Shown here one piece after another: positions 1 through 64,000 of a stretch of 64,000 nucleotides of DNA (position 1 is its first letter; each line of letters begins with the position of its first letter). Position numbers and translations under genes: made by a program. The notes below the pieces were generated by a model, which was not told the DNA's origin, searched no databases, and saw only the letters and a program-made list of their open reading frames with translations. Location of the stretch: contig NZ_CP075339.1 in assembly GCF_024399335.1 (NCBI RefSeq), positions 2,232,001-2,296,000 on the forward strand, written 5' to 3'. The DNA is from Leucobacter aridicollis. Its GTDB lineage: Bacteria; Actinomycetota; Actinomycetes; Actinomycetales; Microbacteriaceae.

Positions 1-34
1 CGATCATGCAGTCGGTTGTTGCTGTCGTGGTCAT
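1..34 (-). CDS. Start of an ABC transporter gene (partial), probably the ATPase
   Basis: An ATG at 32-34 overlaps the TGA stop of the permease gene in an ATGA junction, and the frame stays open to the left edge (MTTTATTDCMI). Only eleven residues are visible, so nothing in the protein itself identifies it. In polar amino-acid importers the ATP-binding subunit commonly follows the permease, so the ATPase is the expected product. That identity is inferred from position only. Confidence 0.4.
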   Translation of the reverse strand, partial: MTTTATTDCMI

Positions 35-684
35 CGGTCTGACACCGCCATTCGCTTCTCGAGCCGGGTGAGGAACATTGACATCACTGTCGTGAGAATC
101 AGGTAGATCGCAGCCACAGTGAGATAGAACTCCATGAACGCGAAGTTCGATGCTGCGAAGCGCTGCGCAACCATCATGAGCTCGCTCACGGTCACGAGTG
201 AGGCGAGTGACGAGTCCTTAATCATCGACACCGCCTGGTTGCCGAGCGCGGGTACACTGATGCGGAACGCTTGCGGGAGCACGATCCGCCAGAGCACCTT
301 TCGCCGTGTCATTCCGAGCGACGATGCCGCCTCAAGCTGCCCCTTCGGCACGGCCTGCAGGCCACCGCGGAGGATCTCGGCAATGTAGGCACCAGCGTTG
401 ATACCAAGGCCAAGGATCGAGGAGAGGAACGCCCCAAGCTCAATGCCGAGCTGAGGCAGACCAAAGTAGATCAGGAAGAGCTGCACCAGCACCGGTGTGC
501 CCCGGAACACCCAGACGTACAGGTCGACAAGCCAGACAAGCGGTTTGATACCGCTGAGTTTCATCACCGCAGCCACGAGGCCGAGGATCAAGCCAAGCGC
601 GAGCGACAGGATCGAGATAAGGATCGTGATCCATGCTGCCTGCGCGAGGAACCCCAGGTACGGGGCGACAAGCGTGAAGTCCAT
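31..684 (-). CDS. Amino-acid ABC transporter permease (His/Glu/Gln/Arg family)
   Basis: A 217-residue inner-membrane permease that would form the channel of a polar amino-acid importer. The N-terminus carries a long hydrophobic segment (about residues 9-40), followed by further membrane helices and the cytoplasmic coupling loop region (EAASSLGMTRRKVLWRIVLP, about 118-137) that contacts the ATPase. The length is typical of the family. It lies 38 bases downstream of the solute-binding lipoprotein gene and overlaps the next gene by ATGA, so the group is one minus-strand operon. The substrate cannot be read from the sequence; the neighbouring aminotransferase suggests an amino acid that the cell then transaminates. 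Confidence 0.9.
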   Translation of the reverse strand: MDFTLVAPYLGFLAQAAWITILISILSLALGLILGLVAAVMKLSGIKPLVWLVDLYVWVFRGTPVLVQLFLIYFGLPQLGIELGAFLSSILGLGINAGAYIAEILRGGLQAVPKGQLEAASSLGMTRRKVLWRIVLPQAFRISVPALGNQAVSMIKDSSLASLVTVSELMMVAQRFAASNFAFMEFYLTVAAIYLILTTVMSMFLTRLEKRMAVSDR

Positions 685-722
685 TCTTCGTTTGCTCTCT
701 GTTCGTGACTAGCGTGATGGGG

Positions 723-1508
723 TTAGCGAATGTCCGCGCCGAACCACTTCGTGCTGATCTCCTCGTAGGTACCGTCTTGCTGCATGTCAGCGAGCGCATC
801 GTTGACTGCCTTGAGCAGATTCTCTTGGTTCTTGTCGACAGCGATACCAGCGGCGGGGTTGCTGATTCGATCACCGACAGTGACGATGTTGTAGCCGCGA
901 GCTGAGACGATTGCGAGCCCGACCGGACCATCGGTGATGACGCCGTCGATACGACCGTTCGACAGATCCTCCATCGCGAGCTGATCAGACTTGTAGGTCG
1001 TGACCTGTGCGCCACGCTCGAGCGCCATGTCTTCGAACGTAGTGCCGAGGGTCACTCCGATATTGAGCCCGGCGAGGTCGTCGGTACTCGCGATAGTGTT
1101 CCCCTCTGGCGCGAAGACCTGCGTGCCCGTGTGGTAGTACGGGTCGCTGAAGTCGACCTTCTGTGCGCGCTCGTCCGTAATGGTGAGACTTGAAATCACG
1201 ATCTCGTACTTGCCAGCGTTGAGGCCGCCGATGATGCTGTCCCATGGGGTCGGCACGAACTCGGCTTTCGCGTCAAGCCGCCCAGCGATCGCGTTGCTGA
1301 TGTCAACATCGAATCCAACGAGTTCGTTACTTGAATCGAACGAGTTAAACGGTGGGTAGGCGCCTTCAATGCCGACCCGCAGCGTGCCACTGGATTCGAC
1401 CCGGTCAAGGGCATCTTTGCTGCCGCCGGAGCTGCAGCCCGCGAGCAGTGCCGCAGCAGAGATCATGCCGACGAGGCCGAGGATCTTGGTTTTCTTGTTC
1501 AGGAACAT
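723..1508 (-). CDS. Amino-acid ABC transporter substrate-binding lipoprotein
   Basis: A 261-residue extracellular solute-binding protein of family 3. The start is placed at the ATG at 1508, giving MFLNKKTKILGLVGMISAAA, a lipoprotein signal with lipobox LLAGC, so the mature protein would be anchored by its cysteine. An open frame continues 25 codons upstream but lacks signal-peptide character. A purine-rich AGGAGA sits just upstream of the chosen ATG. The body has family features such as GTLRVGIEGAYPPF near the mature N-terminus and GLNIGVTLGTTFE in the hinge region. It stands between the aminotransferase and permease genes on the same strand. Confidence 0.9.
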   Translation of the reverse strand: MFLNKKTKILGLVGMISAAALLAGCSSGGSKDALDRVESSGTLRVGIEGAYPPFNSFDSSNELVGFDVDISNAIAGRLDAKAEFVPTPWDSIIGGLNAGKYEIVISSLTITDERAQKVDFSDPYYHTGTQVFAPEGNTIASTDDLAGLNIGVTLGTTFEDMALERGAQVTTYKSDQLAMEDLSNGRIDGVITDGPVGLAIVSARGYNIVTVGDRISNPAAGIAVDKNQENLLKAVNDALADMQQDGTYEEISTKWFGADIR

Positions 1509-1621
1509 ACTTCGTTTCTCCTTTGATGCGTCTGTAGGTTCAGGCGGTGTGCGGTAAAAGTGGCGCGCCACATGACCGGGCACGGGTAGCCCCGCGCACG
1601 AATGGCGGCTGGTTGTGATGG

Positions 1622-2917
1622 CTAGTCGGTGTGAGCTCGCAGCGCTCTGTCGAGCCGAGAGAGCAGCTCTGCGATCTCCTCGGGTGTGGCAGTGAGCGGC
1701 GGGGCAACGAGCAGGTGCGGCACGACGGTAGTGTTTCCTTTACTGTCCGCACGCGTTGAAGCACCGGGGTAGAGCACGAGCCCCCGCGCCATCGCTTCTC
1801 GGTTGAGTGCGTTCGCCCCGCCACAGGAGGTGAGTGCGGGCGAGAGTTCGAGCGCGAGCAATAGCCCCGCTCCTCGGACCTCGGTAACAACCTCTGGGTA
1901 ACGCGCCGCGGTTTCCTCGAGCCCCGAACGCAGCTCCGCACCCCGCAGGGCGACGTTTGCGAGCACGTCATGTTCCGAGTAGAACCGCAGTGCGGCTGCG
2001 GCAGCAGCGGCGGCAACAGGGTGACCACTGTAGGTGTACCCGTGGTGGAATACACCACCCGAGTCGCGTATTTCCTGCACGATGGGCTCGGAAACGATCA
2101 CCCCCGAGAGGGGCGCGTAGCCTCCAGTGACACCTTTGCCGAAGGTCATGAGGTCGGGAACGATTCCCGAGCGCTCAACGGCGAAATTCGTGCCACAGCG
2201 CCCGAAGCCCGTCATCACTTCATCGGCGATCAGCACGATACCGTGTGCGCGGCAGGTCTCTGCGATCCTGCGCAGCGCCTCATGCTCGGGTTCGAACGCG
2301 CCGAGCTGACTTCCAACGAATGGCTCAAGGATGAGCGCTGAGATGTTCTCTGCGCCTTCGCTACGTACGAGCTTCTCGAGCGCAATGGCCGGTGCCATCG
2401 GGTCCACACTGTCACGCCAACTCGGCAGCCTCAGACTGCGCGGGAGCATGGGGGCGTAATGCTGCCGCCGCGAAGCGTCTCCTCCAACCGCGAGCGCCCC
2501 GAGTGTATTGCCGTGGTAGTTATCCCACATACCGATGACCAGGTGGCGGCTGCCCTCGCCACGACTCAGGTGGTACTGGCGCGCGAGCTTAAACGCTGAT
2601 TCGTTTGCCTCGGATCCCCCGCTAGCAAAGAACACGCGAGTCAATCCTTCTGGCGCGAGGCTTTGGATACGTGCCGCAGCGTCACGGAGTGCTGCGGTCT
2701 CGAACCGGAGCGTGTGCGCGAATCCCACCCGCAACGCCTGCTCATGCATGGCGTCAGCGATCTCGGTAATCCCATGGCCGAGATTTGCGGCCACGGCGCC
2801 CGAGCTTCCGTCGAGGTATTCCGTACCGTCTTCAGCGTAGAGGTAGCTTCCCTGAGCGCTCGCAATCAGCGGGTAGTCTGCGCCGAAGTCACGGTGAAAG
2901 ACTGCGCTATCGCTCAT
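1622..2917 (-). CDS. Class III (PLP-dependent) aminotransferase
   Basis: A 431-residue fold-type I aminotransferase of the omega-amino acid/acetylornithine group. Visible family segments are FFASGGSEANESAFKLAR (cofactor phosphate site, about 95-112), ILIADEVMTGFGRCG-like residues VLIADEVMTGFGRCGTNF (about 226-243, with the PLP-binding Asp), and TFGKGVTGGYAPLSG (about 258-272) with the Schiff-base Lys. The length matches the family. It is the first gene of the unit with the solute-binding protein and permease, so it probably acts on the imported amino compound. The exact substrate is not determined by the sequence. Confidence 0.88.
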   Translation of the reverse strand: MSDSAVFHRDFGADYPLIASAQGSYLYAEDGTEYLDGSSGAVAANLGHGITEIADAMHEQALRVGFAHTLRFETAALRDAAARIQSLAPEGLTRVFFASGGSEANESAFKLARQYHLSRGEGSRHLVIGMWDNYHGNTLGALAVGGDASRRQHYAPMLPRSLRLPSWRDSVDPMAPAIALEKLVRSEGAENISALILEPFVGSQLGAFEPEHEALRRIAETCRAHGIVLIADEVMTGFGRCGTNFAVERSGIVPDLMTFGKGVTGGYAPLSGVIVSEPIVQEIRDSGGVFHHGYTYSGHPVAAAAAAAALRFYSEHDVLANVALRGAELRSGLEETAARYPEVVTEVRGAGLLLALELSPALTSCGGANALNREAMARGLVLYPGASTRADSKGNTTVVPHLLVAPPLTATPEEIAELLSRLDRALRAHTD

Positions 2918-2973
2918 GCGAAAGCCGCCTGGAGCGACGCGGTGGCTCCGCGATAGTCGTCGCTGTGGGTCAT
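2914..2973 (-). CDS. Possible 19-codon leader ORF before the aminotransferase
   Basis: An ATG at 2973 opens a 19-codon frame (MTHSDDYRGATASLQAAFA) whose TGA overlaps the aminotransferase ATG as ATGA. An AGGGAG lies about 11 bases upstream, which is a loose Shine-Dalgarno. It could couple translation to the aminotransferase. No homology is recognised and it may be chance; the position and overlap are the only support. Confidence 0.22.
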   Translation of the reverse strand: MTHSDDYRGATASLQAAFA

Positions 2974-3118
2974 CTTCAACAACACTCCCTTGTGTTCGTT
3001 CTGAGAAACATTTTTCTCTCTGCGAACATTTTGCAACGCGCGTGAGCGATTGTCAACCCAGACGCACCCCGCGGGACAGCACACGCGACGCGGCGCAACA
3101 CATTCCGGGAACACAAAA

Positions 3119-3145
3119 CCCCGGCACCCACAAGGGGTTCCGGGG
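3119..3145 (-). terminator. Rho-independent terminator of the DUF2469 gene
   Basis: CCCCGG at 3119-3124 pairs with CCGGGG at 3140-3145. Read on the minus strand the stem is followed by TTTTG, so it fits the end of the DUF2469 gene about 60 bases downstream of its stop. Confidence 0.65.
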
Positions 3146-3206
3146 CTTTAGTGGGTAAACGTCGGCGACAGCTAGTCGACAGCCAAAGACGGCACCCAGC
3201 AGCTAC

Positions 3207-3530
3207 CTAGTCGTCGATCGACAGCTCCTGCGGCAACTTCAGCTCGCGGGTTGAGAGCTCTTCAACGTTGACATCCTTGAACGTGAGCACGCGCACCGAC
3301 TTCACGAAGCGGTCAGAACGGTACACGTCCCACACCCACACGTCACCCATGGTGAGCTCGAAGTAGAAATCGTTGCCCGCGTCGTTCCGCTTGAGGTCCA
3401 CCTCGTTTGCGAGGTAGAAGCGGCGCTCGGTCTCGACTACGTATCGGAACTGACTCGCAATGTCGCGATATTCGCGAAACAGCGCCAGCTCTGCATCGCG
3501 TTCGTATTCCTCAAGATCGTCCTCATTCAT
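3207..3530 (-). CDS. DUF2469 domain protein
   Basis: A 107-residue acidic protein of the actinobacterial DUF2469 family, whose function is not established. The conserved stretches are EYERDAELALFREYRDI near the N-terminus, then YVVETERRFYLANEVDL, and DVWVWDVYRSDRFVKSVRV followed by TFKDVNVEELS. The start at 3530 is preceded directly by GGAGGGG; an in-frame ATG three codons earlier lies inside this ribosome site. In many relatives this gene is near the ribonuclease HII gene, but here it sits alone between the transporter operon and the SOS cassette, divergent from imuA'. Confidence 0.85.
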   Translation of the reverse strand: MNEDDLEEYERDAELALFREYRDIASQFRYVVETERRFYLANEVDLKRNDAGNDFYFELTMGDVWVWDVYRSDRFVKSVRVLTFKDVNVEELSTRELKLPQELSIDD

Positions 3531-3581
3531 CCCCTCCATCTTAGGCTGGTTCGCCGACACGCGGGCACCACAAACCTCAGC

Positions 3582-3610
3582 TTGACCTATTCGAACATAT
3601 GTTCGAATAT
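3582..3610 (+). promoter_or_regulatory. SOS promoter of imuA' with LexA box inside the spacer
   Basis: TCGAACATATGTTCGA at 3591-3606 is a perfect palindrome that matches the mycobacterial-type LexA box (TCGAAC-N4-GTTCGA). A -35-like TTGACC lies at 3582-3587 and, after 17 bases, a -10-like GAATAT at 3605-3610. The operator therefore fills the spacer, where LexA would block RNA polymerase. The -10 ends six bases before the ATG at 3617, so the transcript would begin at or next to the start codon. Confidence 0.9.
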
Positions 3611-3616
3611 GGTCGC

Positions 3617-4285
3617 ATGAGTTCCGCGGCGTCACTCCCAGATCTGCGGCAGCGCATCAGCGAGATGCAGCCGCTGCGGATCGACGAGCGCGCCCTCCCC
3701 ACCGCGCACGGGTTGCGGTCGTTGCTGCCAGGTGGTGCGTTGCGCGCCGGGTCCGCCTATTCGGTGCAGGGGTCGTGGCAGCTCGCACTTTCATTCCTCG
3801 CGGAGGCGTCTCAGGGTGGAGCGTGGTGCGGCGTGCTCGGCTGCCCAGCGTTCGGCGCCGAGGCAGCAGTCTCTCTCGGCGTCGCGCTCGACCGGTGCGT
3901 CCTCATCCCTGATCCGGGCAGGCACGCACTCACCCTCGCAGGCACGCTCAGCGAGACGCTCTCAATCGTCGTCGCGCGCTTCGACAGCCGTGTCTCCCCC
4001 GCCGATATCGAGCGGCTCGGCGCCAGACTTCGCGAGCATGGTTCAGCACTCGTGGTGCTTGGCGATTGGGCGCGAAGCGAGTCTCGCCTGACTGTGCTCT
4101 CCTCGCGCTGGTCGGGGCTCGGCGCTGGGTACGGCGCGCTTACGACTCGGGAGCTAACTGTGCAGTCCGAGGATCGCCGGGGCACCAGACGCCACGCTGT
4201 CAGGTTTGAACGGGGGTGCCTGGCGAGCGACCGCGTTCCCGCGCAGCTTTCCACCCCTCATAGCCGAGCGCTCAGGGCGGTGTGA
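3617..4285 (+). CDS. imuA': ImuA' (SOS mutagenesis accessory protein)
   Basis: A 222-residue RecA/SulA-like protein, part of the mutasome in which ImuA' and ImuB bring the error-prone polymerase DnaE2 to damaged DNA. An ATG at 3599 is in frame but lies inside the LexA box; the ATG at 3617 fits a leaderless start six bases after the -10. The body shows the degraded RecA-like core (SVQGSWQLALSFLAEASQGG, about residues 46-65). The stop is followed immediately by the imuB start (GTGACATG), so the two are translationally coupled. Identification rests on cassette order plus these sequence features. Confidence 0.85.
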   Translation: MSSAASLPDLRQRISEMQPLRIDERALPTAHGLRSLLPGGALRAGSAYSVQGSWQLALSFLAEASQGGAWCGVLGCPAFGAEAAVSLGVALDRCVLIPDPGRHALTLAGTLSETLSIVVARFDSRVSPADIERLGARLREHGSALVVLGDWARSESRLTVLSSRWSGLGAGYGALTTRELTVQSEDRRGTRRHAVRFERGCLASDRVPAQLSTPHSRALRAV

Positions 4286-4286
4286 C

Positions 4287-5747
4287 ATGCCCCCCGAACG
4301 CGTCATCACGCTGCACTTCGTCGAGTGGCCGCGCGAGGACACCAAATCTGGCCGTTCGTCCGCGGCAGCTGAGACCACCGAAGCGCCGCCTGACTTCGCG
4401 CCGGTCTTCGCGAAGCTCACCGAGCTTGTGCCCGCGATCGAGGAGCTTCGCCCGGGGCTCGTAGCGATGCGGGCGCGTGGCCCTGTGCGCTATTACGGCG
4501 GTGAGCGCGCGGTAGCGAACGCGCTACTCGAGTTCGCGCGCGCGGAGGGACTCGGGCGGGCGCGAGTCGGTATCGCCGATGGCAGGTTCGCGGCGGAGTT
4601 AGCGGCGAGCGCGGATCCGGATCCGGCTGACTGCATTCGAATCGTCGAGCCTGGCGGCGCGGCCGCGTTTCTCAGCGACCTGCCTGTGGGGTGCGCGACT
4701 GATGAGAAGCTCGGGCAGCTGCTGCCAGGCCTCGGCATCTACACGCTCGGCGCGTTCGCCGCGCTCCCAGAGGACGCGGTACGTGCGCGATTTGGCCCAG
4801 GCGGTGTGCTTGCGCACAGGCACGCGCGCGGTGAGGACGGCGAGCGTGGCGAGCCTGTCCGGGCGCAGCAGGCGGCTCGAGATTTCGCGCTCTCACTCGA
4901 CTTCGAGCCGCCCATCGCCGGCACGGAGCAGCTCACGTTCGCCTGCAGCTCGCTCGTTGAACGCTTCATCGGCGCGCTCACCGAGGAGCGGCTCGTGTGT
5001 ACCTCGCTGCGGGTGACGCTCACCGACGACATCGGGATCCGGCACGAGCGCGACTGGGCGCACCCGAGGTTCTTCTCCCCGCAGGACGCGCTGGCGAGGC
5101 TGCGCTGGCAGTCTGAGAGCCTCGTGGCGGGGTTCAGCGGATCCGATGAGCGCGGCGCGGGCGCAGGGATCGCGACGGTGAGGATCGCCCCCGTACGAAC
5201 CGACAGGATCGCCTCGCACGAACCCGGGCTCTGGACGAGCGGGCCGGACGAGCGCGTGCACCACCATTTGAGCCGGGCGCAGGGACTCCTCGGCCCCGGC
5301 GGGGTCGGCACGGTGTCGCTCGACGGCGGCAGGCTGCTGCTCGAGCGGCAGCAGTTTACGCACTGGGGTTCCGCGCCGAAACGCGACCGAGCGCCCGGGC
5401 CGTGGCCGGGCGCCCTTTCCGCGCCGCACCCGACGCTCGTGTTCTCCCCGCCGTTGCGGGCCCGGCTGCTCGACGAGGCAGGCACCGTTGTCGGCGTCGA
5501 CGCTGAGGACCTGCTCGCGGCCACGCCGTACGCGCTGCGCGTTGAAGGGCACCGGTCGCCGGGGGCTGTGCGAGGCTGGTCGAAGCCGTGGCCGATCCGC
5601 GAGCACTGGTGGGATGGGAGGCCGGAGCGGTTCAGGCTGCAGCTCGAGCTCGATACGGGCGACAGCTGGCTGCTGCTCGCCCGCGTACGCCCTGGCGAGT
5701 CAGACGGGGAGACGACGACCTGGTTCGCGGAGGGCAAGTATGACTAG
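4287..5747 (+). CDS. imuB: ImuB, Y-family polymerase-like mutasome hub
   Basis: A 486-residue member of the DinB/Y-family that lacks the catalytic acidic residues at the usual first motif (here LHFVEWPRED), as is known for ImuB, which acts as a docking hub and not as a polymerase. The sequence QFTHWG at about residues 356-361 resembles the QLPLWG beta-clamp-binding motif of mycobacterial ImuB in both form and position, so it is the likely clamp contact. The start ATG at 4287 is one base after the imuA' stop; an open frame to 4206 overlaps imuA' and is not needed. The 3' end overlaps dnaE2 by 8 bases. Confidence 0.9.
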   Translation: MPPERVITLHFVEWPREDTKSGRSSAAAETTEAPPDFAPVFAKLTELVPAIEELRPGLVAMRARGPVRYYGGERAVANALLEFARAEGLGRARVGIADGRFAAELAASADPDPADCIRIVEPGGAAAFLSDLPVGCATDEKLGQLLPGLGIYTLGAFAALPEDAVRARFGPGGVLAHRHARGEDGERGEPVRAQQAARDFALSLDFEPPIAGTEQLTFACSSLVERFIGALTEERLVCTSLRVTLTDDIGIRHERDWAHPRFFSPQDALARLRWQSESLVAGFSGSDERGAGAGIATVRIAPVRTDRIASHEPGLWTSGPDERVHHHLSRAQGLLGPGGVGTVSLDGGRLLLERQQFTHWGSAPKRDRAPGPWPGALSAPHPTLVFSPPLRARLLDEAGTVVGVDAEDLLAATPYALRVEGHRSPGAVRGWSKPWPIREHWWDGRPERFRLQLELDTGDSWLLLARVRPGESDGETTTWFAEGKYD

Positions 5748-8700
5748 CCCCACCCGCGCGTCCGACGCCCCACAGTACGCGGAGCTCCACGCGCACTCGC
5801 ACTACAGCTTCCTCGACGGCGCTTCGTCTCCCGAGCAGCTTGTCACCGAGGCGCAGCGCCTCGGCCTTGTGGGGCTCGCGATCACCGATCACGATGGCTT
5901 CTACGGGGCGCCAAGGTTCGCCGAGGCTGCGCTGCAGACCCCCGATTTCCTCACGGTGTACGGGGCGGAGCTCACGCTCGGGCTGGAGGCCCCGCAGCTC
6001 GGCGCGGCCGACCCGGCGGGAGATCATCTTCTCGTGCTCGCGCGCGGCACCGCCGGCTATCACAGGCTCGCCTCCGCGATCACGGAGGGCCAGCTCGCTG
6101 GGGGCGAGAAGGGGCGTCCCGTCTACAACATCGAGGAGCTCGCGGCCGCCGGCGAGGGCGAGTGGGTGGTGCTCACCGGGTGCCGCAAAGGCGAAGTTCG
6201 GCGCGCGCTTGAGCGCAACGGTCGAGCGGCGGCGGGAGTGGCGCTCGAGCGGCTCACGTCGCTGTTCGGGCGCGACAACGTCTACGTCGAGCTCACGCAC
6301 CACGGGCATCCCGGCGACGACGCCCGCAACGCTGCGCTCGCCGAACTCGCCGCTCTTGCAGGCGTTCCGACGCTCGCGACTGGTGCCGTGCACGCCGCGA
6401 CCAGGCCGGCGACACGCACCGCGGAGGCGATGGCTGCGGTGCGGGCCAGGCGCAGCCTCGCGGAGCTCGATCCGCACCTGCCCGCTGCTGGCGTCGCGCA
6501 CCTTCGGAGCGCCGAGGCCATGCTCCGCCACTTCCCCAACCATCCTGACGCCGTCACTCGAACTGTGCCGCTTGCGAGGGAGCTCGCGTTCTCGCTCAGG
6601 GAGGCGACGCCGCGGCTCCCGAAACTCGACCTCCCCGAGGGACACACCCAGATGAGCTGGCTGCGGGAGCTCGTCTGGCAGGGATCCGTCGAGCGTTACG
6701 GCGCTGACCAGGACACCCTCGACGCCCCGCGGCGCGAACGCATCGAACGCGAGCTCGACGTGATCGAACAACTCGACTTTCCCGGCTACTTCCTCATCGT
6801 GCACGACATTGTGCGGGAGGCGCGCTCCCGCGGGATCCTGTGCCAGGGGCGCGGGTCCGCGGCGAACTCGGCGATCTGTTACCTACTGAAGGTCACCTCG
6901 GTCGATTCGATCTTCTACGGCCTTCCCTTCGAGCGTTTCCTCTCGAGCCTGCGTGAGGAAGAGCCAGACATCGACGTCGACTTCGACTCCGAGCGGCGCG
7001 AGGAGATGATCCAGTACGTCTACGAGAAATACGGGAGGCGCAACGCTGCACAGGTCGCGAACGTCATCACCTACCGCCCAAAGGCGGCGATCCGAGACGC
7101 CGCGAAGGCGCTCGGATACAGCGTCGCCGAGCAGCGTGCGTGGACGCGCAGCATCAGCCACCACGACGCGTTCCCCGCCGAGCAGTCGAGCGCTGATGCG
7201 GGGGCGGGAGCAGAGGATCCTCCGGCGAACGCCCGCGAGCGTTCCCGCCGGAGACCCCGCGCGGCCGCGGTTGACGACGCGCACTCGCCGTACGCCGCGA
7301 TCCCAGAGCCGGTGCTGCGGCTCGCGAACGAGTTCAAGGGCGCGCCGAGGCACCTCGGCATCCACTCGGGCGGCATGGTGCTCACCGAGCGTCCCGTCGG
7401 CGAGGTCTGCCCGATCGAGCACGCGCGCATGGAGAAGCGCACCGTGCTGCAGTGGGACAAAGACGACTGCGCGGCGATGCGGCTCGTGAAGTTCGACCTG
7501 CTCGGCCTCGGCATGCTGAGCGCGATCGACAAGACGCTACGCATGGTCGCGGCGGCGACTGGCGAGGAATGGACGTTCGATTCAATCCCGAAAGAAGAGG
7601 CAGCGGTCTACGACATGCTGTGCCGGGGCGATGCGATCGGCGTGTTCCAGGTCGAGAGCCGCGCGCAGCTGAACACGCTCCCCCGGCTGCGCCCGCGAAG
7701 CTTCTACGATCTCGTGATCGAGATCGCGCTCATTCGTCCCGGTCCCATCCAGGGGGGCGCCGTGCACCCGTATCTGCGCAGGCGAGCCGGCAAGGAGGAG
7801 ATCACCTATTCGCATCCGAGCCTCGAGCCTGTGCTCGCTCGGACGCTCGGGATACCGCTCTTTCAGGAGCAGCTCATGCAGATCGCCACGACAGTCGGCG
7901 GGTGCACCGGCGAGGACGCCGACCTGCTCAGGCGCTCGATGGGGTCCAAGCGAGGCAAGGAACGAATGGATTCGCTCCGCGAGAAGATCTTCGCCGGGAT
8001 GCGCGCAAACGGGATCGACGGCGAACAGGCGCAGCTCGTGTACACGCAGCTCGAATCGTTCGCCGACTTCGGGTTCGCGGAAAGCCACTCGATCAGCTTT
8101 GCGCTCATCGTCTACGTCAGCTCGTGGATCAAGCTGCACTACCCCGCGGTGTTCCTCGCCGGGCTGCTGCAGTCGCAGCCGATGGGCTTCTACTCGCCGC
8201 GCAGCCTCGCCGAAGATGCGAAACGGCACGGCGTTGTGGTGCGCCCGCCTGACGTGCAGTTCTCCGCTGTGCACGCGGGCGTCGAGCCGATCCCGTTGGA
8301 CGCCAGGGCGGGGTCCAGGCCGGGCCCTGAATCCGTCGCTGGCGTCGCCCCCTCGCGGCTCGCGCCCACCGGGCTGCCTGAGTGCGCGGCGGGCGATCAC
8401 CCGCCCGTCGGGCCGTTCGACGAGACCGCCCCTGACACGAGCGGCAAGCACCGCAGGGACGGGCGGTTCGCGGCCAGGCTCGGGCTCTCCGAGGTGCGCG
8501 GGATCGGCGTAAAGATCGCCGAGCGGATCGTGGCGGCGCGCGCCGCCGGGCCGTTCGCGGACCTCGCGGATCTCGCCAGGCGTGCGGACCTCGACCGCGA
8601 GCAGCTCGAGGCGCTCGCGTCGTCGGGGGCATGCGCAGGGCTTGGGCTCTCACGACGCGACGCGCTGTGGGGCGCCGGGCCTGCCGCCGACAACCGGGAT

Positions 8701-9168
8701 CGGTATCTGCCGGGCATCGCCGTTCACGTACAGCCGCCGCTGCTTCCCGTGCTGACCGAGGCCGAGCAGACCTCGCTCGACCTGTGGACGACGGGGGTGG
8801 CGACCGGAACGCACCCGCTCGCGCTACTGCGAGGCTCACTCGATGCGCGCGGCATCATCCGCTCCGACCTCGCCCGGGGGTCGCAAAACGGCTCAACTGT
8901 CGAGGTCGCCGGCCTCGTCACCCACAGGCAGCGGCCGGGCACAGCCGCCGGCGTGACCTTTCTCACGCTTGAAGATGAGAGCGGCACCGTCAACATCGTC
9001 GTGTGGGCGAAGGTGTGGCAGGCACATCGGCTCGTCGCGCAGTCGGCGCCCGCGATGATCGTTCGCGGCGTCGCCGACAGATCGCCCGAGGGTGTCTTCA
9101 ACGTCATCGCGCACGGATTCGAGCCGCTTCCGGCCCCGCAGGCTATCGCGTCACGCGACTTCCGGTAG
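5740..9168 (+). CDS. dnaE2: Error-prone DNA polymerase III alpha subunit DnaE2
   Basis: A 1142-residue C-family polymerase that carries out SOS translesion synthesis with ImuA' and ImuB. The ATG at 5740 overlaps the imuB stop; the frame is open further upstream only within imuB. Domains in order: PHP (HAHSHYSFLDGASS, about 12-25), polymerase palm with catalytic PDIDVDFDSERRE (about 408-420), helix-hairpin-helix (SEVRGIGVKIAERIVAAR, about 915-932) and a C-terminal OB fold (about 1050-1095). Two Ala/Arg/Pro-rich stretches near 475-515 and 850-905 look like poorly conserved insertions and account for its being somewhat longer than the usual 1050-1100 residues. Confidence 0.95.
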   Translation: MTSPTRASDAPQYAELHAHSHYSFLDGASSPEQLVTEAQRLGLVGLAITDHDGFYGAPRFAEAALQTPDFLTVYGAELTLGLEAPQLGAADPAGDHLLVLARGTAGYHRLASAITEGQLAGGEKGRPVYNIEELAAAGEGEWVVLTGCRKGEVRRALERNGRAAAGVALERLTSLFGRDNVYVELTHHGHPGDDARNAALAELAALAGVPTLATGAVHAATRPATRTAEAMAAVRARRSLAELDPHLPAAGVAHLRSAEAMLRHFPNHPDAVTRTVPLARELAFSLREATPRLPKLDLPEGHTQMSWLRELVWQGSVERYGADQDTLDAPRRERIERELDVIEQLDFPGYFLIVHDIVREARSRGILCQGRGSAANSAICYLLKVTSVDSIFYGLPFERFLSSLREEEPDIDVDFDSERREEMIQYVYEKYGRRNAAQVANVITYRPKAAIRDAAKALGYSVAEQRAWTRSISHHDAFPAEQSSADAGAGAEDPPANARERSRRRPRAAAVDDAHSPYAAIPEPVLRLANEFKGAPRHLGIHSGGMVLTERPVGEVCPIEHARMEKRTVLQWDKDDCAAMRLVKFDLLGLGMLSAIDKTLRMVAAATGEEWTFDSIPKEEAAVYDMLCRGDAIGVFQVESRAQLNTLPRLRPRSFYDLVIEIALIRPGPIQGGAVHPYLRRRAGKEEITYSHPSLEPVLARTLGIPLFQEQLMQIATTVGGCTGEDADLLRRSMGSKRGKERMDSLREKIFAGMRANGIDGEQAQLVYTQLESFADFGFAESHSISFALIVYVSSWIKLHYPAVFLAGLLQSQPMGFYSPRSLAEDAKRHGVVVRPPDVQFSAVHAGVEPIPLDARAGSRPGPESVAGVAPSRLAPTGLPECAAGDHPPVGPFDETAPDTSGKHRRDGRFAARLGLSEVRGIGVKIAERIVAARAAGPFADLADLARRADLDREQLEALASSGACAGLGLSRRDALWGAGPAADNRDRYLPGIAVHVQPPLLPVLTEAEQTSLDLWTTGVATGTHPLALLRGSLDARGIIRSDLARGSQNGSTVEVAGLVTHRQRPGTAAGVTFLTLEDESGTVNIVVWAKVWQAHRLVAQSAPAMIVRGVADRSPEGVFNVIAHGFEPLPAPQAIASRDFR

Positions 9169-9219
9169 CGCTCGCGGCGGGCCCTGCCTTGGCCGCGAGC
9201 GCTCCCCGAGAGTCGCCCG

Positions 9220-10680
9220 TTAGCCGTTCCGTCTGCGGATACGGATGTGACGCTGCTGCATCATGCCCTGCAGCCCCTCGGGCCCGAGCTCACGCCCGAA
9301 GCCCGACATCTTCCAGCCCCCGAAGGGGGCTTGGAGCTCGGAAACATCGTTGACGTTCACTCCGACGCCACCAGCGTGCAGCCCCTCGGCAACGCCCCAG
9401 GCGCGGTCGAGGTCATCGCCGAAGACGTAGGCGGCGAGACCGTAATCTCCGCGGTTCGCGAGTTCGACGACGTCGTCCGATGCGCCGAAGCGGTGCACGG
9501 CGACAAGCGGACCGAAGCTCTCCTCGTGCATCACAAGCGCGTCGACCGGTACACGATCGAGCACCGTCGGCTCAAAGAACATCGAGGCGTCGAGCCCGTC
9601 GCGCACCACAGCGTTCTTGCCGCCAGCACCGAGCACAGCGCCCCGAGCAACTGCCTCGTCAATGTGCTTGCGGGTCTTCTCAATTACTGCGGGCGTCGTG
9701 ACTGGGCCACCGGTCACCCCTGCGTCGACGCCGTGGCCAAGCGTGATCGCGCGTGCTTCGGCAGCGACCGCCTCAGCGAACTCGTCGGCGATGCTGTCGG
9801 CAACGTAGATGCGGTTCACGGCGATGCAGATCTGGCCGGCGTTCGAGAACGAGCGGCGCGCGGCACCCGCCGCTGCCTCGGCAATGTTCGCGTCGTCGAG
9901 CACGATGAACGGAGAGTGGCCGCCGAGTTCGAGGGTGACGCGCTTCATCGTGGCCGCGGCCGAGCGCATGATGGCCTGGCCGGTCGCCGTGGATGCGGTC
10001 GCGGTGATCGCGGCGACGTCGGGGTGCTCCGACAGCCGCGATCCCGCCTCGAGCGCTCCGGGCAGGTCCGAGAGCACGCCCTCGGGGAGGCCCGCGTCGA
10101 GGAAGCACCGCACGAACTCCGCGATCGCGAGCGGCGCCTCGACGGGCGGCTTCACGACCACCGAGTTGCCGGCGGCGAGCGCCGGGCCGATCTTCCACGC
10201 GTAGAGGTCGACCGGGTAGTTCCAGGGCACGATCGCGGCGACGACGCCGAGCGGCTCCCAGGTGACGAGCGAGCGAATGTCCTTCCGCGCGGTCGGGCGC
10301 ATCGATCCCCACACTCGTCGCCCCTGCTCCGCGTAGTAGCGGATCACCTGGGCGCCGAAGGAGATCTCCTTGACGCTGTCGGGGACGGGTTTGCCCTGCT
10401 CGCGGGTGAGCAGTTCGGCGATCGTCGGGGTGCGTTCGTCGACGAGTGCGGCGGCGCGGATGAGGATCTCGGCGCGCTCGTCGGCGGTGAGCAGGTTCCA
10501 GCGGGTGAACCCCTCCTGCGCGGCGACGACCGCCCGGTCGACGTCGGCGGCGTTCGCGACCGCGCTCGTTCCGACAAGCTCGCCGGTGGCGGGGTCGCGC
10601 ACCTCAATGCGGTCGCCGCTCAGGGATGGCGTCCAGTCCCCGCCGATGCAGAGATCGCGGTCGAGACTCGCCACGGTCAC
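9220..10680 (-). CDS. NAD(P)-dependent aldehyde dehydrogenase
   Basis: A 486-residue aldehyde dehydrogenase. Key motifs are WEPLGVVAAIVPWNYPVDLY (cofactor region), the catalytic glutamate in TLELGGHSPFIVLDDANI, the catalytic cysteine in FSNAGQICIAVNRIYV and the C-terminal PFGGWKMSGFGRELGPEG. The GTG at 10680 shares GTGA with the stop of the SIS gene and is preceded by GGAGG; a second GTG two codons on is an alternative. It is the last gene of the nucleoside-type operon and would oxidise a pathway aldehyde. The substrate is not known. Confidence 0.9.
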   Translation of the reverse strand: MTVASLDRDLCIGGDWTPSLSGDRIEVRDPATGELVGTSAVANAADVDRAVVAAQEGFTRWNLLTADERAEILIRAAALVDERTPTIAELLTREQGKPVPDSVKEISFGAQVIRYYAEQGRRVWGSMRPTARKDIRSLVTWEPLGVVAAIVPWNYPVDLYAWKIGPALAAGNSVVVKPPVEAPLAIAEFVRCFLDAGLPEGVLSDLPGALEAGSRLSEHPDVAAITATASTATGQAIMRSAAATMKRVTLELGGHSPFIVLDDANIAEAAAGAARRSFSNAGQICIAVNRIYVADSIADEFAEAVAAEARAITLGHGVDAGVTGGPVTTPAVIEKTRKHIDEAVARGAVLGAGGKNAVVRDGLDASMFFEPTVLDRVPVDALVMHEESFGPLVAVHRFGASDDVVELANRGDYGLAAYVFGDDLDRAWGVAEGLHAGGVGVNVNDVSELQAPFGGWKMSGFGRELGPEGLQGMMQQRHIRIRRRNG

Positions 10681-11465
10681 TTCACCTCCGGCGCGGAGAA
10701 CTCGCGCGAGCGGAGACGGCGCCACAGCTCCGCGTAGTTGCGGTCGTTCTGCTGGTGCGCGAGCTTCGTGCGGTTCGAGTTCGTGTTCACCATGATCATC
10801 GGGGTCTCGCCGCGCGCGACGAGCGCCGCCGAGGTGGACGCGTTGATCGCGTGGCCGACGGCGACCGCGATCGATGTCGACGTTGGTCCAACGGGGAACT
10901 CAAGACCGTCGATGTACTGTGAGGCGTCCTCGAGCGGGATGCCCGTGTCGATGACGACGTCTGCGATCTCGAAGAGCCGGTGCCCGCTCGAGTGGCGACT
11001 CTCGACCTGTGAGGAGTGCGGCACCGAGGTGACTGCAATCACCTTCAGTCCGCGCTCCTTGAATTCGACGGCCATGTCGAGGATCACGGCGTTGATGCCC
11101 GAGTGCGAGAACAGGATGAGCGAGTCGCCCTCCTTGATCTGGTGCGAGCGGAGGATCGCGTTGCCGTACCCCTCGCGCGTGTGCAGGAAGCGGTACTGGG
11201 CGGTGCCCTGGTCGCCGAGTACGTGATGCATCAGCGCAATCGAGCTTTCAACAATCGGACGGAAGCCTGTCACGCCGCCGGTGCGTGGGAACATTTCGAG
11301 GGCTGCAAAGCCACCGTGGCCGGTGCCGAAGGTGAATACGAGGCCGTCGTTCTGGATGGTGTCGGCGCAGATCTCTGCGGCCTGCTTGATCGCCTCGTCC
11401 TGCGTGTCACGAACGCCGGCAAGCTTGGCGATGACGTCGTCGAAGTATCCGCGTGCAATACTCAT
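10677..11465 (-). CDS. SIS-domain sugar-phosphate protein
   Basis: A 262-residue protein with a single SIS (sugar isomerase) domain. Typical segments are GLVFTFGTGHGGFAALEMF (phosphosugar-binding loop, about 38-56), then SLILFSHSGINAVILDMAVE and KVIAVTSVPHSSQ. Such proteins bind or isomerise phosphorylated sugars, so in this operon it could act on a sugar phosphate released from the nucleoside. The ATG at 11465 has GAGGA upstream; an ATG 14 codons earlier is weaker. It overlaps the aldehyde dehydrogenase gene by GTGA and follows the phosphorylase gene after 38 bases. Confidence 0.85.
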   Translation of the reverse strand: MSIARGYFDDVIAKLAGVRDTQDEAIKQAAEICADTIQNDGLVFTFGTGHGGFAALEMFPRTGGVTGFRPIVESSIALMHHVLGDQGTAQYRFLHTREGYGNAILRSHQIKEGDSLILFSHSGINAVILDMAVEFKERGLKVIAVTSVPHSSQVESRHSSGHRLFEIADVVIDTGIPLEDASQYIDGLEFPVGPTSTSIAVAVGHAINASTSAALVARGETPMIMVNTNSNRTKLAHQQNDRNYAELWRRLRSREFSAPEVK

Positions 11466-11503
11466 GTGTTTTCCTCTTTCGTGTGTGGTTCTTGTAGCGG
11501 CGA

Positions 11504-12241
11504 TCACTCGGCGACGAGCGCTTCGAGGCCAGCCTGCAGCAGGTCGAGCTCGGCCTGGCGCCGATCCTCGCCGTCGAGCTTTGCGAAGTTGTCGCCTGCG
11601 ACGCTCGCAAGGCAGAGCGACGCGGCCGCGATGCCGCGGGCGCGGGCGACGACGAACACCGCGCTCGTCTCCATGTCGGTGCCGACGATGTGTTGCGCGC
11701 GGCGTCGCTCGACGAGCTCCGCCTGGCCTGCGGGGTTGTCGCGCCGCATGAGCTCCGTGTAGAAGCCGTCGGCGGACTCGTAGATCCCGGTGACGACGGT
11801 GCGCCCGGTCGCTCGGGCCGCCTGCTCCGCTTTCGCGGTGAGCTCGAAGTCGGGCACCGCTGGGTACTCGAGCGGAAGGTAACCTGCGGAGGTGCCCTCG
11901 CCGCGGGTGGCGCCGTGCGCGACGACGAGCGACCCGAGCTGGGTGTCGCTGGCGGTCATCACGGTGCCGAGCCGCAGCACGCGCTTCACGCCGATGTAGG
12001 AGAGTTCCTCGACGACGACCGCGGCGATCGGCGCGCCCATTCCGAACGCGCTGATCGTGATCCGGCGCCCCTTGTACGTGCCCGTCGCGGTCGTGAGTCC
12101 GCGATCCTCGTTCAGCAGGACGGCGTCTTCGAGCAGTTCAGTCGCGAGGAGCACGCGGCCCCGGTCCCCGACGATGATGGCGTCTTCGCCGACCTGGTCG
12201 GGTGTGCAGTGGATGTACCAGGCTTCTCGTGTTGCAGTCAT
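11504..12241 (-). CDS. Nucleoside phosphorylase (uridine phosphorylase-like, NP-I family)
   Basis: A 245-residue phosphorylase expected to split a nucleoside with phosphate into base and ribose-1-phosphate. The family marks are VGDRGRVLLATELLE (phosphate-binding start), ISAFGMGAPIAAVVVEEL, the glycine-rich RLGTVMTASD and the ribose-binding TDMETSAVFVVARARGI near the C-terminus. The length is right for trimeric or hexameric NP-I enzymes. The ATG at 12241 is preferred over one four codons upstream because GAGAGAAG precedes it. It lies in the operon with the BMP-type nucleoside importer, which supports a nucleoside substrate; the base is not known. Confidence 0.85.
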   Translation of the reverse strand: MTATREAWYIHCTPDQVGEDAIIVGDRGRVLLATELLEDAVLLNEDRGLTTATGTYKGRRITISAFGMGAPIAAVVVEELSYIGVKRVLRLGTVMTASDTQLGSLVVAHGATRGEGTSAGYLPLEYPAVPDFELTAKAEQAARATGRTVVTGIYESADGFYTELMRRDNPAGQAELVERRRAQHIVGTDMETSAVFVVARARGIAAASLCLASVAGDNFAKLDGEDRRQAELDLLQAGLEALVAE

Positions 12242-12292
12242 TGCTTCTCTCATTCGTGTTGTGGTCTGTGTGGTGAGCGCGGTGTCGCGCGC

Positions 12293-13252
12293 TCAACGCC
12301 CCAGGTCGGTGGCGCGGGCTCTGAGCATGGCCGCGGTCGCTGCTGCGGCCGCGGCGATGTGCTCGAGCATGGGGTGCGGGTCGGTGTCGTGAGCGCGGTC
12401 GCGAGCGCGAATGGGGTCGGCTGCGATGCGGGCGGCGAGCGTCCCTGAGAACGTGTCCCCCGCGCCGGTCGTGTCGACGCCGGCCACCGGCTCGGCGGGT
12501 ACGGACCCGATGGGCTCGATCGTCGCGTTCGCGGTCACTCGGCGCAGTTCGGCGCCACGCGAGCCCCGTGTCACGATGATGTCGGTGCCGGGCCTGGCCG
12601 CTGCCGCGATTCCCGCGAGGTAGCCACTCTCGCCCTCGCTCAGCGTGATGACGTCGGCGCGGGCGGCGAGCGCTGTTGCGAGGTCGCCGCTGAGCGAGTC
12701 GGGATCCTGCTTGAGGATCCAGCAGAGCGTCGCGTCGGGGCGGATCGCGTCGAGCAGTTCCCGCGTGGCATGCTCCGGGCCGATCGTGACGACGACCGCA
12801 TCGGCTGCGGCCGCGAGCCGCCGTTGCTCGCTCGTCAATGCGCCGTCGTGGCAGTCTCCCGGGTCGAACAGGCAGATCGTGCCGTCGCCCTCGGGGTAGA
12901 GGAGGAACGATGTCGGGCTGCGCGTCCCACGCGTGGCGATGCCACCGCATCCGGCGCCGCCGCGTTCGACGGCGTCGATCCACGCGGCTCCGTCAGGGTC
13001 CTGTCCGACCCAGGACAGCGCTTCGACGCGCACGCTCGACCCGACGACGGCCGTGCCCTTGCCGCTCGGGTCGGGCGCTCGCGGTGCGGCCGCTGCGCGG
13101 GTGACGTGCGCGACGCCGCCGTATCGCGGCCATTCGTCAGCGCGGCCAAGCACCGTCGTTGTCGCGTCTGTCCCACGAAACGGCGCGAGCTGCATGGCGA
13201 AGTCGACACTGGCATAGCCGGTGACGAGCAGGAGCGGGGCGACGGCCGTCAC
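12293..13252 (-). CDS. PfkB-family carbohydrate/nucleoside kinase
   Basis: A 319-residue ribokinase-family kinase. The N-terminal LLLVTGYASVDFAM and the C-terminal anion-hole and catalytic motif PVAGVDTTGAGDTFSGTLAA (catalytic Asp in GAGD) are clear. The GTG start at 13252 shares GTGA with the isochorismatase stop; the frame upstream of this is shadow sequence of the neighbour. In the operon it could phosphorylate a sugar or nucleoside intermediate between the phosphorylase and the SIS protein. Which hydroxyl or sugar it uses cannot be told. Confidence 0.85.
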   Translation of the reverse strand: MTAVAPLLLVTGYASVDFAMQLAPFRGTDATTTVLGRADEWPRYGGVAHVTRAAAAPRAPDPSGKGTAVVGSSVRVEALSWVGQDPDGAAWIDAVERGGAGCGGIATRGTRSPTSFLLYPEGDGTICLFDPGDCHDGALTSEQRRLAAAADAVVVTIGPEHATRELLDAIRPDATLCWILKQDPDSLSGDLATALAARADVITLSEGESGYLAGIAAAARPGTDIIVTRGSRGAELRRVTANATIEPIGSVPAEPVAGVDTTGAGDTFSGTLAARIAADPIRARDRAHDTDPHPMLEHIAAAAAATAAMLRARATDLGR

Positions 13253-13815
13253 AGCAGATCCTTCGCCTCGGCGAGGGAGCCGACCCGCCCGAAGTACCGG
13301 TCGATATCCTCGAGGCTTGCTTCCGCGAGATGAGGTCGGTTCGAGTTCGTTGCCTCGCGTGGCACGAACACGTCGAAGCCGCCGGCGAACGCGTCCTGTA
13401 CCGTCGCGCGGATGCACACGTTCGTCTTCACGCCCGCGACGATGACGCGTTCGATTCCCTGCTCGCGCAGGACGAGGTCAAGGTCCGTCGCGTAGAACCC
13501 GGAGTAGCGCCGCTTCGGCACGACGATCTCGTTCGCGCGCTCCACGGGCTCGAACCCCGAGAAGTACGCGGCGTCGTGCTCCCCGTCTTGGTGGTGTCGC
13601 GGCAACTTCGCGAACTCGAAGTCGGCGAGCCCACGGTAGTGGCGTTCGACCGAGTGGACGAGCAGCGCGTCGCGCTCGCGAGCGGTGTCGCGCAGCTCAG
13701 CGAGCGCGGGCAGCGTGTCCTCGACATCGGGGTAGTAGTTCGGTTGCCCCGCCTCGTAGAACGAGTTGATGACGTCGACGAGCAGCAGTGCTGTCTTCGG
13801 GTGGTGTGTGTTCAC
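13249..13815 (-). CDS. Isochorismatase-family cysteine hydrolase
   Basis: A 188-residue alpha/beta hydrolase of the isochorismatase superfamily. The catalytic Asp is in TALLLVDVINSFYEAG, a Lys in IVVPKRRYSGFYATDLD, and the nucleophilic Cys in VIVAGVKTNVCIRATVQDA. The Zn-binding Asp-x-His pattern of true nicotinamidases is not evident, so an amidase or ureido-type hydrolase is more likely. The GTG at 13815 has AGGAAC before it and follows the permease stop by 20 bases. Its presence with the phosphorylase suggests cleavage of an amide or ureide derived from the base. Confidence 0.85.
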   Translation of the reverse strand: MNTHHPKTALLLVDVINSFYEAGQPNYYPDVEDTLPALAELRDTARERDALLVHSVERHYRGLADFEFAKLPRHHQDGEHDAAYFSGFEPVERANEIVVPKRRYSGFYATDLDLVLREQGIERVIVAGVKTNVCIRATVQDAFAGGFDVFVPREATNSNRPHLAEASLEDIDRYFGRVGSLAEAKDLL

Positions 13816-13834
13816 TAGAGTTCCTGTCGGTGGA

Positions 13835-14737
13835 TCAGACGGCGACACGGCTGCTGCGACGAAGCGTCGTGAAACCGGTCCAAGCGAGCACCGCAACGAC
13901 GGCGATGTACGGCAGGGTCTGGATAAGGTCGGTCGGGAATTCGCTGTTCGTCTGCAGCCGCACCTGGAGGGCGTCGAAGAACGAGAACAGCAGGCATGCG
14001 AGCGCCGTCGGGAGCGGGCGCGAACGGCCGAAATAGAAAGCCGCGAGTGCAACGAATCCGCGCCCGGCAATCATGTTCTCGTTGAACAGGCCGCTCACGC
14101 CGAGTGCGAGCGCCACTCCTCCGAGGCCCGCGAGGAGGCCCGCAATCGAGCCGGCGAGGTCGCGGATGCCGAGCGTTCTGACCCCGAGCGAGGCCGTCGC
14201 GAATTCGTTCGCCCCGGTCGCGCGCGTCCGGATCCCCCACCGCGTGTTCGCAAATACCCAGGCGAGCACCGGCACGAGCACGACGGCGAGCCAGAACAGC
14301 ACGTCCTTTCCGCTCAGGATCGCGCCGAGCACGGGAACGTCAGCGAGCCCGGGAATCGTGATGCGCGGGATGCGGGGCTGCTCGGGGAACCGCAGCGTCC
14401 CCGAGACGCCGTACACGCTCCGCAAGACGAACCCGACGATGCCGAGCACAACAATGTTGAAGCCAAGCCCGACGATGATCTCGTTCGCGGCGAGCCGCGT
14501 GATGACCAGGCTCATGATCAGGCCGGCGACGGCGCCAGCCGCGCCCCCGACGAGTACGCCGACGACCCAGTTACCGGTCGCGGCGCTCGACAGGATGCCG
14601 GCGAAAGCGCCAACGAGCATCTGGCCTTCGAGACCGATGTTCACGACGCCGGCGCGCCGGTGTACTGCGCCGCCGAGCGCGGCAAGCACGATCGGAACTG
14701 CGAGCAGCAGCGTCGAGTTGATGATGCTGTCGATCAT
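13835..14737 (-). CDS. Nucleoside-type ABC transporter permease 2
   Basis: A 300-residue permease of the BMP (basic membrane protein) transporter group, with about eight hydrophobic helices. The N-terminal region contains AALGGAVHRRAGVVNIGLEG, the signature of this permease type. It would form half of the channel for a nucleoside-like solute. The ATG overlaps the stop of the first permease gene by ATGA, and the isochorismatase gene follows after 19 bases. Confidence 0.88.
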   Translation of the reverse strand: MIDSIINSTLLLAVPIVLAALGGAVHRRAGVVNIGLEGQMLVGAFAGILSSAATGNWVVGVLVGGAAGAVAGLIMSLVITRLAANEIIVGLGFNIVVLGIVGFVLRSVYGVSGTLRFPEQPRIPRITIPGLADVPVLGAILSGKDVLFWLAVVLVPVLAWVFANTRWGIRTRATGANEFATASLGVRTLGIRDLAGSIAGLLAGLGGVALALGVSGLFNENMIAGRGFVALAAFYFGRSRPLPTALACLLFSFFDALQVRLQTNSEFPTDLIQTLPYIAVVAVLAWTGFTTLRRSSRVAV

Positions 14738-15864
14738 GCCGACACCTCCGTCTGGTTCCGTTTCGCCTTTCGACCGCGCAAGAGCCGCGGAATCGCGAAC
14801 TGCGCAACGGCGAGCATCATGATCGTGCCCTGCAGGATGCTAATGAGTTGGATCGGAATGTTCACGAAGAGCTGGACGGTCGCCCCGGCAGCCGCGAGTG
14901 CGCCGAACGCAACGGCGCCGATGACCACGCCAACGGGGTTGAATCGGGCAAGCAGGGCAATCGCGATGCCGGTGAAGCCGAAGCTTGCTGAGAACCCGAC
15001 CGAGAACCGGTGCACGACGCCAAGCGCGTGCACTGCGCCGCCGAGACCGCCGATCGCACCCGAGATGAGCATCGCGCTCATCAGCACCGTGCGCACCCGC
15101 AGCCCCTGCGCCAGCGAGAACCGCGCGGTCTTCCCGACCGCGTCGAACTCGAAGCCGAGCTGACTGCGCTTGATCCAGAAGCCGTAGAAGACGACGAGCG
15201 CGATCGCGAGCACGAACCCTGCGTTGAGCTGTCCGGGAGGAGCGAGCAGGGGAAGCTCCGCCGACCCTGCGACGTACTCCGTAGCCGAGTTCGCCTGCCC
15301 CGGCGCCAAGAAGTATGACTGCACGAGCCAGGCCGTGACTCCGGTGACAATGAAGTTGAACATAAGCGTCGAGACGACTTCGTCAACGCCGAGCCAGGTA
15401 CGCAGGATCGCAGGAACCAACGCAACGGCGATTCCCGCAAGCATGCCAGCAACGAGGCAGGCGGTTATGGCGAGCATTGGCGGGAGGGCTCCGACGCTCA
15501 CTCCGACGACGGCCGCGGCGAGCCCGGCGAACCCGAAGCTCCCCTCGACTCCGACGTTGAAGACGCCGCCCCGGAACGCGATCGCTGCCGCCAGCCCAGT
15601 GAAGAGCAGCGGCGTCGCCGCGGTCAGCGTCGCGTTGATCCTCGCGGCATCGCCGAACGCCTCTTGCACGAGCATGCCGTAGATCTCGAGCGGGTTTGCG
15701 CCGCCCAGGATGAGGGCGACCGCTCCAACCGCGAGCGCGATCACGACGGGGACTGCGATCCGCCAAGCGGATTCTCCCGCGGCCCGCCACGAGAAACGCT
15801 TCGGGACGGGGACAGGAACGTAGCTGGTGTGCGCGCCGGTCTCAGGCGCCTGCTGGTGTGTCAC
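14734..15864 (-). CDS. Nucleoside-type ABC transporter permease 1
   Basis: A 376-residue permease paired with the downstream one. After a short cytoplasmic N-terminus, membrane helices begin near residue 33 and the conserved loop AAIAFRGGVFNVGVEGSFGF appears near residues 93-112. The longer size relative to its partner is usual for the first permease of BMP systems. It overlaps both its neighbours by ATGA, so the three transporter genes are translationally coupled. Confidence 0.88.
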   Translation of the reverse strand: MTHQQAPETGAHTSYVPVPVPKRFSWRAAGESAWRIAVPVVIALAVGAVALILGGANPLEIYGMLVQEAFGDAARINATLTAATPLLFTGLAAAIAFRGGVFNVGVEGSFGFAGLAAAVVGVSVGALPPMLAITACLVAGMLAGIAVALVPAILRTWLGVDEVVSTLMFNFIVTGVTAWLVQSYFLAPGQANSATEYVAGSAELPLLAPPGQLNAGFVLAIALVVFYGFWIKRSQLGFEFDAVGKTARFSLAQGLRVRTVLMSAMLISGAIGGLGGAVHALGVVHRFSVGFSASFGFTGIAIALLARFNPVGVVIGAVAFGALAAAGATVQLFVNIPIQLISILQGTIMMLAVAQFAIPRLLRGRKAKRNQTEVSA

Positions 15865-17450
15865 GCGGTCTCCCCGTCCTCGTGCTGCCCGCCGGAGCGA
15901 GCATCGTTCTCTTCCGCCATGCCGAGCATGAGCTTGCCGAGCACGACGCGGTCAGCGTCTCGCCCGAGCTCGCCGACGACGCGCCCCTGGTGCAGCACCA
16001 GGATGCGGTCGGCGAGCGCCTGAATCTCGTCGAGCTCCTCGCTGAACAGCACGACAGCGCTGCCCGCATCGCGTGCCTGACGCAACTGCTCGTGGATGAA
16101 CGCGATACCGCGAATGTCGACGCCACGCGTCGGCTGGCTCGCGACGAGCACCTCCGGCCGGTCGCGAAGCTCGCGCGCGATCACGACGCGCTGTTGGTTG
16201 CCGCCTGACAAACTCGAGATCGGATCATTCTCGGAACCGTAGCGCACAGCACCCGTCGTGAGCACCGAGCTGATGGCCGCCTTCACGCGTGCGGGCGAGA
16301 ACCAGCCGCCGCGAGTGAGCGCGGTGAGTGACGGCGACGCGATCGCGTTATCGGCGATCGACAGATCGAGCGCGAGGCCCTCGTGCTTGCGGTCGGCGCT
16401 CACATACCCGAACCCCGCCTTGCGCCGGGCCCGCACGGACGTCCGGGTCACGTTCGTTCCGCGAAGCGCGACGGAGCCCGCAGCGAGCCGCCGCAGGCCG
16501 ATGAGCACCTCGGCGAGCTCGTCCTGGCCATTGCCGGACACGGCGGCCACGCCGAGAATCTCGCCCGCGCGGACCTCGAGGTCGACCCCGGAAAGTCGCT
16601 CGATCCCGCGGTCGTCTGTCGCCTTCAGTCCGCTGCATGCGAGGACGACCTCGCGCGGCGTCCCTGGGGTCCCGGCGTCCGAGGGCGCGGCTTCGCCGCC
16701 CATGATGAGCGTGGCGAGGCCCTCGATCGTCGCATCGGCCCGCGAGATCGCGGGCTCGGTGATCCCGGCGCGCAGCACCGTTATCTCGTCCGCGACGCGC
16801 AGCACCTCGCCGAGCTTGTGGCTGATGAAGATGACAGTCTTGCCATCGGCAACGAGCCGCCTGAGCAGATCAAGCAGCTGCGCCGCCTGGACCGGCGCGA
16901 GCACTGCCGTCGGCTCGTCGAGGATGAGCAGGTCGGCCCCACGCCCAATAAGCCGCAGAATCTCGACCTGCTGCTGAATGGCGATCGGAGCGTGGGCGGC
17001 TTGCAGATCCCAGTTGATGTCGGTGCCGACGGACTCAGCGAGCACCTCTGCCTCGCGGCGAGCGCGCGCCCAATCGATGCGCCCGGCCGACATCGGCTCG
17101 CTGCCGAGCACGAGATTCTCGAGGAGCGTCAGGTCGGGGACGATCGCGAGTTCCTGCTGCACGAGTCCAATGCCGCGTCGAATGGCGTCCCGCGCACTCG
17201 AAAGCCGCACTGGTTCGCCGTCGATGAGGATCGTGCCCTCATCGGGCCTGTCGAGGCCATAGAGCATTTTCATGAGGGTGCTCTTGCCCGCGCCGTTCTC
17301 GCCGATGACGGCGAGCACCTGCCCCCTGTGCGCGGCGAGCGAGACGTTTCGATTCGCTCGGACCGGGCCGAAGGATCGTGCGATCCCCCGCGCCTCGATC
17401 CGGGGTGGCGGAGCGGCGTCGCTGCCCGCCACCCGGATGTCGTGTTCCAT
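15861..17450 (-). CDS. Nucleoside-type ABC transporter ATP-binding protein (two ABC domains)
   Basis: A 529-residue double ATPase. The first domain has Walker A GENGAGKSTLMKML (about 51-64), signature-like region and Walker B LLILDEPTAVL. The second domain has the degenerate Walker A AVSGNGQDELAEVL and a good signature LSGGNQQRVVIAREL, the asymmetric arrangement normal for sugar and nucleoside importers of this group. It energises the two permeases and the BMP lipoprotein. It begins 33 bases after the lipoprotein gene and overlaps the first permease gene by 4 bases. Confidence 0.92.
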   Translation of the reverse strand: MEHDIRVAGSDAAPPPRIEARGIARSFGPVRANRNVSLAAHRGQVLAVIGENGAGKSTLMKMLYGLDRPDEGTILIDGEPVRLSSARDAIRRGIGLVQQELAIVPDLTLLENLVLGSEPMSAGRIDWARARREAEVLAESVGTDINWDLQAAHAPIAIQQQVEILRLIGRGADLLILDEPTAVLAPVQAAQLLDLLRRLVADGKTVIFISHKLGEVLRVADEITVLRAGITEPAISRADATIEGLATLIMGGEAAPSDAGTPGTPREVVLACSGLKATDDRGIERLSGVDLEVRAGEILGVAAVSGNGQDELAEVLIGLRRLAAGSVALRGTNVTRTSVRARRKAGFGYVSADRKHEGLALDLSIADNAIASPSLTALTRGGWFSPARVKAAISSVLTTGAVRYGSENDPISSLSGGNQQRVVIARELRDRPEVLVASQPTRGVDIRGIAFIHEQLRQARDAGSAVVLFSEELDEIQALADRILVLHQGRVVGELGRDADRVVLGKLMLGMAEENDARSGGQHEDGETA

Positions 17451-17483
17451 CAGTTCCAGACTTCCCTGTCGGATGCGTGTTGG

Positions 17484-18548
17484 TTAGTTCCCCTGGAAGT
17501 AGTCGGGGTAGCCGTCGGTGACGACGTTCCAGACCTGAATATCTCCAGCAATGATGCCGGCCTTGAGTTCCTCGACCTTCGCGATTGCTTCGGGAGCGAT
17601 CGCGTCCTTCGTGAACTCGAAATCGGTCAGGCCGACGGCATCCTCCTTCAGACCGAATGTGATGGTTTTGCCGCCAGGGAACGATCCCTTCGCGTAGTCC
17701 TTCACCACGCTCTCGACGGCGAGGTCCGCACGCTTGAGCACGCTCGTAAGCACAAAGCCTGGCGCCTGATCGTCCTGGTTGTCATCGACGCCGATCGCGT
17801 AGTGGTTCGCGTCCTGTGCCGCCTGAATGACGCCGGCGCCCGTGCCGCCCGCGACGGCGTACACGATGTCAGCGCCCTGCTCGAACATTGCCTGTGCGAG
17901 CTGCTGCCCCTTCGCCGGGTCGGCGAAGTCGTTGGAGTATGCAGTGAGCACCTCAACCTCGGGGTCCACTGCCTTCGCTCCCTCGATGAAGCCGACAAGG
18001 AACTTGTCGATGCCGACGCTTGATGCGCCACCGATCACGCCGAGCTTCTTATCTGCGTTGATCTTCGGGTCGCTCGTGTTCGTCGTCTGCATCGCGGCGA
18101 GCGCGCCAGCGAGATACGAGCCTTCTTGCTCTTGGAAGAGCACCGAGGCGACGTTGTCGCCGGCGGACTCTGCGTTGAAGATCACCCAGTCGCTCTCAGG
18201 GAAGTCCGCGGCGACTTTGCCGATCATCTCGTTGTGTGAAAACTCGAGGTCGACAACCAGGTTGATCCCTGCCTGTCCGGCGCGGCGCAGCAACTGCTCG
18301 CCCTGGCCGACGATGTCGTCTGACTCGATCGTGCTCGGGGTGAGACCCGTATCTGCCACCGCCCGCTTGAACCCCTCGTTTGCGAGGTCGTTGTAGGACT
18401 GGTCGCCGAGGCCGCCCTGCGCGACAACGAGGGCAACCTTGTCCCCGCTGCCTCCCGTCGCGGGTCCTCCGTTACTCGGCGCGCACGCCGTCAGGGCGAT
18501 GAGCGTAGCCGCCGCCGGTGCGAAGAGCAGTGCTCGAGTTCGATTCAT
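17484..18548 (-). CDS. BMP-family nucleoside-binding lipoprotein
   Basis: A 354-residue extracytoplasmic binding protein of the BMP/Med family, known to bind nucleosides or related compounds. The start ATG at 18548 is preceded by GGAGGATCTC and gives a lipoprotein signal (MNRTRALLFAPAAATLIALT) with lipobox LTAC. An open frame extends far upstream to 19304, but that portion is the shadow of the GntR gene. Family segments are LVVAQGGLGDQSYNDLANEG at the mature N-terminus and IGGASSVGIDKFLVGFIEGA in the middle. It lies directly upstream of the ATPase and permease genes. Confidence 0.92.
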   Translation of the reverse strand: MNRTRALLFAPAAATLIALTACAPSNGGPATGGSGDKVALVVAQGGLGDQSYNDLANEGFKRAVADTGLTPSTIESDDIVGQGEQLLRRAGQAGINLVVDLEFSHNEMIGKVAADFPESDWVIFNAESAGDNVASVLFQEQEGSYLAGALAAMQTTNTSDPKINADKKLGVIGGASSVGIDKFLVGFIEGAKAVDPEVEVLTAYSNDFADPAKGQQLAQAMFEQGADIVYAVAGGTGAGVIQAAQDANHYAIGVDDNQDDQAPGFVLTSVLKRADLAVESVVKDYAKGSFPGGKTITFGLKEDAVGLTDFEFTKDAIAPEAIAKVEELKAGIIAGDIQVWNVVTDGYPDYFQGN

Positions 18549-19311
18549 GAGATCCTCCATTGGATGGGTTGTTGAGTGTGACGCGGTAGAGATAGTGGGT
18601 ACCGAGGTAGCGTGCACGCACGTGCTCGAGGAGTTGCCCCGAGGTGCCGCGCGAGTGGCGATCCACCTCGATGAGCGCGATGCCAGGCTCGACGCCGAGC
18701 TGCTCGGCTTCAGCGGCGTCCGCGTTGATTGCGCGGAGCGTTTCCTCCCCCGCCGAGAGCTCGAGACCGGCCGTGCGAAGCGTGCCGTAGAACGAGAAGC
18801 CGGGCTGCGCCGCGACCGACTCGGTGATGCCAACCTTGTGCGCGACGTGCGCGGGAATGATGAGGCGCTGCAACCCGACCGGGGTTCCCCCGACGCTTCT
18901 GGCGCGCTCGATGACGACGATGTCGACGTCGTCGGGGAACGCCGAGGCGGGTCGACCCGGGGCGTTCGCCGCGTACTCCGCGTAGTCGAGCAGGGTGCTG
19001 CCGGGCCGCAGCCCGAGGCTGTCGACGTGCTCACTGAAGCTCGTGAGCTCAGGAAGGCTGCGCTCCATCGGCCGCGACCGCACGAAGGTGCCCTTACCCT
19101 GGTGGCGGGAAACGAGGCCACGGTCGACGAGCATCTCAAAGGCCTTGAGGATTGTGGCACGCGACAGGTTGTTTTCCGCCGCAAGCGTCGGTTCGCTTGG
19201 CAGCTTGGTGCCCGGTTCGAGCTTGTCGTTGATGATGTGAGCTTCAAGCGCATTCGCAAGTTGCACGTACAGCGGGAGCGCGCCGCGCGCACTGTCGAGT
19301 TCAAACAGCAT
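18472..19311 (-). CDS. GntR-family (HutC/FadR-like) transcriptional regulator
   Basis: A 279-residue regulator with an N-terminal winged helix (YVQLANALEAHI, then KLPSEPTLAAENNLSRATIL and RHQGKGTFVR) and a C-terminal UTRA ligand-binding domain ending YLGTHYLYRVTLNN. Two adjacent ATGs are possible; the one at 19311 is five bases from GGAGG and is chosen. The last 25 codons overlap the lipoprotein gene by 77 bases in another frame, so the regulator's tail is read through the ribosome site of the next gene. It heads the operon and probably senses the imported compound or a breakdown product. Confidence 0.88.
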   Translation of the reverse strand: MLFELDSARGALPLYVQLANALEAHIINDKLEPGTKLPSEPTLAAENNLSRATILKAFEMLVDRGLVSRHQGKGTFVRSRPMERSLPELTSFSEHVDSLGLRPGSTLLDYAEYAANAPGRPASAFPDDVDIVVIERARSVGGTPVGLQRLIIPAHVAHKVGITESVAAQPGFSFYGTLRTAGLELSAGEETLRAINADAAEAEQLGVEPGIALIEVDRHSRGTSGQLLEHVRARYLGTHYLYRVTLNNPSNGGSHESNSSTALRTGGGYAHRPDGVRAE

Positions 19312-19355
19312 CATTGCCTCCTCGTCGTCTTCGTCGTGAATCGGAAGTTATCCGG

Positions 19356-19367
19356 TTGTCCGGTCAA
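19356..19367. promoter_or_regulatory. Candidate GntR operator in the divergent promoter region
   Basis: TTGTCCGGTCAA is palindromic (TTG-N-CCGG-N-CAA) except at the two inner positions, and TCCGG occurs twice within 12 bases here. It lies between the GntR gene and pncB, about 45 bases before the regulator start, where an autoregulatory site is expected. Binding is an inference. Confidence 0.35.
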
Positions 19368-19467
19368 GTATATGGTTTGCGAGCCGCGGCGCAAATAGCG
19401 CGCGAAAACTCCCAGGTTTGGGCACCGGTTTCTCGCGATTGTCGGGGTCGGCGCTCACAAACCTCGC

Positions 19468-19473
19468 TAAGCT
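19468..19473 (+). promoter_or_regulatory. -10 element of a probable leaderless pncB promoter
   Basis: TAAGCT is followed by exactly six bases and then the GTG start of pncB, with no Shine-Dalgarno between. The same -10, six bases, start codon layout is seen at four or five other genes in this window. Confidence 0.5.
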
Positions 19474-19479
19474 GGCGAA

Positions 19480-20802
19480 GTGGACACCTCTACTGCTTTG
19501 CTCACCGATCACTACGAGCTGACTATGGTCGACGCCGCACTGAAGGCTGGTACCGCGAACCGAAACAGCGTCTTCGAACTCTTCGCGCGCAGGCTCTCGG
19601 GCGCACGGCGATACGGGGTTGTCGCCGGAACCGGCAGGCTCCTCGAAGCGATCACGAACTTCCGCTTCGGTGACGCCGAACTCGACTTCCTCCGCGCAAA
19701 CAACGTCGTGAGCGCCGAGACCATCGACTGGCTAGCGAACTACCGCTTCACCGGAGACATCTGGGGCTACCCGGAGGGCGAGGTGTTCTTCCCTGGCTCC
19801 CCGCTCATCACGGTCGAGGCAAGCTTCGCTGAGGGCGTCATCCTTGAGACGCTCGCGCTCAGCATCATGAACTACGACTCAGCTGTCGCAACCGCGGCAT
19901 CCCGCATGGTCTACGCGGCGAACGGAAAGCCGCTCGCCGAGATGGGCTCGCGCCGCACCAGCGAGCGGAGCGCCGTCGCCGCTGCACGCGCCGCCTACAT
20001 TGCGGGCTTCAGCGCCACCTCGAACCTTGAGGCTGGCCGCAGCTACGGGATCCCAACGATGGGCACCGCAGCACACTCGTTCACGCTGCTCCACGATTCC
20101 GAGCGCGAAGCTTTTGAGGCACAGATCGCGGCGTTCGGCCCCGACACCACACTGCTCGTCGACACCTACGACACCGAGCAGGGTGTCCGCACTGCCGTTG
20201 AGGTTGCCGGGACCGGTCTCGGCGCTGTGCGCATCGACTCGGGAGACCTGCCTGTCGTTGTCGTCGAGGTTCGAGAACTGCTCGACTCGCTCGGCGCCAC
20301 GAACACGCGCATCACCGTCACGAACGACCTCGACGAGCACACAGTCGCGGCACTCGCGGCCTCACCAGTGGACTCGTTCGGCGTCGGCACCTCGGTCGTT
20401 GTCGGCTCGGGCAGCCCCACCATGGGCATGGTCTACAAGCTCGTCGCACGCGAGGACGACAACGGCGAGTGGGTCTCGGTCGCGAAGAAGAGCACCGACA
20501 AGGCCTCGGTCGGGGGCCGCAAGAGCGTGCGCCGGCTGCACAACGCACGCGGCGCGGCGCGCGCAGAACTCATCTACCTCGGCGACGGCCCGGGTGGCGA
20601 ACCCGAGGGCGCAGAGGTCGCGGACTCGAGTCGTGAGGTGCTCGAGCATCTCGTGATCGGCGGCGAGATCCAGCCCCAGTACATCGGCACCGACGGCATT
20701 GAACTTGCGAGGGAGCGGCACCGCACCAGCGTGGCAGAGCTCCCCCGCGTCGCGATGAGCCTCACCCGCGGCGACCCAGCGATCCCCACTGAGTACCGCT
20801 AG
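19480..20802 (+). CDS. pncB: Nicotinate phosphoribosyltransferase
   Basis: A 440-residue enzyme that joins nicotinate and PRPP to give nicotinate mononucleotide in the Preiss-Handler route to NAD. The start GTG at 19480 gives MDTSTALLTDHYELTMVDAA, the standard N-terminus. Further marks are SNLEAGRSYGIPTMGTAAHS (active-site region), LLVDTYDTEQGVRTAVEVA and VRIDSGDLPVVVVEVRELLD, and SFGVGTSVVVGSG near the phosphate site. It is monocistronic, ends at a strong hairpin and is divergent from the nucleoside-type operon, which may or may not be functionally linked. Confidence 0.93.
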   Translation: MDTSTALLTDHYELTMVDAALKAGTANRNSVFELFARRLSGARRYGVVAGTGRLLEAITNFRFGDAELDFLRANNVVSAETIDWLANYRFTGDIWGYPEGEVFFPGSPLITVEASFAEGVILETLALSIMNYDSAVATAASRMVYAANGKPLAEMGSRRTSERSAVAAARAAYIAGFSATSNLEAGRSYGIPTMGTAAHSFTLLHDSEREAFEAQIAAFGPDTTLLVDTYDTEQGVRTAVEVAGTGLGAVRIDSGDLPVVVVEVRELLDSLGATNTRITVTNDLDEHTVAALAASPVDSFGVGTSVVVGSGSPTMGMVYKLVAREDDNGEWVSVAKKSTDKASVGGRKSVRRLHNARGAARAELIYLGDGPGGEPEGAEVADSSREVLEHLVIGGEIQPQYIGTDGIELARERHRTSVAELPRVAMSLTRGDPAIPTEYR

Positions 20803-20818
20803 ACACGGCACCTCAGAT

Positions 20819-20854
20819 CAGGCCCTGGCTGGGTATCGCCCTGGCCAGGGCCTG
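20819..20854 (+). terminator. Terminator-like hairpin after pncB
   Basis: CAGGCCCTGG at 20819-20828 pairs perfectly with CCAGGGCCTG at 20845-20854, starting 17 bases after the pncB stop. There is no T run, so it may act with Rho or as an RNA end. Confidence 0.6.
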
Positions 20855-20947
20855 GGCGCGCCCGGCTAGCTACAGCCAGCCAACAGCCAGTAGACCTTGG
20901 ATCTGGGTTACAAATGCCCCAGACCTCCCAGACACGCATATGCACTG

Positions 20948-21050
20948 CAGATCACAGGGCGCGGGAGCGACCAAACCACAGAGGGTGGGAGTGAGACCAG
21001 ATCACAAAGCCTGTGGGTGACCAGACACAGGAGCCGGAGTGATCAGACAC
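20948..21050. repeat. Degenerate tandem repeat, unit 22-26 bases, four copies
   Basis: Four copies begin near 20948, 20974, 21000 and 21024. Each starts with a GATCACA or AACCACA-like block and ends with a GGGAGTGACCA-like block. The units differ in length and sequence. They lie in the gap between pncB and the DUF3039 gene, which otherwise contains no gene. Confidence 0.55.
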
Positions 21051-21096
21051 ACCGCATCCGAATCACGGACACAGCGAAGCGTCGCGGCAGGTACGC

Positions 21097-21369
21097 CTAT
21101 TTCTTCATCCGTTCGTAGACCTTCTTGCAATCGGGGCAGACTGGAAAACGCTCGGGGTCGCGCGACGGCGTCCACTTCTTGCCGCACAGCGCGCGGACAG
21201 GCTTGCCCGTAACCGCAGACTCGACGATCTTGTCTTTCGGAACGTAGTGCGAGAACCGCTCGTGATCGCCGTCCTCGATCTGCGAATCCTCGAGCAGCTT
21301 TTCAAGCTCGCGGTCCATAACGTCGAGGCCGCCGCCGGTGTCAGGAGTGTCGCGCGTGAAGATACCCAT
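21097..21369 (-). CDS. DUF3039 protein (small zinc-ribbon-like)
   Basis: A 90-residue protein of the actinobacterial DUF3039 family; function not established. The C-terminal part has a cysteine in RALCGKKWTPSRDPERFPVC and then PDCKKVYERM, so a CxxC pair plus an upstream Cys that could bind zinc. The N-terminal half is acidic. The ATG at 21369 is six bases after TAGAAT, a probable leaderless promoter. It stands alone on the minus strand downstream of the ABC exporter genes. Confidence 0.82.
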   Translation of the reverse strand: MGIFTRDTPDTGGGLDVMDRELEKLLEDSQIEDGDHERFSHYVPKDKIVESAVTGKPVRALCGKKWTPSRDPERFPVCPDCKKVYERMKK

Positions 21370-21414
21370 ACGTGCATTCTACCCGCTGGCAGCGTCAGCG
21401 AGCTGACGAGTTCG

Positions 21415-22986
21415 CTAATCGAAGATCTGGGTGACGGCGAGGATCTCTGGGCCCTGCCTATCGAAAATGCGTCCGCCGATTGAGACACCAGCGAGCAGCA
21501 CGATGAACCCGAACCCGACGCCGAAGAGCAGCGCGAAGATATTTCCCGTAAATGACGGGTCGGAGATCGCCGCCGCAGAGATCCAGACCGGCGCGACAGA
21601 CAGGACAAGCGCGACGACCATTGACACTGTCTGGGAGGTGCCCGATCCTGAGCCCGACCACTGCGGCTGCACGAACGGGCTGTCGCCTGGACGCGTCGCC
21701 GGGTACGGCATGAGCGCAGAGAAAACGCTCGCGACGCCGGTCGCGATCAGGAGAACCCCAACGTTCATGCCGATCACGGCAGGAAGCACTCGCCAGTCCC
21801 CCATGAAGGTGACAGTGAGGCTCGAGCCGATCACCGCAACGGGCACGCCAAACATGAGTGCAGGGGCAAGCCTGCCCGCACGGTCGGCCCAGCCCCTGAT
21901 GCCGCTTGCGACGTGTTCCCAAATCGCTGTGGAATCCATCGCGATGTCGTTGTGCTGCGACCATCCGAGCAGCAGCATAAAGATTGGCAGCGGCAGCGCC
22001 GCGGCCAGCGCGACGTCGGCGCCTGCGATGAGGAACGCGGCGACAACGGCGATCGGGGCGATCGGCAGGGCAATAAGTGCAATGCGGTAGCGCGGATCAC
22101 GCTGCCAGTAGGTCAGTTGCCGCGCGGCAATCACTGAAGCCGGCTTCGCCGGGAAGCGCTCGAACCAACCGAGGCCTCGGCGGGCGCTCAGGATGTCGCG
22201 GGGGCGCTCAATCGAGGTGAGCGACTTCGCCACGATGCCAAACCATGCGATCGCGAGCACGATGATCGTGCCTGCAAGCACGCCGAGGCGAAGTGTCGCT
22301 GTCGCGTCGTCACCGCCAACGGTGTCGCCAATCGCCGCAAACGCGGCGCCGAAGGGCGTCCAGCCGAGCACGCCAGCAGCGTCGACGAGCACCTGATTTG
22401 TGTCCGAGCGCAGGCTCTCCGCGATGACGAAGACAAGCAGCGGCAGCACGGCAATGCACAGGATCCCGCCAGTGAGGCGCAGGCCCCCGGCATACCGGTC
22501 ACCAATCACGAGCTGCGAGAGGCCCGATCCGAAGCGCACCGCGACAATCGCGAGCAGCGCGGCGAGCACGAGGGCGACGGGGCCGATCCAGCCCGCGGCG
22601 TGCCACTCGGGGCGCGCAAACCAGAGCGCGACAAGCCAGACGAGCATCACCAATGCCGGCCACGACACGATCGTTGTGACAAGCATCGACAGCGCGACCG
22701 ACCCCGACTTCGCGGGGAACTGGCCAAACTGCCGTGGTACGAGGTTTCGTCGGCTGTCGAACAGTGGCACGAGCAGTGCGAGTGCAAGTACGACCGCACC
22801 GATTGTCACGTCAAGAACGTCGCGGATCCCACCTGGTTCGGTGAGCCAAGCGATCACAAAGGGGGCGACCGCAGAAGCGCCGAGGCAGAGGGCGAGCAGC
22901 AGTGCGACGCGTGCGGCGCGAACAAATGAGCCGCGGAACAGGCCCCCGGCGAGCGCTACTCGGAGTCGGAAGAGCCGTGCAACCAC
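21415..22986 (-). CDS. ABC exporter membrane subunit
   Basis: A 523-residue polytopic membrane protein with roughly 12 hydrophobic segments spread from residue 12 to near the C-terminus. No single-family motif is obvious; it resembles the large ABC-2 type permeases found beside single ATPase subunits in actinobacteria. The GTG start lies 31 bases inside the end of the ATPase gene, so the two are translationally coupled and form one transporter. The substrate is unknown. Confidence 0.75.
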   Translation of the reverse strand: MVARLFRLRVALAGGLFRGSFVRAARVALLLALCLGASAVAPFVIAWLTEPGGIRDVLDVTIGAVVLALALLVPLFDSRRNLVPRQFGQFPAKSGSVALSMLVTTIVSWPALVMLVWLVALWFARPEWHAAGWIGPVALVLAALLAIVAVRFGSGLSQLVIGDRYAGGLRLTGGILCIAVLPLLVFVIAESLRSDTNQVLVDAAGVLGWTPFGAAFAAIGDTVGGDDATATLRLGVLAGTIIVLAIAWFGIVAKSLTSIERPRDILSARRGLGWFERFPAKPASVIAARQLTYWQRDPRYRIALIALPIAPIAVVAAFLIAGADVALAAALPLPIFMLLLGWSQHNDIAMDSTAIWEHVASGIRGWADRAGRLAPALMFGVPVAVIGSSLTVTFMGDWRVLPAVIGMNVGVLLIATGVASVFSALMPYPATRPGDSPFVQPQWSGSGSGTSQTVSMVVALVLSVAPVWISAAAISDPSFTGNIFALLFGVGFGFIVLLAGVSIGGRIFDRQGPEILAVTQIFD

Positions 22987-24131
22987 TGCAGCCCCTTCTT
23001 CGACTCGTCGATGCCAGTGAGCGCCCGGAATCGATCCTCGAGGCTCACGCCGTCACGCACCGCGTCGACCGTGCCCTGCGCGATGACAGAGCCGTCGACG
23101 ATGATGACGACGTGGTCACAAACTCGCTGAATCAGTTCGAGACTGTGGCTTGACATCACGACGCTACCGCCACCAGCGACGTACTTCTCGAGGATGTCTG
23201 TCACGTTGGCTGCCGAGACGGGATCGATCGCTTCGAACGGCTCGTCAAGCACGAGCACTTCGGGTGCATGAATCATGGAGCAGGCGAGCGCGATCTTCTT
23301 CTGCATGCCTGCCGAGTAGTCAGAGACGAGCCTGTCGAGCGCTGACTCGAGGCCGAAAGCCTCGGCAAGCTCGGCGCTCCGCTTCGCAACCTCAGCCTCG
23401 GCGACTCCGTGCAGGACGCCCGAGTAGTACAGCAGCTGGCCACCAGTCAGGCGGTCAAACAGTCGCAGGCGGTCGGGCAGCGTTCCGATGAGGCGCTTCG
23501 CCGCCGCTCCGTCTGCCCACACGTCGACGTCGCCGACGGAGACACGGCCGGAGCTCGGCCGCAGCAGGCCACTGATCATTGACAGCGTCGTCGTCTTACC
23601 GGCGCCGTTCGGGCCAACAACACCCGTGAGTGAGCCGGCATGCACCTCGAACGAGACCTCGTTCGCGGCGACAGTCGAGCCGTACACCTTTGTCAGCATC
23701 TCGGTGCGCAGCACGACCGGGTTCTGCTCGGCGACGCGGCCGCGCTCTCGCGCACGGACTACCGAGGGCGTCGGCACTTCAATGCGGTTGCGCGCGGGCG
23801 CCTCGGCTGTCGCGCTCGGGTCAGCTGAACGGGTCCGCCGGGCGCGAGGCGCGGCGGCGGACGGCTCTGCCCCGACCGCGCTGCCTGCTGAGGCGGCAGC
23901 GGCAGCCTTGTCGACAGCGGAAGCCTCATCGACAGCGGGAACCGGTCGCACAGACACAGGCGCCGGGGCAGCCGACTCCTCAGCACCAGCACTCGGCACG
24001 TCTGCGCCAGCACTCGGCATGTCTGCGAACGATGGCAGCGCGTCAGCCTGGGTCTTGGCGGGGGTTTCTGCAGCGCCGACCCCTACGTCCGGCAGTGCAT
24101 CAGACGACGAAGGCGGGGTTTCTGGCAGCAC
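22956..24131 (-). CDS. ABC transporter ATPase with long Ala/Pro/Ser N-terminal extension
   Basis: A 391-residue ATPase. The first 140 residues or so are low-complexity Ala, Pro, Ser and Glu; the ABC domain follows with Walker A VVGPNGAGKTTTLSMISGLL, signature DYSAGMQKKIALACSM and Walker B VLVLDEPFEAIDP. The GTG at 24131 is six bases after TAGGTT, which fits a leaderless promoter, so the extension is probably translated; an internal start closer to VLRTEMLTKVYG cannot be excluded. It pairs with the overlapping membrane subunit. Confidence 0.85.
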   Translation of the reverse strand: MLPETPPSSSDALPDVGVGAAETPAKTQADALPSFADMPSAGADVPSAGAEESAAPAPVSVRPVPAVDEASAVDKAAAAASAGSAVGAEPSAAAPRARRTRSADPSATAEAPARNRIEVPTPSVVRARERGRVAEQNPVVLRTEMLTKVYGSTVAANEVSFEVHAGSLTGVVGPNGAGKTTTLSMISGLLRPSSGRVSVGDVDVWADGAAAKRLIGTLPDRLRLFDRLTGGQLLYYSGVLHGVAEAEVAKRSAELAEAFGLESALDRLVSDYSAGMQKKIALACSMIHAPEVLVLDEPFEAIDPVSAANVTDILEKYVAGGGSVVMSSHSLELIQRVCDHVVIIVDGSVIAQGTVDAVRDGVSLEDRFRALTGIDESKKGLQWLHGSSDSE

Positions 24132-24178
24132 CCAACTAACCTACCAAACGAATCAGGCTCTGTGAGCCCGTTGCCACA

Positions 24179-25417
24179 CTACTTTGAGGTTTCGGAGGCC
24201 CGCAGGCGTTCCGCGTCCGCGCGGGACAGCAGCGTTTCGATCGCCTCACCAAATCGTCGCGTCGGCGAGCCTGGCGTCGTGTCACCAAAGTAGCGCGTCG
24301 ACCACTCTCCGAGCCGCTCGCGGGCGCCCTCGTCACTGATTACCCGATCGAGCACTGCCACAATGTTGTCGGCGTCGGCGGCGTCGAGCCATTCGCAGAC
24401 GCTCAAATAGCCCCCCTCGTCGACCTCGGCTTCCTCGGACACCGGGCGCGTCACCATGAGCGGTCGGCCAGTCGCGAGCCTGTCGTAGACCATTGCCGAG
24501 ATATCGCAGATCGCGACGTCGGGGGCGCGCAGCTGCCAGCCGAGTACTGGCGACTCGTCGTAGACATGTTGAGCGGAAGGATCAGCGGCGTTCGCCTCAG
24601 CAAGCATCGCGATGATCCGCTCGTTTGCGGCTCCGAATTCGGGGCTCACAACGCCTGAGCGGGGGTGCGGGCGGTAGACGACTCGGTGGCGTCCTGTGGC
24701 GAGCAGCTGCGTGACGAGCCTCTCACCGTGCGTGACAACGGAGCCGTAGCTAGCCGCCGGCCGGTCCCCTTCCCACGTCGGTGCGTAGAACACGACGGTT
24801 CGATCGTCTGGCGTGTAGGCGGGCTCACCGCCAAGGTGGTCTGCCTGGGGACGGCCGATCGGCACAGTCCGCGCCTCGACGTCGTACTGCCAGAGCGCCT
24901 TGGACAGGCGGGCGCGCGCAGCGTCACCAGCAACAAAGGCGTAGTCGTACGTCTTGTACTGGTTGCTCGTCATGTACATCTTGTCGCTCTCACCGTGGTT
25001 GATGAAAACGTGCCAGCGTTCGCCGTATCGCATCATCTGGAAGTTGCGAGTGTTCTGGTTGACGTACAACACGACGTCGAGCTGCTGGGTCGCGATGAAG
25101 TTCTCAATGCTCGTGACCTTTGGCACGTATGCCACGTCGAGGCCACTTTCGCGCATGAGCTGGAGCGCACCTGCCGCGTTGCGCGCGAGAATTACGACGG
25201 GTCTGGTCTTCGACAGCTCCTGTAGTGGCGCGTACCACTGCCGCATCTGGTAGATGTTGACGTCGCTGTCGGCGAAGTAGACGCCAACACGGTAGCGCTG
25301 TTCGGGCAGCGGGCCGCGCTCGTCGAGAAGCCCCTTGAGTTCGAAGTAGGCGCGGCGTCCCTTCAGGACACGCTTGGCGAGCTTCACGGCGCGTTTGCTG
25401 TCCTTCATAATCTGCAT
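24179..25417 (-). CDS. CDP-glycerol glycerophosphotransferase family protein (TagF-like)
   Basis: A 412-residue cytoplasmic-face enzyme of the family that transfers glycerol phosphate units onto cell-wall polymers such as teichoic acids. Typical segments are HVFINHGESDKMYMTSNQYK (His-Gly region), VFYAPTWEGDRPAASYG and a late CDISAMVYDRLATGRPLMVT. The last replaces the common TDYSS with CDISA, a mild variation. The ATG at 25417 is six bases after TATTCT, again a probable leaderless start. A divergent glycosyltransferase gene begins 62 bases away, so the region is a wall-polymer locus. Confidence 0.82.
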   Translation of the reverse strand: MQIMKDSKRAVKLAKRVLKGRRAYFELKGLLDERGPLPEQRYRVGVYFADSDVNIYQMRQWYAPLQELSKTRPVVILARNAAGALQLMRESGLDVAYVPKVTSIENFIATQQLDVVLYVNQNTRNFQMMRYGERWHVFINHGESDKMYMTSNQYKTYDYAFVAGDAARARLSKALWQYDVEARTVPIGRPQADHLGGEPAYTPDDRTVVFYAPTWEGDRPAASYGSVVTHGERLVTQLLATGRHRVVYRPHPRSGVVSPEFGAANERIIAMLAEANAADPSAQHVYDESPVLGWQLRAPDVAICDISAMVYDRLATGRPLMVTRPVSEEAEVDEGGYLSVCEWLDAADADNIVAVLDRVISDEGARERLGEWSTRYFGDTTPGSPTRRFGEAIETLLSRADAERLRASETSK

Positions 25418-25479
25418 CCCACCAGAATAGCCCGCCCCGACTCAGGCCGAGCCGCAGCCCGCTGTGGGAAGATCGACGG

Positions 25480-26535
25480 GTGGTTGATTCCCCCGGTCTA
25501 CTCCTCCCTCCCCTGCCAGACGTGCCAGCGGTGAGCTACGTGATGCCTGTGCTGAACGAGGAAGGATTTCTCGAGCGCGCGGTGCACACGATCCTGAACC
25601 AGGATTACGCTGGCGACAAGGAGATCGTGCTCGCGCTCGGCCCATCTCGTGACGCAAGCGACGAGATCGCGTCGCGGATCGCGGCAGCGGATCCTCGCGT
25701 CCGCCTCGTCGCGAACCCCGAACGTGATATCCCGGCCGGGCTCAACCACGCGATCCGCGCGAGCTCCCATCCAGTCGTGATCCGGGTCGACGCGCACTCT
25801 GAGCTCACGCCCGACTACACGCGCCGCGGGGTCGCGGCCCTTCAGGAGACTGGCGCAGCGAACGTGGGTGGGATCATGCGAGCGGCAGGAACGTCCGCCG
25901 TGCAGCGCGCGATCGCGCGCGGCTACAACAGCCCGTTCGGTCTCGGCGGCGGGGCATACCACGGCGACGGCACCCCGGGGCCTGCGGAGTCCGCGTACCT
26001 CGGCATTTTCCGACGCGAGGCAATTGACGCCGTCGGCGGCTACGACCCCGGGATCCTACGCGGCGAGGATTGGGAGCTGAATCTCCGCATCCGGCGTGCG
26101 GGTTTCACTGTGTGGTTCGAACCCGCGCTCGGCGTGACCTACTGGCCGCGCGCCAGTTTCGGTGATCTCGCCAAGCAGTTCTTCGCGACGGGTACGTGGC
26201 GGGCGGTGCTCGTGCGCAAGTATGGACGTGCGAACCCGTGGAGATTCTTCGCGCCCGGGGTGCTCGTGATCTCGCTCGCCGTGTCACTCGTCGTGCTCGC
26301 GCTCCAGCTCGCCGGCGCACTGCCGTGGGGCTGGTGGTCGCTCGGCTGGGCACCGCTCGCTTTCTACGCGCTCGCCATCTGCTTCGCGGTGTGGCGCATC
26401 CCGGATCAGCGGGGTGTGCGCGACCGACTGCTCACCGGCGCCACGCTCGTGACGATGCACACGAGCTGGGGAACCGGGTTTTTGCGCGGCGTCGTGTTCG
26501 GGGGCGGCCGCGTCGTCGACCGCTCGCGCGCGTAG
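25480..26535 (+). CDS. Family 2 glycosyltransferase, membrane-anchored (ExoA-like)
   Basis: A 351-residue glycosyltransferase with an N-terminal GT-A domain: VSYVMPVLNEEGFLERAVHT, nucleotide-sugar and metal site VVIRVDAHSELTPDYTRRGV (DxH/D), and acceptor region YDPGILRGEDWELNLRIRRA with the catalytic ED. The C-terminal part has two or three membrane helices (about 255-325). The start is GTG at 25480. It shares a divergent intergenic region with the TagF-like gene and probably builds a surface polysaccharide or wall polymer. Confidence 0.88.
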   Translation: MVDSPGLLLPPLPDVPAVSYVMPVLNEEGFLERAVHTILNQDYAGDKEIVLALGPSRDASDEIASRIAAADPRVRLVANPERDIPAGLNHAIRASSHPVVIRVDAHSELTPDYTRRGVAALQETGAANVGGIMRAAGTSAVQRAIARGYNSPFGLGGGAYHGDGTPGPAESAYLGIFRREAIDAVGGYDPGILRGEDWELNLRIRRAGFTVWFEPALGVTYWPRASFGDLAKQFFATGTWRAVLVRKYGRANPWRFFAPGVLVISLAVSLVVLALQLAGALPWGWWSLGWAPLAFYALAICFAVWRIPDQRGVRDRLLTGATLVTMHTSWGTGFLRGVVFGGGRVVDRSRA

Positions 26536-26595
26536 CCGCGAATCGCGGTGGCGTGCGAGCGATCGACGATCAGGATCAGGATCAGCCGCCGGGCC

Positions 26596-27417
26596 TCACC
26601 CTCTGAGAAACGGCAGTGGGTCGATCGGCTGCCCAGCGAGCGTGAGCGCGAGGTGCAGGTGAGCACCGAACGACATGCCAGTGTTGCCGACCCTGCCAAC
26701 CTGCGAACCGATCTCGACGGTCTGGCCAATGGAAAGGTCATGCGACGCATCCTCCATATGGCAGTAACGACTCGTTAGCTCTTGTCCGTCGACGCTGTGC
26801 TGTAGCTTTGCCGAGAAGCCGCAGCCGTCACTTGCCCAGCCCGCCTCGACGACGACTCCAGTAGCGACGGCGAGCACTGGCGTGCCACCGGGCGCCGCGA
26901 TGTCTTGCGCGTCGTGGAACCCCTCGACCGGCGCACTCCGATACCCGAAGCCATCAGTGAGGGGCCACTCGCGGTCAAACGGGAGCCTCACCCCGGAGCT
27001 GGGGAGGCCTCCGGCCGCGAGCTGCCCGACTGCGATCTGCCCGACGCTTGGCCGCGCACCGACCCCGGGCGCTGCGGCCTCTCTCGGCTCCGGTTGCGGT
27101 TCCTCTTCAATACGCACGCTGCCAACCGCGTCAAGCACCGATTTCGCTTCGGGCACGTCGGCACCTGGCAGCAGTTGAGCGGTGGCGGCTGGCGCGTTCG
27201 TGCCCTCGTCGCTCGGTAGCCGGCTGACCGTTGGAACGAGCGCGGGGAACATCGCTGCCCCAAACATTAGCGTGGCGCTTGCGAGCGCGACGCTCGCGGC
27301 GAGCGTCCGCCGAACCGTTCGTCGCCGCCGCCCCGGGCGCGGAACTGGCGCCGCCGCGCGGGGCCGTGGCGTGAGGTAGGCAGTCGGACCCCGCTCGGGC
27401 AATCGCGCAGGCTGCAT
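26596..27417 (-). CDS. M23-family peptidase, secreted or membrane-anchored
   Basis: A 273-residue protein with one hydrophobic segment after an Arg-rich stretch (about 29-52), a Pro/Ala/Glu linker and a C-terminal LytM/M23 domain. Metal-site residues are visible in GFHDAQDIAAPGGTPVLAVA (HxxxD) and GAHLHLAL (HxH). M23 enzymes cut peptidoglycan cross-bridges. The ATG at 27417 starts just before the Arg-rich region; the 42 codons upstream are not protein-like. It ends facing the glycosyltransferase gene and is 58 bases from the DUF305 gene. Confidence 0.88.
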   Translation of the reverse strand: MQPARLPERGPTAYLTPRPRAAAPVPRPGRRRRTVRRTLAASVALASATLMFGAAMFPALVPTVSRLPSDEGTNAPAATAQLLPGADVPEAKSVLDAVGSVRIEEEPQPEPREAAAPGVGARPSVGQIAVGQLAAGGLPSSGVRLPFDREWPLTDGFGYRSAPVEGFHDAQDIAAPGGTPVLAVATGVVVEAGWASDGCGFSAKLQHSVDGQELTSRYCHMEDASHDLSIGQTVEIGSQVGRVGNTGMSFGAHLHLALTLAGQPIDPLPFLRG

Positions 27418-27475
27418 TATGCTCGCACCTCCCGTCGCGCTCGTGTGTTCACTGTCGTGACCGGTAGCTGTACCA

Positions 27476-28060
27476 TCAGCGAGCCAGCAACTGCTGCATC
27501 GCGGTGATTTCGTCGGTCTGATCGGCGACGACCTGTTCTGCAAGTTCGCGCACCCTCGGGTCGCTGCCGCCGGAGAGCGCCTCCTTCGCCATGTCGACGG
27601 CGCCCTCGTGGTGGGCGATCATCTGCTCAAGAAACAGCCTGCCGACCTCGTCCCCGCTCGCGCGCCCCAGCGCCTCGAGGTCTTCGGCAGAGAGCATGCC
27701 ATCCATGCCGCCGTGCGTCATGTGCGACGCGGAGCCCTCCGGATCATAGGCGACTCCCCACTCGCTCAGCCACGACAGCATTTTGTCGATCTCGGGTTGT
27801 TGCGCAGCCTTGACCTGCTCGGCGATCTCGGCGACGGCCGGGTCGACGCCGTCGGCCGCGAGCACGATGTCGGACATTTCGATAGCTTGCTCGTGGTGCG
27901 GGATCATCATCGTGACGAACATTTCGTCGGCGGCATTCGCCTGGCTCTGCGGTGCCGCTGATTCGGCGGGCGGGCGGGCGCCGCTGCCAGTGCTGGCGCA
28001 ACCTGCGAGCGTTGCCGAGGCTGCGAGTGCGAGCGCGCCAAAAAACAGGGTCTTCTTCAT
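27476..28060 (-). CDS. DUF305 lipoprotein
   Basis: A 194-residue lipoprotein (lipobox TLAGC after MKKTLFFGALALAASA) with a DUF305 ferritin-like four-helix domain. Two MMIPHHEQAIEMSD / QMIAHHEGAVDMAK motifs supply the His pairs characteristic of this family, and many Met residues are present. DUF305 proteins are often found with copper-handling genes; metal binding is therefore a family-based inference. GAAGGA lies eight bases before the ATG at 28060. The DUF6153 gene is directly upstream. Confidence 0.88.
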   Translation of the reverse strand: MKKTLFFGALALAASATLAGCASTGSGARPPAESAAPQSQANAADEMFVTMMIPHHEQAIEMSDIVLAADGVDPAVAEIAEQVKAAQQPEIDKMLSWLSEWGVAYDPEGSASHMTHGGMDGMLSAEDLEALGRASGDEVGRLFLEQMIAHHEGAVDMAKEALSGGSDPRVRELAEQVVADQTDEITAMQQLLAR

Positions 28061-28144
28061 GGGAGTGTCCTTCAAGTCTGTGTGAATCGGTGTGAGTGGA
28101 GCGGCGCGTGGCACCGCGTGCCCGCGAACGGGCCACGCACGGAT

Positions 28145-28654
28145 TCAGGTTCGACTGATTGAGAGGACGATGAGGGACGGCGTCGGGGCGGGCAGCGCAG
28201 CGCGCACGCTTGCGGCCGCCGCCGTTGCGCGGTCTCGGAGCGTGCGCGTTGCGGTTTCCGACCTGGGGATGACGAGCAGCAGCATGCCGACGATGAGCGC
28301 CAACGCGCATGCAGCAGCCATCGCCTCGTGGCCAGGCGCAGTGTCGCCCGCGGGCGGAGGGTCGTGCAGCGCGTCCGCGTGCGCCGTGTCGGCGATCTGG
28401 TGCGCGGCGAGGTTCTCACCGCCGGCAATCGTGGCCCCCGTCGGGCCGTGCTGCCCGCCGTGTGCAGCGCTACTCGCCGAGAGCGCCGCTACCCCGCTCG
28501 TTGTGTGCGACGCGTCTGCTGACGCGCCGCTGAGGGTATGCATGCCGAGCAGCCCGACGATGACGAGGAGCACACCGGTGAGCACGACGAGGACCGCGCG
28601 GACCGGACGCCGGGTCCGGGGTGCGCGCAGCGCGATCCTGTCGTTCATGTGCAT
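28145..28654 (-). CDS. DUF6153-like small membrane protein with His-rich loop
   Basis: A 169-residue protein with two membrane segments (about 22-40 and 110-130) separated by an external loop of about 65 residues containing many His residues (AHGGQHGPTG, AAHQIADTAHADALHD, APGHEAM). This layout and the neighbouring DUF305 lipoprotein suggest a metal-related role, most likely copper; this is inference. A start two codons later is possible. Confidence 0.65.
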   Translation of the reverse strand: MHMNDRIALRAPRTRRPVRAVLVVLTGVLLVIVGLLGMHTLSGASADASHTTSGVAALSASSAAHGGQHGPTGATIAGGENLAAHQIADTAHADALHDPPPAGDTAPGHEAMAAACALALIVGMLLLVIPRSETATRTLRDRATAAAASVRAALPAPTPSLIVLSISRT

Positions 28655-28716
28655 TGCTCGGAACAGTAGCAAACCTCGCTGACAGGCCGCCTAGCCTTCA
28701 GCCGCCCTGTCCGGAT

Positions 28717-31110
28717 CTATGCGTTCCGATCCAGAGCGGGACCGAACGCACCGCGTTCCGCAAGCCTATCGACGACGCGCACCGAGGCGGCTCCGTCGTC
28801 GTGTGGCGTGAACCTTGCCTGCCACGCCGCATAGGCTGGCCGAAAGTCGACAATCCACTGGGCCGAGCGCCCATGCTCGCGCACCTCTTCGGCAAGCATC
28901 ACAAGCTCGTCGCGTGACTGAAGCAGCGGTCCGGGAGCGCTCGCCTCGAAGTCAAACGTGAACCCGCGCTCGGCGTCTCGGTACTGCGGGAGGTCTGGAA
29001 CATAGAACGCCAACGGTGTCCCTGCGACCGCAGCATCGAACATCACCGATGAGTAGTCGGTCACCAAGAGGTCTGCGGCGAGGATCACGTCGTTGATGTC
29101 TGGGTGCGCGGTGGCGTCGATGACGCGGGGATTCAGTCGGAGATAGCTGCCAAGCTCGTGCGTGCGAGTGTGCCCCCTGGCCACGACAGTCCAGTTCTCG
29201 CCGAGCGCATCTGCGAGCGCGTTCACGTCGAGCGAGTCGACAACCGTCGTGCCGCGGTCGCGCCAGGTCGGCGCGTACACGACGACCGAGTTCCCCTCGG
29301 GAATGCCGAGTGTCTGGCGCGCCGTCGCCTGGGCCACGGGGTTCATCTCGCCGACAATGTCAGCGAGCGCGAGCCTGTCGTCGCGCGGATACCCAGTTTC
29401 GAGAATCTCCCCCGCAAACGCGTAGCTGCCACGGAACTGGTCGGTCGAGTGTGCGTTCTGCGAGAGCATCATGCTCCAGCGGCGACTCTCACGTTTGATC
29501 GCGAGCTTCGTGCGCAGTGAGACGTTCGGGCGACCGAGCGCGAGGTGTTTCAGCATCGTGCCGTGCCACGTCTGGAGCACTGTTTGTTCCGGCCCACGCT
29601 TGAACCCGAACCGAAGCCAGTCGTTGACGATGAGCAACCGGGCCATCCGCCTCGCGGCGAACCATTCGACGCCGCCGACGAGCACGGGCGTCGCTCCCGC
29701 TGGCACCGCCTGACGCTCGCTCGTCACGCTCCAGTAGCGGGGCAGCTCAGGATAGCGAGCGGCGATCTCGCGGTCGAGCGCGAGCGGATTGCAGCTGACT
29801 TGCCGACCATAAAAACTCTCGAAAAAGACACCATCCGGTGCGACAAGCTCGGCGGCCGGAAGCCGCAGGCGCTCGACAGCCGCGAGGACACGGCTGGCCG
29901 ACTTGCCATCGCGATACGGGTGGAACCGCGACGCGAGGGCTGCGGCTGCACGCGATGCCTCGCGGCGAGCGGCGGTGCCAGTGGTCAGAATCTCACTGAG
30001 CGAGGCGGTGACCTCGCCCCAGGAGCGCGCGATGTTCGCACCTGCGGTGACCTCGAGCGCCTCGTACAGGCCGCGCTTCGCGGTGTACGCGTCGAGGTCG
30101 GGGGCGAACCACTGGATTGGGCGTTCGAGGAGCGAGAAGTCGACGGCGATTGACGAGAAATCTGTGATGACGGCGTCGAAGGCACCGAGTAGCGGGGTGA
30201 TGTCGCGGGCGATGTCGCTCCCCAGCAGGTGGATCCGCTCGCCGACAGCCGCACCATACTCCCCTTCTCCGAGCGGGTGGGAACGAATGACGAGGTGCGC
30301 GTCGACGCTGGCGAGGGCTGCAACGATTTCCGTCACCTCAGCGTGTGTAGGGATGGCGGGATCAACGTCGCCGTCTCGCCATGTCGGCGCGTACAGCACG
30401 AGCGGGCCCGTCGCGCGCCCACCCTGAATCCGCTGCGAGAGGATGTCGAGTACGTGCTCACGGGCCGCGGCCGCCATGGCAGGGTCCGCTGCCTGCGCCG
30501 CGAGCTCGTCGTCTCGCGGATCGCCGAGCACGGCGACCTTGCCCGGAGCGACTCGGAACGCCGATCGGAGACGCTCGGCCGCAGTCACGGAACCCGCAAC
30601 GTACAGACTGACCTGCTTGGTGCCGCGCTCGTACATACGCTGCAGCACCCCGCGGAGCGGGGCGGGCCCGCGTACGGCTGTCGTCACCGGGGAATCGAGG
30701 TGAATGCGCTTGAGCGGGGCCCCGTGCCAAAGCTGCACGATGGTTCCGCCAAACACGCCGAATCGGTTCACGTCACCGAGGCCGTGCGTCACGACGAGCG
30801 TCTCTGCTCGAAGCGTCGCCCAGAACCCGTGCCTGCCGCGCCTGAGCACTGGAACGAATCCTTCGGCCTCCGCGAGTGCGCGTTCGGCCTCCTCGGCGAC
30901 GAGCCAGACGATGCGGGCGTCAGGCCTGCTGTCGCGCAGCTCGCGGGCGAGCGCAAGCGCACCTTCTCCAACGCCGATCCCGCTGCCGAACGCCCAGGTT
31001 CCTGGCACCCGGGGAACGAAGAACGCGAAGACCCAGGACAGGAGGTATTTCGGGATCGCGAGAAGCTTCGAGAGGTTGCCGCTCGCGAACTGGAATTGAC
31101 GTGCACTCAT
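28717..31110 (-). CDS. Double CDP-glycerol glycerophosphotransferase
   Basis: A 797-residue protein with two TagF-like halves in tandem. The first half carries GTIVQLWHGAPLKRIHLDSP and AVITDFSSIAVDFSLLERPI; the second carries TVLQTWHGTMLKHLALGRPN and LLVTDYSSVMFDAAVAGTPL. Both keep the WHG and TDxSS motifs, so both may be active. Single-domain enzymes are about 400 residues, so this is a fusion or duplication. The ATG at 31110 is preceded by GGAG; the frame upstream is not protein-like. It likely makes an alternating or two-step glycerol phosphate or other polyol phosphate polymer. Confidence 0.85.
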   Translation of the reverse strand: MSARQFQFASGNLSKLLAIPKYLLSWVFAFFVPRVPGTWAFGSGIGVGEGALALARELRDSRPDARIVWLVAEEAERALAEAEGFVPVLRRGRHGFWATLRAETLVVTHGLGDVNRFGVFGGTIVQLWHGAPLKRIHLDSPVTTAVRGPAPLRGVLQRMYERGTKQVSLYVAGSVTAAERLRSAFRVAPGKVAVLGDPRDDELAAQAADPAMAAAAREHVLDILSQRIQGGRATGPLVLYAPTWRDGDVDPAIPTHAEVTEIVAALASVDAHLVIRSHPLGEGEYGAAVGERIHLLGSDIARDITPLLGAFDAVITDFSSIAVDFSLLERPIQWFAPDLDAYTAKRGLYEALEVTAGANIARSWGEVTASLSEILTTGTAARREASRAAAALASRFHPYRDGKSASRVLAAVERLRLPAAELVAPDGVFFESFYGRQVSCNPLALDREIAARYPELPRYWSVTSERQAVPAGATPVLVGGVEWFAARRMARLLIVNDWLRFGFKRGPEQTVLQTWHGTMLKHLALGRPNVSLRTKLAIKRESRRWSMMLSQNAHSTDQFRGSYAFAGEILETGYPRDDRLALADIVGEMNPVAQATARQTLGIPEGNSVVVYAPTWRDRGTTVVDSLDVNALADALGENWTVVARGHTRTHELGSYLRLNPRVIDATAHPDINDVILAADLLVTDYSSVMFDAAVAGTPLAFYVPDLPQYRDAERGFTFDFEASAPGPLLQSRDELVMLAEEVREHGRSAQWIVDFRPAYAAWQARFTPHDDGAASVRVVDRLAERGAFGPALDRNA

Positions 31111-31127
31111 TTGTCTCCACTGTAGAA

Positions 31128-31165
31128 CACGAAAGCGGGCACCGTTTCGAGTGCCCGCTTTCGTG
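31128..31165. terminator. Bidirectional-type terminator hairpin downstream of the HtrA gene
   Basis: CACGAAAGCGGGCAC at 31128-31142 pairs perfectly with GTGCCCGCTTTCGTG at 31151-31165, with an eight-base loop. It lies 15 bases past the stop of the protease gene on the minus strand and isolates it from the CDP-glycerol transferase gene. Confidence 0.75.
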
Positions 31166-31180
31166 AGAGAGGAGTGGTGA

Positions 31181-32860
31181 CTACCAGTCCAGCGTTCCGA
31201 GGGTTGTAGTGGTCTGACCGGCGACTCCACGGCGGGTGTAGTCGATTGTCACTTCACTGTCTCCCGCGTGCATGCGAATCAGAGCCGAGACTGATGTGCC
31301 GTCAGCGGCTGGCACGCCGTCAACCGCGGTGATAACGTCGCCAACTTTGAGACCAGCCTTTGCGGCAGCGCCGTCGCGGACTACCTCCTTAATGAGGCCT
31401 CCCGCGTGGTTCGCGTCTTCATCGTCGTCAAGGCTCGAATCCACGACGCTCGCACCGAGGAGGCCGTGGGTCGGCTTCTCACCGGCGATAATCTCGTCGG
31501 CGACGCGCGTGGCGAGGTCCGACGGGATCGCGAATCCGAGGCCAGCGCTTGACGCGTTGCCTTCTGTCGCGCCCGGCGACGCGATCGCGACGTTGATGCC
31601 GATGAGTTCGCCCTTGGCGTTGAGCAACGCGCCGCCGGAGTTGCCTGGGTTGATCGATGCATCGGTCTGCACGACGGGCAGCGTGACCTGTCCGCCTGTC
31701 TGCTGCGAGTTCTCCTGCTCACCGGGGGTGTCAAACCGGAAATCCCACGGGAAGCTGCGACCGTTGTCCGGTGCGCCTTCCCCGTTGTGATCCTCCTGCC
31801 CCTCCTGGCTCGGATCCTGCGGAATCAATGCGCTGCCAACTGAGATTCCGCGGTTGAGCGCGCTCACGACGCCGCTTGTTACCGTGTTGGAGAGACTCAT
31901 CGGGGCGCCGATAGCCACGGCGAGGTCGCCGACGTTCACGTCTGCTGAGCTCGCGACGGCAACCGGGGTGAGGCCTTCTGCCTCAACCTTCACTACTGCA
32001 ATGTCTGAGTATGGGGCGACGCCGACAAGCTTGCCGTCGAAGACGCGCCCGTCGCTGTGCTTCACCCGAATGCGCGGATCGGTCGCCGCGCCATCGAGCG
32101 TGACAACGTGGGCGTTGGTGATGATGTAGCCGTCCTCGCTGTAGATGACACCAGAACCGGAGCCAGAGGCGTTCTGCGAATCGACAGTCAACGTCACAAC
32201 GCTCGGTGTTGCAACCATCGCGACACCCGATATATCGGTCGCGGTTTCGGGGTTATTGAGCTTGACAGTGCCGCCCTGCTGCGAGACAGCGTTGCTCTTC
32301 GGAATAGCGTTCGCAACGACGAGCGAGGAGACGCCCCCGCCGACAATTCCGCCGATGAGCGCTGCCACTGCGAGACCAGCGAGGAACGTGCCTGTCGAAT
32401 GGGTTCGCTTCTGGGCAGCCACACCGGCCCCCTGCTGCGGAGCCCCCGGGGCTGCAAGCGTCTCGTGGAGCGCCTGCGTGGGGTACTCCTGTGTCAGCTG
32501 GGGCTGCTGCTCGGCGTTCGGGGCGGAGTATGCACCCTGCTGCGCCGCCGGGTACGCACCCTGCTGCGCGGTCGGGTAGCCGCCTGGCTGCACGCCGAAC
32601 GCTGCGCCGGCACCCTGAGTTTCGGGGCTGCTGCTGGGCGCAGCGCTCGGAATGCCCGACCCGTGCGAGAACTCCGGCGGGGTCACACCACCGGGCTGCG
32701 GCGGCGTGACTCCCCCGAGGTGGGGCGCTGGTGCCGCGGCCGGCGGCGTGGCCGGAGCGGACTGCTCATGGGGTGTCGGCGCGCCGGCCAATCCCTCGCT
32801 CGGCCGCTGCGATTCTTCAGGTTCGACGGGCTGGCCCGGGGTGTCGTTTTTCTCAGCCAT
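31181..32860 (-). CDS. HtrA-like membrane serine protease with PDZ domain
   Basis: A 559-residue quality-control protease. The first 135 residues or so are cytoplasmic and rich in Pro, Gln and Ala with two near-identical QQGAYPAAQQGAY-type repeats, then a membrane helix (GTFLAGLAVAALIGGIVGGG). The trypsin-like domain has the triad His in IITNAHVVTLDG, Asp in YSDIAVVKVE and Ser in INPGNSGGALLN. A C-terminal PDZ domain follows (GLKVGDVITAVDGVPA). GAGAGGAG precedes the ATG. Actinobacteria carry several such proteases for envelope stress. Confidence 0.92.
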   Translation of the reverse strand: MAEKNDTPGQPVEPEESQRPSEGLAGAPTPHEQSAPATPPAAAPAPHLGGVTPPQPGGVTPPEFSHGSGIPSAAPSSSPETQGAGAAFGVQPGGYPTAQQGAYPAAQQGAYSAPNAEQQPQLTQEYPTQALHETLAAPGAPQQGAGVAAQKRTHSTGTFLAGLAVAALIGGIVGGGVSSLVVANAIPKSNAVSQQGGTVKLNNPETATDISGVAMVATPSVVTLTVDSQNASGSGSGVIYSEDGYIITNAHVVTLDGAATDPRIRVKHSDGRVFDGKLVGVAPYSDIAVVKVEAEGLTPVAVASSADVNVGDLAVAIGAPMSLSNTVTSGVVSALNRGISVGSALIPQDPSQEGQEDHNGEGAPDNGRSFPWDFRFDTPGEQENSQQTGGQVTLPVVQTDASINPGNSGGALLNAKGELIGINVAIASPGATEGNASSAGLGFAIPSDLATRVADEIIAGEKPTHGLLGASVVDSSLDDDEDANHAGGLIKEVVRDGAAAKAGLKVGDVITAVDGVPAADGTSVSALIRMHAGDSEVTIDYTRRGVAGQTTTTLGTLDW

Positions 32861-32943
32861 CGTGGCTCCTCTCTCGATGACCCCAGCATTCCGTCTATTC
32901 CTATGAATTTGATTTGGAAAGGCTCCAGAATGACTGCAGATCG

Positions 32944-34872
32944 CTAAGAATGGTCGCCCGACACCTCAGCCCGGAGCTTTCTACGAAGCGCCACGATCCC
33001 ACCGAGGAGCCCGCCCGCTCCAACCATTCCCGCGGCGAAGAGCGCCGGGAGTTCTCCGGCGGAAGCGCCAGTTGCCGCGACCTTCTCGGAGGGCGTGCTC
33101 GGCGCATCGGGCTCGATGATTTCCGCAGTCTCGGCGGGAATTCCATAGTCGTCGCACCACGGCACAAACAGTTCACCGGAGTCATCATCCTGATCCTCCG
33201 GAGCGAGGCAGGCCTGAACGGTCACCCATCCACGTACGTGCTCTGGAAGCTCGAATGGCTCTGCAGTGACCCAGCTGTCGGGCCCGGCAAGCGACACTGT
33301 CAGGCTGCCAAGTTCAGTCGCGTTCTCGGGAGCCTCAGGTTGCTGCGTCGGGCGCCCATCAGACTGGAAGAACGTGAGGCGCACGACTGCGGGAATGAAC
33401 GCGTGCTCCTCATCCCGAAGCCAGGTCCCGCTCCCGACGACTCCGCGCACAGTGTCAATGAGGCTGCGGTCACCTGGCTCCAGCCGGTTGGCGACGAGTG
33501 CGGTCTCGAGTCTCAACTCTGTCGGCACAATGTGGCGCTCTGCGACAACCCCGAATCGGTCTGAGTACACTGCTCCGGCTGCGAAAAACCCAGAGTCGCG
33601 AACCGCCTGGGTCTGGCGCTCCTCCCTGATCTCCCACACCCAGTAGTAGTAGCCAGTTGCGGCGTCCTGCACGGTGAGCTCGACAGCGTAGTCCCCCGGC
33701 CCCGAGTCGACCGCGAGCTCCGCGGCGCCCGCTACTGGCGCGCCGTCGGGTGCCACCACGTCCTCGACCTGCGGCGCCTCGAAGGGGCCGTACAGTGTGC
33801 CGTCAGCAACGATGGGCATGAAAGCTGCGACGCCAGCGCTCGGCCAACCGCCGGATCCGGCGCTCACGGTCACGACGTCACGAAAGACAGGGTCTGCTCG
33901 CTGCACGAACTCAGCCGGCACCTGCGTAGTGATCGCGGGCGCGAAGTCATGGGAGAACGAGACCGCCGTTCCCGCGAACTCGCCAGTGTTTGTGCCGACG
34001 ACAGGCTTCACACCAGTGCCAATTCGCTGCTCAGTGTCTCGCGTTGCCGGGTGCAGAATCAGCTCAGCCGGCCAGTACTTCTCGTCGACAGACCACGTGC
34101 CAGTCACCGTGACCTCGGTGGTACTGTTCCAACTTGGCTCGTGCGGCGACGCAGTCCAGTCAGCGCTGCCAGCGCTGGCGCCTTCGACCCGCAGTTGGGT
34201 CGCGCCGTCGTCGAACACGCCGCCAGCAATGCTGAGTCCGCTTGTTCCCGCCGGGTACTGCACCGAGCCTCCCAAGGCCTCTTCGTCGGTTGTCACGACA
34301 AGCTCACCTTTCGGCGAAGCGTGCCCTGGCGCGAGCGCGGCAGTCCTGGCCTCAGCCGCGAGGCGTTTGCCGGCCTCAACGTTTGCAGTGCCGCCGTTCG
34401 CACGAAACAGCCCGTACTTCCCGTCGATCCAGGCAGCGTTTCCTGGTTCTCGCCGAATTTCCCACAGCGCGACCTGAACGGCAACAGCCCTGTCGGCATC
34501 GGCGGTATCGCCGTGTTCGGCGAGAACCCAGTTCATCTGCCGCATCTGCGTTTCGCTAGCCGCCTGCGTGTTCACTGTCCCGCGCCACCCCCACGCGTCA
34601 TTGACCTCGACCGAATATCCGGGGAGCTTGGTGACCCGCGTTGGCTTCAGCTGGGCACTCACCGGGGCGTCGACACCTGGCTCGAGGCAGTACGCGCGCG
34701 ATCCGTCGGCCGTCGTAAACGCGCCGACGTGATACCCCGCGTAAGAAATCATGCCGTCAAAGCTTGCGGCATGTGCGCTCGGCACAATCCCGAGCAGGAA
34801 GAGCGGCACGGCGAGCATCGCCGAATAGACGGCACGGCCCGGCGAGCGCCTTCGATCTTTGGATATGTGCAT
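32944..34872 (-). CDS. Secreted thioester-domain surface protein with sorting-like tail
   Basis: A 642-residue surface protein. The signal peptide is RAVYSAMLAVPLFLLGIVPS ending AHA. The first mature domain has a Cys in GSRAYCLEPGVDAP and a Gln in AVAVQVALWEIRRE, the two residues that form the internal thioester of bacterial adhesin thioester domains, which can bind host or environmental ligands covalently. The rest is beta-rich. The tail has VAATGASAGEL, a hydrophobic stretch and LRRKLRAE, like a weakened LAxTG anchor for a class E sortase. It ends 83 bases upstream of the HtrA gene on the same strand. Confidence 0.75.
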   Translation of the reverse strand: MHISKDRRRSPGRAVYSAMLAVPLFLLGIVPSAHAASFDGMISYAGYHVGAFTTADGSRAYCLEPGVDAPVSAQLKPTRVTKLPGYSVEVNDAWGWRGTVNTQAASETQMRQMNWVLAEHGDTADADRAVAVQVALWEIRREPGNAAWIDGKYGLFRANGGTANVEAGKRLAAEARTAALAPGHASPKGELVVTTDEEALGGSVQYPAGTSGLSIAGGVFDDGATQLRVEGASAGSADWTASPHEPSWNSTTEVTVTGTWSVDEKYWPAELILHPATRDTEQRIGTGVKPVVGTNTGEFAGTAVSFSHDFAPAITTQVPAEFVQRADPVFRDVVTVSAGSGGWPSAGVAAFMPIVADGTLYGPFEAPQVEDVVAPDGAPVAGAAELAVDSGPGDYAVELTVQDAATGYYYWVWEIREERQTQAVRDSGFFAAGAVYSDRFGVVAERHIVPTELRLETALVANRLEPGDRSLIDTVRGVVGSGTWLRDEEHAFIPAVVRLTFFQSDGRPTQQPEAPENATELGSLTVSLAGPDSWVTAEPFELPEHVRGWVTVQACLAPEDQDDDSGELFVPWCDDYGIPAETAEIIEPDAPSTPSEKVAATGASAGELPALFAAGMVGAGGLLGGIVALRRKLRAEVSGDHS

Positions 34873-35010
34873 TCGGAAACCCTTTCGCTCGAGAACTGCT
34901 GAGCGACAAGGTTGCCTGCCCTCATGTCTCGACGCGATCCGTTCTCCACAAGCGTCGCGGCCGCTCGATTCGCGTGAACAGCGAATGCCTGGTAGAGTAA
35001 TGTCTTGTGC

Positions 35011-35084
35011 CGCGGGGTGGAGCAGTTCGGTAGCTCGCCGGGCTCATAACCCGGAGGTCGTAGGTTCAAATCCTGCCCCCGCAA
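35011..35084 (+). tRNA. Initiator tRNA-fMet (CAT), copy 1
   Basis: Seventy-four bases fold into a complete cloverleaf: acceptor stem CGCGGGG/CCCCGC with the C1-A72 mismatch that marks initiator tRNA, D arm GAGC/GCTC, anticodon stem CCGGG/CCCGG with loop CTCATAA, and T arm GTAGG/CCTGC with TTCAAAT. The three G-C pairs at the base of the anticodon stem are present. No CCA is encoded. It is identical to the copy at 35344. Confidence 0.97.
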
Positions 35085-35091
35085 CCGTGAG

Positions 35092-35132
35092 AAAGGCCCC
35101 TGACTAGGAATTCATTCCAGTCAGGGGCCTTT
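35092..35132 (+). terminator. Terminator after tRNA-fMet copy 1
   Basis: AAAGGCCCCTGACT at 35092-35105 pairs perfectly with AGTCAGGGGCCTTT at 35119-35132; the stem ends in TTT and lies 8 bases after the tRNA. Confidence 0.85.
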
Positions 35133-35343
35133 CGCTTTGCTTGCTTCACGATAGGCTCGCTCCCCCGCATCGCCTCCAATGTGGCCGCGCGGGCGCTCAA
35201 GAACGTGCCGGCTGAACGCGTTCGCCCGCACCCTCAGGACGCGAAAACCTGCGTCGTCAGCTCACCTGTGGGCGGAGCAACACGCCCACGCTACAGCTCA
35301 GTTCGAGAACCGAGCGGTGCACCCGATATGGTTATTGACGTGC

Positions 35344-35417
35344 CGCGGGGTGGAGCAGTTCGGTAGCTCGCCGGGCTCATAACCCGGAGGTCGTAGGTTC
35401 AAATCCTGCCCCCGCAA
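35344..35417 (+). tRNA. Initiator tRNA-fMet (CAT), copy 2
   Basis: Base-for-base the same 74-base cloverleaf as the copy at 35011, with anticodon CAT and the C1-A72 mismatch. The 210 bases between the first terminator and this gene show no protein-like frame and presumably hold its promoter. It has its own terminator. Confidence 0.97.
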
Positions 35418-35424
35418 CGAAAAA

Positions 35425-35460
35425 CAGCCCCTGATCAGGTGAAAACCAGATCAGGGGCTG
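35425..35460 (+). terminator. Terminator after tRNA-fMet copy 2
   Basis: CAGCCCCTGATC at 35425-35436 pairs with GATCAGGGGCTG at 35449-35460, followed by TTGGCTTTT. Sequence differs from the first copy's terminator, so the two tRNA units are not one recent duplication including flanks. Confidence 0.85.
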
Positions 35461-35566
35461 TTGGCTTTTCGGTTGAAAGTACCGAACTACGCTAAGGACT
35501 ACGCTAAAGCGATTCCGCCGTGATACTGCGTGATACTCCCGAGATCACGCGGATGTCGTGGCTCAT

Positions 35567-35599
35567 GGGCCTGTCCGAAGCGGAGCGGCGGACGGGCCT
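35567..35599. repeat. Hairpin with conserved 13-base loop (copy 1)
   Basis: GGGCCTGTCC at 35567-35576 and GGACGGGCCT at 35590-35599 form a stem around the loop GAAGCGGAGCGGC. Hairpins with the same loop but altered stems occur at 58305 and 58331. The 170 bases between the second tRNA terminator and the next gene hold only this and short ACTACGCTAA repeats. Confidence 0.6.
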
Positions 35600-35632
35600 G
35601 CCCGCTGCTCGGAGCGGAGCGGAGAGCACGGC

Positions 35633-35824
35633 CTACCTCATCCCCTCGAACGGGTCTGTGACGCCGTGCAGGCCGTGCTCAGGGCACGAGAACGCGACCC
35701 GAATGCCAACGCCCTCGCCGCCCTCGAATATCTCAGGCTCGCAGTCACGGCCGCAGACGGCGCAGGTGCGGTAGTTCTCGTTGCTCGAGCCGTCGCCGAT
35801 GCGAATCATTGGCAGGTCGCTCAT
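35633..35824 (-). CDS. Small Cys-rich protein, unknown function
   Basis: A 63-residue protein with RTCAVCGRDCEPEIFEGG and then AFSCPEHGLHGV, giving two CxxC-like groups and a C-x-x-H that could bind zinc. GAGGGGAG stands nine bases before the ATG at 35824, a strong ribosome site, which is the main reason to accept so short a gene. It lies in a gene-poor stretch between the tRNAs and the SHOCT operon. No family is recognised. Confidence 0.55.
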   Translation of the reverse strand: MSDLPMIRIGDGSSNENYRTCAVCGRDCEPEIFEGGEGVGIRVAFSCPEHGLHGVTDPFEGMR

Positions 35825-35997
35825 GAAAGACTCCCCTCGCCAGAATCGCCGGCTTCTTTAGAGACGATGGACATGAACTCGACCTGCTAATCGCTAGAAC
35901 GTCCAGAGCCTTCGCCTTTTGGCGAACGGGATCGTCGTTCGAGACCACGACCGGCTTGCGGAACGGACGGTCGGCTGCCGGTAGAGGCCGACGAACG

Positions 35998-36038
35998 CGA
36001 AGAGGGTGCCCAGTCGAGACAATCGAGCACCCTCTTCG
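35998..36038 (-). terminator. Terminator of the HdeD-DUF6325-SHOCT operon
   Basis: CGAAGAGGGTGC at 35998-36009 pairs with GCACCCTCTTCG at 36027-36038, 13 bases beyond the stop of the SHOCT gene on the minus strand. Confidence 0.75.
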
Positions 36039-36051
36039 GAACGGCGCGCGT

Positions 36052-36336
36052 CTACGCGCCGGAGAGGACGCGCTGCTTCTGCGCCTCGAACTCAGTTTCA
36101 GTGAGCACGCCCGCGTCCCGGAGCTGGCCGAGCTGCGCGAGCTGGTCGAGAACCGAAGTGCTGCCCCCAGCGGGTGCCGGTGCGGGCGGTGCGACGGGCT
36201 CCGGAGGAGCAGCCGCTGCAGCGGGAGCGGCGGCAGCTGTGTCCTGCGCGGCCCAGCGTTGTTGCTGGCGGCGGTGGGTGCTCCCGATGACCCGTGTTGC
36301 GACGGATGCGCGCGCTGCGGTGCGGAGGAGACTCAT
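36052..36336 (-). CDS. SHOCT-domain small protein
   Basis: A 94-residue protein with a basic N-terminal helix (SLLRTAARASVATRVIGSTH), an Ala/Pro linker and a C-terminal SHOCT motif (LDQLAQLGQLRDAGVLTETE followed by FEAQKQRVL). SHOCT is a short oligomerisation module of unclear role. The ATG overlaps the stop of the DUF6325 gene as ATGA, so it is translated together with it. An upstream open frame is shadow. Confidence 0.8.
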   Translation of the reverse strand: MSLLRTAARASVATRVIGSTHRRQQQRWAAQDTAAAAPAAAAAPPEPVAPPAPAPAGGSTSVLDQLAQLGQLRDAGVLTETEFEAQKQRVLSGA

Positions 36337-36770
36337 GACTGATTCCCTTCGTTGAGTGCTCGTTCGAGATCCTCGATGGCGATTCCGCCCGAGAATAGTT
36401 CTACGCCGCCTGCCGCCGCCCATGCTCCTGCAGCGACAGCGAGCGAGCGATCCTCATACACCACCGCAAGCGCTACCTGCCCGCGTTGAAGTTCGGCGGC
36501 GATGCTCGCGAGGTCATCTGCGTCGAGAAGACTGCTCGCTGCCCCATCGAACGTCGAGAGGTTGATGCCGGTGACACCGCCGAGGTCCGTGAGCTCGAGC
36601 CGGCCGGGAGCGCCTGTCTCGTCGACACCAATGAGCTCGATATCTAAGATCTCAATGATCCCCTGCTCGACACGGTCTAGCATTGCGGATAGGCCGGGGC
36701 CAAGGTCGGCGTGCTCGTCGAACACGAACACGAGGTAGTCGACGGGGCCCGCGAATTGCTCTGTTGCCAT
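36333..36770 (-). CDS. DUF6325 family protein
   Basis: A 145-residue acidic protein that starts MATEQFAGPVDYLVFVFDEH and contains repeated hydrophobic helices near VALAVVYEDRSLAVAAGAWA. It matches the small actinobacterial DUF6325 family, usually found with a SHOCT protein and an HdeD-like membrane protein; function unknown. The ATG at 36770 lies two bases after the HdeD stop region on the minus strand. The longer frame to 37394 is not real, since it covers the HdeD gene. Confidence 0.78.
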   Translation of the reverse strand: MATEQFAGPVDYLVFVFDEHADLGPGLSAMLDRVEQGIIEILDIELIGVDETGAPGRLELTDLGGVTGINLSTFDGAASSLLDADDLASIAAELQRGQVALAVVYEDRSLAVAAGAWAAAGGVELFSGGIAIEDLERALNEGNQS

Positions 36771-36772
36771 GG

Positions 36773-37327
36773 TTAGGCCTTCTTCCTGGTGATGGCGCGG
36801 ACCGCGTTCAGACCACCAAGCACGATGAGCGCGACACCGAGGAACCACCACAGGAATACTGCACCCCACAATGGGCTGCTTAGGAGTGTGAAACCGGCGA
36901 TGACGGAGAGGATCGCGAACACGATTGTGAGGCCACTCGAACCGGACTGGCCGAGAGAGAAAAGCGCAGTGAAGCCCTCGACGATCCACATGACGCCAAC
37001 CATGATGGTGAGGAAAAGCGCCAGGAACGCAGCGGACTGCTGGAGCGAGGAAAAGGCATATACGCCGGCGATCACGTAGAGGATGCCGAGGAGGATGTGG
37101 CCGATCCGACCGCCTGCACCGAGCTCTTTGGAGAAGACCCCGAGTGCCGCGTAGACGATACCCGAGATGATTGCGTAGGAGGCAATGACACCGGTCAGCG
37201 CGACTGCTGCCTTCGTGGGCCAGGCGAGTACGGCGATGCCGAAGCCAACGGCGGCGATCCCACCAATTAGCAGTGCGAGGCGTGCTCCCTTTGTAGGCGC
37301 GGCGGGGGACAGGGTGGCAGTCGTCAT
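36773..37327 (-). CDS. HdeD/DUF308 family membrane protein
   Basis: A 184-residue protein with six evenly spaced hydrophobic helices (LALLIGGIAAVGFGIAVLAW, LTGVIASYAIISGIVYAALG and so on), the DUF308 duplication of three-helix units seen in acid-stress protein HdeD. It is first in a three-gene operon with DUF6325 and SHOCT proteins. A stress role in the membrane is inferred from the family. Confidence 0.85.
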   Translation of the reverse strand: MTTATLSPAAPTKGARLALLIGGIAAVGFGIAVLAWPTKAAVALTGVIASYAIISGIVYAALGVFSKELGAGGRIGHILLGILYVIAGVYAFSSLQQSAAFLALFLTIMVGVMWIVEGFTALFSLGQSGSSGLTIVFAILSVIAGFTLLSSPLWGAVFLWWFLGVALIVLGGLNAVRAITRKKA

Positions 37328-37615
37328 GAAGCGCCTCAGATTTTCTCTTATGCATGTTTGTGACAGGTTCGTCTACGAGCGATCCTATCTGCAACTCCAG
37401 CTAGACAGTGGGCTTTCACGTCCAACATGACGAAGCTTGTATGCAGGTAGAGGTATGGGTGCCACCAGAACAGCCAGCCTATAGTCGTACTGACCTCTAG
37501 GGCGACCGCATTTCCAAGTACTCTGGAGAGCTTCCCTGTGGCAACCTCGTCGAAGAACAGCCAGCAACGGCTGCTCCGTACACCTTCGAGCCCCACCGTG
37601 GGCAGCTGACCGCCC
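37328..37615. other. Intergenic stretch without a convincing gene
   Basis: This gap lies between the HdeD start and the hydrolase stop, both minus-strand genes. The open frames crossing it lack ribosome sites and protein-like composition. It should hold the HdeD promoter and the hydrolase transcript end; no clear hairpin was found. Confidence 0.5.
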
Positions 37616-38287
37616 CTAGTGCGGAAAGGTACGCTTGGGCAGCACTCCTGCAGGAGCTCGCAAAAATGCCCCGAGAGCCTGAGCGAAAGCTTCCGGTGCC
37701 TGGAGGTGTGACTGGTGCCCAGCTCCGGCAAGGACACGAAGCTCAGCGTTCGCGATGGCTTCTGCAAGCGCTCGCGAGCCGGGGAGACCCAGTCGATCCT
37801 TGGAGCCACAGAGGACGAGCGTCGGCGCGACAACGGCTGCCAGTTCCCTCGAGAAGTCCGTTGTTCTCGCCGATTTGAGTGCCGCGATCATCTGGGGCTT
37901 GTCGACACCGTTGCGCACGTATTGCTTCGCGGGGATCAGGGACATGAATACCTGCTGCGCGATCGCCAGTGTCTTCGGCAGGCGAATCTGCCCCGCAGCA
38001 AGCGTCAACGAGAGGACTCGGTCTGGATAGTCGACTGCGAATCGCAAGGCGATCATCGCACCAAGTGAAAGACCGCAAAGATGAATTGCAGCGACACCGA
38101 TCCTATCGATCTCAGCAGCAATGCTCGCGGCCGACCTGCTCAGAGAAAAACTCTTGTTCGGTGCTGGCCCAAACACGTCGATCACGAGTGGGGCGAAGCC
38201 ATCTGGAAGCGCGCCAGCTTGGGCGCGCCACACCTCAGGTACTTCACCCAGGCCATGGACGAAGACAACGAGCTCGTCACTACTCAT
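37616..38287 (-). CDS. Alpha/beta-fold hydrolase
   Basis: A 223-residue hydrolase. The oxyanion region is VVFVHGLGEVPEVWR, the nucleophile elbow is LCGLSLGAM (GxSxG), the acidic residue is in LVLCGSKDRLGLPG and the His in LAGAGHQSHLQAPEAF. The substrate is unknown; the overall form resembles 3-oxoadipate enol-lactonase-like hydrolases. The ATG at 38287 is chosen; 23 codons upstream are open but not conserved-looking. It is divergent from the pilus island, 168 bases away. Confidence 0.82.
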   Translation of the reverse strand: MSSDELVVFVHGLGEVPEVWRAQAGALPDGFAPLVIDVFGPAPNKSFSLSRSAASIAAEIDRIGVAAIHLCGLSLGAMIALRFAVDYPDRVLSLTLAAGQIRLPKTLAIAQQVFMSLIPAKQYVRNGVDKPQMIAALKSARTTDFSRELAAVVAPTLVLCGSKDRLGLPGSRALAEAIANAELRVLAGAGHQSHLQAPEAFAQALGAFLRAPAGVLPKRTFPH

Positions 38288-38455
38288 GGTTTCTACCTTC
38301 GCACAACCTTCGCCGCCGACAGCGAAGCACGATCCGCCGTATGCCTGCGAGCGCACACCCCAATACCTAATTTCACTGATATCTCTACGTGCTTGTCTAA
38401 AAGCTGCACCCCAACCGCTTCACTACTCGCTGCAGGTCCGGTATTTAGTTGGATC

Positions 38456-39046
38456 ATGTCACTCATCAAATCCATATCCTCCGTCGCTGTGGCGGGTATC
38501 GCGCTCTCCACGGCCTTCCTGGCTTCGACCGCCGCGACCGCTGATATGCGGACTGAACCAGTGAAGCAGTTCGCCGGCCAAGAGCAACGGGGGCTGGGCC
38601 TTGGATCTGAGACGTCGTTCACCATCGAAGCGTCAGCACACAACTCGGACACGAGCGTAGTCGACACCTGGAAGATTACCGACGAGCTCGACTCACGTAT
38701 TAGTGACGTACAGGCGGTGACTATGGAAGTGATCAACCCAGCAGACCCTTTGCACCCAACACCTCTTCCATTCGTTGACGAAGAAAGTAACGCGGGGTAT
38801 CGATGGGAACGCACAGGAAACACGATTTCGGCTTGGATCACCCCAACCGGGCTTCGAGACTTTGTGAATCTTCCTGGCATGATGCCGCGAGACATGCAGG
38901 TAATCCGAGTCACGGTTGATGCATCTGTGAGTGCAGTGGGAGACGGAATCATAAAGAACACCAGCACACTGGAGTACGCAACCACCGCGTGGGCCAACGA
39001 TACTGCTTGCGCAGTCAAACACGATGTTTGTTCTCCATCCGGATAA
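38456..39046 (+). CDS. N-terminal part of a frameshifted LAVTG surface protein
   Basis: A 196-residue frame beginning with a signal peptide (MSLIKSISSVAVAGIALSTA, cleavage near TAATA-D) and a beta-rich domain (SFTIEASAHNSDTSVVDTWK) of the kind found in isopeptide-linked pilus proteins. It stops at 39046 without an anchor. The next frame (39024-40031), one base out of phase, lacks a signal peptide but has an anchor, so the two were one gene. The break lies near 39024-39046. Either a real +1 frameshift mutation, a recoding site or a sequencing error explains it. Confidence 0.7.
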   Translation: MSLIKSISSVAVAGIALSTAFLASTAATADMRTEPVKQFAGQEQRGLGLGSETSFTIEASAHNSDTSVVDTWKITDELDSRISDVQAVTMEVINPADPLHPTPLPFVDEESNAGYRWERTGNTISAWITPTGLRDFVNLPGMMPRDMQVIRVTVDASVSAVGDGIIKNTSTLEYATTAWANDTACAVKHDVCSPSG

Positions 39047-40031
39047 CCCAAGCATAGGCGCCTGCTTCGGAGATCCGGAACACCCGTATCTGCCCCCTTG
39101 GATCCCCACAGGCTGGGACGAGTTGCCTCCCATACCACATTCGCGGCAGGCACCCTCGGAGATTTCGAACATCGCGACTACCCGGTGGGGCTGGTATGAA
39201 GCGTATAAGGTCGACGGTGTGACCGGCGCAGGGCTGGCTGGCGCGAAATTCGAAGTGTACCCCGCAGCAGACCCCTACGGGGAGAGGTGTGTAGCGACCC
39301 CCTTGGCCGGGTCTGGCCCAATCGAAGTTGTCGAGAACGGAGCCACGGTTACGGAATTCACATCTGACACAAACGGCCGCGTGTTCATTCCAGGCTTGTT
39401 CATCGATCAGGACCCAATCCACCCTTTCAGCGCGTACCGCTGCTACGTACTGAAAGAAACTCTGGCTCCGGTGGGATACGATCTGCCTTATGGCAGCGCC
39501 GCATACACCCCGTTCAGCGTGACCCCCGGTGCCCCAGGTACTGGCACCACATATGTTCCAAAACGCATCCCAAACACACGACTACCCTGGGCGATGTCCC
39601 TTCCCACACCCATCGTCGTCCAGGCCACCTGTCCCGTACCTGGCCAGCCGACCGTCCCCAGTGTGATGTTCCCACCTACTGCCAACATTCGCACTGTCAC
39701 GATGGTCGGTGAGGTCAAGGCCGGCTCAACTGTCACCGTGCGAGTGCTTGGCGATGAGGAGTACGTATTTGTCCAGTCCGCAGGCTGGACTATCACGAAA
39801 GTCGGCGCCAGTTTCATGGGGGAATACACCGTGAAGTTTGATGCTATCGATTGCGAGAAGCCGCCCGTAAAGGAGTCAAAGCCACACGAAACAAGCCTTG
39901 CCGTTACCGGTGGCAGTGACATGGTCCCGCTCCTGCGGATGGGAGTTGGAGCCATCCTGCTCCTCGGCGCCGCAGTTTTCACCGCAGCTCAGGTTACTAA
40001 ACGACGTAGGCGCGCAATGGAACAAGCATGA
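39024..40031 (+). CDS. C-terminal part of a frameshifted LAVTG surface protein
   Basis: A 335-residue frame without signal peptide. It has a SpaA/Cna B-type domain: YKVDGVTGAGLAGAKFEVYP with the isopeptide-type Lys, DTNGRVFIPGLFI, and the E-box-like YRCYVLKETLAPVGYDLP. The C-terminus is SLAVTGGSDMVPLLRMG, a hydrophobic span and KRRRRAMEQA, a cell-wall sorting signal of the LAxTG type used by class E sortases. It continues the domain order of the preceding frame, so it should be read as the second half of one surface protein. Confidence 0.7.
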   Translation: MFVLHPDNPSIGACFGDPEHPYLPPWIPTGWDELPPIPHSRQAPSEISNIATTRWGWYEAYKVDGVTGAGLAGAKFEVYPAADPYGERCVATPLAGSGPIEVVENGATVTEFTSDTNGRVFIPGLFIDQDPIHPFSAYRCYVLKETLAPVGYDLPYGSAAYTPFSVTPGAPGTGTTYVPKRIPNTRLPWAMSLPTPIVVQATCPVPGQPTVPSVMFPPTANIRTVTMVGEVKAGSTVTVRVLGDEEYVFVQSAGWTITKVGASFMGEYTVKFDAIDCEKPPVKESKPHETSLAVTGGSDMVPLLRMGVGAILLLGAAVFTAAQVTKRRRRAMEQA

Positions 40032-40136
40032 ATCCCTCAAACGAATCCTTGATGCGTCGGCGGCTGAGGCTGCAGCGGTCAACTTTGTCGTCGTGATTTC
40101 AGTCCCAGCAACCGCCGCTCCTCACTAAGGTAGAGC

Positions 40137-40186
40137 GCACAAGCAAGCGACCCTGAAGCATCAGCTTCGGGGTCGCTTGCTTGTGC
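40137..40186. terminator. Very strong terminator hairpin
   Basis: A 23-base arm at 40137-40159 pairs perfectly with 40164-40186 across an ATCA loop; the outer arm reads GCACAAGCAAGCGACCC. It lies about 105 bases after the stop of the LAVTG protein and closes that transcript. Confidence 0.85.
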
Positions 40187-41257
40187 ATGCGTCTCAGCCG
40201 TCTTCAGTACACGGGGCTCAGCAGTGAAGCCGCTCCCTATCGGCAGGACAATTCTCCGTGGACAGAGATTTGCGGCGCATGCCGCTTTTGCCGTTGGAGG
40301 GATGCGGCCTCACATTCCGGGGTGTCCAGCATTCACAGTTCCACAGCCTGCCTCAGGCCGGTTCTCGTTGACGCGTCTGATGCGCTGAGCTTCTGCGGTG
40401 GCCTCAGGCTGCCTGTCAGCCGTGCAGTGAAACTCGCGAGCTGCTCGTCGTGCTCGAGGAGGTGCTGGCGCCCCTCCTGGTACTTGCGAGATGTGCTGTT
40501 CACGGCTGCACGGTCCCTCTTGATCGCTGCCCTGGTCATCCGGGGAAGAGCGAAGCGCAATGAGTCTGTCGTATGACAGCCAACAGCTTCCCCGTTCTCC
40601 AACAGCAGAGCTGTCACTCTTTGGTACTCATCTCAATGATTCTCAGGGTTTTGAACATGGGGAACGGTGTTCGCATCCGACCCAAAGTGACGAGCCGATA
40701 GCGGCCGAGCCCGCAATGCTGGCTGTATGGATGATTGGACTGAGTTGCCGAGCAGCCGCAGTCTGTACTGCCGTGAAGGCTCGCTTTGCAAATAGAAATG
40801 GTGGCAGAGATGCACAAAATTTGACAGAGGTTCGTTAGAGATCTCGCCAACGCAAGCAACCATGATGTGTTCATGTCCATTCGTCCACCCAAATGGATAC
40901 TCCCTCGGCGCCGCCATACGTGCCGCCTTCTCGCGCTTCAAATTCATGGTGTTGCCCGGCAAGGTCTACTCGGCACATCCCGCATCCCTCTGAAAGCGCT
41001 AAGAAGATTCCAGCATCAAGACCTACGCATCTGATTGAACAGCGGAACGGATAGCGGCGCAATAGTACCTAATCCAGCGCACAGCACTACCTATTTACGT
41101 GTCCTCGGCAACGTATTTCACAGGTTAGCGATGGTGATTGGGCTCGTGACAGGCGAGAGTTCTTCAGGGGCAAACATGGAGAAACTAGTTGTCCTTTGGA
41201 ACGAGCAGAATCAGCCGTTATCGCAATCTGGGCTGAAATGAGGGGTGCAGGGAACAT
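40187..41257. other. One-kilobase gap without a convincing gene
   Basis: Frames of 60-130 codons exist on both strands (for example 40333-40617 and 40633-40962, minus), but none has a clear ribosome site, domain or consistent composition. The stretch may be the remains of a lost gene and must include the promoter of the tip-adhesin gene, whose ATG at 41258 follows AGGGA. Confidence 0.5.
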
Positions 41258-44158
41258 ATGCGAAGTGGGGCTTCCTTCTCGTCGAAGTATCACAGTTTGG
41301 TGCGAGTAGCCGCGGTAGGTGCGGCTGCAGCACTACTTCTGGGGAGCTTCGGCTTTACCCCAGGCGACACGGCAGCACACGCCGCAGAAGAGCCGGTGCC
41401 GTCGAGTACCGACAACATTGCTCAAATCTCGCCAGAGGCGAGTGCAACGAGCGACCAGGATCCATCGGACACAGAGATGGAAAGCGAGTCGCCCGATTCG
41501 CCCGTTCCCACAGACATTGCGCAGCAAGTTCCTGAGATCACCACAGAGGAACTAGCAGAAGTAGGTATTGCGCCTGCCTCGGTACCGGTGGCACCCGCAG
41601 GCAGCGTCGTCATCAGCGTGCGCGTCGGTGGCGATAGAGCAGCCGACACCGGCACCCAGGCCGTCAACATGAACAACGCTCAGGCTACCGGAGTGGCCGG
41701 TGTGACGCTCTACCTCGGTGCCCCGGGACGCAAGTACTCCGCAGACGATGGGACCGTCACCGACGCCATATTCACACCGTTCCCTTACAGTTGGGCAAAG
41801 TGCGTCTCCGACGCGGACGGTGACTGCAACTTCATCGTCCCGGTCAAGGCTGCCGGCACGACACCGGCGGTCGATGAATCTGGCATGGTGGTCAACCGCA
41901 AGCCTTGGGTTGGAATGTCTCCCTCCGCGCAGCCGGCGATCACCACGCCCGGATGGCACATGCCGGCCACGTCGGTGTTCAGCAATAACGTCAACGTGAG
42001 CACCCCGATTGCTGCTGCTTCGTTTACTTACCTATTTCAGGTGAACACCGTGGTGGTGGCGGGGTCGACCTACAAATCCCTGGACAACACCTTCCCGTTC
42101 CTGAAGGACGGCAACGGGGATGCCACGAATTTCGATCCCCTGATGCCGTACGCAACCCAGCCGGGGACGACGGTGTCAGGTGGCCGTTTTATGGTAGTGC
42201 GCGACAACCCATCACTCAAGTACACGCCGAACTGTGCTCTAAAAGTGGCGGTTGTGCTCGATCTCTCCAGTTCTATGGCACCGGGAGAGGTCACCCAGGC
42301 GAAGGCCGCAATCGATGGCATGGTGAACAACTTGACCGGCAAGAACACACAACTTGGTGTGTTCAGCTTCAATAGGGTGAGCCCCGCCGTTCAGGCGAAC
42401 GGCAGCTACGCAACGAATTACCCCGGCCCCTATTCAGTGACCACTCCCGCGCAGGCCGCGACGTTCAAGAACCTCTATAGCACTTGGACTGCACCGCTAA
42501 GCGCAACTGCGAACTACAATGCCTCCACGAACTGGGATCACGCGCTGACCACGGTTGCCAACTCGGGGGTGACCTACGACGTGGTGGTTCTTATCACCGA
42601 CGGGGCACCGACCACCCTGACCGCAAATCCGGTGGGCACTTGGGGCCTGGCACTCTCGGGCTACCTTCCCAACACTCGCGCGCTAGAAGCTGGCGTGTTC
42701 TCGGCGAACCTCGTGAAATCGAAGGGTACGCGCATCGTGCCCTTCTACGTAGACGATCTGACCGCCTCGAATGCTGCAGTCAAATTCTCAGTGACAAATA
42801 ACATTCGCAACGTCTCGGGCCCAACACAGAATTCCGACTTCTATAACGTCAGTGACTTTAGTGGCCTCTCGACATATCTCAACAACTTTGCGCAGACCTG
42901 CGCTTTCAGTACGCTGAACGCGCAGATCAATGTGAACAAGCGCATTCAGGATGCTGATGGCTCCAATGAGCGGGTTGCATCCGGCTGGGTACTGGGAGCA
43001 GCCACCACCGCGACCGCTGGCACGGTAACCACAACCCCAACCGCCACCACGCAAGTGACGCCCGCAAGCGGCAAGGTGACCTGGACTGCAGCGTTCGGGA
43101 CGAGCGCGTCCCGTGCCAGCGTGGCTATCTCGGAGACGCAACAGCCAGGCTACGAGTTCGTGAGTGGATCATGCACGATTACTCCCGTGAGCGGTGCCGT
43201 GCGAACCGTACCTATTTCGGGCGCAGCGGGTGTCACCTTGACCGGCATTGCGCCCCAGGACACGGTGGACTGTACCTTCGTGAACAAACCACCCACACCT
43301 GCGAAGATCAATGTCACCAAGCGCATTCAGGACACGGACGGAACGAATGAGCGGGTCGCTTCTGGGTGGACACTCGGCGCAGCAACAACAGCCACTACCG
43401 GTACGGTTACAGCAAGTCCGACCGCCACTACGCAGGTGACGCCCGCGACCGGCAAGGTGACCTGGACTGCAGCGTTTGGAACCCCAGCCTCCCGTGCGAG
43501 TGTAGCTATCTCCGAGACGCAGCAAGCGGGGTGGGTATTCGTGAGCGGCACGTGCACCATTACGCCTGTCACTGGATCTCCTCGCACCGTCACACTGCCC
43601 AACGCCGCCGGTGCAACACTGACTGCGATCGCCCCCGGGGACACGGTCGACTGCATATTCGTGAACAAGCCCGCTGCACCGGTCACCGGCAGTGTGCTCT
43701 GGGAAAAAGTCAATGGAAGTAAACATCTGGCGGGCTCAAGCTGGAAGCTCACCGGTCCAGGCGCATCAGGAACCGTCAGAACAATCGACGACTGCACCAA
43801 CGCGCCTTGCTCAGGTCCGGACACAGACTCGAGGGCAGGCTACTTCGATGTGACCGGACTCACTCAAGGGAGCTACACCCTCGTCGAAGTAAAGGCACCC
43901 GCTGGTTACGTATTGGATACGACACCCCATTCCTTCACGATTGGAACCACGCCGCCGGCGGTGCTCAACTGGGATCTCGGCCCGATTCAGAACGAGCAGC
44001 AGCTCGTACCAGGTATCCCCTTGACAGGTGGAATCGGGCGAGACCACCTGCTCATCGCAGGCGGCGGGTTCCTACTTGCCGCACTTGCTCTTGCAGCCGT
44101 GTTCTGGCGCCGTGCACGGAACACGTCGGGGCTAGGCAGGAGGTCGCCCCAAGACTGA
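41258..44158 (+). CDS. Pilus tip adhesin with vWA domain and IPLTGG anchor
   Basis: A 966-residue secreted protein, signal peptide about 1-43 (ending AAHAAEE). A von Willebrand A domain lies at about 325-545 with MIDAS motif VVLDLSSSMAPGE (DxSxS) and VVLITDGAPTTL. Then come two 127-residue beta domains that are near copies (about 557-683 and 684-810), a Cna B-type domain with EVKAPAGYVLD, and the sorting signal IPLTGG at 920-925 with hydrophobic span and RRAR tail. The vWA domain and size mark it as the tip subunit (SpaC-like) joined to the shaft by the sortase. Confidence 0.9.
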   Translation: MRSGASFSSKYHSLVRVAAVGAAAALLLGSFGFTPGDTAAHAAEEPVPSSTDNIAQISPEASATSDQDPSDTEMESESPDSPVPTDIAQQVPEITTEELAEVGIAPASVPVAPAGSVVISVRVGGDRAADTGTQAVNMNNAQATGVAGVTLYLGAPGRKYSADDGTVTDAIFTPFPYSWAKCVSDADGDCNFIVPVKAAGTTPAVDESGMVVNRKPWVGMSPSAQPAITTPGWHMPATSVFSNNVNVSTPIAAASFTYLFQVNTVVVAGSTYKSLDNTFPFLKDGNGDATNFDPLMPYATQPGTTVSGGRFMVVRDNPSLKYTPNCALKVAVVLDLSSSMAPGEVTQAKAAIDGMVNNLTGKNTQLGVFSFNRVSPAVQANGSYATNYPGPYSVTTPAQAATFKNLYSTWTAPLSATANYNASTNWDHALTTVANSGVTYDVVVLITDGAPTTLTANPVGTWGLALSGYLPNTRALEAGVFSANLVKSKGTRIVPFYVDDLTASNAAVKFSVTNNIRNVSGPTQNSDFYNVSDFSGLSTYLNNFAQTCAFSTLNAQINVNKRIQDADGSNERVASGWVLGAATTATAGTVTTTPTATTQVTPASGKVTWTAAFGTSASRASVAISETQQPGYEFVSGSCTITPVSGAVRTVPISGAAGVTLTGIAPQDTVDCTFVNKPPTPAKINVTKRIQDTDGTNERVASGWTLGAATTATTGTVTASPTATTQVTPATGKVTWTAAFGTPASRASVAISETQQAGWVFVSGTCTITPVTGSPRTVTLPNAAGATLTAIAPGDTVDCIFVNKPAAPVTGSVLWEKVNGSKHLAGSSWKLTGPGASGTVRTIDDCTNAPCSGPDTDSRAGYFDVTGLTQGSYTLVEVKAPAGYVLDTTPHSFTIGTTPPAVLNWDLGPIQNEQQLVPGIPLTGGIGRDHLLIAGGGFLLAALALAAVFWRRARNTSGLGRRSPQD
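42926..43687 (+). repeat. Two tandem 381-base repeats in the tip-adhesin gene
   Basis: The stretch from 42926 is repeated from 43307 with a 381-base (127-codon) period. Both begin with an INVNKRIQD or INVTKRIQD segment and end with a DTVDCTFVNKP or DTVDCIFVNKP segment. Differences are scattered single bases, so this is an old in-frame duplication that can expand or contract. Confidence 0.85.
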
Positions 44159-44212
44159 CCTCACCACTTTCCGACCAATCGAGATTCACCTAGCACAGAA
44201 AGCACAACACCC

Positions 44213-45769
44213 ATGGCTACGTATAAGAAGACACGCGGCATGATCGCCGCAGCTGGAGCCGTCGCGCTCGGATTCGGCGGACTGATGTTCGCGACGATCC
44301 CCGCGAACGCAGTCCCGGTCGACGGGCCTGTCGATGCCACAAAGACCGGCTCGCTCACAATTCACAAGTTTGAGTACCCCGCAGACGGAAACCAGAACCC
44401 CTCAGGAACGGGTACCAACCCGACCGGCCCGATCGGCGATGTGGTTTTCACGGTTTGCAAGATCGACAACATCACTTCCCTCGGCGATACCTCGAACGCT
44501 GGCTGGGCTCAAGTGAAGGGCCTGAACGCCCTCTCAACTCCGCCGTTGACCGGTACGGTCGCAGGCGTTGATTCGAGTACAACGTTCCCAGTGAGCGGTT
44601 GCCAGACCGTGACCAGCGCGGCGAGTGGCAGCACCCCAACGTTGAGCGGCCTCGCTGTTGGTGCCTACCTCGTCACTGAGACCAGTGCTCCCGCTGGCGT
44701 GGTGAAGGGTGATCCCTTTATCGTTACCTTGCCGACCCCGGCCGACACCGCCGCAGGCGCTACCAACACCGGCCGCTGGGAGTATGACGTGAACGTCTAC
44801 CCCAAGAACCTCAAATCCACCGCTCCGACGAAGACCATCCACGATCAGCCGAACAACGGTGTCGTGCTCGGTCAGGATATCGACTACACGATCAGCCAGG
44901 TGGTTCCCGCACTACCCAGCGGGCAGAGCTATACCAAGTTCGTCGTCACCGACGCGCTCGACGCGAAGCTGGATCTCAAGTCCGGCTCGGTGGTAGTCAC
45001 ATATGACGGTGGGACGCTCACCGAAGGCACTGATTACACGCTCGACACCACCGGTGATGTGATTGTGGTTACGCTTCTCGCAACAGTGCCGGGCACCCCT
45101 CCTGCCCCGAATTCCATTCCGATCGAGGCCGGCAAAACCCTCACGGTCGACTTCACCGCCACCGCAAACGCGACCGGCGAGATCCCCAACACCGCTGTCG
45201 TTAATATCAACGACCTTGACTTCGACGGGGACGGCACTCCCGGCACACCCACAACCGAGGTAAAGACTCGCTGGGGCAACCTTCTGGGCGAGAAGATCAA
45301 CGCTGACGACACAATGAAGCTCGGCGGCGCGAAATTCGAGGTCTACATGACCGCTGACACCGATGGCACCTGTGCCGCGGCGACCACCGCTGATCTTGCG
45401 GGACTTTCCTCGGTGACCACGGTTACCTCCGCTGCAAATGGCAGCATCGCAATCCCCGGCCTTTGGGTTGGCGATACGAACGACAATGTCACCAACCGCT
45501 GCTACATCCTGAAGGAGATCGAGGCTCCTGCAGGCTACGTGCTCCCAACCGGAGACGCCGCACTGCACTCTGTGAACGTCACTGTAGGCACGGTTTCTAC
45601 CGCAACCTTCGACGTGAGAAACGATCAGCAGCTCGTCCCCGGCCTGCCTCTGACTGGTGGCGATGGGGAGCGCATGCTCCTGGTGGTTGGTGGGGCACTT
45701 CTCATCCTGGGCGCGGTTGGGGTTGCTTTGCGACTTAACAGACGACGCGAAATCACCGCATCGGCCTAG
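44213..45769 (+). CDS. Major pilin (SpaH/FimA-like), LPLTGG-anchored
   Basis: A 518-residue shaft pilin. The signal peptide ends ANA near residue 33. The pilin motif WEYDVNVYPK lies at 189-198, with Lys198 as the expected polymerisation lysine. Domains with isopeptide-type motifs follow (KTIHDQPNNGVVLGQDIDYT; GGAKFEVYMTADTDG) and the E-box YILKEIEAPAGYVLP. The sorting signal LPLTGG is at 478-483, then a hydrophobic span and RLNRRRE. It is the second gene of the pilus unit and is separated from the sortase gene by a strong hairpin. Confidence 0.95.
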   Translation: MATYKKTRGMIAAAGAVALGFGGLMFATIPANAVPVDGPVDATKTGSLTIHKFEYPADGNQNPSGTGTNPTGPIGDVVFTVCKIDNITSLGDTSNAGWAQVKGLNALSTPPLTGTVAGVDSSTTFPVSGCQTVTSAASGSTPTLSGLAVGAYLVTETSAPAGVVKGDPFIVTLPTPADTAAGATNTGRWEYDVNVYPKNLKSTAPTKTIHDQPNNGVVLGQDIDYTISQVVPALPSGQSYTKFVVTDALDAKLDLKSGSVVVTYDGGTLTEGTDYTLDTTGDVIVVTLLATVPGTPPAPNSIPIEAGKTLTVDFTATANATGEIPNTAVVNINDLDFDGDGTPGTPTTEVKTRWGNLLGEKINADDTMKLGGAKFEVYMTADTDGTCAAATTADLAGLSSVTTVTSAANGSIAIPGLWVGDTNDNVTNRCYILKEIEAPAGYVLPTGDAALHSVNVTVGTVSTATFDVRNDQQLVPGLPLTGGDGERMLLVVGGALLILGAVGVALRLNRRREITASA

Positions 45770-45887
45770 CCACCTAGTAGGTTCCCCACAGCGCGAGAAT
45801 CTCCCAGATCGCTTGACACTCCCCCCTCAAGCGCGCGTTGTGGGTTCCTTCCTGACCCCTACCCCCATAGTGGGCCAGGAAGCTCCG

Positions 45888-45920
45888 CGCGGTGCCGGAA
45901 AGAAACTTTCCGGCACCGCG
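45888..45920 (+). terminator. Strong hairpin between major pilin and sortase genes
   Basis: CGCGGTGCCGGAAAG at 45888-45902 pairs perfectly over 15 bases with CTTTCCGGCACCGCG at 45906-45920 across an AAA loop; TTCTCTT follows. It would end most pilin transcripts and let a fraction reach the sortase gene. Confidence 0.82.
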
Positions 45921-45994
45921 TTCTCTTCTGTCACAAACTGAGAGGCGCACCCACATTGTCATACAGCCGCACGAAGGACGAAGAGGCGCCTCGA

Positions 45995-46900
45995 ATGACT
46001 GTGCCCGCTCGAAAATGGCGTGCCTCAGCATCATTGATCCTCACGGTTCTCGTGGCTGTTGCTGGCGTCACTACTCTCACCTATTCCACTGCGGCGAGCT
46101 GGGTTTCCGCGATTAACCAGAGCCAGGTCGTTAATCGATACGAAACATCAGTCAACCATGCTGAACCGTCAGCCTCAGAGCAACTCAGAGCAGCGCATAT
46201 TTACAATTCGGCGCTCTCATCCGGTGCACTTCTCGAGGCGAATTCGACGGTGCCGCAGGGGAACGGCGAGTACGCGGACACCTCTTTTGACTACCGCAGC
46301 ATGCTCGCTACCTCGACTGGAGTGATGGCACGACTTCAAATTCCCAAGATCGATGTAGACCTTCCCGTTTACCACGGCACCAGCGAAGAAACACTTGAGA
46401 TCGGGGTGGGGCATCTCAAAGGCACCTCGCTACCGGTTGGAGGTGAGAGTACTCACAGCGTGCTCACCGCACACCGAGGCCTCCCCTCCGCCACTCTCTT
46501 CACGAACCTGGATCAGGTGAAAGTGGGTGACACATTCACCATCACGACGTTCGGGGAAGTTCTGAACTACCGCGTCGTCTCCAGACAGGTTGTCGCGCCC
46601 GAGGACACCGAGACATTGCGGCAGATTGAGGGTGAAGACCTGGTCACGCTCGTCACCTGCACACCACTTGGCGTGAACAGCCATCGAATTCTCGTGACCG
46701 GAGAGCGTATCAACCCCACCCCGCCAGAAGCGATTGAGGAGGCTAGGTCGTCCGCGAGAGAGCCGGGATTCCCCTGGTGGGCGGTCGCCTACATCAGCGC
46801 TCTCGCCGTAATCGGCTGGTATGCTTGGTGGGCTGGAAAACCACCTCGCCGACTACCACAGCATGCCAGCACGGAGTGCAGTTCCAACGCGCAACAATAG
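45995..46900 (+). CDS. srtC: Class C (pilin-polymerising) sortase
   Basis: A 301-residue transpeptidase with an N-terminal membrane helix (SLILTVLVAVAGVTTLTYST) and a second one near the C-terminus (AVAYISALAVIGWYAWWAG), the two-helix form of class C sortases. Catalytic residues are His160 in VLTAHRGLP, Cys222 in TLVTCTPLG and Arg231 in NSHRILVTGER. It joins pilin Lys residues to the LPLTG-type signals of the tip and shaft proteins. The ATG at 45995 has AAGAGG upstream; a TTG 13 codons earlier is less likely. Confidence 0.95.
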   Translation: MTVPARKWRASASLILTVLVAVAGVTTLTYSTAASWVSAINQSQVVNRYETSVNHAEPSASEQLRAAHIYNSALSSGALLEANSTVPQGNGEYADTSFDYRSMLATSTGVMARLQIPKIDVDLPVYHGTSEETLEIGVGHLKGTSLPVGGESTHSVLTAHRGLPSATLFTNLDQVKVGDTFTITTFGEVLNYRVVSRQVVAPEDTETLRQIEGEDLVTLVTCTPLGVNSHRILVTGERINPTPPEAIEEARSSAREPGFPWWAVAYISALAVIGWYAWWAGKPPRRLPQHASTECSSNAQQ

Positions 46901-47081
46901 TACTTGGGTGCGGAGAGCTACCGGTTTTCGAGAACCAAATAGTGGACTTCGAGTTGGAGGATAAGTGGAACTGGAGACTTTGCAATGCAGTTTGTGGCTT
47001 TAGAAATCAGCGGTGACAGCTTGCGACAAGGGGCAATAGGCTTGCGATGAGCGGGATCTGCTAGAGCGGGGCGGGGGCTTC

Positions 47082-49670
47082 ATGGATATTCAGCACGGCG
47101 ACACGCTTGCCCTCGCGGCAGAGACGGTTCGAGCCGGCGGTCGCGTGGAAGTAGTCGGCAGTCATGGTAGTGGCAAGAGTACTTTTCTGAAGAATCTGAA
47201 CGATATCCTGCGTGACGGCGGGTGGAGTACTCTTTTTATTCGTGGGATCGCCTCTCTCAAGCAGTTTCCGCTCGCAGCCCTCAACTTTCCAGGGGTGTTA
47301 GATGCTGGGGATGAGGTCCGTGGTATCGCCTCAATTCACCAGGTAACTTTTGCCCTGCAAGCGAAAGTATCTGGCCCTAACTCGGTGATCTTTATTGACG
47401 ACTGGAATGAACTTGATGAGGCTTCATGGGGAATCATCGATTCCGTCCATCGTGCGCTTTCGGTACCAGTCGTGTTCTCCCACTTGCGGGGTGCTCGGGC
47501 GAGCAGTATTTCGGATGAATCTTACCTCTCACGAGTGCCCACGGGATACGTCGTGGAAATGCGGTCGTTGCGAATTGATGAGCTAGGAGCAGTACTCAAA
47601 ACGCACCTGAATTCACCGATTGAGAGAGGTGCACTAAGTCGTGTCTATGCGATGACAGGCGGGCACATAGGTTTAGCACTTGCCTTAGTGAAGGCAGCAC
47701 GGCGTGAGAACCAGTTGGTTCAAGACTCTTACGGAGTATGGACAAGCACGGACGACCTGTGGAGCTCTGGTCTCACGTCAATGCTCGAGACTTACGTCAG
47801 CGACCTCCCCACCCATGTCCGAGATTCCCTGGAAGTTCTTGCCTCCGTGGGGACAGTTGACCTGGACACTGCACGGAAGCTTGTTGAGGTTGAGGTACTC
47901 GAACTGCTGGAGGAGCGTGGACTCACAACAATCCTCTCGGGTTCAGTGCATGACTGGGTGATGGTTATTCCCCCTCTCTTAGTCGAATATTTTCGGCGCG
48001 CACCCGCCTCTACCCGGAAGGATCGCCTCAATAGGCACATCCTTGAGCGAATCGGTGAGGTGGAACCCGCCGCAGTCGTCCTAGCAGGGAATTCTCCCCT
48101 GGCTCCAATAGTCGATGGCAGAGAGGCATTGTTTGCTGCCTTGGCTCGGGAACAGGTACGAACGCGGATCACAGTTGCGTCGGCAGATTGGGTGGTATCA
48201 CAGACACCACGAAATGCGGTGGGCTACATCACCGCGCTCATGCAGTCACCTCAGGCAGACAGTGAAGTACTTGTTGAGCAGGTTTTCCGTGACACGGATT
48301 TCTCTACCGGTGAAATCGAAAGTCATGCAGAGCTCATCGTTCTTCACGCCAACTGGCTTGCGCATGTTCAGGGGAAGGTCGATGACGCGCTGGAACTGCT
48401 TCGCACCGAGCGGAACTCTTTTGGTGACTTCGGGCGGCTACTTGATGCGGCTGAAGTCACTATTCTCACCAACCTAGTCAGGGCCCCCAGCGATTCCTTG
48501 AAGAAGCTCAAGGTAACCCACGACCTCCCAGTAAAAGTGCAACTCGCCCTTCTAGAAGCGCAAATGTTGATCTTCGTGACATCGTGCCGGTTTAATGAAG
48601 CCCACCAAGCGTTCGAGCGCATCCGTGTATTAGACCCTCTGCAAGAGCAGATCAAACCACGAGTTCTTTACGGATTTATGTTACTCGGGGAGGGGCGCCA
48701 TGCTGAAGCGCTGCACCTCCTTACTCATTGGTTAGAGGAAGCGAGGAAACAGGTCGATATCCAGGGCGTTCGCTCTCTCGCGTGCGCGCTTGCGTTGTGC
48801 CACAGCCAGTCAGGAGACCATTTTGCCCTTGACCGCTTAGCTGAAGTTGTCGCTGCGGTTGGAGGCCACACCTCGTTCCCTTCGAATCCACAGGTGGCCA
48901 CGGTCTCCGTGACCACTAGTGTGGTCGCCGCCCGTCGCGGAGACACACTCCTCACTGAACGGTTTGTACGTGAGGCGCAGCGACAGGGTATTGCTGATGG
49001 GCCGCTGCCGGCACAGTCGCTTGCCTGGCCAATTGCGCAACTGATGATCCTGCAAGGAGAACTAGAACACGCTGCAGAAGAGCTCTGGAGATCAGGTGAG
49101 AAGTTATGGGCTCGGGAAGCGCGCTATGCAGGGATGCTGGAAATGTTCGTTTCGATCGAGATTCACCCCAATGCAGAACGACTCGACAAAGTGAATCAGC
49201 TCCTGAAGCTCGTTCCCGAAAATGTCTCCCTGCAAGCCCAGGGAGTTTACGTGACGGCACTCGTGAAGAAGGACCCGGAAAGCATGTTGAGGGGTGCCGA
49301 AGCGCTAGTGGACACGGGGCGCTTTGGTTTAGCTGCGTCAGCCTATGCCATGGCCGAAGCATGGTTTGAGAACGCGGGAAATGCTGCACGCGCTACGGAT
49401 GCGCATGAAGCCGGGAACCGGGCGCGATCGCGGATCGGTAGTTCTGCACTTGACGTTTCCCGGTTTAGTGCATTGCCTGCAGTTCTTTCCCGCCGAGAAG
49501 AGCAGGTCGCGAGGCTGGTTGCTTACGGTCTCACCAACCGTGAGATTGCAACGGAACTCTACCTGAGCGCTCGGACCGTCGAGGGGCACGTGAGACGAAT
49601 CTTTCGGAAGCTGAAGCTCAAAAACCGACGCGCTCTGGAGGAATACTTCACTGACCAGTCTGGAATTTGA
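47082..49670 (+). CDS. Large LuxR-type ATPase regulator (LAL/MalT-like)
   Basis: An 862-residue regulator. The N-terminal P-loop is VEVVGSHGSGKSTFLKNLND (about 22-41) with a Walker B-like SVIFIDDWNELDEASWG; a long helical repeat region follows, and the C-terminal LuxR helix-turn-helix is LSRREEQVARLVAYGLTNRE, then IATELYLSARTVEGHVRRIF. It follows the sortase gene on the same strand after 180 bases and may control pilus expression, a position-based inference. Its base usage appears less GC-rich than the chromosomal part of the window. Confidence 0.88.
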   Translation: MDIQHGDTLALAAETVRAGGRVEVVGSHGSGKSTFLKNLNDILRDGGWSTLFIRGIASLKQFPLAALNFPGVLDAGDEVRGIASIHQVTFALQAKVSGPNSVIFIDDWNELDEASWGIIDSVHRALSVPVVFSHLRGARASSISDESYLSRVPTGYVVEMRSLRIDELGAVLKTHLNSPIERGALSRVYAMTGGHIGLALALVKAARRENQLVQDSYGVWTSTDDLWSSGLTSMLETYVSDLPTHVRDSLEVLASVGTVDLDTARKLVEVEVLELLEERGLTTILSGSVHDWVMVIPPLLVEYFRRAPASTRKDRLNRHILERIGEVEPAAVVLAGNSPLAPIVDGREALFAALAREQVRTRITVASADWVVSQTPRNAVGYITALMQSPQADSEVLVEQVFRDTDFSTGEIESHAELIVLHANWLAHVQGKVDDALELLRTERNSFGDFGRLLDAAEVTILTNLVRAPSDSLKKLKVTHDLPVKVQLALLEAQMLIFVTSCRFNEAHQAFERIRVLDPLQEQIKPRVLYGFMLLGEGRHAEALHLLTHWLEEARKQVDIQGVRSLACALALCHSQSGDHFALDRLAEVVAAVGGHTSFPSNPQVATVSVTTSVVAARRGDTLLTERFVREAQRQGIADGPLPAQSLAWPIAQLMILQGELEHAAEELWRSGEKLWAREARYAGMLEMFVSIEIHPNAERLDKVNQLLKLVPENVSLQAQGVYVTALVKKDPESMLRGAEALVDTGRFGLAASAYAMAEAWFENAGNAARATDAHEAGNRARSRIGSSALDVSRFSALPAVLSRREEQVARLVAYGLTNREIATELYLSARTVEGHVRRIFRKLKLKNRRALEEYFTDQSGI

Positions 49671-49754
49671 GAGTTTGATCTTGGGACAGTTCGAAGGCGA
49701 GCCTGTTGAGCCCTGGATTTTTGGCAGAAGCAATCAGTGATATGAAGGTGAAGC

Positions 49755-50040
49755 GCCCCGGGTTTCGTGGAGGCTCGGTTATCTGGAACCGGCTCCGATG
49801 GGAACCTGTTCTCCAACGTAGCTGACGGGCTCGTGGGATGCCCAGTGGGCGGCCTCGAACTCGGCGGGTGGGATGTGTCCGATCTCGCCGTGCAGGCGCC
49901 GGTGGTTGTACCAGTCGACGTATTCGGCGACTGCGATCTCGACGTCGCGGATCGACGCCCACCCGCCCTTGGGGCGCATCATCGGGTTGCGGATACACTC
50001 GGCCTTGAACAACGAGTTCAGCGCCTCGGCCATCGCGTTG
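49755..50040 (-). pseudogene. C-terminal fragment of an IS3-family transposase (IS3 copy A)
   Basis: The minus-strand frame AMAEALNSLFKAECIRNPMM, then DVEIAVAEYVDWYNHRRLHG and PPAEFEAAHWA is the end of an IS3-family integrase core, with the catalytic Glu in MAEALNSLFKAE. Its preceding codons are at 51390-51905, separated by an IS110 element. The outer end near 49755 (CGGGTTTCGTGGAGGCTC) is probably the terminal repeat of this copy. Confidence 0.85.
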
Positions 50041-50055
50041 ATGCTCCTATATTTG

Positions 50056-51126
50056 TCAACTCACAATCTCACCTGTCCTCGGATTGACTTTGACGAGGTG
50101 GTAGAGCTCGCGAATCACATAGCGTTTCAAGCATCGGATGATGTCTCGTTTGCTTTTCCCCTCGGCGGTTCTGCGGGCGACGTAGTCGATGGTGGGCTGG
50201 TGGAATCTCATCCGCACGATCACGGTCCGATAGATCGCCGCGTTGAGTTGCCGGTGCCCGCCATGGTTGATGCGATGCTTCCCGCTGGTCATGCCTGATC
50301 CGGTGGGGACCGGGCTGATACCCGCGAGTTTCGCGAACGCGGCCTCGGACTTGATGCGCTCGGGGTTGTCTCCTGCGACGATGAGGATTTCGGCTGCAGT
50401 ATCCACACCAATACCAAACTCGTCCAGCAGATGTGGTGCGCGTCCGAGAACGAGCTCCTCGATCATGCTGGTGAGTTCCTTGATCTCCTCGTCGAGCAAG
50501 AGCCAACGCTTCGCAAGCGACCGCAGCGTATGCCGGTTCGCATCCTCTGGGGAGTCGAGGCCGCGCGGCCGGAATGCTGCGCAGTAACGCGCGAGAGTGC
50601 GTTGCGTCTTCCGCGCGGTCTCGGCACGGAGCTGTTCTTGCGCGTGCACGAGCAGGGCTTTGAGCGTCACCATCGTCGCGGCTTTCTGCTTCACCGCAGT
50701 GTCATGGGCAACTTTGAGCTGCCGGATCATCTCGACCGCGCCATCCATTGTTTTCGGGGTCGCGGTCGCGAACCCCGCAAGTACCGCTCGCGCGGCGTTC
50801 TCCGCATCGAGAGTGTCGGACTTACCGTTGAGCCGGCGGAGTCTGCGGTCAGGGCGTGAGACCTCGACGACCTTGTACCCGTGCCGCCGCAGGAACGAGG
50901 TGAGGCCTGCCCCGTAGGAGCCGGTTCCCTCGATCCCGAAAGAGATGATCTTTCCGAACCCTTGAGCCCAGGCGAGCAGCTGCCTATACCCGGCGGTGTC
51001 GGTTGCGATCGTGAGGGTCGCGAGTACCCCGTCGATGGTGTCCATCACTGCTGCGACGTGAATGTGTTTATGCGTGTCGACGCCGATCACGATATGCCCT
51101 GAACGGGTGGGTTCTGTCTGGGTCAT
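50056..51126 (-). CDS. IS110-family transposase (RuvC-like plus Tnp domain)
   Basis: A 356-residue recombinase. The RuvC-like DEDD domain starts with VIGVDTHKHIHVAAV (first Asp) and has IISFGIEGTGSYGAGL (Glu) and NGKSDTLDAENAARAVLAG (Asp pair). A coiled-coil region follows, then the Tnp domain AGISPVPTGSGMTSGKHRIN with the catalytic Ser in the PTGSG region and NHGGHRQLNAAIYR. It appears full length and intact, so the element could still be active. It works with the RNA from its own leader. Confidence 0.95.
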   Translation of the reverse strand: MTQTEPTRSGHIVIGVDTHKHIHVAAVMDTIDGVLATLTIATDTAGYRQLLAWAQGFGKIISFGIEGTGSYGAGLTSFLRRHGYKVVEVSRPDRRLRRLNGKSDTLDAENAARAVLAGFATATPKTMDGAVEMIRQLKVAHDTAVKQKAATMVTLKALLVHAQEQLRAETARKTQRTLARYCAAFRPRGLDSPEDANRHTLRSLAKRWLLLDEEIKELTSMIEELVLGRAPHLLDEFGIGVDTAAEILIVAGDNPERIKSEAAFAKLAGISPVPTGSGMTSGKHRINHGGHRQLNAAIYRTVIVRMRFHQPTIDYVARRTAEGKSKRDIIRCLKRYVIRELYHLVKVNPRTGEIVS

Positions 51127-51169
51127 AGCGGGGGTCCTCTCGGCCGGTTATCGTGGGTTTCACGCTGTC

Positions 51170-51389
51170 ACCGGCGAGGGGACAGGACTGTCACGGGGAC
51201 GCTGTTTGAGAGTAGGCTCCAGGCTCCTATTAGGTCACGCCTCGTCCGGTGGCAGCGCTTCATGCGCTGCCCGGGCGGAGGGTCGACAGATCAACGCAAA
51301 GGCACCCTGCGGGCCATTCGTAACAAGAGTCAGACCGCTCCGACCGGGACTCCCCAATCCTTGCGAGATCGGGTGCAAACAGACTGACA
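51170..51389 (-). ncRNA. Probable IS110 bridge RNA
   Basis: The leader (minus strand) folds into two looped stems. Loop 1: TTACGAAT (51316-51323) and TTGCGTTG (51292-51299) sit on the two sides of an internal loop, capped by GGCCCGCAGGGTGCC and closed by GGAG-c-GGTC-t-GAC / GTC-GACC-CTCC. TACGA equals the target bases left of the insertion and GCGTTG is the complement of CAACGC right of it. Loop 2: ATAGGAGC (51223-51230) equals the element's right end (50043-50050), and TGACAG (51188-51193) complements the left terminus CTGTCA. Between them is a perfect hairpin GGCAGCGC/GCGCTGCC (51251-51271). This is the target-loop then donor-loop order known for IS621. Pairings were read by eye. Confidence 0.75.
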
Positions 51390-51905
51390 GTCGTAGCTGT
51401 CGCCGACCGTTCCGACGGACGCGACGGCGTCGGCTTCGGCGAGGCGCTCGGTGTAGCGAATGGCTCGATACTGCACTCCGGCATCGCTGTGATGGATCAG
51501 CCCGGCGATGTCCTGCCCTGCTCTGCGGCGCTCCCAGAGGCCCATGTCGAGCGCGTCGACGGCGAGATCGGTGCGCAGCGACGTGGACACCTGCCAGCCG
51601 ACGATACGGCGAGAGAACACGTCGAGGACGAACGCGGCGTAGGTCCACCCGGCGTGGGTACGGATGTAGGTCAGGTCCGCAACCCAGAGCTGGTTCGGTG
51701 CCGTCGCGGTGAACGCGCGCTTCACGAGGTCGGCGGGCCGGTCGGTCTCCGCGCCGTCCCCGAAGGTGGTCTTGCGGGTCTTGTCGCGCCGGATGCCCTG
51801 GATGCCCGCGGCGCGCATCAGCCGCTCGACGGTGCAGCGGGCGACCTCGACGCCCTCCCGGTTCAGGGCAGCGTGGATCTTCCGGGCGCCGTAGACACCG
51901 AGGTT
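51390..51905 (-). pseudogene. Middle fragment of the IS3-family transposase (IS3 copy A)
   Basis: Continuous codons read NLGVYGARKIHAALNREGVE, then RLMRAAGIQGIRRDK, the catalytic Asp in NQLWVADLTYIRT and the second Asp in IAGLIHHSDAGVQYRAIRYT, ending GTVGDSYD at 51390 where the IS110 element begins. The upstream part (rest of orfB and orfA) is missing because IS3 copy B and foreign sequence follow at 51906. With the fragment at 49755-50040 it forms one broken transposase. Confidence 0.9.
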
Positions 51906-51971
51906 GGGTCTGCTGAGGGTTTGGTTGAGTCCAAGACTGCTTCGCTCATGAGGGTCGGAGCTGGAAGGATG

Positions 51972-52268
51972 ATGACCATGCCAATGAAGTACAGCGAGGA
52001 GTTCAAGCGTGACGCTGTCGCGCTCGTGGAGTCCGGCATCGCACAGAAAACCGTGTGCCGTGATCTTGGTATCTCGAAATCAGCACTCGGTGCGTGGGTA
52101 CAAGACGCCAGGTTCAAAACGTATGGGATGACCCCCTCGAAGGACCCTGAGGAGCAGCGCGAAATGCGAGCTGCTCTGAAACGTATTCGTGAACTCGAGA
52201 TGGAAAACGAAGTGCTCCGGCGTGCGGCAGCGTATCTCTCGCAGGCGCATATCACGCCCCCAAAATGA
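51972..52268 (+). CDS. IS3-family transposase OrfA
   Basis: A 98-residue helix-turn-helix protein (MKYSEEFKRDAVALVESGIA, KTVCRDLGISKSALGAWV) with a leucine-zipper-like end (RIRELEMENEVLRRAAAYL). Several ATGs lie close together at 51969-51984; 51972 is used here. The stop overlaps the orfB ATG as ATGA; IS3 elements usually make an OrfAB fusion by frameshifting at such overlaps. Confidence 0.9.
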   Translation: MTMPMKYSEEFKRDAVALVESGIAQKTVCRDLGISKSALGAWVQDARFKTYGMTPSKDPEEQREMRAALKRIRELEMENEVLRRAAAYLSQAHITPPK

Positions 52269-53149
52269 TTTACCCGCTCGTCCGTGAGATGGCTGCGCCA
52301 GGTGCCCGTGTCAGGGTGCCGGTCGCGGTGGCGTGCCGGGTACTGGAGTTCAGTGAGCAGGCCTACTACCGATGGCTCACATCTCCGCAGTCTGCCCGTG
52401 AGGCCGAGGAGGAGCAGTTGATCGGGGTGCTGCGTGAGCTGCACGAAGAGGATCCCGAGGGTGGCTACCGTGTGCTTGCTGATGATCTCCATGATCTCGG
52501 CTACGACATCAGCGAGCGGCGCGTGTGGCGGCTGTGCAAGGTCGCGGGTATTCAGTCGGCCATCACCAAGCGTAAGCGCCGTTACCAGCGAGCTGGAGAG
52601 CCGGTGGGTGATGATCTCGTGGAGCGCGACTTCACCGCAGATGCACTTGACGAGAAGTGGCTCACGGATATCACCGAGCATTGGACAGGAGAGGGCAAGC
52701 TCTACTTGTGCGCGATCAAGGACGTGTGCTCGAACCGGATCGTGGGGTACGCGATCGATAAGCGGATGAAGGCATCGCTTGCGGTTCGGGCGCTGGGAAA
52801 CGCGCTGCAGCAGCGTGGCTATCCGGCGGGCGTGATCGTTCACAGCGACAGGGGCAGTCAATTTCGTAGCCGGAAGTTCCAGCAGGCTTTGAAGCGGCAC
52901 CAGTTGAAGGGTTCGATGGGAAGAGTGGGCGCGTGTGGTGATAACGCTGCCATGGAGTCGTTCTTCTCGCTGTTACAGAAGAACGTGCTTGACCGGCAGT
53001 CGTGGCGCACCCGGCAAGAGTTGCGCCTCGCGATCGTGGCCTGGATCGAGGGGAAGTATCACCGGAAACGACGTCAGCGCAGGCTCGGGAAGCTGACACG
53101 GGTCGAGTTCGAGGCCATAATGATGGATGTCGTCGCTTTGGCGGCATAA
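52265..53149 (+). CDS. IS3-family transposase OrfB (DDE integrase)
   Basis: A 294-residue DDE transposase. After an HTH_21-type N-terminal region (EEDPEGGYRVLADDLHDLGY), the catalytic residues are Asp in EKWLTDITEHWTGEGKLYLC, Asp in GVIVHSDRGSQFRSRKF and Glu in CGDNAAMESFFSLLQKNVLD. The C-terminal part is typical (WIEGKYHRKRRQRRLGKLTR). The frame is complete, so this copy may be mobile. Confidence 0.93.
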   Translation: MIYPLVREMAAPGARVRVPVAVACRVLEFSEQAYYRWLTSPQSAREAEEEQLIGVLRELHEEDPEGGYRVLADDLHDLGYDISERRVWRLCKVAGIQSAITKRKRRYQRAGEPVGDDLVERDFTADALDEKWLTDITEHWTGEGKLYLCAIKDVCSNRIVGYAIDKRMKASLAVRALGNALQQRGYPAGVIVHSDRGSQFRSRKFQQALKRHQLKGSMGRVGACGDNAAMESFFSLLQKNVLDRQSWRTRQELRLAIVAWIEGKYHRKRRQRRLGKLTRVEFEAIMMDVVALAA

Positions 53150-53170
53150 ACCCCGGACTCAACCAAAGCA

Positions 53171-53374
53171 TCAGCAGACCCGAGGGAGCACGCGGACCTT
53201 GTTGCCCTTGCGGATGCGGTGGCCCGCCAGCTCGACTGCCTCGGGCGCATGGCGCTCGAAGTTCAGACCGAACGGCAGCCGCTTCTGAAGCGGACGGATC
53301 TCGTCATCGAGATCCTTCGCAAGCTGCGGATCGAGCTGTTCCAGCGTGCGCAGCAGGTCCGACAAGCGCGACAT
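53171..53374 (-). pseudogene. 5' fragment of a probable DNA methyltransferase gene
   Basis: About 67 codons: SRLSDLLRTLEQLDPQLAKD, then EIRPLQKRLPFGLNFERHAP and EAVELAGHRIRKGNKVRVLP, where IS3 copy B cuts in. This resembles the N-terminal region of large site-specific adenine methyltransferases found in actinobacterial modification systems, recalled from family knowledge and not searched. AAAGGGG precedes the ATG at 53374. The rest of the gene is absent, so the function is lost. Confidence 0.5.
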
Positions 53375-53397
53375 CGGCACCCCTTTCTGGCAAGACT

Positions 53398-53436
53398 AAA
53401 GAGTCCGTCATTGCGCGTGCGCAACACGGACTCTTT
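53398..53436. terminator. Strong hairpin at the left edge of the mobile region
   Basis: AAAGAGTCCGT at 53398-53408 pairs with ACGGACTCTTT at 53426-53436, with an inner TTGCGC/GCGCAA stem. It lies upstream of the methyltransferase fragment and before the ArdA gene, and separates the two. The 190 bases after it hold no gene. Confidence 0.7.
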
Positions 53437-53630
53437 CCGATTCTAGTGATTCGTGTGTAGGAGCGCGAAGAGCATTCCGTTCCGGGCATGTCAGTCTCGC
53501 CCGGCAGCCGCCGGGCCGGGATCTCCTCCGGGAGCAGCGCACGGCGGCGTAACCGCGTCATTTCAATAGAGCCTGACTGCCTGCCGTCGGCGCTGCCCCG
53601 CATCACTGCCCGGAGGAGGAGGACGCTCCA

Positions 53631-54167
53631 ATGACCACCATGACTACTACCGACACCACACCCCGAGTCTGGATCGGATGCCTTGCCTGCTACAACGCAG
53701 GCCGACTCGTCGGCGACTGGCACGACGCCATAGGCGCTGCCGACGTCACCACAGCCGACGTCCACGGCCGCCCGAGCTCGCACGACGAGCTCTGGTGCTT
53801 CGACATCGAGAACATCCCCGTGCGCCGCGAGATGAGCCCTAGCGAGGCCGCGGAGTGGGGGCGCGTGTTCGACGAGATCGACGAGCACCAGCGAGCTGCG
53901 CTTTACGCGTGGGTCGCGAGCGGAGACTACGTCGCCGAGGGCACCGGCGACCTGCCCAGCACCTCTGACTTCGAGGACCGCTACTGCGGCCACTGGGAGT
54001 CATTCGACGACTACGCGAGCAGCTACGCGGATGACACGGGGTTGCTGACCGGCATCCCCGAGGAGATCCAGCGCCACTTCGACTGGAAGTCCTGGACTGC
54101 CGAGCTGGCCTATGACTACACCACGTGCGACGCCGACAGCGGCGTCTACGTGTTCCGCAGCTACTGA
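53631..54167 (+). CDS. ardA: ArdA-like antirestriction protein
   Basis: A 178-residue acidic protein of the ArdA family, DNA mimics that block type I restriction enzymes when a mobile element enters a cell. Visible family segments are PRVWIGCLACYNAGRLVGDW near the N-terminus, then the helix-rich EWGRVFDEIDEHQRAALYAW and the conserved RYCGHWESFDDYA. Many Asp and Glu residues are present, as expected for a DNA mimic. GGAGGAGGAGG precedes the ATG at 53631. It is the first gene of the mobile segment and begins the unit that continues with a 35-codon ORF and the Clp-type ATPase. Confidence 0.88.
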   Translation: MTTMTTTDTTPRVWIGCLACYNAGRLVGDWHDAIGAADVTTADVHGRPSSHDELWCFDIENIPVRREMSPSEAAEWGRVFDEIDEHQRAALYAWVASGDYVAEGTGDLPSTSDFEDRYCGHWESFDDYASSYADDTGLLTGIPEEIQRHFDWKSWTAELAYDYTTCDADSGVYVFRSY

Positions 54168-54181
54168 GAAAAGAGCCCACT

Positions 54182-54289
54182 ATGAACCAGGAGATCGACG
54201 ACGAGCTGCGAGCAATCCTCGCGAGAAACCTCGAACGCTGCGGGCCGATCCAGGCGCACGCCGACACCGACGGAAAGGAACCAGAATGA
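54182..54289 (+). CDS. Thirty-five-residue ORF coupled to the Clp-type ATPase
   Basis: ATG at 54182 opens MNQEIDDELRAILARNLERC plus 15 more residues, and its TGA overlaps the ATG of the ATPase gene (ATGA at 54286-54289). GAGAAAAGAG lies nearby upstream. The peptide is acidic and helix-prone. No family is recognised; the exact four-base coupling is the reason to list it. Confidence 0.5.
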   Translation: MNQEIDDELRAILARNLERCGPIQAHADTDGKEPE

Positions 54290-55398
54290 GCGTGCACAGC
54301 AACGCCCGCGCGCACGCCGCCGACTTCAGGTGGCACCAGGGCCGCGACGACATCACCGAGCACACCGCACGAACGCTCGACCTCGAAGCGCTCTACGACG
54401 CTACCGGCGAAATGCTTGCCGAGCATCTCAGAGCCGCACGCGATGACGAGCCGGTAGAGCCAGACGAGAGCGAGGTCGCGCTACCCAGCATCGACGACAT
54501 CACGGTGTGGAAGCCACCGCCTCGGCCGCTCGACCTCACGTTATCGCTCAGATCAGCCGTAATCGGGCAGGACCGCGCCGTGGGTGCTGTCGCCGAGCGC
54601 GTCGCGATGTCACTCTCCGGGCTGAAGCTCAAGCCAGAGCGACCGCACGGGGTGATTATGCTGAACGGCCCGAGCGGCACCGGGAAGACCACCCTGGCAC
54701 ACCAGCTCGCCACCGCCGCGTACGGCGACGCAGAAGCCATCATCCGGCTCGACATGTCCGAGTACGCCGACGCAGCAGACGCACGCATGAAGCTCATCGG
54801 GGCATCACGCATCTGGAAGAACTCGACCCGTGAAGGGCTGCTCACCACCCGTGTCGCCGAGAAGCCGCGCAGCGTCGTGCTGCTCGACGAGTTCGAGAAA
54901 GCGCACCCCGACCTGTGGCAGCTGTTCTTGCAGGTGTTCGACGATGGGCGCCTTACCGACGGCTGGGGAACCGAGGCGAGCTTCGCGGAGACGATCATCG
55001 TGATGACCACGAACCTTGGAGCCACTGCCGAGTCGCGCACGCCCGAGGACGTGTTCCCCGGGGAACTGCTCGGCAGGCTCGACGTGAACGTCGCGTTCGA
55101 CCAGCTCTCGCCTGAGACGGCGAGGCAGATCGCTGAGAAGGCCGTCAGCGAGGCCGTGACGCGTGTCACGCAGCAGGGCTGGTACGTCGAGGTCGGTGAG
55201 GATGTCGCCCAGTGGCTCGCCGGTCGGCACCGCGACACTCGTCTCGGCGTACGCGGGCTGCACCGCGAGATCGAGCGGCTGCTTCTCGCACCGCTCATCG
55301 CGTTCGACGATCACAGGGTGCGAGTACAGGTTCGCTCAGATGGTGCAGCGCTCACGTTCGAGCCGCTGCGGGGGCATGACGACCCCCTCGAACCGTAG
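54286..55398 (+). CDS. Clp/HSP100-type AAA+ ATPase, single-domain
   Basis: A 370-residue protein equivalent to the second AAA+ module of ClpB or ClpA with its small C-terminal domain. Walker A is LNGPSGTGKTTLAHQLA (about 123-139), Walker B SVVLLDEFEKAHPDLWQ, sensor region TIIVMTTNLGA, and the small domain DTRLGVRGLHREIERLLLAP. The first 90 residues replace the usual N and first AAA domains and are not recognised. The open frame upstream of 54286 is shadow. It sits with ArdA, so it may help the element establish itself or disaggregate a partner; the role is not known. Confidence 0.85.
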   Translation: MSVHSNARAHAADFRWHQGRDDITEHTARTLDLEALYDATGEMLAEHLRAARDDEPVEPDESEVALPSIDDITVWKPPPRPLDLTLSLRSAVIGQDRAVGAVAERVAMSLSGLKLKPERPHGVIMLNGPSGTGKTTLAHQLATAAYGDAEAIIRLDMSEYADAADARMKLIGASRIWKNSTREGLLTTRVAEKPRSVVLLDEFEKAHPDLWQLFLQVFDDGRLTDGWGTEASFAETIIVMTTNLGATAESRTPEDVFPGELLGRLDVNVAFDQLSPETARQIAEKAVSEAVTRVTQQGWYVEVGEDVAQWLAGRHRDTRLGVRGLHREIERLLLAPLIAFDDHRVRVQVRSDGAALTFEPLRGHDDPLEP

Positions 55399-55527
55399 CC
55401 GCACGTACGCGCAGGAGATCACTTCTCCCGGGAGCACACCCGCTCTCGGGTGACATCTTCCATGGGAGTCAGCTCGACCAGAAGGCTTCATCGCCGCCGC
55501 AGGCGTGCTCGGTGCCCTACAGCAGCA

Positions 55528-55785
55528 CTACAGGTCAGCTTTCGCGAGAAGCTCCGACATGCTCATGCCGAGCGCGTCGGCGATTCCCGCGAGGGTCTCC
55601 ATGCGAGGGTTCGAGGCTCCCGCTGTAGCGATGGGGCCGGAGCCCCTGCCGCGCTCAAGCAGACTCATCTGGTTCTTGGTGAGGCCGGACGCGTGCGCGA
55701 GGTCCTCCTGCGACATCCCGCGATCGTTGCGCAGCTCGCGCAGCGTCTTGCCCAGACGCCTCGCGTCACTACTCCTCCAACCCAT
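55528..55785 (-). CDS. XRE-family helix-turn-helix repressor
   Basis: An 85-residue Cro/C1-type regulator: LGKTLRELRNDRGMSQEDLA, then the recognition helix region HASGLTKNQMSLLERGRGSG, ending with METLAGIADALGMSMSELLA. It is transcribed away from the secreted-protein operon. The shared intergenic region contains repeated TAGTAC-CACTA blocks, so it probably represses both itself and the neighbouring operon, as in many mobile elements. Confidence 0.88.
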   Translation of the reverse strand: MGWRSSDARRLGKTLRELRNDRGMSQEDLAHASGLTKNQMSLLERGRGSGPIATAGASNPRMETLAGIADALGMSMSELLAKADL

Positions 55786-55813
55786 ACCTCAATGGTGTTG
55801 AGAGGGACAACAA

Positions 55814-55845
55814 TAGTACACCCACTAACGTAGTACCACTATAAT
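55814..55845. promoter_or_regulatory. Divergent control region: operator-like repeats and a TATAAT box
   Basis: TAGTACACCCACTA at 55814-55827 and TAGTACCACTA at 55831-55841 are direct repeats, and the second overlaps a perfect -10 TATAAT at 55840-55845 facing the lipoprotein gene at 55907. Binding of the XRE protein here would block that promoter. The repeats are seen; the regulator assignment is inferred. Confidence 0.55.
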
Positions 55846-55906
55846 ATGAGTCTGCTCGTAGGCCAGGCGAAATTGCGGGTCTGAACACAGCGAAAGAGGC
55901 CATTAG

Positions 55907-56764
55907 ATGACCAAGAAGACGATCAAGACCACGACCGCACTGCTGGCGGCCGGGGCGATGCTCCTGCTCGCGGGATGCTCCTCCGATGCCCCACCCGCTG
56001 GCGACGGCGCGCCCACGGAATCCGCGGAGCAAGGCGTATTCGAGTTCCAGACCCCGCGCTACGGCTCCGACAGCGGCGAGGTGCTGATCCGCCTGCCCGA
56101 GGGCCTGCTCGACGTGGTCACCGATCGTGAGATGCTCTCGACCGAGGCTGTGCTGACGCCTCGCGAACTGGGCGGTGCGAAATACTGCGCGATCGACGTC
56201 GAGCCCCGGTATCTTGACGGCTCGCAGGACGTGCTCAAGGCACCGTCCGAGAGCGCAGGCGACCATGCCGCGGAGGCATCCGAGCGATACGAGTCGCTGG
56301 AGACCTGGGAGCCTGTCGAGCCCGAGGTGGTCGCGCTGTTCATGGACGGCACCATCGGCACTGTGGAAAAGGCCCAGCAGTACATCGCAGGCGGGGGTCA
56401 GTACGCCGACTGGGTCCAGGGAGTGCTGGACGAGGTCGGTGTCGGGTACTACTCCGACGCGCCCGCGTGGGGCCTCCTCCGAGACGCGGAGACGATCTCT
56501 GAGCTCGACGACGCTGATCCCGTAGCGGGCACTTATTACTCGGACGACCTGAGCGTCATCACGCTCGTCGCCAACTGCGCCGCATCGCCCGCAGACGACG
56601 GGGACATGGAGTTCAGCTTCCCCGCGAAGGTGAAGGAAGACGGCCAGATAGCTTGGCTCGGAACCGTCGAGCTGTCCGTCATGAAGTCCGGCACGATCAC
56701 TGTGACCGAGGCCCGGGTCGCAGGCTTCGTCCGCGACACCGACGGCAACTGGATCGCCGACTGA
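55907..56764 (+). CDS. Secreted lipoprotein, unknown function
   Basis: A 285-residue lipoprotein (MTKKTIKTTTALLAAGAMLL with lipobox LLAGC). The mature part is acidic and has no motif I recognise; a C-terminal stretch (AWLGTVELSVMKSGTITVTE) looks beta-rich. The stop overlaps the next ATG as TGATG, so three genes form a coupled unit. A surface or immunity-type role in the mobile element is possible but not shown. Confidence 0.7.
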   Translation: MTKKTIKTTTALLAAGAMLLLAGCSSDAPPAGDGAPTESAEQGVFEFQTPRYGSDSGEVLIRLPEGLLDVVTDREMLSTEAVLTPRELGGAKYCAIDVEPRYLDGSQDVLKAPSESAGDHAAEASERYESLETWEPVEPEVVALFMDGTIGTVEKAQQYIAGGGQYADWVQGVLDEVGVGYYSDAPAWGLLRDAETISELDDADPVAGTYYSDDLSVITLVANCAASPADDGDMEFSFPAKVKEDGQIAWLGTVELSVMKSGTITVTEARVAGFVRDTDGNWIAD

Positions 56765-57063
56765 TGGTTGCGAAGCAGCCCTACGTTCCCCGCCGCCCAG
56801 GCACCACCGCCGGCCAGCAGCCCGCATCTCCAACGCAGGCACAGCGCCCCGGCCCGCGCGCCACGGTCGAGTACCGGCAGATGACGGCCCCCGCAGCCGA
56901 CGGGAAGTTTGAGTGGCTCCTCAACGCCCACGCGGCCGAAGGCTGGGAGGTTCAGTCGATCAACCTGTTCGAGGGCACCTACCTGGTGACGTTCGTGCGG
57001 AGGCTTGCGGTGCGCAAGAGGGTCACCACCACGGAGACCACCCGTCACGAGGACATCCGTTGA
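56764..57063 (+). CDS. Small protein with DUF4177-like core
   Basis: A 99-residue protein with a Pro/Gln-rich N-terminus and a compact C-terminal part, FEWLLNAHAAEGWEVQSINL, which resembles the DUF4177 pattern (…LN..g.eGWel….) found in small actinobacterial proteins. The ATG at 56764 shares TGATG with the lipoprotein stop, and its own TGA overlaps the TTG of the next gene. Function unknown; no signal peptide is present. Confidence 0.6.
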   Translation: MVAKQPYVPRRPGTTAGQQPASPTQAQRPGPRATVEYRQMTAPAADGKFEWLLNAHAAEGWEVQSINLFEGTYLVTFVRRLAVRKRVTTTETTRHEDIR

Positions 57064-57794
57064 CCGTCTCCGCACCGCGCCGCAGCCGCAAGAGGCTCGT
57101 CGCCCTGATCGCCACAGGCGTGCTCGTCGTCGGCGCGGGCATCACCGGCACAGTCTTCGCCGTTGCTTCCCACAACGCCGAGACCGAGCGCCTCTGCGCG
57201 GATGCCCTCGACGGGGCCGCTGCCGCCCGCGAGGCGCTCGCAGCGTCCACGGAGGCGGGCGAGGACGCCCTGACCGCCGTCGAGAGCACTGCGCTCGCTG
57301 ACGGCGGCACGAGCGCGCCGTACGCCGGGCGCGAGGGCGCGACCGATCTCGTAGCCGACGTGGCGCACAAGCTCGACGGGGCCGAGGGCACAGAACTCTC
57401 GGATTCCTGTGAGACGCGCGACGATGCCGAGGAGATCCAGTCGTCGATAGCGCCCGCCACCCGGGCTGCAGCCGATCTCGACGACGCCGTGGAAGCGCTG
57501 CTCGCCGACTTCGAGCAGCACAAGGTGGACGAGACCGCGCGCATCGCGGCCGAGAAGAGCGCAGCCGAGGAAGCTGCTGCTCAGGCCGAGGCAGAGCGTC
57601 TCGCCGCCGAGGAGGCCGAGCGCCAGGCCGCTGAGCAGGACTCCTGGAGCGGCTACGACCCCGGGTACTCCGGCGGCGGAGGAAGCAGCAGTGGGGACAC
57701 AGGCGGCAGCAGCAATAACGGCGGCGGCACGATCATCGCCCCGCACCAGGGCGGCGGAGGATGCCCGCCGAACCAGCCCGTCTGCTATGGCTGA
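57060..57794 (+). CDS. Membrane-anchored protein with Ala/Glu helix and Gly-rich tail
   Basis: A 244-residue protein. A TTG start at 57060 overlaps the preceding stop (TTGA) and gives MTVSAPRRSRKRLVALIATG, a basic N-terminus followed by a membrane helix. Next is a helical region of about 130 residues that ends in an Ala/Glu-rich coiled coil (AEEAAAQAEAERLAAEEAER), then a Gly/Ser-rich segment and the end GGGCPPNQPVCYG with two Cys. No enzyme motif is seen. It is the third gene of a coupled secreted-protein operon and is followed by a terminator. Confidence 0.65.
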   Translation: MTVSAPRRSRKRLVALIATGVLVVGAGITGTVFAVASHNAETERLCADALDGAAAAREALAASTEAGEDALTAVESTALADGGTSAPYAGREGATDLVADVAHKLDGAEGTELSDSCETRDDAEEIQSSIAPATRAAADLDDAVEALLADFEQHKVDETARIAAEKSAAEEAAAQAEAERLAAEEAERQAAEQDSWSGYDPGYSGGGGSSSGDTGGSSNNGGGTIIAPHQGGGGCPPNQPVCYG

Positions 57795-57811
57795 GCAGCA
57801 CCCCAAGCAAC

Positions 57812-57842
57812 AAGACCCTGCAGCCTCGCGCTGCGGGGTCTT
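57812..57842 (+). terminator. Terminator of the secreted-protein operon
   Basis: AAGACCC-t-GCAG at 57812-57823 pairs with CTGC-GGGGTCTT at 57831-57842, 18 bases after the stop; the stem has one mismatch or bulge. Confidence 0.7.
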
Positions 57843-57968
57843 CGCTTTACGCAGCGCGCGCACGCAGAAGAACACCCACCCACGGGAGCTTGCGCTCTCG
57901 GGGGGACCTCCTTTTAGGGAGAGAGCTCAGGCAAGAAGGGCTGCATGACTGAGTGATACAAGTGTCAT

Positions 57969-58068
57969 TGTGCTGAGTGTGCTCACTTGTTCCATAGCTT
58001 TCTGTAGAGACTATCTGTCATTTCTCACGCGTGTAAAAAGATAGGTATAAGTCAGCACAGTCAGCACA
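57969..58068. other. Origin-like region: inverted pairs of tandem 9-mers around an AT-rich core
   Basis: TGTGCTGAG and TGTGCTCAC lie in tandem at 57969-57986. GTCAGCACA occurs twice in tandem at 58051-58068, the inverse of the first pair. The 64 bases between are unusually AT-rich for this DNA. Tandem and inverted short repeats around an AT-rich core are typical of plasmid-type replication origins or of a partition or control site. The assignment is inferred. Confidence 0.45.
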
Positions 58069-58304
58069 CTTCCGCATGATTACGCGGTTTTTGCCTCTCA
58101 ACGCATGCGCCCGTTGGCCCGAGCAGCCTCCCCAAAGAGGGGTCTCCCGAACCACTACCTAAAGAAGAAGTATTACTACTTACTACGAGCGCCGCGCCGA
58201 AGGCGTGCTCGATGCCCTGCGGGTGTCGCACCAGTCACCGTCACGAGAGGTCACGCGACGTGAATAATCCGCGCTCCGGCAGTATGTATTTACTCACTGT
58301 TCGT

Positions 58305-58357
58305 GGGCATGTCCGAAGCGGAACGGAGGACGTGCCCGAAGCGGAGCGGCGGGCGCG
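58305..58357. repeat. Two adjacent hairpins with conserved 13-base loop (copies 2 and 3)
   Basis: GGGCATGTCC (58305-58314) pairs with GGACGTGCCC (58328-58337) around GAAGCGGAACGGA. Overlapping it, CGTGCCC (58331-58337) pairs with GGGCGCG (58351-58357) around GAAGCGGAGCGGC. The loops match that at 35577, while stems differ with compensatory changes. Confidence 0.6.
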
Positions 58358-58390
58358 CCTATGCGAGCCCCGAGATCTCCTCGGTCGAAT

Positions 58391-58755
58391 CACGAGATTT
58401 CGACCGAGAAACGACCGAAGTTGACACGAGGCAAAAGACGTCACCGAGAGTGACACGAGTTTCGACGGAGCCACGACCGGCGACAGACCGAGGTTTCACC
58501 GGGGCTGAAAGCGCCCACGGAAAAGTAACCGATGTTTCACCGAGCTACGACGGAGCTTCAACCGGCAACAGCCCGAGTTTCGACCGAGGCAAAACGGCGT
58601 CCGAAACGCGACCGAGAGTGACACGAGTTTCGACCTGCTACTGACTGAGCTTCGACTGAGAAGTGACCGAGCTTTACCAATAATCGCTAAAACCGAGGTT
58701 GGCACGAGGTTTTCAGGCTCTCAGAAGTGGCACGAGTTTCAACTGAGGCTTCGCT
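58391..58755. repeat. Iteron-like array, 22-base degenerate units
   Basis: More than ten copies of a core like CGAGTTTCGACC recur over 365 bases. Clear 22-base tandem units begin near 58481 (GGCGACAGACCGAGGTTTCA) and near 58543 to 58586. A 24-base stretch starting ACCGAGAGTGACACGAG is identical at 58443-58466 and 58611-58634. The units are directly repeated, with spacings not multiple of three, so the frame at 58303-58644 is probably not a gene. The location, next to the relaxase gene and with a P4-type primase on the element, suggests a replication origin. Confidence 0.65.
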
Positions 58756-58876
58756 CCTGACCGATTCATCTTCCACAACGCCCGCCAGGATGCCCCCTCG
58801 CCGTCACGGCTGCGGGGGCATCCTGCGTGCTGTCAGGGCTGCCGCCGTGCTGCGCACCGTTGCCCTCTGCTGCGGG

Positions 58877-60364
58877 TCATTCGTTGTACGGGATTCCGGT
58901 GCGGGAGCCGGTTTGCTGCTGGGTGCCTCCGTCGATGAGAGCAGCTCGCGCGGCGTCCTTCTGGTCGCGGTCGCGCTTTGCTGCGGCTGCGTGACGGTTC
59001 TCGGCCTGCGGCGCGGGTACGGGCGTCGGCGGCGTGAGCGCGGCGTCGAGGCTCTCGCGGAGCGGCTGGCGCTTCACCTCGTCGTCGATCTTGTCGAGAG
59101 CCTTGTTGCCGAGGTCGCCAACCTGCTGCGCGAAATCAGCGGCCCACTTGATGCGTGCCGATGCGATGCGCTCGCGGAGCCCGGCCACGTAGTGCGCTTC
59201 TGCCAGTTCTTCATCAGCGGCCGCGCGGGCGGCCAGGATGTCCGCGTCAGCGTCGCTGCGATGCCAGCTGAGCGCCTCGGCATCGTCGATAGCGACCTCG
59301 CGCAGCTCGGCACGGTCTGCGGCGTTCTGGGCGGCGTCTGCGGCGTTTCTCGCCTTGGTGCGGGCGACCAGCGCCAGGTCGTCGCTCACCTCTTTTCGCG
59401 CGGCGATGACATCCTCACGAATGGAGGCGACAATTGCCCTGTCGCGATCCAGCTCCAGGCGATCGCGAGCGTTGCGGGCCTCGCCTCGCGTGGCTGCGTT
59501 GCGCAGCGATGCCGCCTCTGCCTTCTCGTCCTGCACCTCCTCGTAGACCTCCTTCGGCAGCTCACGGCCGTGGTGCTCGCCGGGCTCTGACTCGACCGGG
59601 TAGCCCTCGGCGATCATCCGCTCGCGCAACTGGGCCTGGTACTCGCGGATGCGCTCGCCCTTGCCGTACATCTTGCCGTTCGCCTTCCGCACCTCGGCAT
59701 GACTGGTGTAGGCGCGCGAGGCCTCCGTCCGCAGCGCGCCTGGCACCTTCGGGTCGGGCGCGAACGGGTCGGCCATGACCTGGATATGCGGCGTGCTCTC
59801 GTCGAAGTTCGTCGCCCACCCGTGGATGGAGTCCATGCCGCCGGGGCTGACCTTCAGACCGAGGAACGCGACCGCCGTGACGAAGTACCGCATCGCCTCG
59901 TCGTGGTCGCGTGCGACCCAGCGCGAGCGGCTCATCGGCTCGCCGGTCTCGGGGTCGAGCCGCTCGGAGCCGTCGGGGTTGTAGCGCGGGTAGTAGTCCT
60001 TGATCTCGACGCACATCGTCTTCGGCAGATGCACGACGAAGAGATCGACGGTGCGCGACCCTGCGGCGATCTTCCGGTGCACGCGCTTCTCGCGAGCATC
60101 GCCGTAGTCGAGCACCTGCTTGATGCTTGTCGCGACCTCGAACCCGCTGTTGCCGTCGTTCACGTACGCAGTGTTCAGGTGCGCGTCGGCGGGCGCGATG
60201 CTGCCGTTCTTGTGCGCCTGACGCGCGACCTCCTTCGGGTCGAGATGCCGCATCGACTCCTTCAGCAGCTTGCGCCGCTCACCACGCGTTCCCACCCTCG
60301 TCCCGGTGTGCCTCGGCGCGTCCTTGTGCTTGTGGAAAGCGGCGTGTCCCTTGACCTCGCTCAT
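58877..60364 (-). CDS. Relaxase-like mobilization protein (Pre/Mob, MobV-like)
   Basis: A 495-residue protein. The N-terminal 200 residues include ATNFDESTPHIQVMADPF, like the HxDExxPHxH metal motif of MobV relaxases though the last His is Gln here, and RVDLFVVHLP-type beta strand VDLFVVHLPKTMCVEIKDYY. The C-terminal half is a long charged coiled coil rich in Ala, Arg and Glu. Relaxases nick the transfer origin and lead the strand into a recipient. AGGAGG precedes the ATG at 60364. With the altered motif the assignment is moderate; a plasmid recombination enzyme without nicking activity is the alternative. Confidence 0.6.
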   Translation of the reverse strand: MSEVKGHAAFHKHKDAPRHTGTRVGTRGERRKLLKESMRHLDPKEVARQAHKNGSIAPADAHLNTAYVNDGNSGFEVATSIKQVLDYGDAREKRVHRKIAAGSRTVDLFVVHLPKTMCVEIKDYYPRYNPDGSERLDPETGEPMSRSRWVARDHDEAMRYFVTAVAFLGLKVSPGGMDSIHGWATNFDESTPHIQVMADPFAPDPKVPGALRTEASRAYTSHAEVRKANGKMYGKGERIREYQAQLRERMIAEGYPVESEPGEHHGRELPKEVYEEVQDEKAEAASLRNAATRGEARNARDRLELDRDRAIVASIREDVIAARKEVSDDLALVARTKARNAADAAQNAADRAELREVAIDDAEALSWHRSDADADILAARAAADEELAEAHYVAGLRERIASARIKWAADFAQQVGDLGNKALDKIDDEVKRQPLRESLDAALTPPTPVPAPQAENRHAAAAKRDRDQKDAARAALIDGGTQQQTGSRTGIPYNE

Positions 60365-60582
60365 CGTCGTTCCTCCTCTTCTCTCGGCGCTCCATCAGCG
60401 CCACTCGTAACCACTCGTGTCGCCGCTGTCGCTGCGTCGTCACATCGTCCGGGGCCCCTCGCTGCGCTACCCCGAACGCTGCGCCGCCGCGATGACGATT
60501 CCCGCCTCGTGCTGCCCTCTCCCATCGCCCCGTACAGGGGTCGCTGTGAGCCTCTGGGCATCCCGAGACGGAAATCGTCATA

Positions 60583-60618
60583 GCCCCGTATGACGATTGC
60601 TGCGCAATCGTCCGGGGC
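60583..60618. other. Candidate transfer origin (oriT)-like inverted repeat
   Basis: GCCCCG (60583-60588), GACGATTGC (60592-60600), then GCAATCGTC (60604-60612) and CGGGGC (60613-60618) form a nested perfect palindrome with a TGC loop. ATCGTCCGGGGCCC at 60607-60620 is repeated at 60444-60457, and ATGACGATT recurs near 60493. The region, about 220 bases upstream of the relaxase start and without a gene over 60365-60760, is where an oriT is expected. Confidence 0.45.
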
Positions 60619-60760
60619 CCTGCGGGGCACCTCGGCCCTGGCGGGCCTCGACGCGCAACTGCGACGACGCCCCACTGGGGCCTCGTCTGCGGCGCGCGTG
60701 GCGCGTCGAGCACCGGACAGCCCGCTCGCTGATCCGGTGCCCTCCGACATGGTCACGACG

Positions 60761-61111
60761 CTACGCATCGCGACCGCCGTACGCCTCATGCTGAGCGCCC
60801 GAAGTGTCCGGCGATTCCGGGCGGTCAGCGTCGTCACCCTGCGCGGAAGTGTCCGGCGATTCTGCCGACACCTTGCTCGCGAGATGCGCCCGCACCTCGT
60901 CGGTGTCGAGCGCTGCATGGAGGCGCTCCACGGCCTCGGTGGTGTCCGCGCCAACGGACTCCGTGAGCCAGACGCCGAGCGCCTGACGAGCGGACAGCAA
61001 CGCCTGCTTGGCAGCCGCAGCCTCCGCCCGCTTCGCGGACCTGATCTCACGGTCGAGCTTGCGGCGCTGTGCCTCCATGTCGGCGATCTTCTTCGCCGTG
61101 ATCGTTGCCAC
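60761..61111 (-). CDS. Small coiled-coil protein, possible mobilization accessory factor
   Basis: A 116-residue charged protein. The first half is a likely coiled coil (DMEAQRRKLDREIRSAKRAE). The C-terminal end has a short duplicated ESPDTS segment that comes from a 17-base repeat in the DNA. The start is GTG at 61111. It is encoded upstream of the relaxase across the candidate oriT and may be a MobC-like accessory protein; this is a position-based inference. Confidence 0.5.
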   Translation of the reverse strand: MATITAKKIADMEAQRRKLDREIRSAKRAEAAAAKQALLSARQALGVWLTESVGADTTEAVERLHAALDTDEVRAHLASKVSAESPDTSAQGDDADRPESPDTSGAQHEAYGGRDA

Positions 61112-61253
61112 GATGTGGCTCCTCTCTGTCGATGTACTAGCCGCCTCACAGGGCAGCTCGGGTCTGAATCTTGTTCACGATCTGGTGCGCGTACCTGGAG
61201 CAGTGCTGCGGGCGCGCGGCCGAGGGTTGCCCCGACCGCGCGGCCCGCTGTTG

Positions 61254-62792
61254 CTACGGCTTACTGACGGCGACGAGCCCGTGCGCGGTCCCGTGGCGGG
61301 ACTTCACACCGGGATACCCCAGACGCTCCAACGACTGGCTGAACTTGGTCTTGCCGAGGATGTGAGCCGGGTGAATGTTCTCGCCCTGCGCCCACTCGGT
61401 GTAGGCACTGTGCAGCCCCGTAGTAACGAACGAAGTAGCAAGAGGGGCAGGGTTGCAGCACTCATCGATGAAGCGGCGCACGTCGTCCTGGCTCTCGGCG
61501 TACTCCTGCGTGGCGACCTGCACCGCGGCCGGCGTCACCAGGCCATTCGCCTGGTAGTCAGTCCACCCTCGCGCCGCCCACGCCAGCACGGCGTCAGCAT
61601 GAGCCTTGAGCTTCTCAGGCAGGAGGACGTCCTGCTGCGCGTCCGGGATGACCACGCTGAACGGCACCACGCGCACGCGGGCCCAGACGGCGGCGTCGTT
61701 GGCAGGGAGCTTCGGCAGGAAGTTCGTCACCATGAACGCCGTGAACGCGGGATCGAACTCGAACGGCTTGGCCCAGAGATCGCGGGCAGACAGCTTGTCG
61801 CCGCCCGTGAGGCGCTTGGTGAGCGCCGCGTCGAGCCGGGCCTTCTCGTCGAGCTCCGAAGAGACCAGGAAGCGTGCCCCGCGCAGCTTCGCGATCGCGG
61901 GCGAAGCGCTGTTCGCGTTGCGGCCGTGCGTGGCCTCGAAGAGCCCGTCGTCGGCCACCGTCGCGTAGTCGCCCAGCGCGTGCATGACGGCGTTGTAGAA
62001 CACGCCCTTGCCGTTGCGGCCCGTACCGATCAGGATCAGCAGAACATGCAGCAGCACCGCGCCCCACAGCGAGAGGCCCACGGCCTGCTGGAGGTAACGG
62101 AGCACCTCGGCGTCAGGCAGCACGGTCGCGAGGAACTCGTCCCACAGAACGGACTGCGCCGGGGCCTGCGGGTCGTAGTCGCCGACGGTGACCTTGGTGA
62201 GCATGTCGTGCGGATCGTGAGGATGCCGCATGCCGGTATTCAGATCGAGGGTCCCGCTCGGCATGTTGAGCAGGTGCGGCTTGGCGTCGAAGTCGCTCAC
62301 CTGTGCGGCGATGCCCGAAAGCCTCCCCGCGATCTTCAGGATCGAGTCGAGACCGCTGCTCGTCTGCGCGTTCGCAGCCATACCGGTCTTCGCTTCTGCA
62401 GCCTTCCTCTCGTCCGACTTATCCAACGCAGCGGCAGCCTCAGCCACACCCTCCGCCTTGAGCGCCCGGAGCGTATCCAGGAGCAGACGGGTGACCACGG
62501 CCTCGTTCTCGTCCGCCTTGTACCGCGTGCCGTCGAAGACGAACCACTTGAGACCGGCCGTGTACTTCACCCGGTGCCCATGATCGGCCGCGAAATGGTA
62601 CGCGAGCTTGGCCTGATTGTCGGAGGCGTCAGCCAGCGCGAGATTCAGCTTGCGCTGGATAACATCGACATGCGACAGCTGCGCAGCAGCGTCGAGACTG
62701 GTAGACTTGTGCGTAGCGTCAGCAGCTACTTCGACGGCCTCGGTGTTACCAGTACCGGGGCTGTTCTCGTTCTGGTGCATGGTCTCACGCAC
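61254..62792 (-). CDS. P4-type DNA primase-helicase
   Basis: A 512-residue replication protein of the phage/plasmid P4 family. After an N-terminal part (GLKWFVFDGTRYKADENEAV, the D5_N-like region), the superfamily III helicase has Walker A LILIGTGRNGKGVFYNAVM (about 237-255), B motif GARFLVSSELDEKARLD and sensor FMVTNFLPKLP. Elements of this kind start their own replication. A GTG at 62792 overlaps the excisionase stop; an ATG at 62780 is the alternative start. Confidence 0.9.
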   Translation of the reverse strand: MRETMHQNENSPGTGNTEAVEVAADATHKSTSLDAAAQLSHVDVIQRKLNLALADASDNQAKLAYHFAADHGHRVKYTAGLKWFVFDGTRYKADENEAVVTRLLLDTLRALKAEGVAEAAAALDKSDERKAAEAKTGMAANAQTSSGLDSILKIAGRLSGIAAQVSDFDAKPHLLNMPSGTLDLNTGMRHPHDPHDMLTKVTVGDYDPQAPAQSVLWDEFLATVLPDAEVLRYLQQAVGLSLWGAVLLHVLLILIGTGRNGKGVFYNAVMHALGDYATVADDGLFEATHGRNANSASPAIAKLRGARFLVSSELDEKARLDAALTKRLTGGDKLSARDLWAKPFEFDPAFTAFMVTNFLPKLPANDAAVWARVRVVPFSVVIPDAQQDVLLPEKLKAHADAVLAWAARGWTDYQANGLVTPAAVQVATQEYAESQDDVRRFIDECCNPAPLATSFVTTGLHSAYTEWAQGENIHPAHILGKTKFSQSLERLGYPGVKSRHGTAHGLVAVSKP

Positions 62793-63087
62793 CCCCGTTC
62801 GAGGCCGCGACCCGCTCTTCGAGCCAGGCGTCGAGATCCTTGACGAGGTAGTAGACGCGCGAGTTCAGACCACCCGCACGGAAGAAGCGAGGGCCACGGC
62901 CCTGAGCGCGCATATTCGCGAGCGTGCGGTTGTTCAGACCGACGTACTGAGCAGCGTTCGGCGACGAGAGCGCGCCAGGCGTGAGCTCGATCACAGGCGG
63001 GGCCTCGACGACGAGACTCTCAGCCTTCGAGACGCGGCCGGTGCGGGGGTTTGCGGGGGGCTTCTTGGTCTTGCTGATGGCGGCCAT
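62785..63087 (-). CDS. Excisionase-like helix-turn-helix protein
   Basis: A 100-residue DNA-binding protein with a basic N-terminus and a MerR/Xis-type fold: SSPNAAQYVGLNNRTLANMR, then GPRFFRAGGLNSRVYYLVKD and LDAWLEERV. Such proteins direct integrase towards excision. The ATG at 63087 lies downstream of AGGAG that is buried in a hairpin. It is between integrase and primase genes on one strand and overlaps the latter, so lysogeny-type control and replication are linked. Confidence 0.82.
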   Translation of the reverse strand: MAAISKTKKPPANPRTGRVSKAESLVVEAPPVIELTPGALSSPNAAQYVGLNNRTLANMRAQGRGPRFFRAGGLNSRVYYLVKDLDAWLEERVAASNGGA

Positions 63088-63093
63088 AAGGCA

Positions 63094-63114
63094 CACTCCT
63101 CTCAAAGAGGAGTG
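63094..63114 (-). promoter_or_regulatory. Hairpin sequestering the ribosome site of the excisionase gene
   Basis: CACTCCTCT (63094-63102) and AGAGGAGTG (63106-63114) form a nine-pair stem with a three-base loop. The Shine-Dalgarno AGGAG used on the minus strand lies in one arm, and the other arm is its complement, so excisionase translation could be held low. The 180-base gap to the integrase has no gene. Confidence 0.5.
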
Positions 63115-63244
63115 CTCGGGGGTTTACCTCCCCCTAGTACCTTTACCTCCGAAGAGGTGGCCCAGGCTCGTCCTGGTGCCGGTCCGTCATCTGTCGTGCA
63201 ACCACACTCGTGTTCATTTGTCTTGTAGCTCGGGAGTTCCTTTC

Positions 63245-63290
63245 GGATCGCCTAAGCTGCTGCGATCCTAGCAAGTGATGCAAGCATCAC
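63245..63290. promoter_or_regulatory. Inverted repeats between integrase and excisionase genes
   Basis: GGATCGC (63245-63251) with GCGATCC (63262-63268), and GTGATGC (63275-63281) with GCATCAC (63284-63290). They lie just after the integrase stop on the minus strand and before the excisionase. They may be protein-binding sites or an RNA end. Confidence 0.4.
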
Positions 63291-63296
63291 GCAACT

Positions 63297-64000
63297 TCAA
63301 GCCTGCGCGAGGCGCTGAATCGCCGCCTCGGCAACGGAAAGTGGCATGGCCGTATCTGTGTAGTGCGACCGGTTCACGTCGGCCGTGTGGCCGAACTGCG
63401 CTTCGAGCATCACATCCGGCACGGTGCCCTTGAGCAGCGTGTTCAGGGTCGCGCGCCAGATGTGGGAGCGCTCCTTCTCGAACGCGGCGATCTTCAGGTC
63501 CTCCGCAAGCTCCAGATAGAGGGACCGGTTCACTGACGTGAGGTTCGACAGGTCCCAGACGGCGCTCTCCGCGTACGGAGAGCCCACCAGCGGGTCAGAG
63601 CCTACCCCGGGCTGCGAAAGGCGCTCACGCACGCGCACAGCGATGTCCTCGTTCAGCACGTACGCGACGCGCGGGGTGCCACCCTTGGCGATCTCCTTCA
63701 CGACGTTGACCCGCAGGCCGTCGGCGTCATCGAGCATCAGGTCCCGCCACACCTGCCGCGCCTCATTGACGCGCAACCCGGTGGCGGCCTGCAGCAGGGT
63801 CAGGTCAATAGCGTTGCGGCGCTGAGCGATCCGGTCAGCCAAAGTCCAGCGACCGCGCTTCGGCTTCTCAACACCCTCGGCAGGGTCGATCGCCAGCAGA
63901 TGCTCCACCACGCGTCGGTAGTCCGCCTCTGAGAGAGCCACGCCGCCCGTGCGCCCGTCGTGCGGGCGCGCATTGGCCTTCAGATCGAGCCTCTCGCCAC
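63297..64000 (-). CDS. Tyrosine recombinase/integrase (5' part beyond the window)
   Basis: At least 233 residues of the C-terminal part of a tyrosine integrase. Catalytic residues: Arg in ATGLRVNEARQVWRDL, HxxR in SHIWRATLNTLL, then QFGHTADVNRSHYTDTA with the second His and the nucleophilic Tyr. The frame is open to base 64000 (…ERLDLKANARPHDGRTGGVA), so the GTG at 63941 is not the true start. It would insert the element at a chromosomal site. The end of the gene faces the excisionase region. Confidence 0.93.
   Translation of the reverse strand, partial: GERLDLKANARPHDGRTGGVALSEADYRRVVEHLLAIDPAEGVEKPKRGRWTLADRIAQRRNAIDLTLLQAATGLRVNEARQVWRDLMLDDADGLRVNVVKEIAKGGTPRVAYVLNEDIAVRVRERLSQPGVGSDPLVGSPYAESAVWDLSNLTSVNRSLYLELAEDLKIAAFEKERSHIWRATLNTLLKGTVPDVMLEAQFGHTADVNRSHYTDTAMPLSVAEAAIQRLAQA

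What the first reader, a model, noticed from the sequence alone, without database searches (positions are those of the whole stretch)
51170..51389. Readable bridge RNA of an IS110 element, with guides matching its own insertion site and its own ends
On the transposase strand the disrupted site reads GCTACGA|CAACGC. The leader has TACGA on one side of an internal loop and GCGTTG (complement of CAACGC) on the other, flanking exactly the insertion point. A second loop has ATAGGAGC, identical to the element's right end, and TGACAG, complementary to its left end CTGTCA. Order (target loop, then donor loop) and geometry agree with the bridge RNA of IS621. This makes the element and its target a natural test case in which the programming is visible.
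Basis: partly seen in the sequence, partly recalled or inferred. Interest (0 to 1): 0.92.

Follow-up and report, generated by a model that had tools for sequence, protein, structure and literature searches.

The report
RNA-guided transposon that invades IS3 transposons
A small jumping gene carries an RNA-like leader whose guide letters match the exact spot where it sits, inside the gene of another kind of jumping gene, and its relatives in many bacteria sit at the same spot, so it looks like an RNA-guided parasite of other transposons.

Summary
Confirmed and widened. Window 50040-51389 (-) is a 1350-bp IS110-family element whose leader encodes a bridge-RNA-like structure. Target guides (TACGA / GCGTTG) match the two sides of its insertion point; donor guides (ATAGGAGC / TGACAG) match its own ends. 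The interrupted gene is an IS3-family transposase, cut at its D-N-A codons just before the catalytic Glu of DD(35)E. Of 79 relatives, 63 have a recognisable right end and 56 of these 63 lie at such codons. The 51 site-bearing proteins placed in a tree fall in one 57-row clade, 100/100, spanning Actinomycetota and Pseudomonadota. Guide and left target vary together: 59 distinct pairs, 6.6 of 9 identical against 4.9 permuted; 11 pairs at other sites, 8.3 against 4.2. Precedent: ISEc21, an IS110 element outside the clade, targets the second-Asp codons of IS3 transposases (PMC11187229). New, as far as my searches reach: a lineage fixed on the Glu-proximal codons, and a few relatives programmed to IS6-like ends. 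Transcription and activity are not shown.

The parts
50040..51389 (-). IS110-family element, 1350 bp (left end at 51389, right end at 50040)
   Evidence: empty-site comparison
50056..51126 (-). IS110 recombinase (356 aa); DEDD and catalytic-Ser positions of IS621 kept in the alignment
   Evidence: Pfam, NCBIfam, PDB alignment
51168..51343 (-). [quoted passage not shown]
   Evidence: covariance model R1, 157.8 bits, E 3.9e-34 (the almost identical L003 was a training row); pair counts
51352..51373 (-). 5' stem-loop of the leader
   Evidence: fold, position
51317..51325 (-). Left target guide TGTTACGAA (would pair with the bottom strand of AGCTACGAC)
51292..51297 (-). Right target guide GCGTTG (complement of CAACGC; its last G faces the core C)
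51290..51291 (-). Target-loop handshake bases AT (would pair with donor bases A-T before the final C after strand exchange; inferred)
   Evidence: handshake scheme from PMC11208158 passages
51223..51230 (-). Left donor guide ATAGGAGC, identical to the right end
51188..51193 (-). Right donor guide TGACAG, complementary to CTGTCA at the left junction
51186..51187 (-). Donor-loop handshake bases TC (would pair with target bases G-A after strand exchange; inferred)
50043..50050 (-). Right-end copy of ATAGGAGC
50054..50059 (-). TTGACA in the right end, a -35-like box that would face the leader in a circular form (inferred)
   Evidence: sequence; TTGAC in 60 of 63 right ends of relatives, 52 at the same spacing
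51390..51905 (-). N-terminal remainder of the interrupted IS3-family orfB, ending ...HSDAG...GDSYD
   Evidence: NCBIfam transpos_IS3, profile 148-313 of 369
49779..50039 (-). C-terminal remainder of the same orfB, beginning NAMAEAL
   Evidence: NCBIfam transpos_IS3, profile 314-369; 35 residues between D and E

Best explanation
The finding is the bridge RNA of an IS110-group insertion sequence that is programmed to enter the transposase gene of IS3-family insertion sequences. Its two target guides read the codons Tyr-Asp (left) and Asn-Ala (right), just upstream of the catalytic Glu of DD(35)E. Because these residues are nearly invariant, one short guide fits many IS3 elements. The excised circle (right end joined to left end) is recognised by the donor loop. 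Recombination inserts the element in sense orientation with no net gain or loss of target bases and breaks the IS3 transposase. Shown: anatomy, conserved structure, guide/target and guide/end matches, co-variation, one clade at one site. Inferred: transcription of the RNA, circle formation, top-strand cut after position 9, handshake pairing, present activity, any benefit to the element of a dispensable and mobile target.
For: Recombinase family. Guides and ends. The covariance model hits the window and relatives left out of training, e.g. L142 152.8, L123 118.1, L137 104.4, L140 96.0 bits. Helix pairs: 98.1% of cells paired against 94.0% shuffled, covariation score 0.196 against 0.115, 0 of 500 shuffles as high for either (the structure was derived from the same rows). 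56 of 63 resolved right ends at D-N-A/S codons, Glu at the expected place in 53 of 56; both junctions read as the motif in 36 loci, 35 distinct contexts. IS3 profile checked on the left flanks of 10 chosen relatives: 8 of 10 match NF033516, 7 of these 8 ending at profile position 313, as in the window. Empty sites. Guide/left-flank co-variation: 59 pairs; at other sites 11 pairs, 8.27 against 4.18 permuted, maximum 6.73 in 10,000. Clade of 57 rows, 100/100. Natural reprogramming inside the clade: L123 and L132 from one genome, right guide GGATT with site AATCC and GCGTT with AATGC; L137 TGGGAT/TGGGAT; L140 TCGTTCGAT 9/9 with right guide GCATT for AATGC.
Against: Some IS3-site members match poorly on the left: L014, L027, L054, L066, L082, L142 with 4 of 9 identical; L123 has 5 of 9 at its changed site. 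Among the 41 pairs of the script's IS3-site class the co-variation is modest (6.32 against 5.56 permuted), as expected when all share one target. L003 is the same locus as the window, not an independent case. Left flanks of L009 and L071 gave no IS3 profile match (L071 only 36 residues). No transcript and no transposition assay. Three guide bases on each side may pair with each other. 18 of 96 model matches gave no guides and 9 of the other 78 no left end.
Confidence: 0.93

Rival explanations
1. The recombinase protein itself reads the IS3 motif; the leader matches are a by-product of sequence captured or conserved in the element.
For: Site and protein clade coincide, so protein and guide cannot be separated within the IS3-site members.
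Against: Relatives in one genome (L123, L132) differ in right guide and in site; at other sites L055, L075, L084, L128, L134 and L090 match their own left flank at 8-9 of 9 bases; a guided mechanism was shown by others for IS621 and ISEc21 (PMC11208160, PMC11187229).
Confidence: 0.04
2. The clade did not enter this site repeatedly; the IS3 copy carrying the element was copied around by IS3 transposition (few old insertions, many rides).
For: L005 and L006 hold the same 2705-bp IS3::IS110 unit with IS3 ends at two places, 99.8% identical; L006 is flanked by ATG on both sides.
Against: 35 distinct contexts among 36 two-sided loci and different residues before the cut (SYD 18, AYD 7, CYD 3, SFD 3, AGD 2 and others among 41 left flanks), so many insertions look separate. 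Riding may add copies. IS3 and IS110 trees were not compared.
Confidence: 0.05
3. The leader is a leader or attenuator for recombinase expression with chance matches.
For: It lies just upstream of the recombinase start.
Against: Matches at four separate places in two loops, covarying helices, guide co-variation.
Confidence: 0.02

Closest known systems
ISEc21 (IS110 family, E. coli; PMC11187229)
   Same: Upstream guide RNA; targets catalytic codons of IS3-family transposases. In the one copy read here (L145) the left guide CACAGCGAT equals the left flank 9/9 and the right guide complements CAGGGCAG 8/8 (by eye); model R1 finds its leader (42.4 bits). Like the window's lineage, its target (A-T) and donor (T-C) do not share a core dinucleotide.
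   Different: 43% identical recombinase, outside the 57-row clade. Its site is HSD|QGSH, the second Asp; the window's clade uses YD|NA before the Glu.
IS621 bridge RNA system (PMC11208160, PMC11208158)
   Same: Related recombinase, RNA in the left end, target loop then donor loop, guide strands, handshake idea.
   Different: IS621 uses a CT core present in both DNAs. Here position 8 is A in nearly all targets and T in the donors; only position 9 is shared, and where the target has T there, not even that. The target differs.
IS1111-group elements such as IS4321 (group features from PMC11208160 and PMC11187229; the transposon-end target of IS4321 is recalled)
   Same: Guide RNA; IS4321-type elements target ends of other transposons.
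   Different: IS1111 elements carry the RNA downstream of the gene and have longer subterminal inverted repeats.

Membership tests
IS110 family (IS110 group) | DEDD RuvC-like domain plus C-terminal Tnp domain with catalytic Ser | tested here: met
   Pfam PF01548 and PF02371 above cut-off; NF033542 178.3 bits vs 140; D, E, D, D and S of IS621 aligned to identical residues, read by eye
IS110 family (IS110 group) | Long left end with the RNA, short right end | tested here: met
   263 bp before the start codon, 16 bp after the stop codon
IS110 family (IS110 group) | Insertion without target duplication | tested here: met
   empty sites; IS3 profile runs to 313 before and from 314 after the element
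Bridge RNA / seekRNA | Two loops complementary to target and to element ends | tested here: met
Bridge RNA / seekRNA | Transcribed and bound by the recombinase | not testable with these tools
   needs RNA-seq or pull-down
IS621-type core | Same core dinucleotide (CT) in target and donor | tested here: not met
   window target A-C against donor T-C; 63 of 63 relatives' right ends NTC
ISEc21-type IS3 targeting | Site at the codons of the second Asp of IS3 DDE | tested here: not met
   the window's site lies just before the Glu that is 35 residues after the second Asp; ISEc21 site read
IS3 family (the interrupted gene) | IS3 transposase profile and DD(35)E spacing | tested here: met
   N part 188.5 bits (cut-off 160); C part 51.4 bits, below the whole-protein cut-off as a fragment; 35 residues

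The most novel reading that the evidence does not exclude
A branch of IS110 elements lives as RNA-guided parasites of other insertion sequences: bridge guides are locked onto near-invariant catalytic codons of IS3 transposases (two catalytic residues, in two separate branches) or onto terminal repeats of IS6-like elements, and move between prey by guide change. Conserved protein motifs thus serve as RNA-readable landing sites, as with homing elements in conserved genes.
Probability: 0.5. Interest if true: 0.78.

Novelty: new variant of a known kind. Interest (0 to 1): 0.64.

Why it matters
It gives a large natural series in which RNA guide, target and enzyme can be read side by side: one conserved target in two phyla, with scattered reprogrammed members as controls (L123/L132 in one genome). 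It suggests an ecological role for bridge RNAs, transposon-on-transposon parasitism that disables IS3 elements. A scheme without a shared core dinucleotide, with handshake bases that fit both non-cognate strands in the window element, may guide the choice of new bridge recombinases.

Tried and rejected
Rfam: nothing near a gathering score in the element. Viral contigs: 21 pattern matches, none a relative. Exact joined empty site in 60 related genomes: none; replaced by a looser IS3 search. First regex extractions of guides parsed 65 and 77 of 131 loci, the second with wrong loops in many rows; both were dropped for model-based extraction. The script's 18-pair 'non-IS3' class (7.33 against 4.06) still held seven IS3-site or doubtful pairs (L039, L044, L054, L056, L066, L081, L137), so I recounted the 11 others. 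In that set L129 has two candidate left ends (9 or 8 of 9). Own genome: two further TAYGAYAAYGC sites, not more than the reversed control pattern (2 against 4); their open stretches match no NCBIfam family, so no other IS3 site with this pattern was seen, which fits a single copy. Handshakes: position 7 of the target loop does not follow the donor end (AC occurs with A7), so it is not claimed; in the donor loop TC goes with G7 targets and TT with A7 in L076 and L134, but L089 and L103 have TT with G7 and L090/L091 have TG, so this is a hint only. The circle-junction -10 box is weak (CAGTCT). Papers: searches (9 of 10 allowed). Seen: PMC11208160 outline, abstract, passages, section 12; PMC11208158 passages; PMC11187229 passages, sections 12 and 13; PMC12500396 and PMC2516522 passages; others as listings only. 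Nothing I saw describes the DNAxxE site. Supplements were not read; the target logos of over 300 IS in PMC11187229 and the element ISAar29 of PMC11208160 could contain a member of this clade.

Full report
WHAT IS THERE. The minus strand of 50040-51389 holds one IS110-family element of 1350 bp. Its 356-aa recombinase matches Pfam IS110 domains, NCBIfam 'IS110 family RNA-guided transposase' (178.3 bits, cut-off 140) and IS621 in the PDB (E 1.7e-9), with D, E, D, D and the catalytic Ser of IS621 aligned to identical residues (read by eye; residue names from PMC11208158 passages). At the thresholds used the own genome has one copy.

THE SITE. The element splits an IS3-family transposase gene: the N-terminal part (51390-51905) matches IS3 profile positions 148-313, the C-terminal part 314-369. 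It lies between ...GDSYD and NAMAEAL. Between the Asp of HSD and the Glu of AMAE there are 35 residues, the DD(35)E spacing of IS3 transposases (recalled), so the site lies just before the catalytic Glu. Intact IS3 relatives in the family read GAY-AAYGC without a break in 8 of 12 loci fetched; the other four are the window's own copy, one with a changed right side, one with an element and one with a right-end-like remnant.

THE RNA. The leader folds better than all 200 shuffles (z -3.59). A model built from 27 leaders of relatives finds the window (157.8 bits; its near-twin L003 was among the 27) and relatives not used for it (96 matches over 98 chosen sources, the 27 included). On the 27 rows the helices keep 98.1% standard pairs against 94.0% shuffled, with changes on both sides at 6 of 22 pairs (the structure comes from the same rows). 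The order is 5' stem-loop, target loop, donor loop, as in IS621 (PMC11208158 passages). One helix joins three bases of each target guide; it has the lowest share of paired cells (92.6%) and fails in several rows, so I read it as a by-product of this target's sequence.

GUIDES AND SITES. For each model match the left end was located only by the complement of the right donor guide, so the left flank was chosen without reference to the left target guide. 78 of 96 matches gave guides (the 18 dropped are listed); 69 of the 78 gave a left flank, with 59 distinct guide/left-flank pairs. Mean identity is 6.63 of 9 (7.47 with wobble) against 4.87 permuted, maximum 5.49 in 10,000. For the 11 pairs at clearly other sites: 8.27 against 4.18, maximum 6.73 in 10,000. 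For the 41 pairs of the script's IS3-site class: 6.32 against 5.56, maximum 6.15. Exact 9/9: L075, L076, L084, L087, L090/L091, L128, L129 (one of two candidate ends), L134, and L140 at the IS3 site. Poor, with 4: L014, L027, L054, L066, L082, L142. The permutations take no account of relatedness. Right guides follow too: GCGTT for AACGC (AATGC by G:T), GCATT for AATGC in L053, L140, L144, and GGATT for AATCC in L123, whose relative L132 in the same genome has GCGTT and AATGC. Right-side misfits: L044, L128, L137 (1-2 of 6), L075 (3 of 6), L084, L087 and L090 (4 of 6).

ONE LINEAGE, ONE SITE. Of 79 relatives (the kept part of 97 found), 63 have a recognisable right end and 56 of these continue with AA[CT][GT]C; read in frame this is D-N-A in 55 and D-N-S in one, with Glu four residues after Asn in 53 of 56; identity to the window's protein runs from 54.6 to 99.7%. 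Both junctions show the motif in 36 loci with 35 different contexts. I checked the left flanks of 10 chosen loci against NCBIfam: 8 match the IS3 profile, 7 of them ending at position 313 and one at 311; L009 and the 36-residue flank of L071 gave no match. L003, the closest, is the window's own locus (99.885% over 6068 bp). The seven other right ends are L028, L031, L044, L055, L073, L075, L079. I fetched 8 of the 60 listed plasmid hits: Micrococcus, Microbacterium, Rhodococcus, Sphingobium, Microvirga and Kozakia copies show the motif on both sides, Lichenicola on the left only, Roseomonas on the right only. In a tree of 93 distinct proteins the 51 rows labelled IS3-site (L137 by its left side only) all lie in one clade of 57 rows with 100/100 support; the six rows labelled 'other' in it are L055 and L123 (changed guides), L028, L031 and L044 (unresolved or rearranged), and L138, whose right flank AACGCGCCCATG my label missed. 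L075 is not in the tree.

PRECEDENT. Siddiquee et al. (PMC11187229, section 12) traced the target of ISEc21 to codons around the second Asp of IS3 transposases. I read one ISEc21 copy (L145): left guide CACAGCGAT equals its left flank, the right guide complements CAGGGCAG; the codons are HSD|QGSH. It lies outside the 57-row clade. So two IS110 branches land on two different catalytic regions of the same prey family. The idea of IS110 elements entering IS3 genes is therefore not new; the Glu-proximal site, the breadth of the lineage and the reprogrammed relatives are, as far as the searches named in Tried and rejected reach.

OTHER PREY. L075 and L134 lie in sequences GGCACTGTCAACTT and GGCACTGTTGCATC (reverse complement of their short joined flanks) that resemble IS6-family ends (recalled), beside IS6-type transposase ORFs (L075: Pfam DDE_Tnp_IS240; L134: no Pfam match, but NCBIfam transpos_IS6 97.1 bits, below the whole-protein cut-off 125). 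L055 lies between an IS66-like and an IS6-like ORF. L134 is outside the 57-row clade, L055 inside. This is a small, unsystematic set.

MECHANISM. By the IS621 scheme the top strand is cut after position 9. In the window target positions 7-9 are G-A-C and the donor's are A-T-C; across relatives the donors read NTC. Only position 9 is shared. Target-loop bases after the right guide (AT) fit the donor's T8 and A7, and donor-loop bases (TC) fit the target's A8 and G7, which would be handshake pairing after exchange (PMC11208158 passages). L054 and L081 read GTC instead of GAC at the left junction, as expected if a two-base heteroduplex is sometimes resolved toward the donor. All this is inference from sequence. 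TTGAC stands in the right end in 60 of 63 relatives, 52 at one spacing, so a circle would place a -35-like box upstream of the leader; the -10 is weak.

Noticed in passing
window about 51906-53149 (+): A second IS3-family element (orfB 52265-53149, 282.8 bits) adjoins and appears to truncate the N-terminal side of the IS3 gene that the IS110 element interrupts; its own D-N-A motif (GDNAAMES) is uninterrupted.
   Followed up: partly
L005 and L006: The same IS3::IS110 unit (2705 bp, IS3 ends TGAAGCGCTCTGGGTTTG) at two places of one Leucobacter genome, one flanked by ATG on both sides: the nested pair may move together on IS3 ends.
   Followed up: partly
L007, up to about 2293: The same IS3 end sequence lies inside the leader of the IS110 copy, cutting off its left end: the prey element seems to have entered the predator's RNA region.
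   Followed up: no
L118: An IS3 gene with a short stretch AAGCATC before AATGC, like a right-end scar of a lost element.
   Followed up: no
L020, L021, L052, L045: Two model matches per locus, mostly with one partial or weak: a second or split leader near one recombinase gene, or a second element.
   Followed up: no
L087, L090, L091 (Microbacteriaceae): More distant IS110 elements with left guide CTACTCGAC matching their flank 9/9; the flanks look like a repeated genomic sequence (not tested).
   Followed up: partly
window 45956-46900 and 47082-49670 (+): A sortase-like ORF and a large LuxR-type regulator-like ORF next to the IS cluster (named by inspection, not searched).
   Followed up: no
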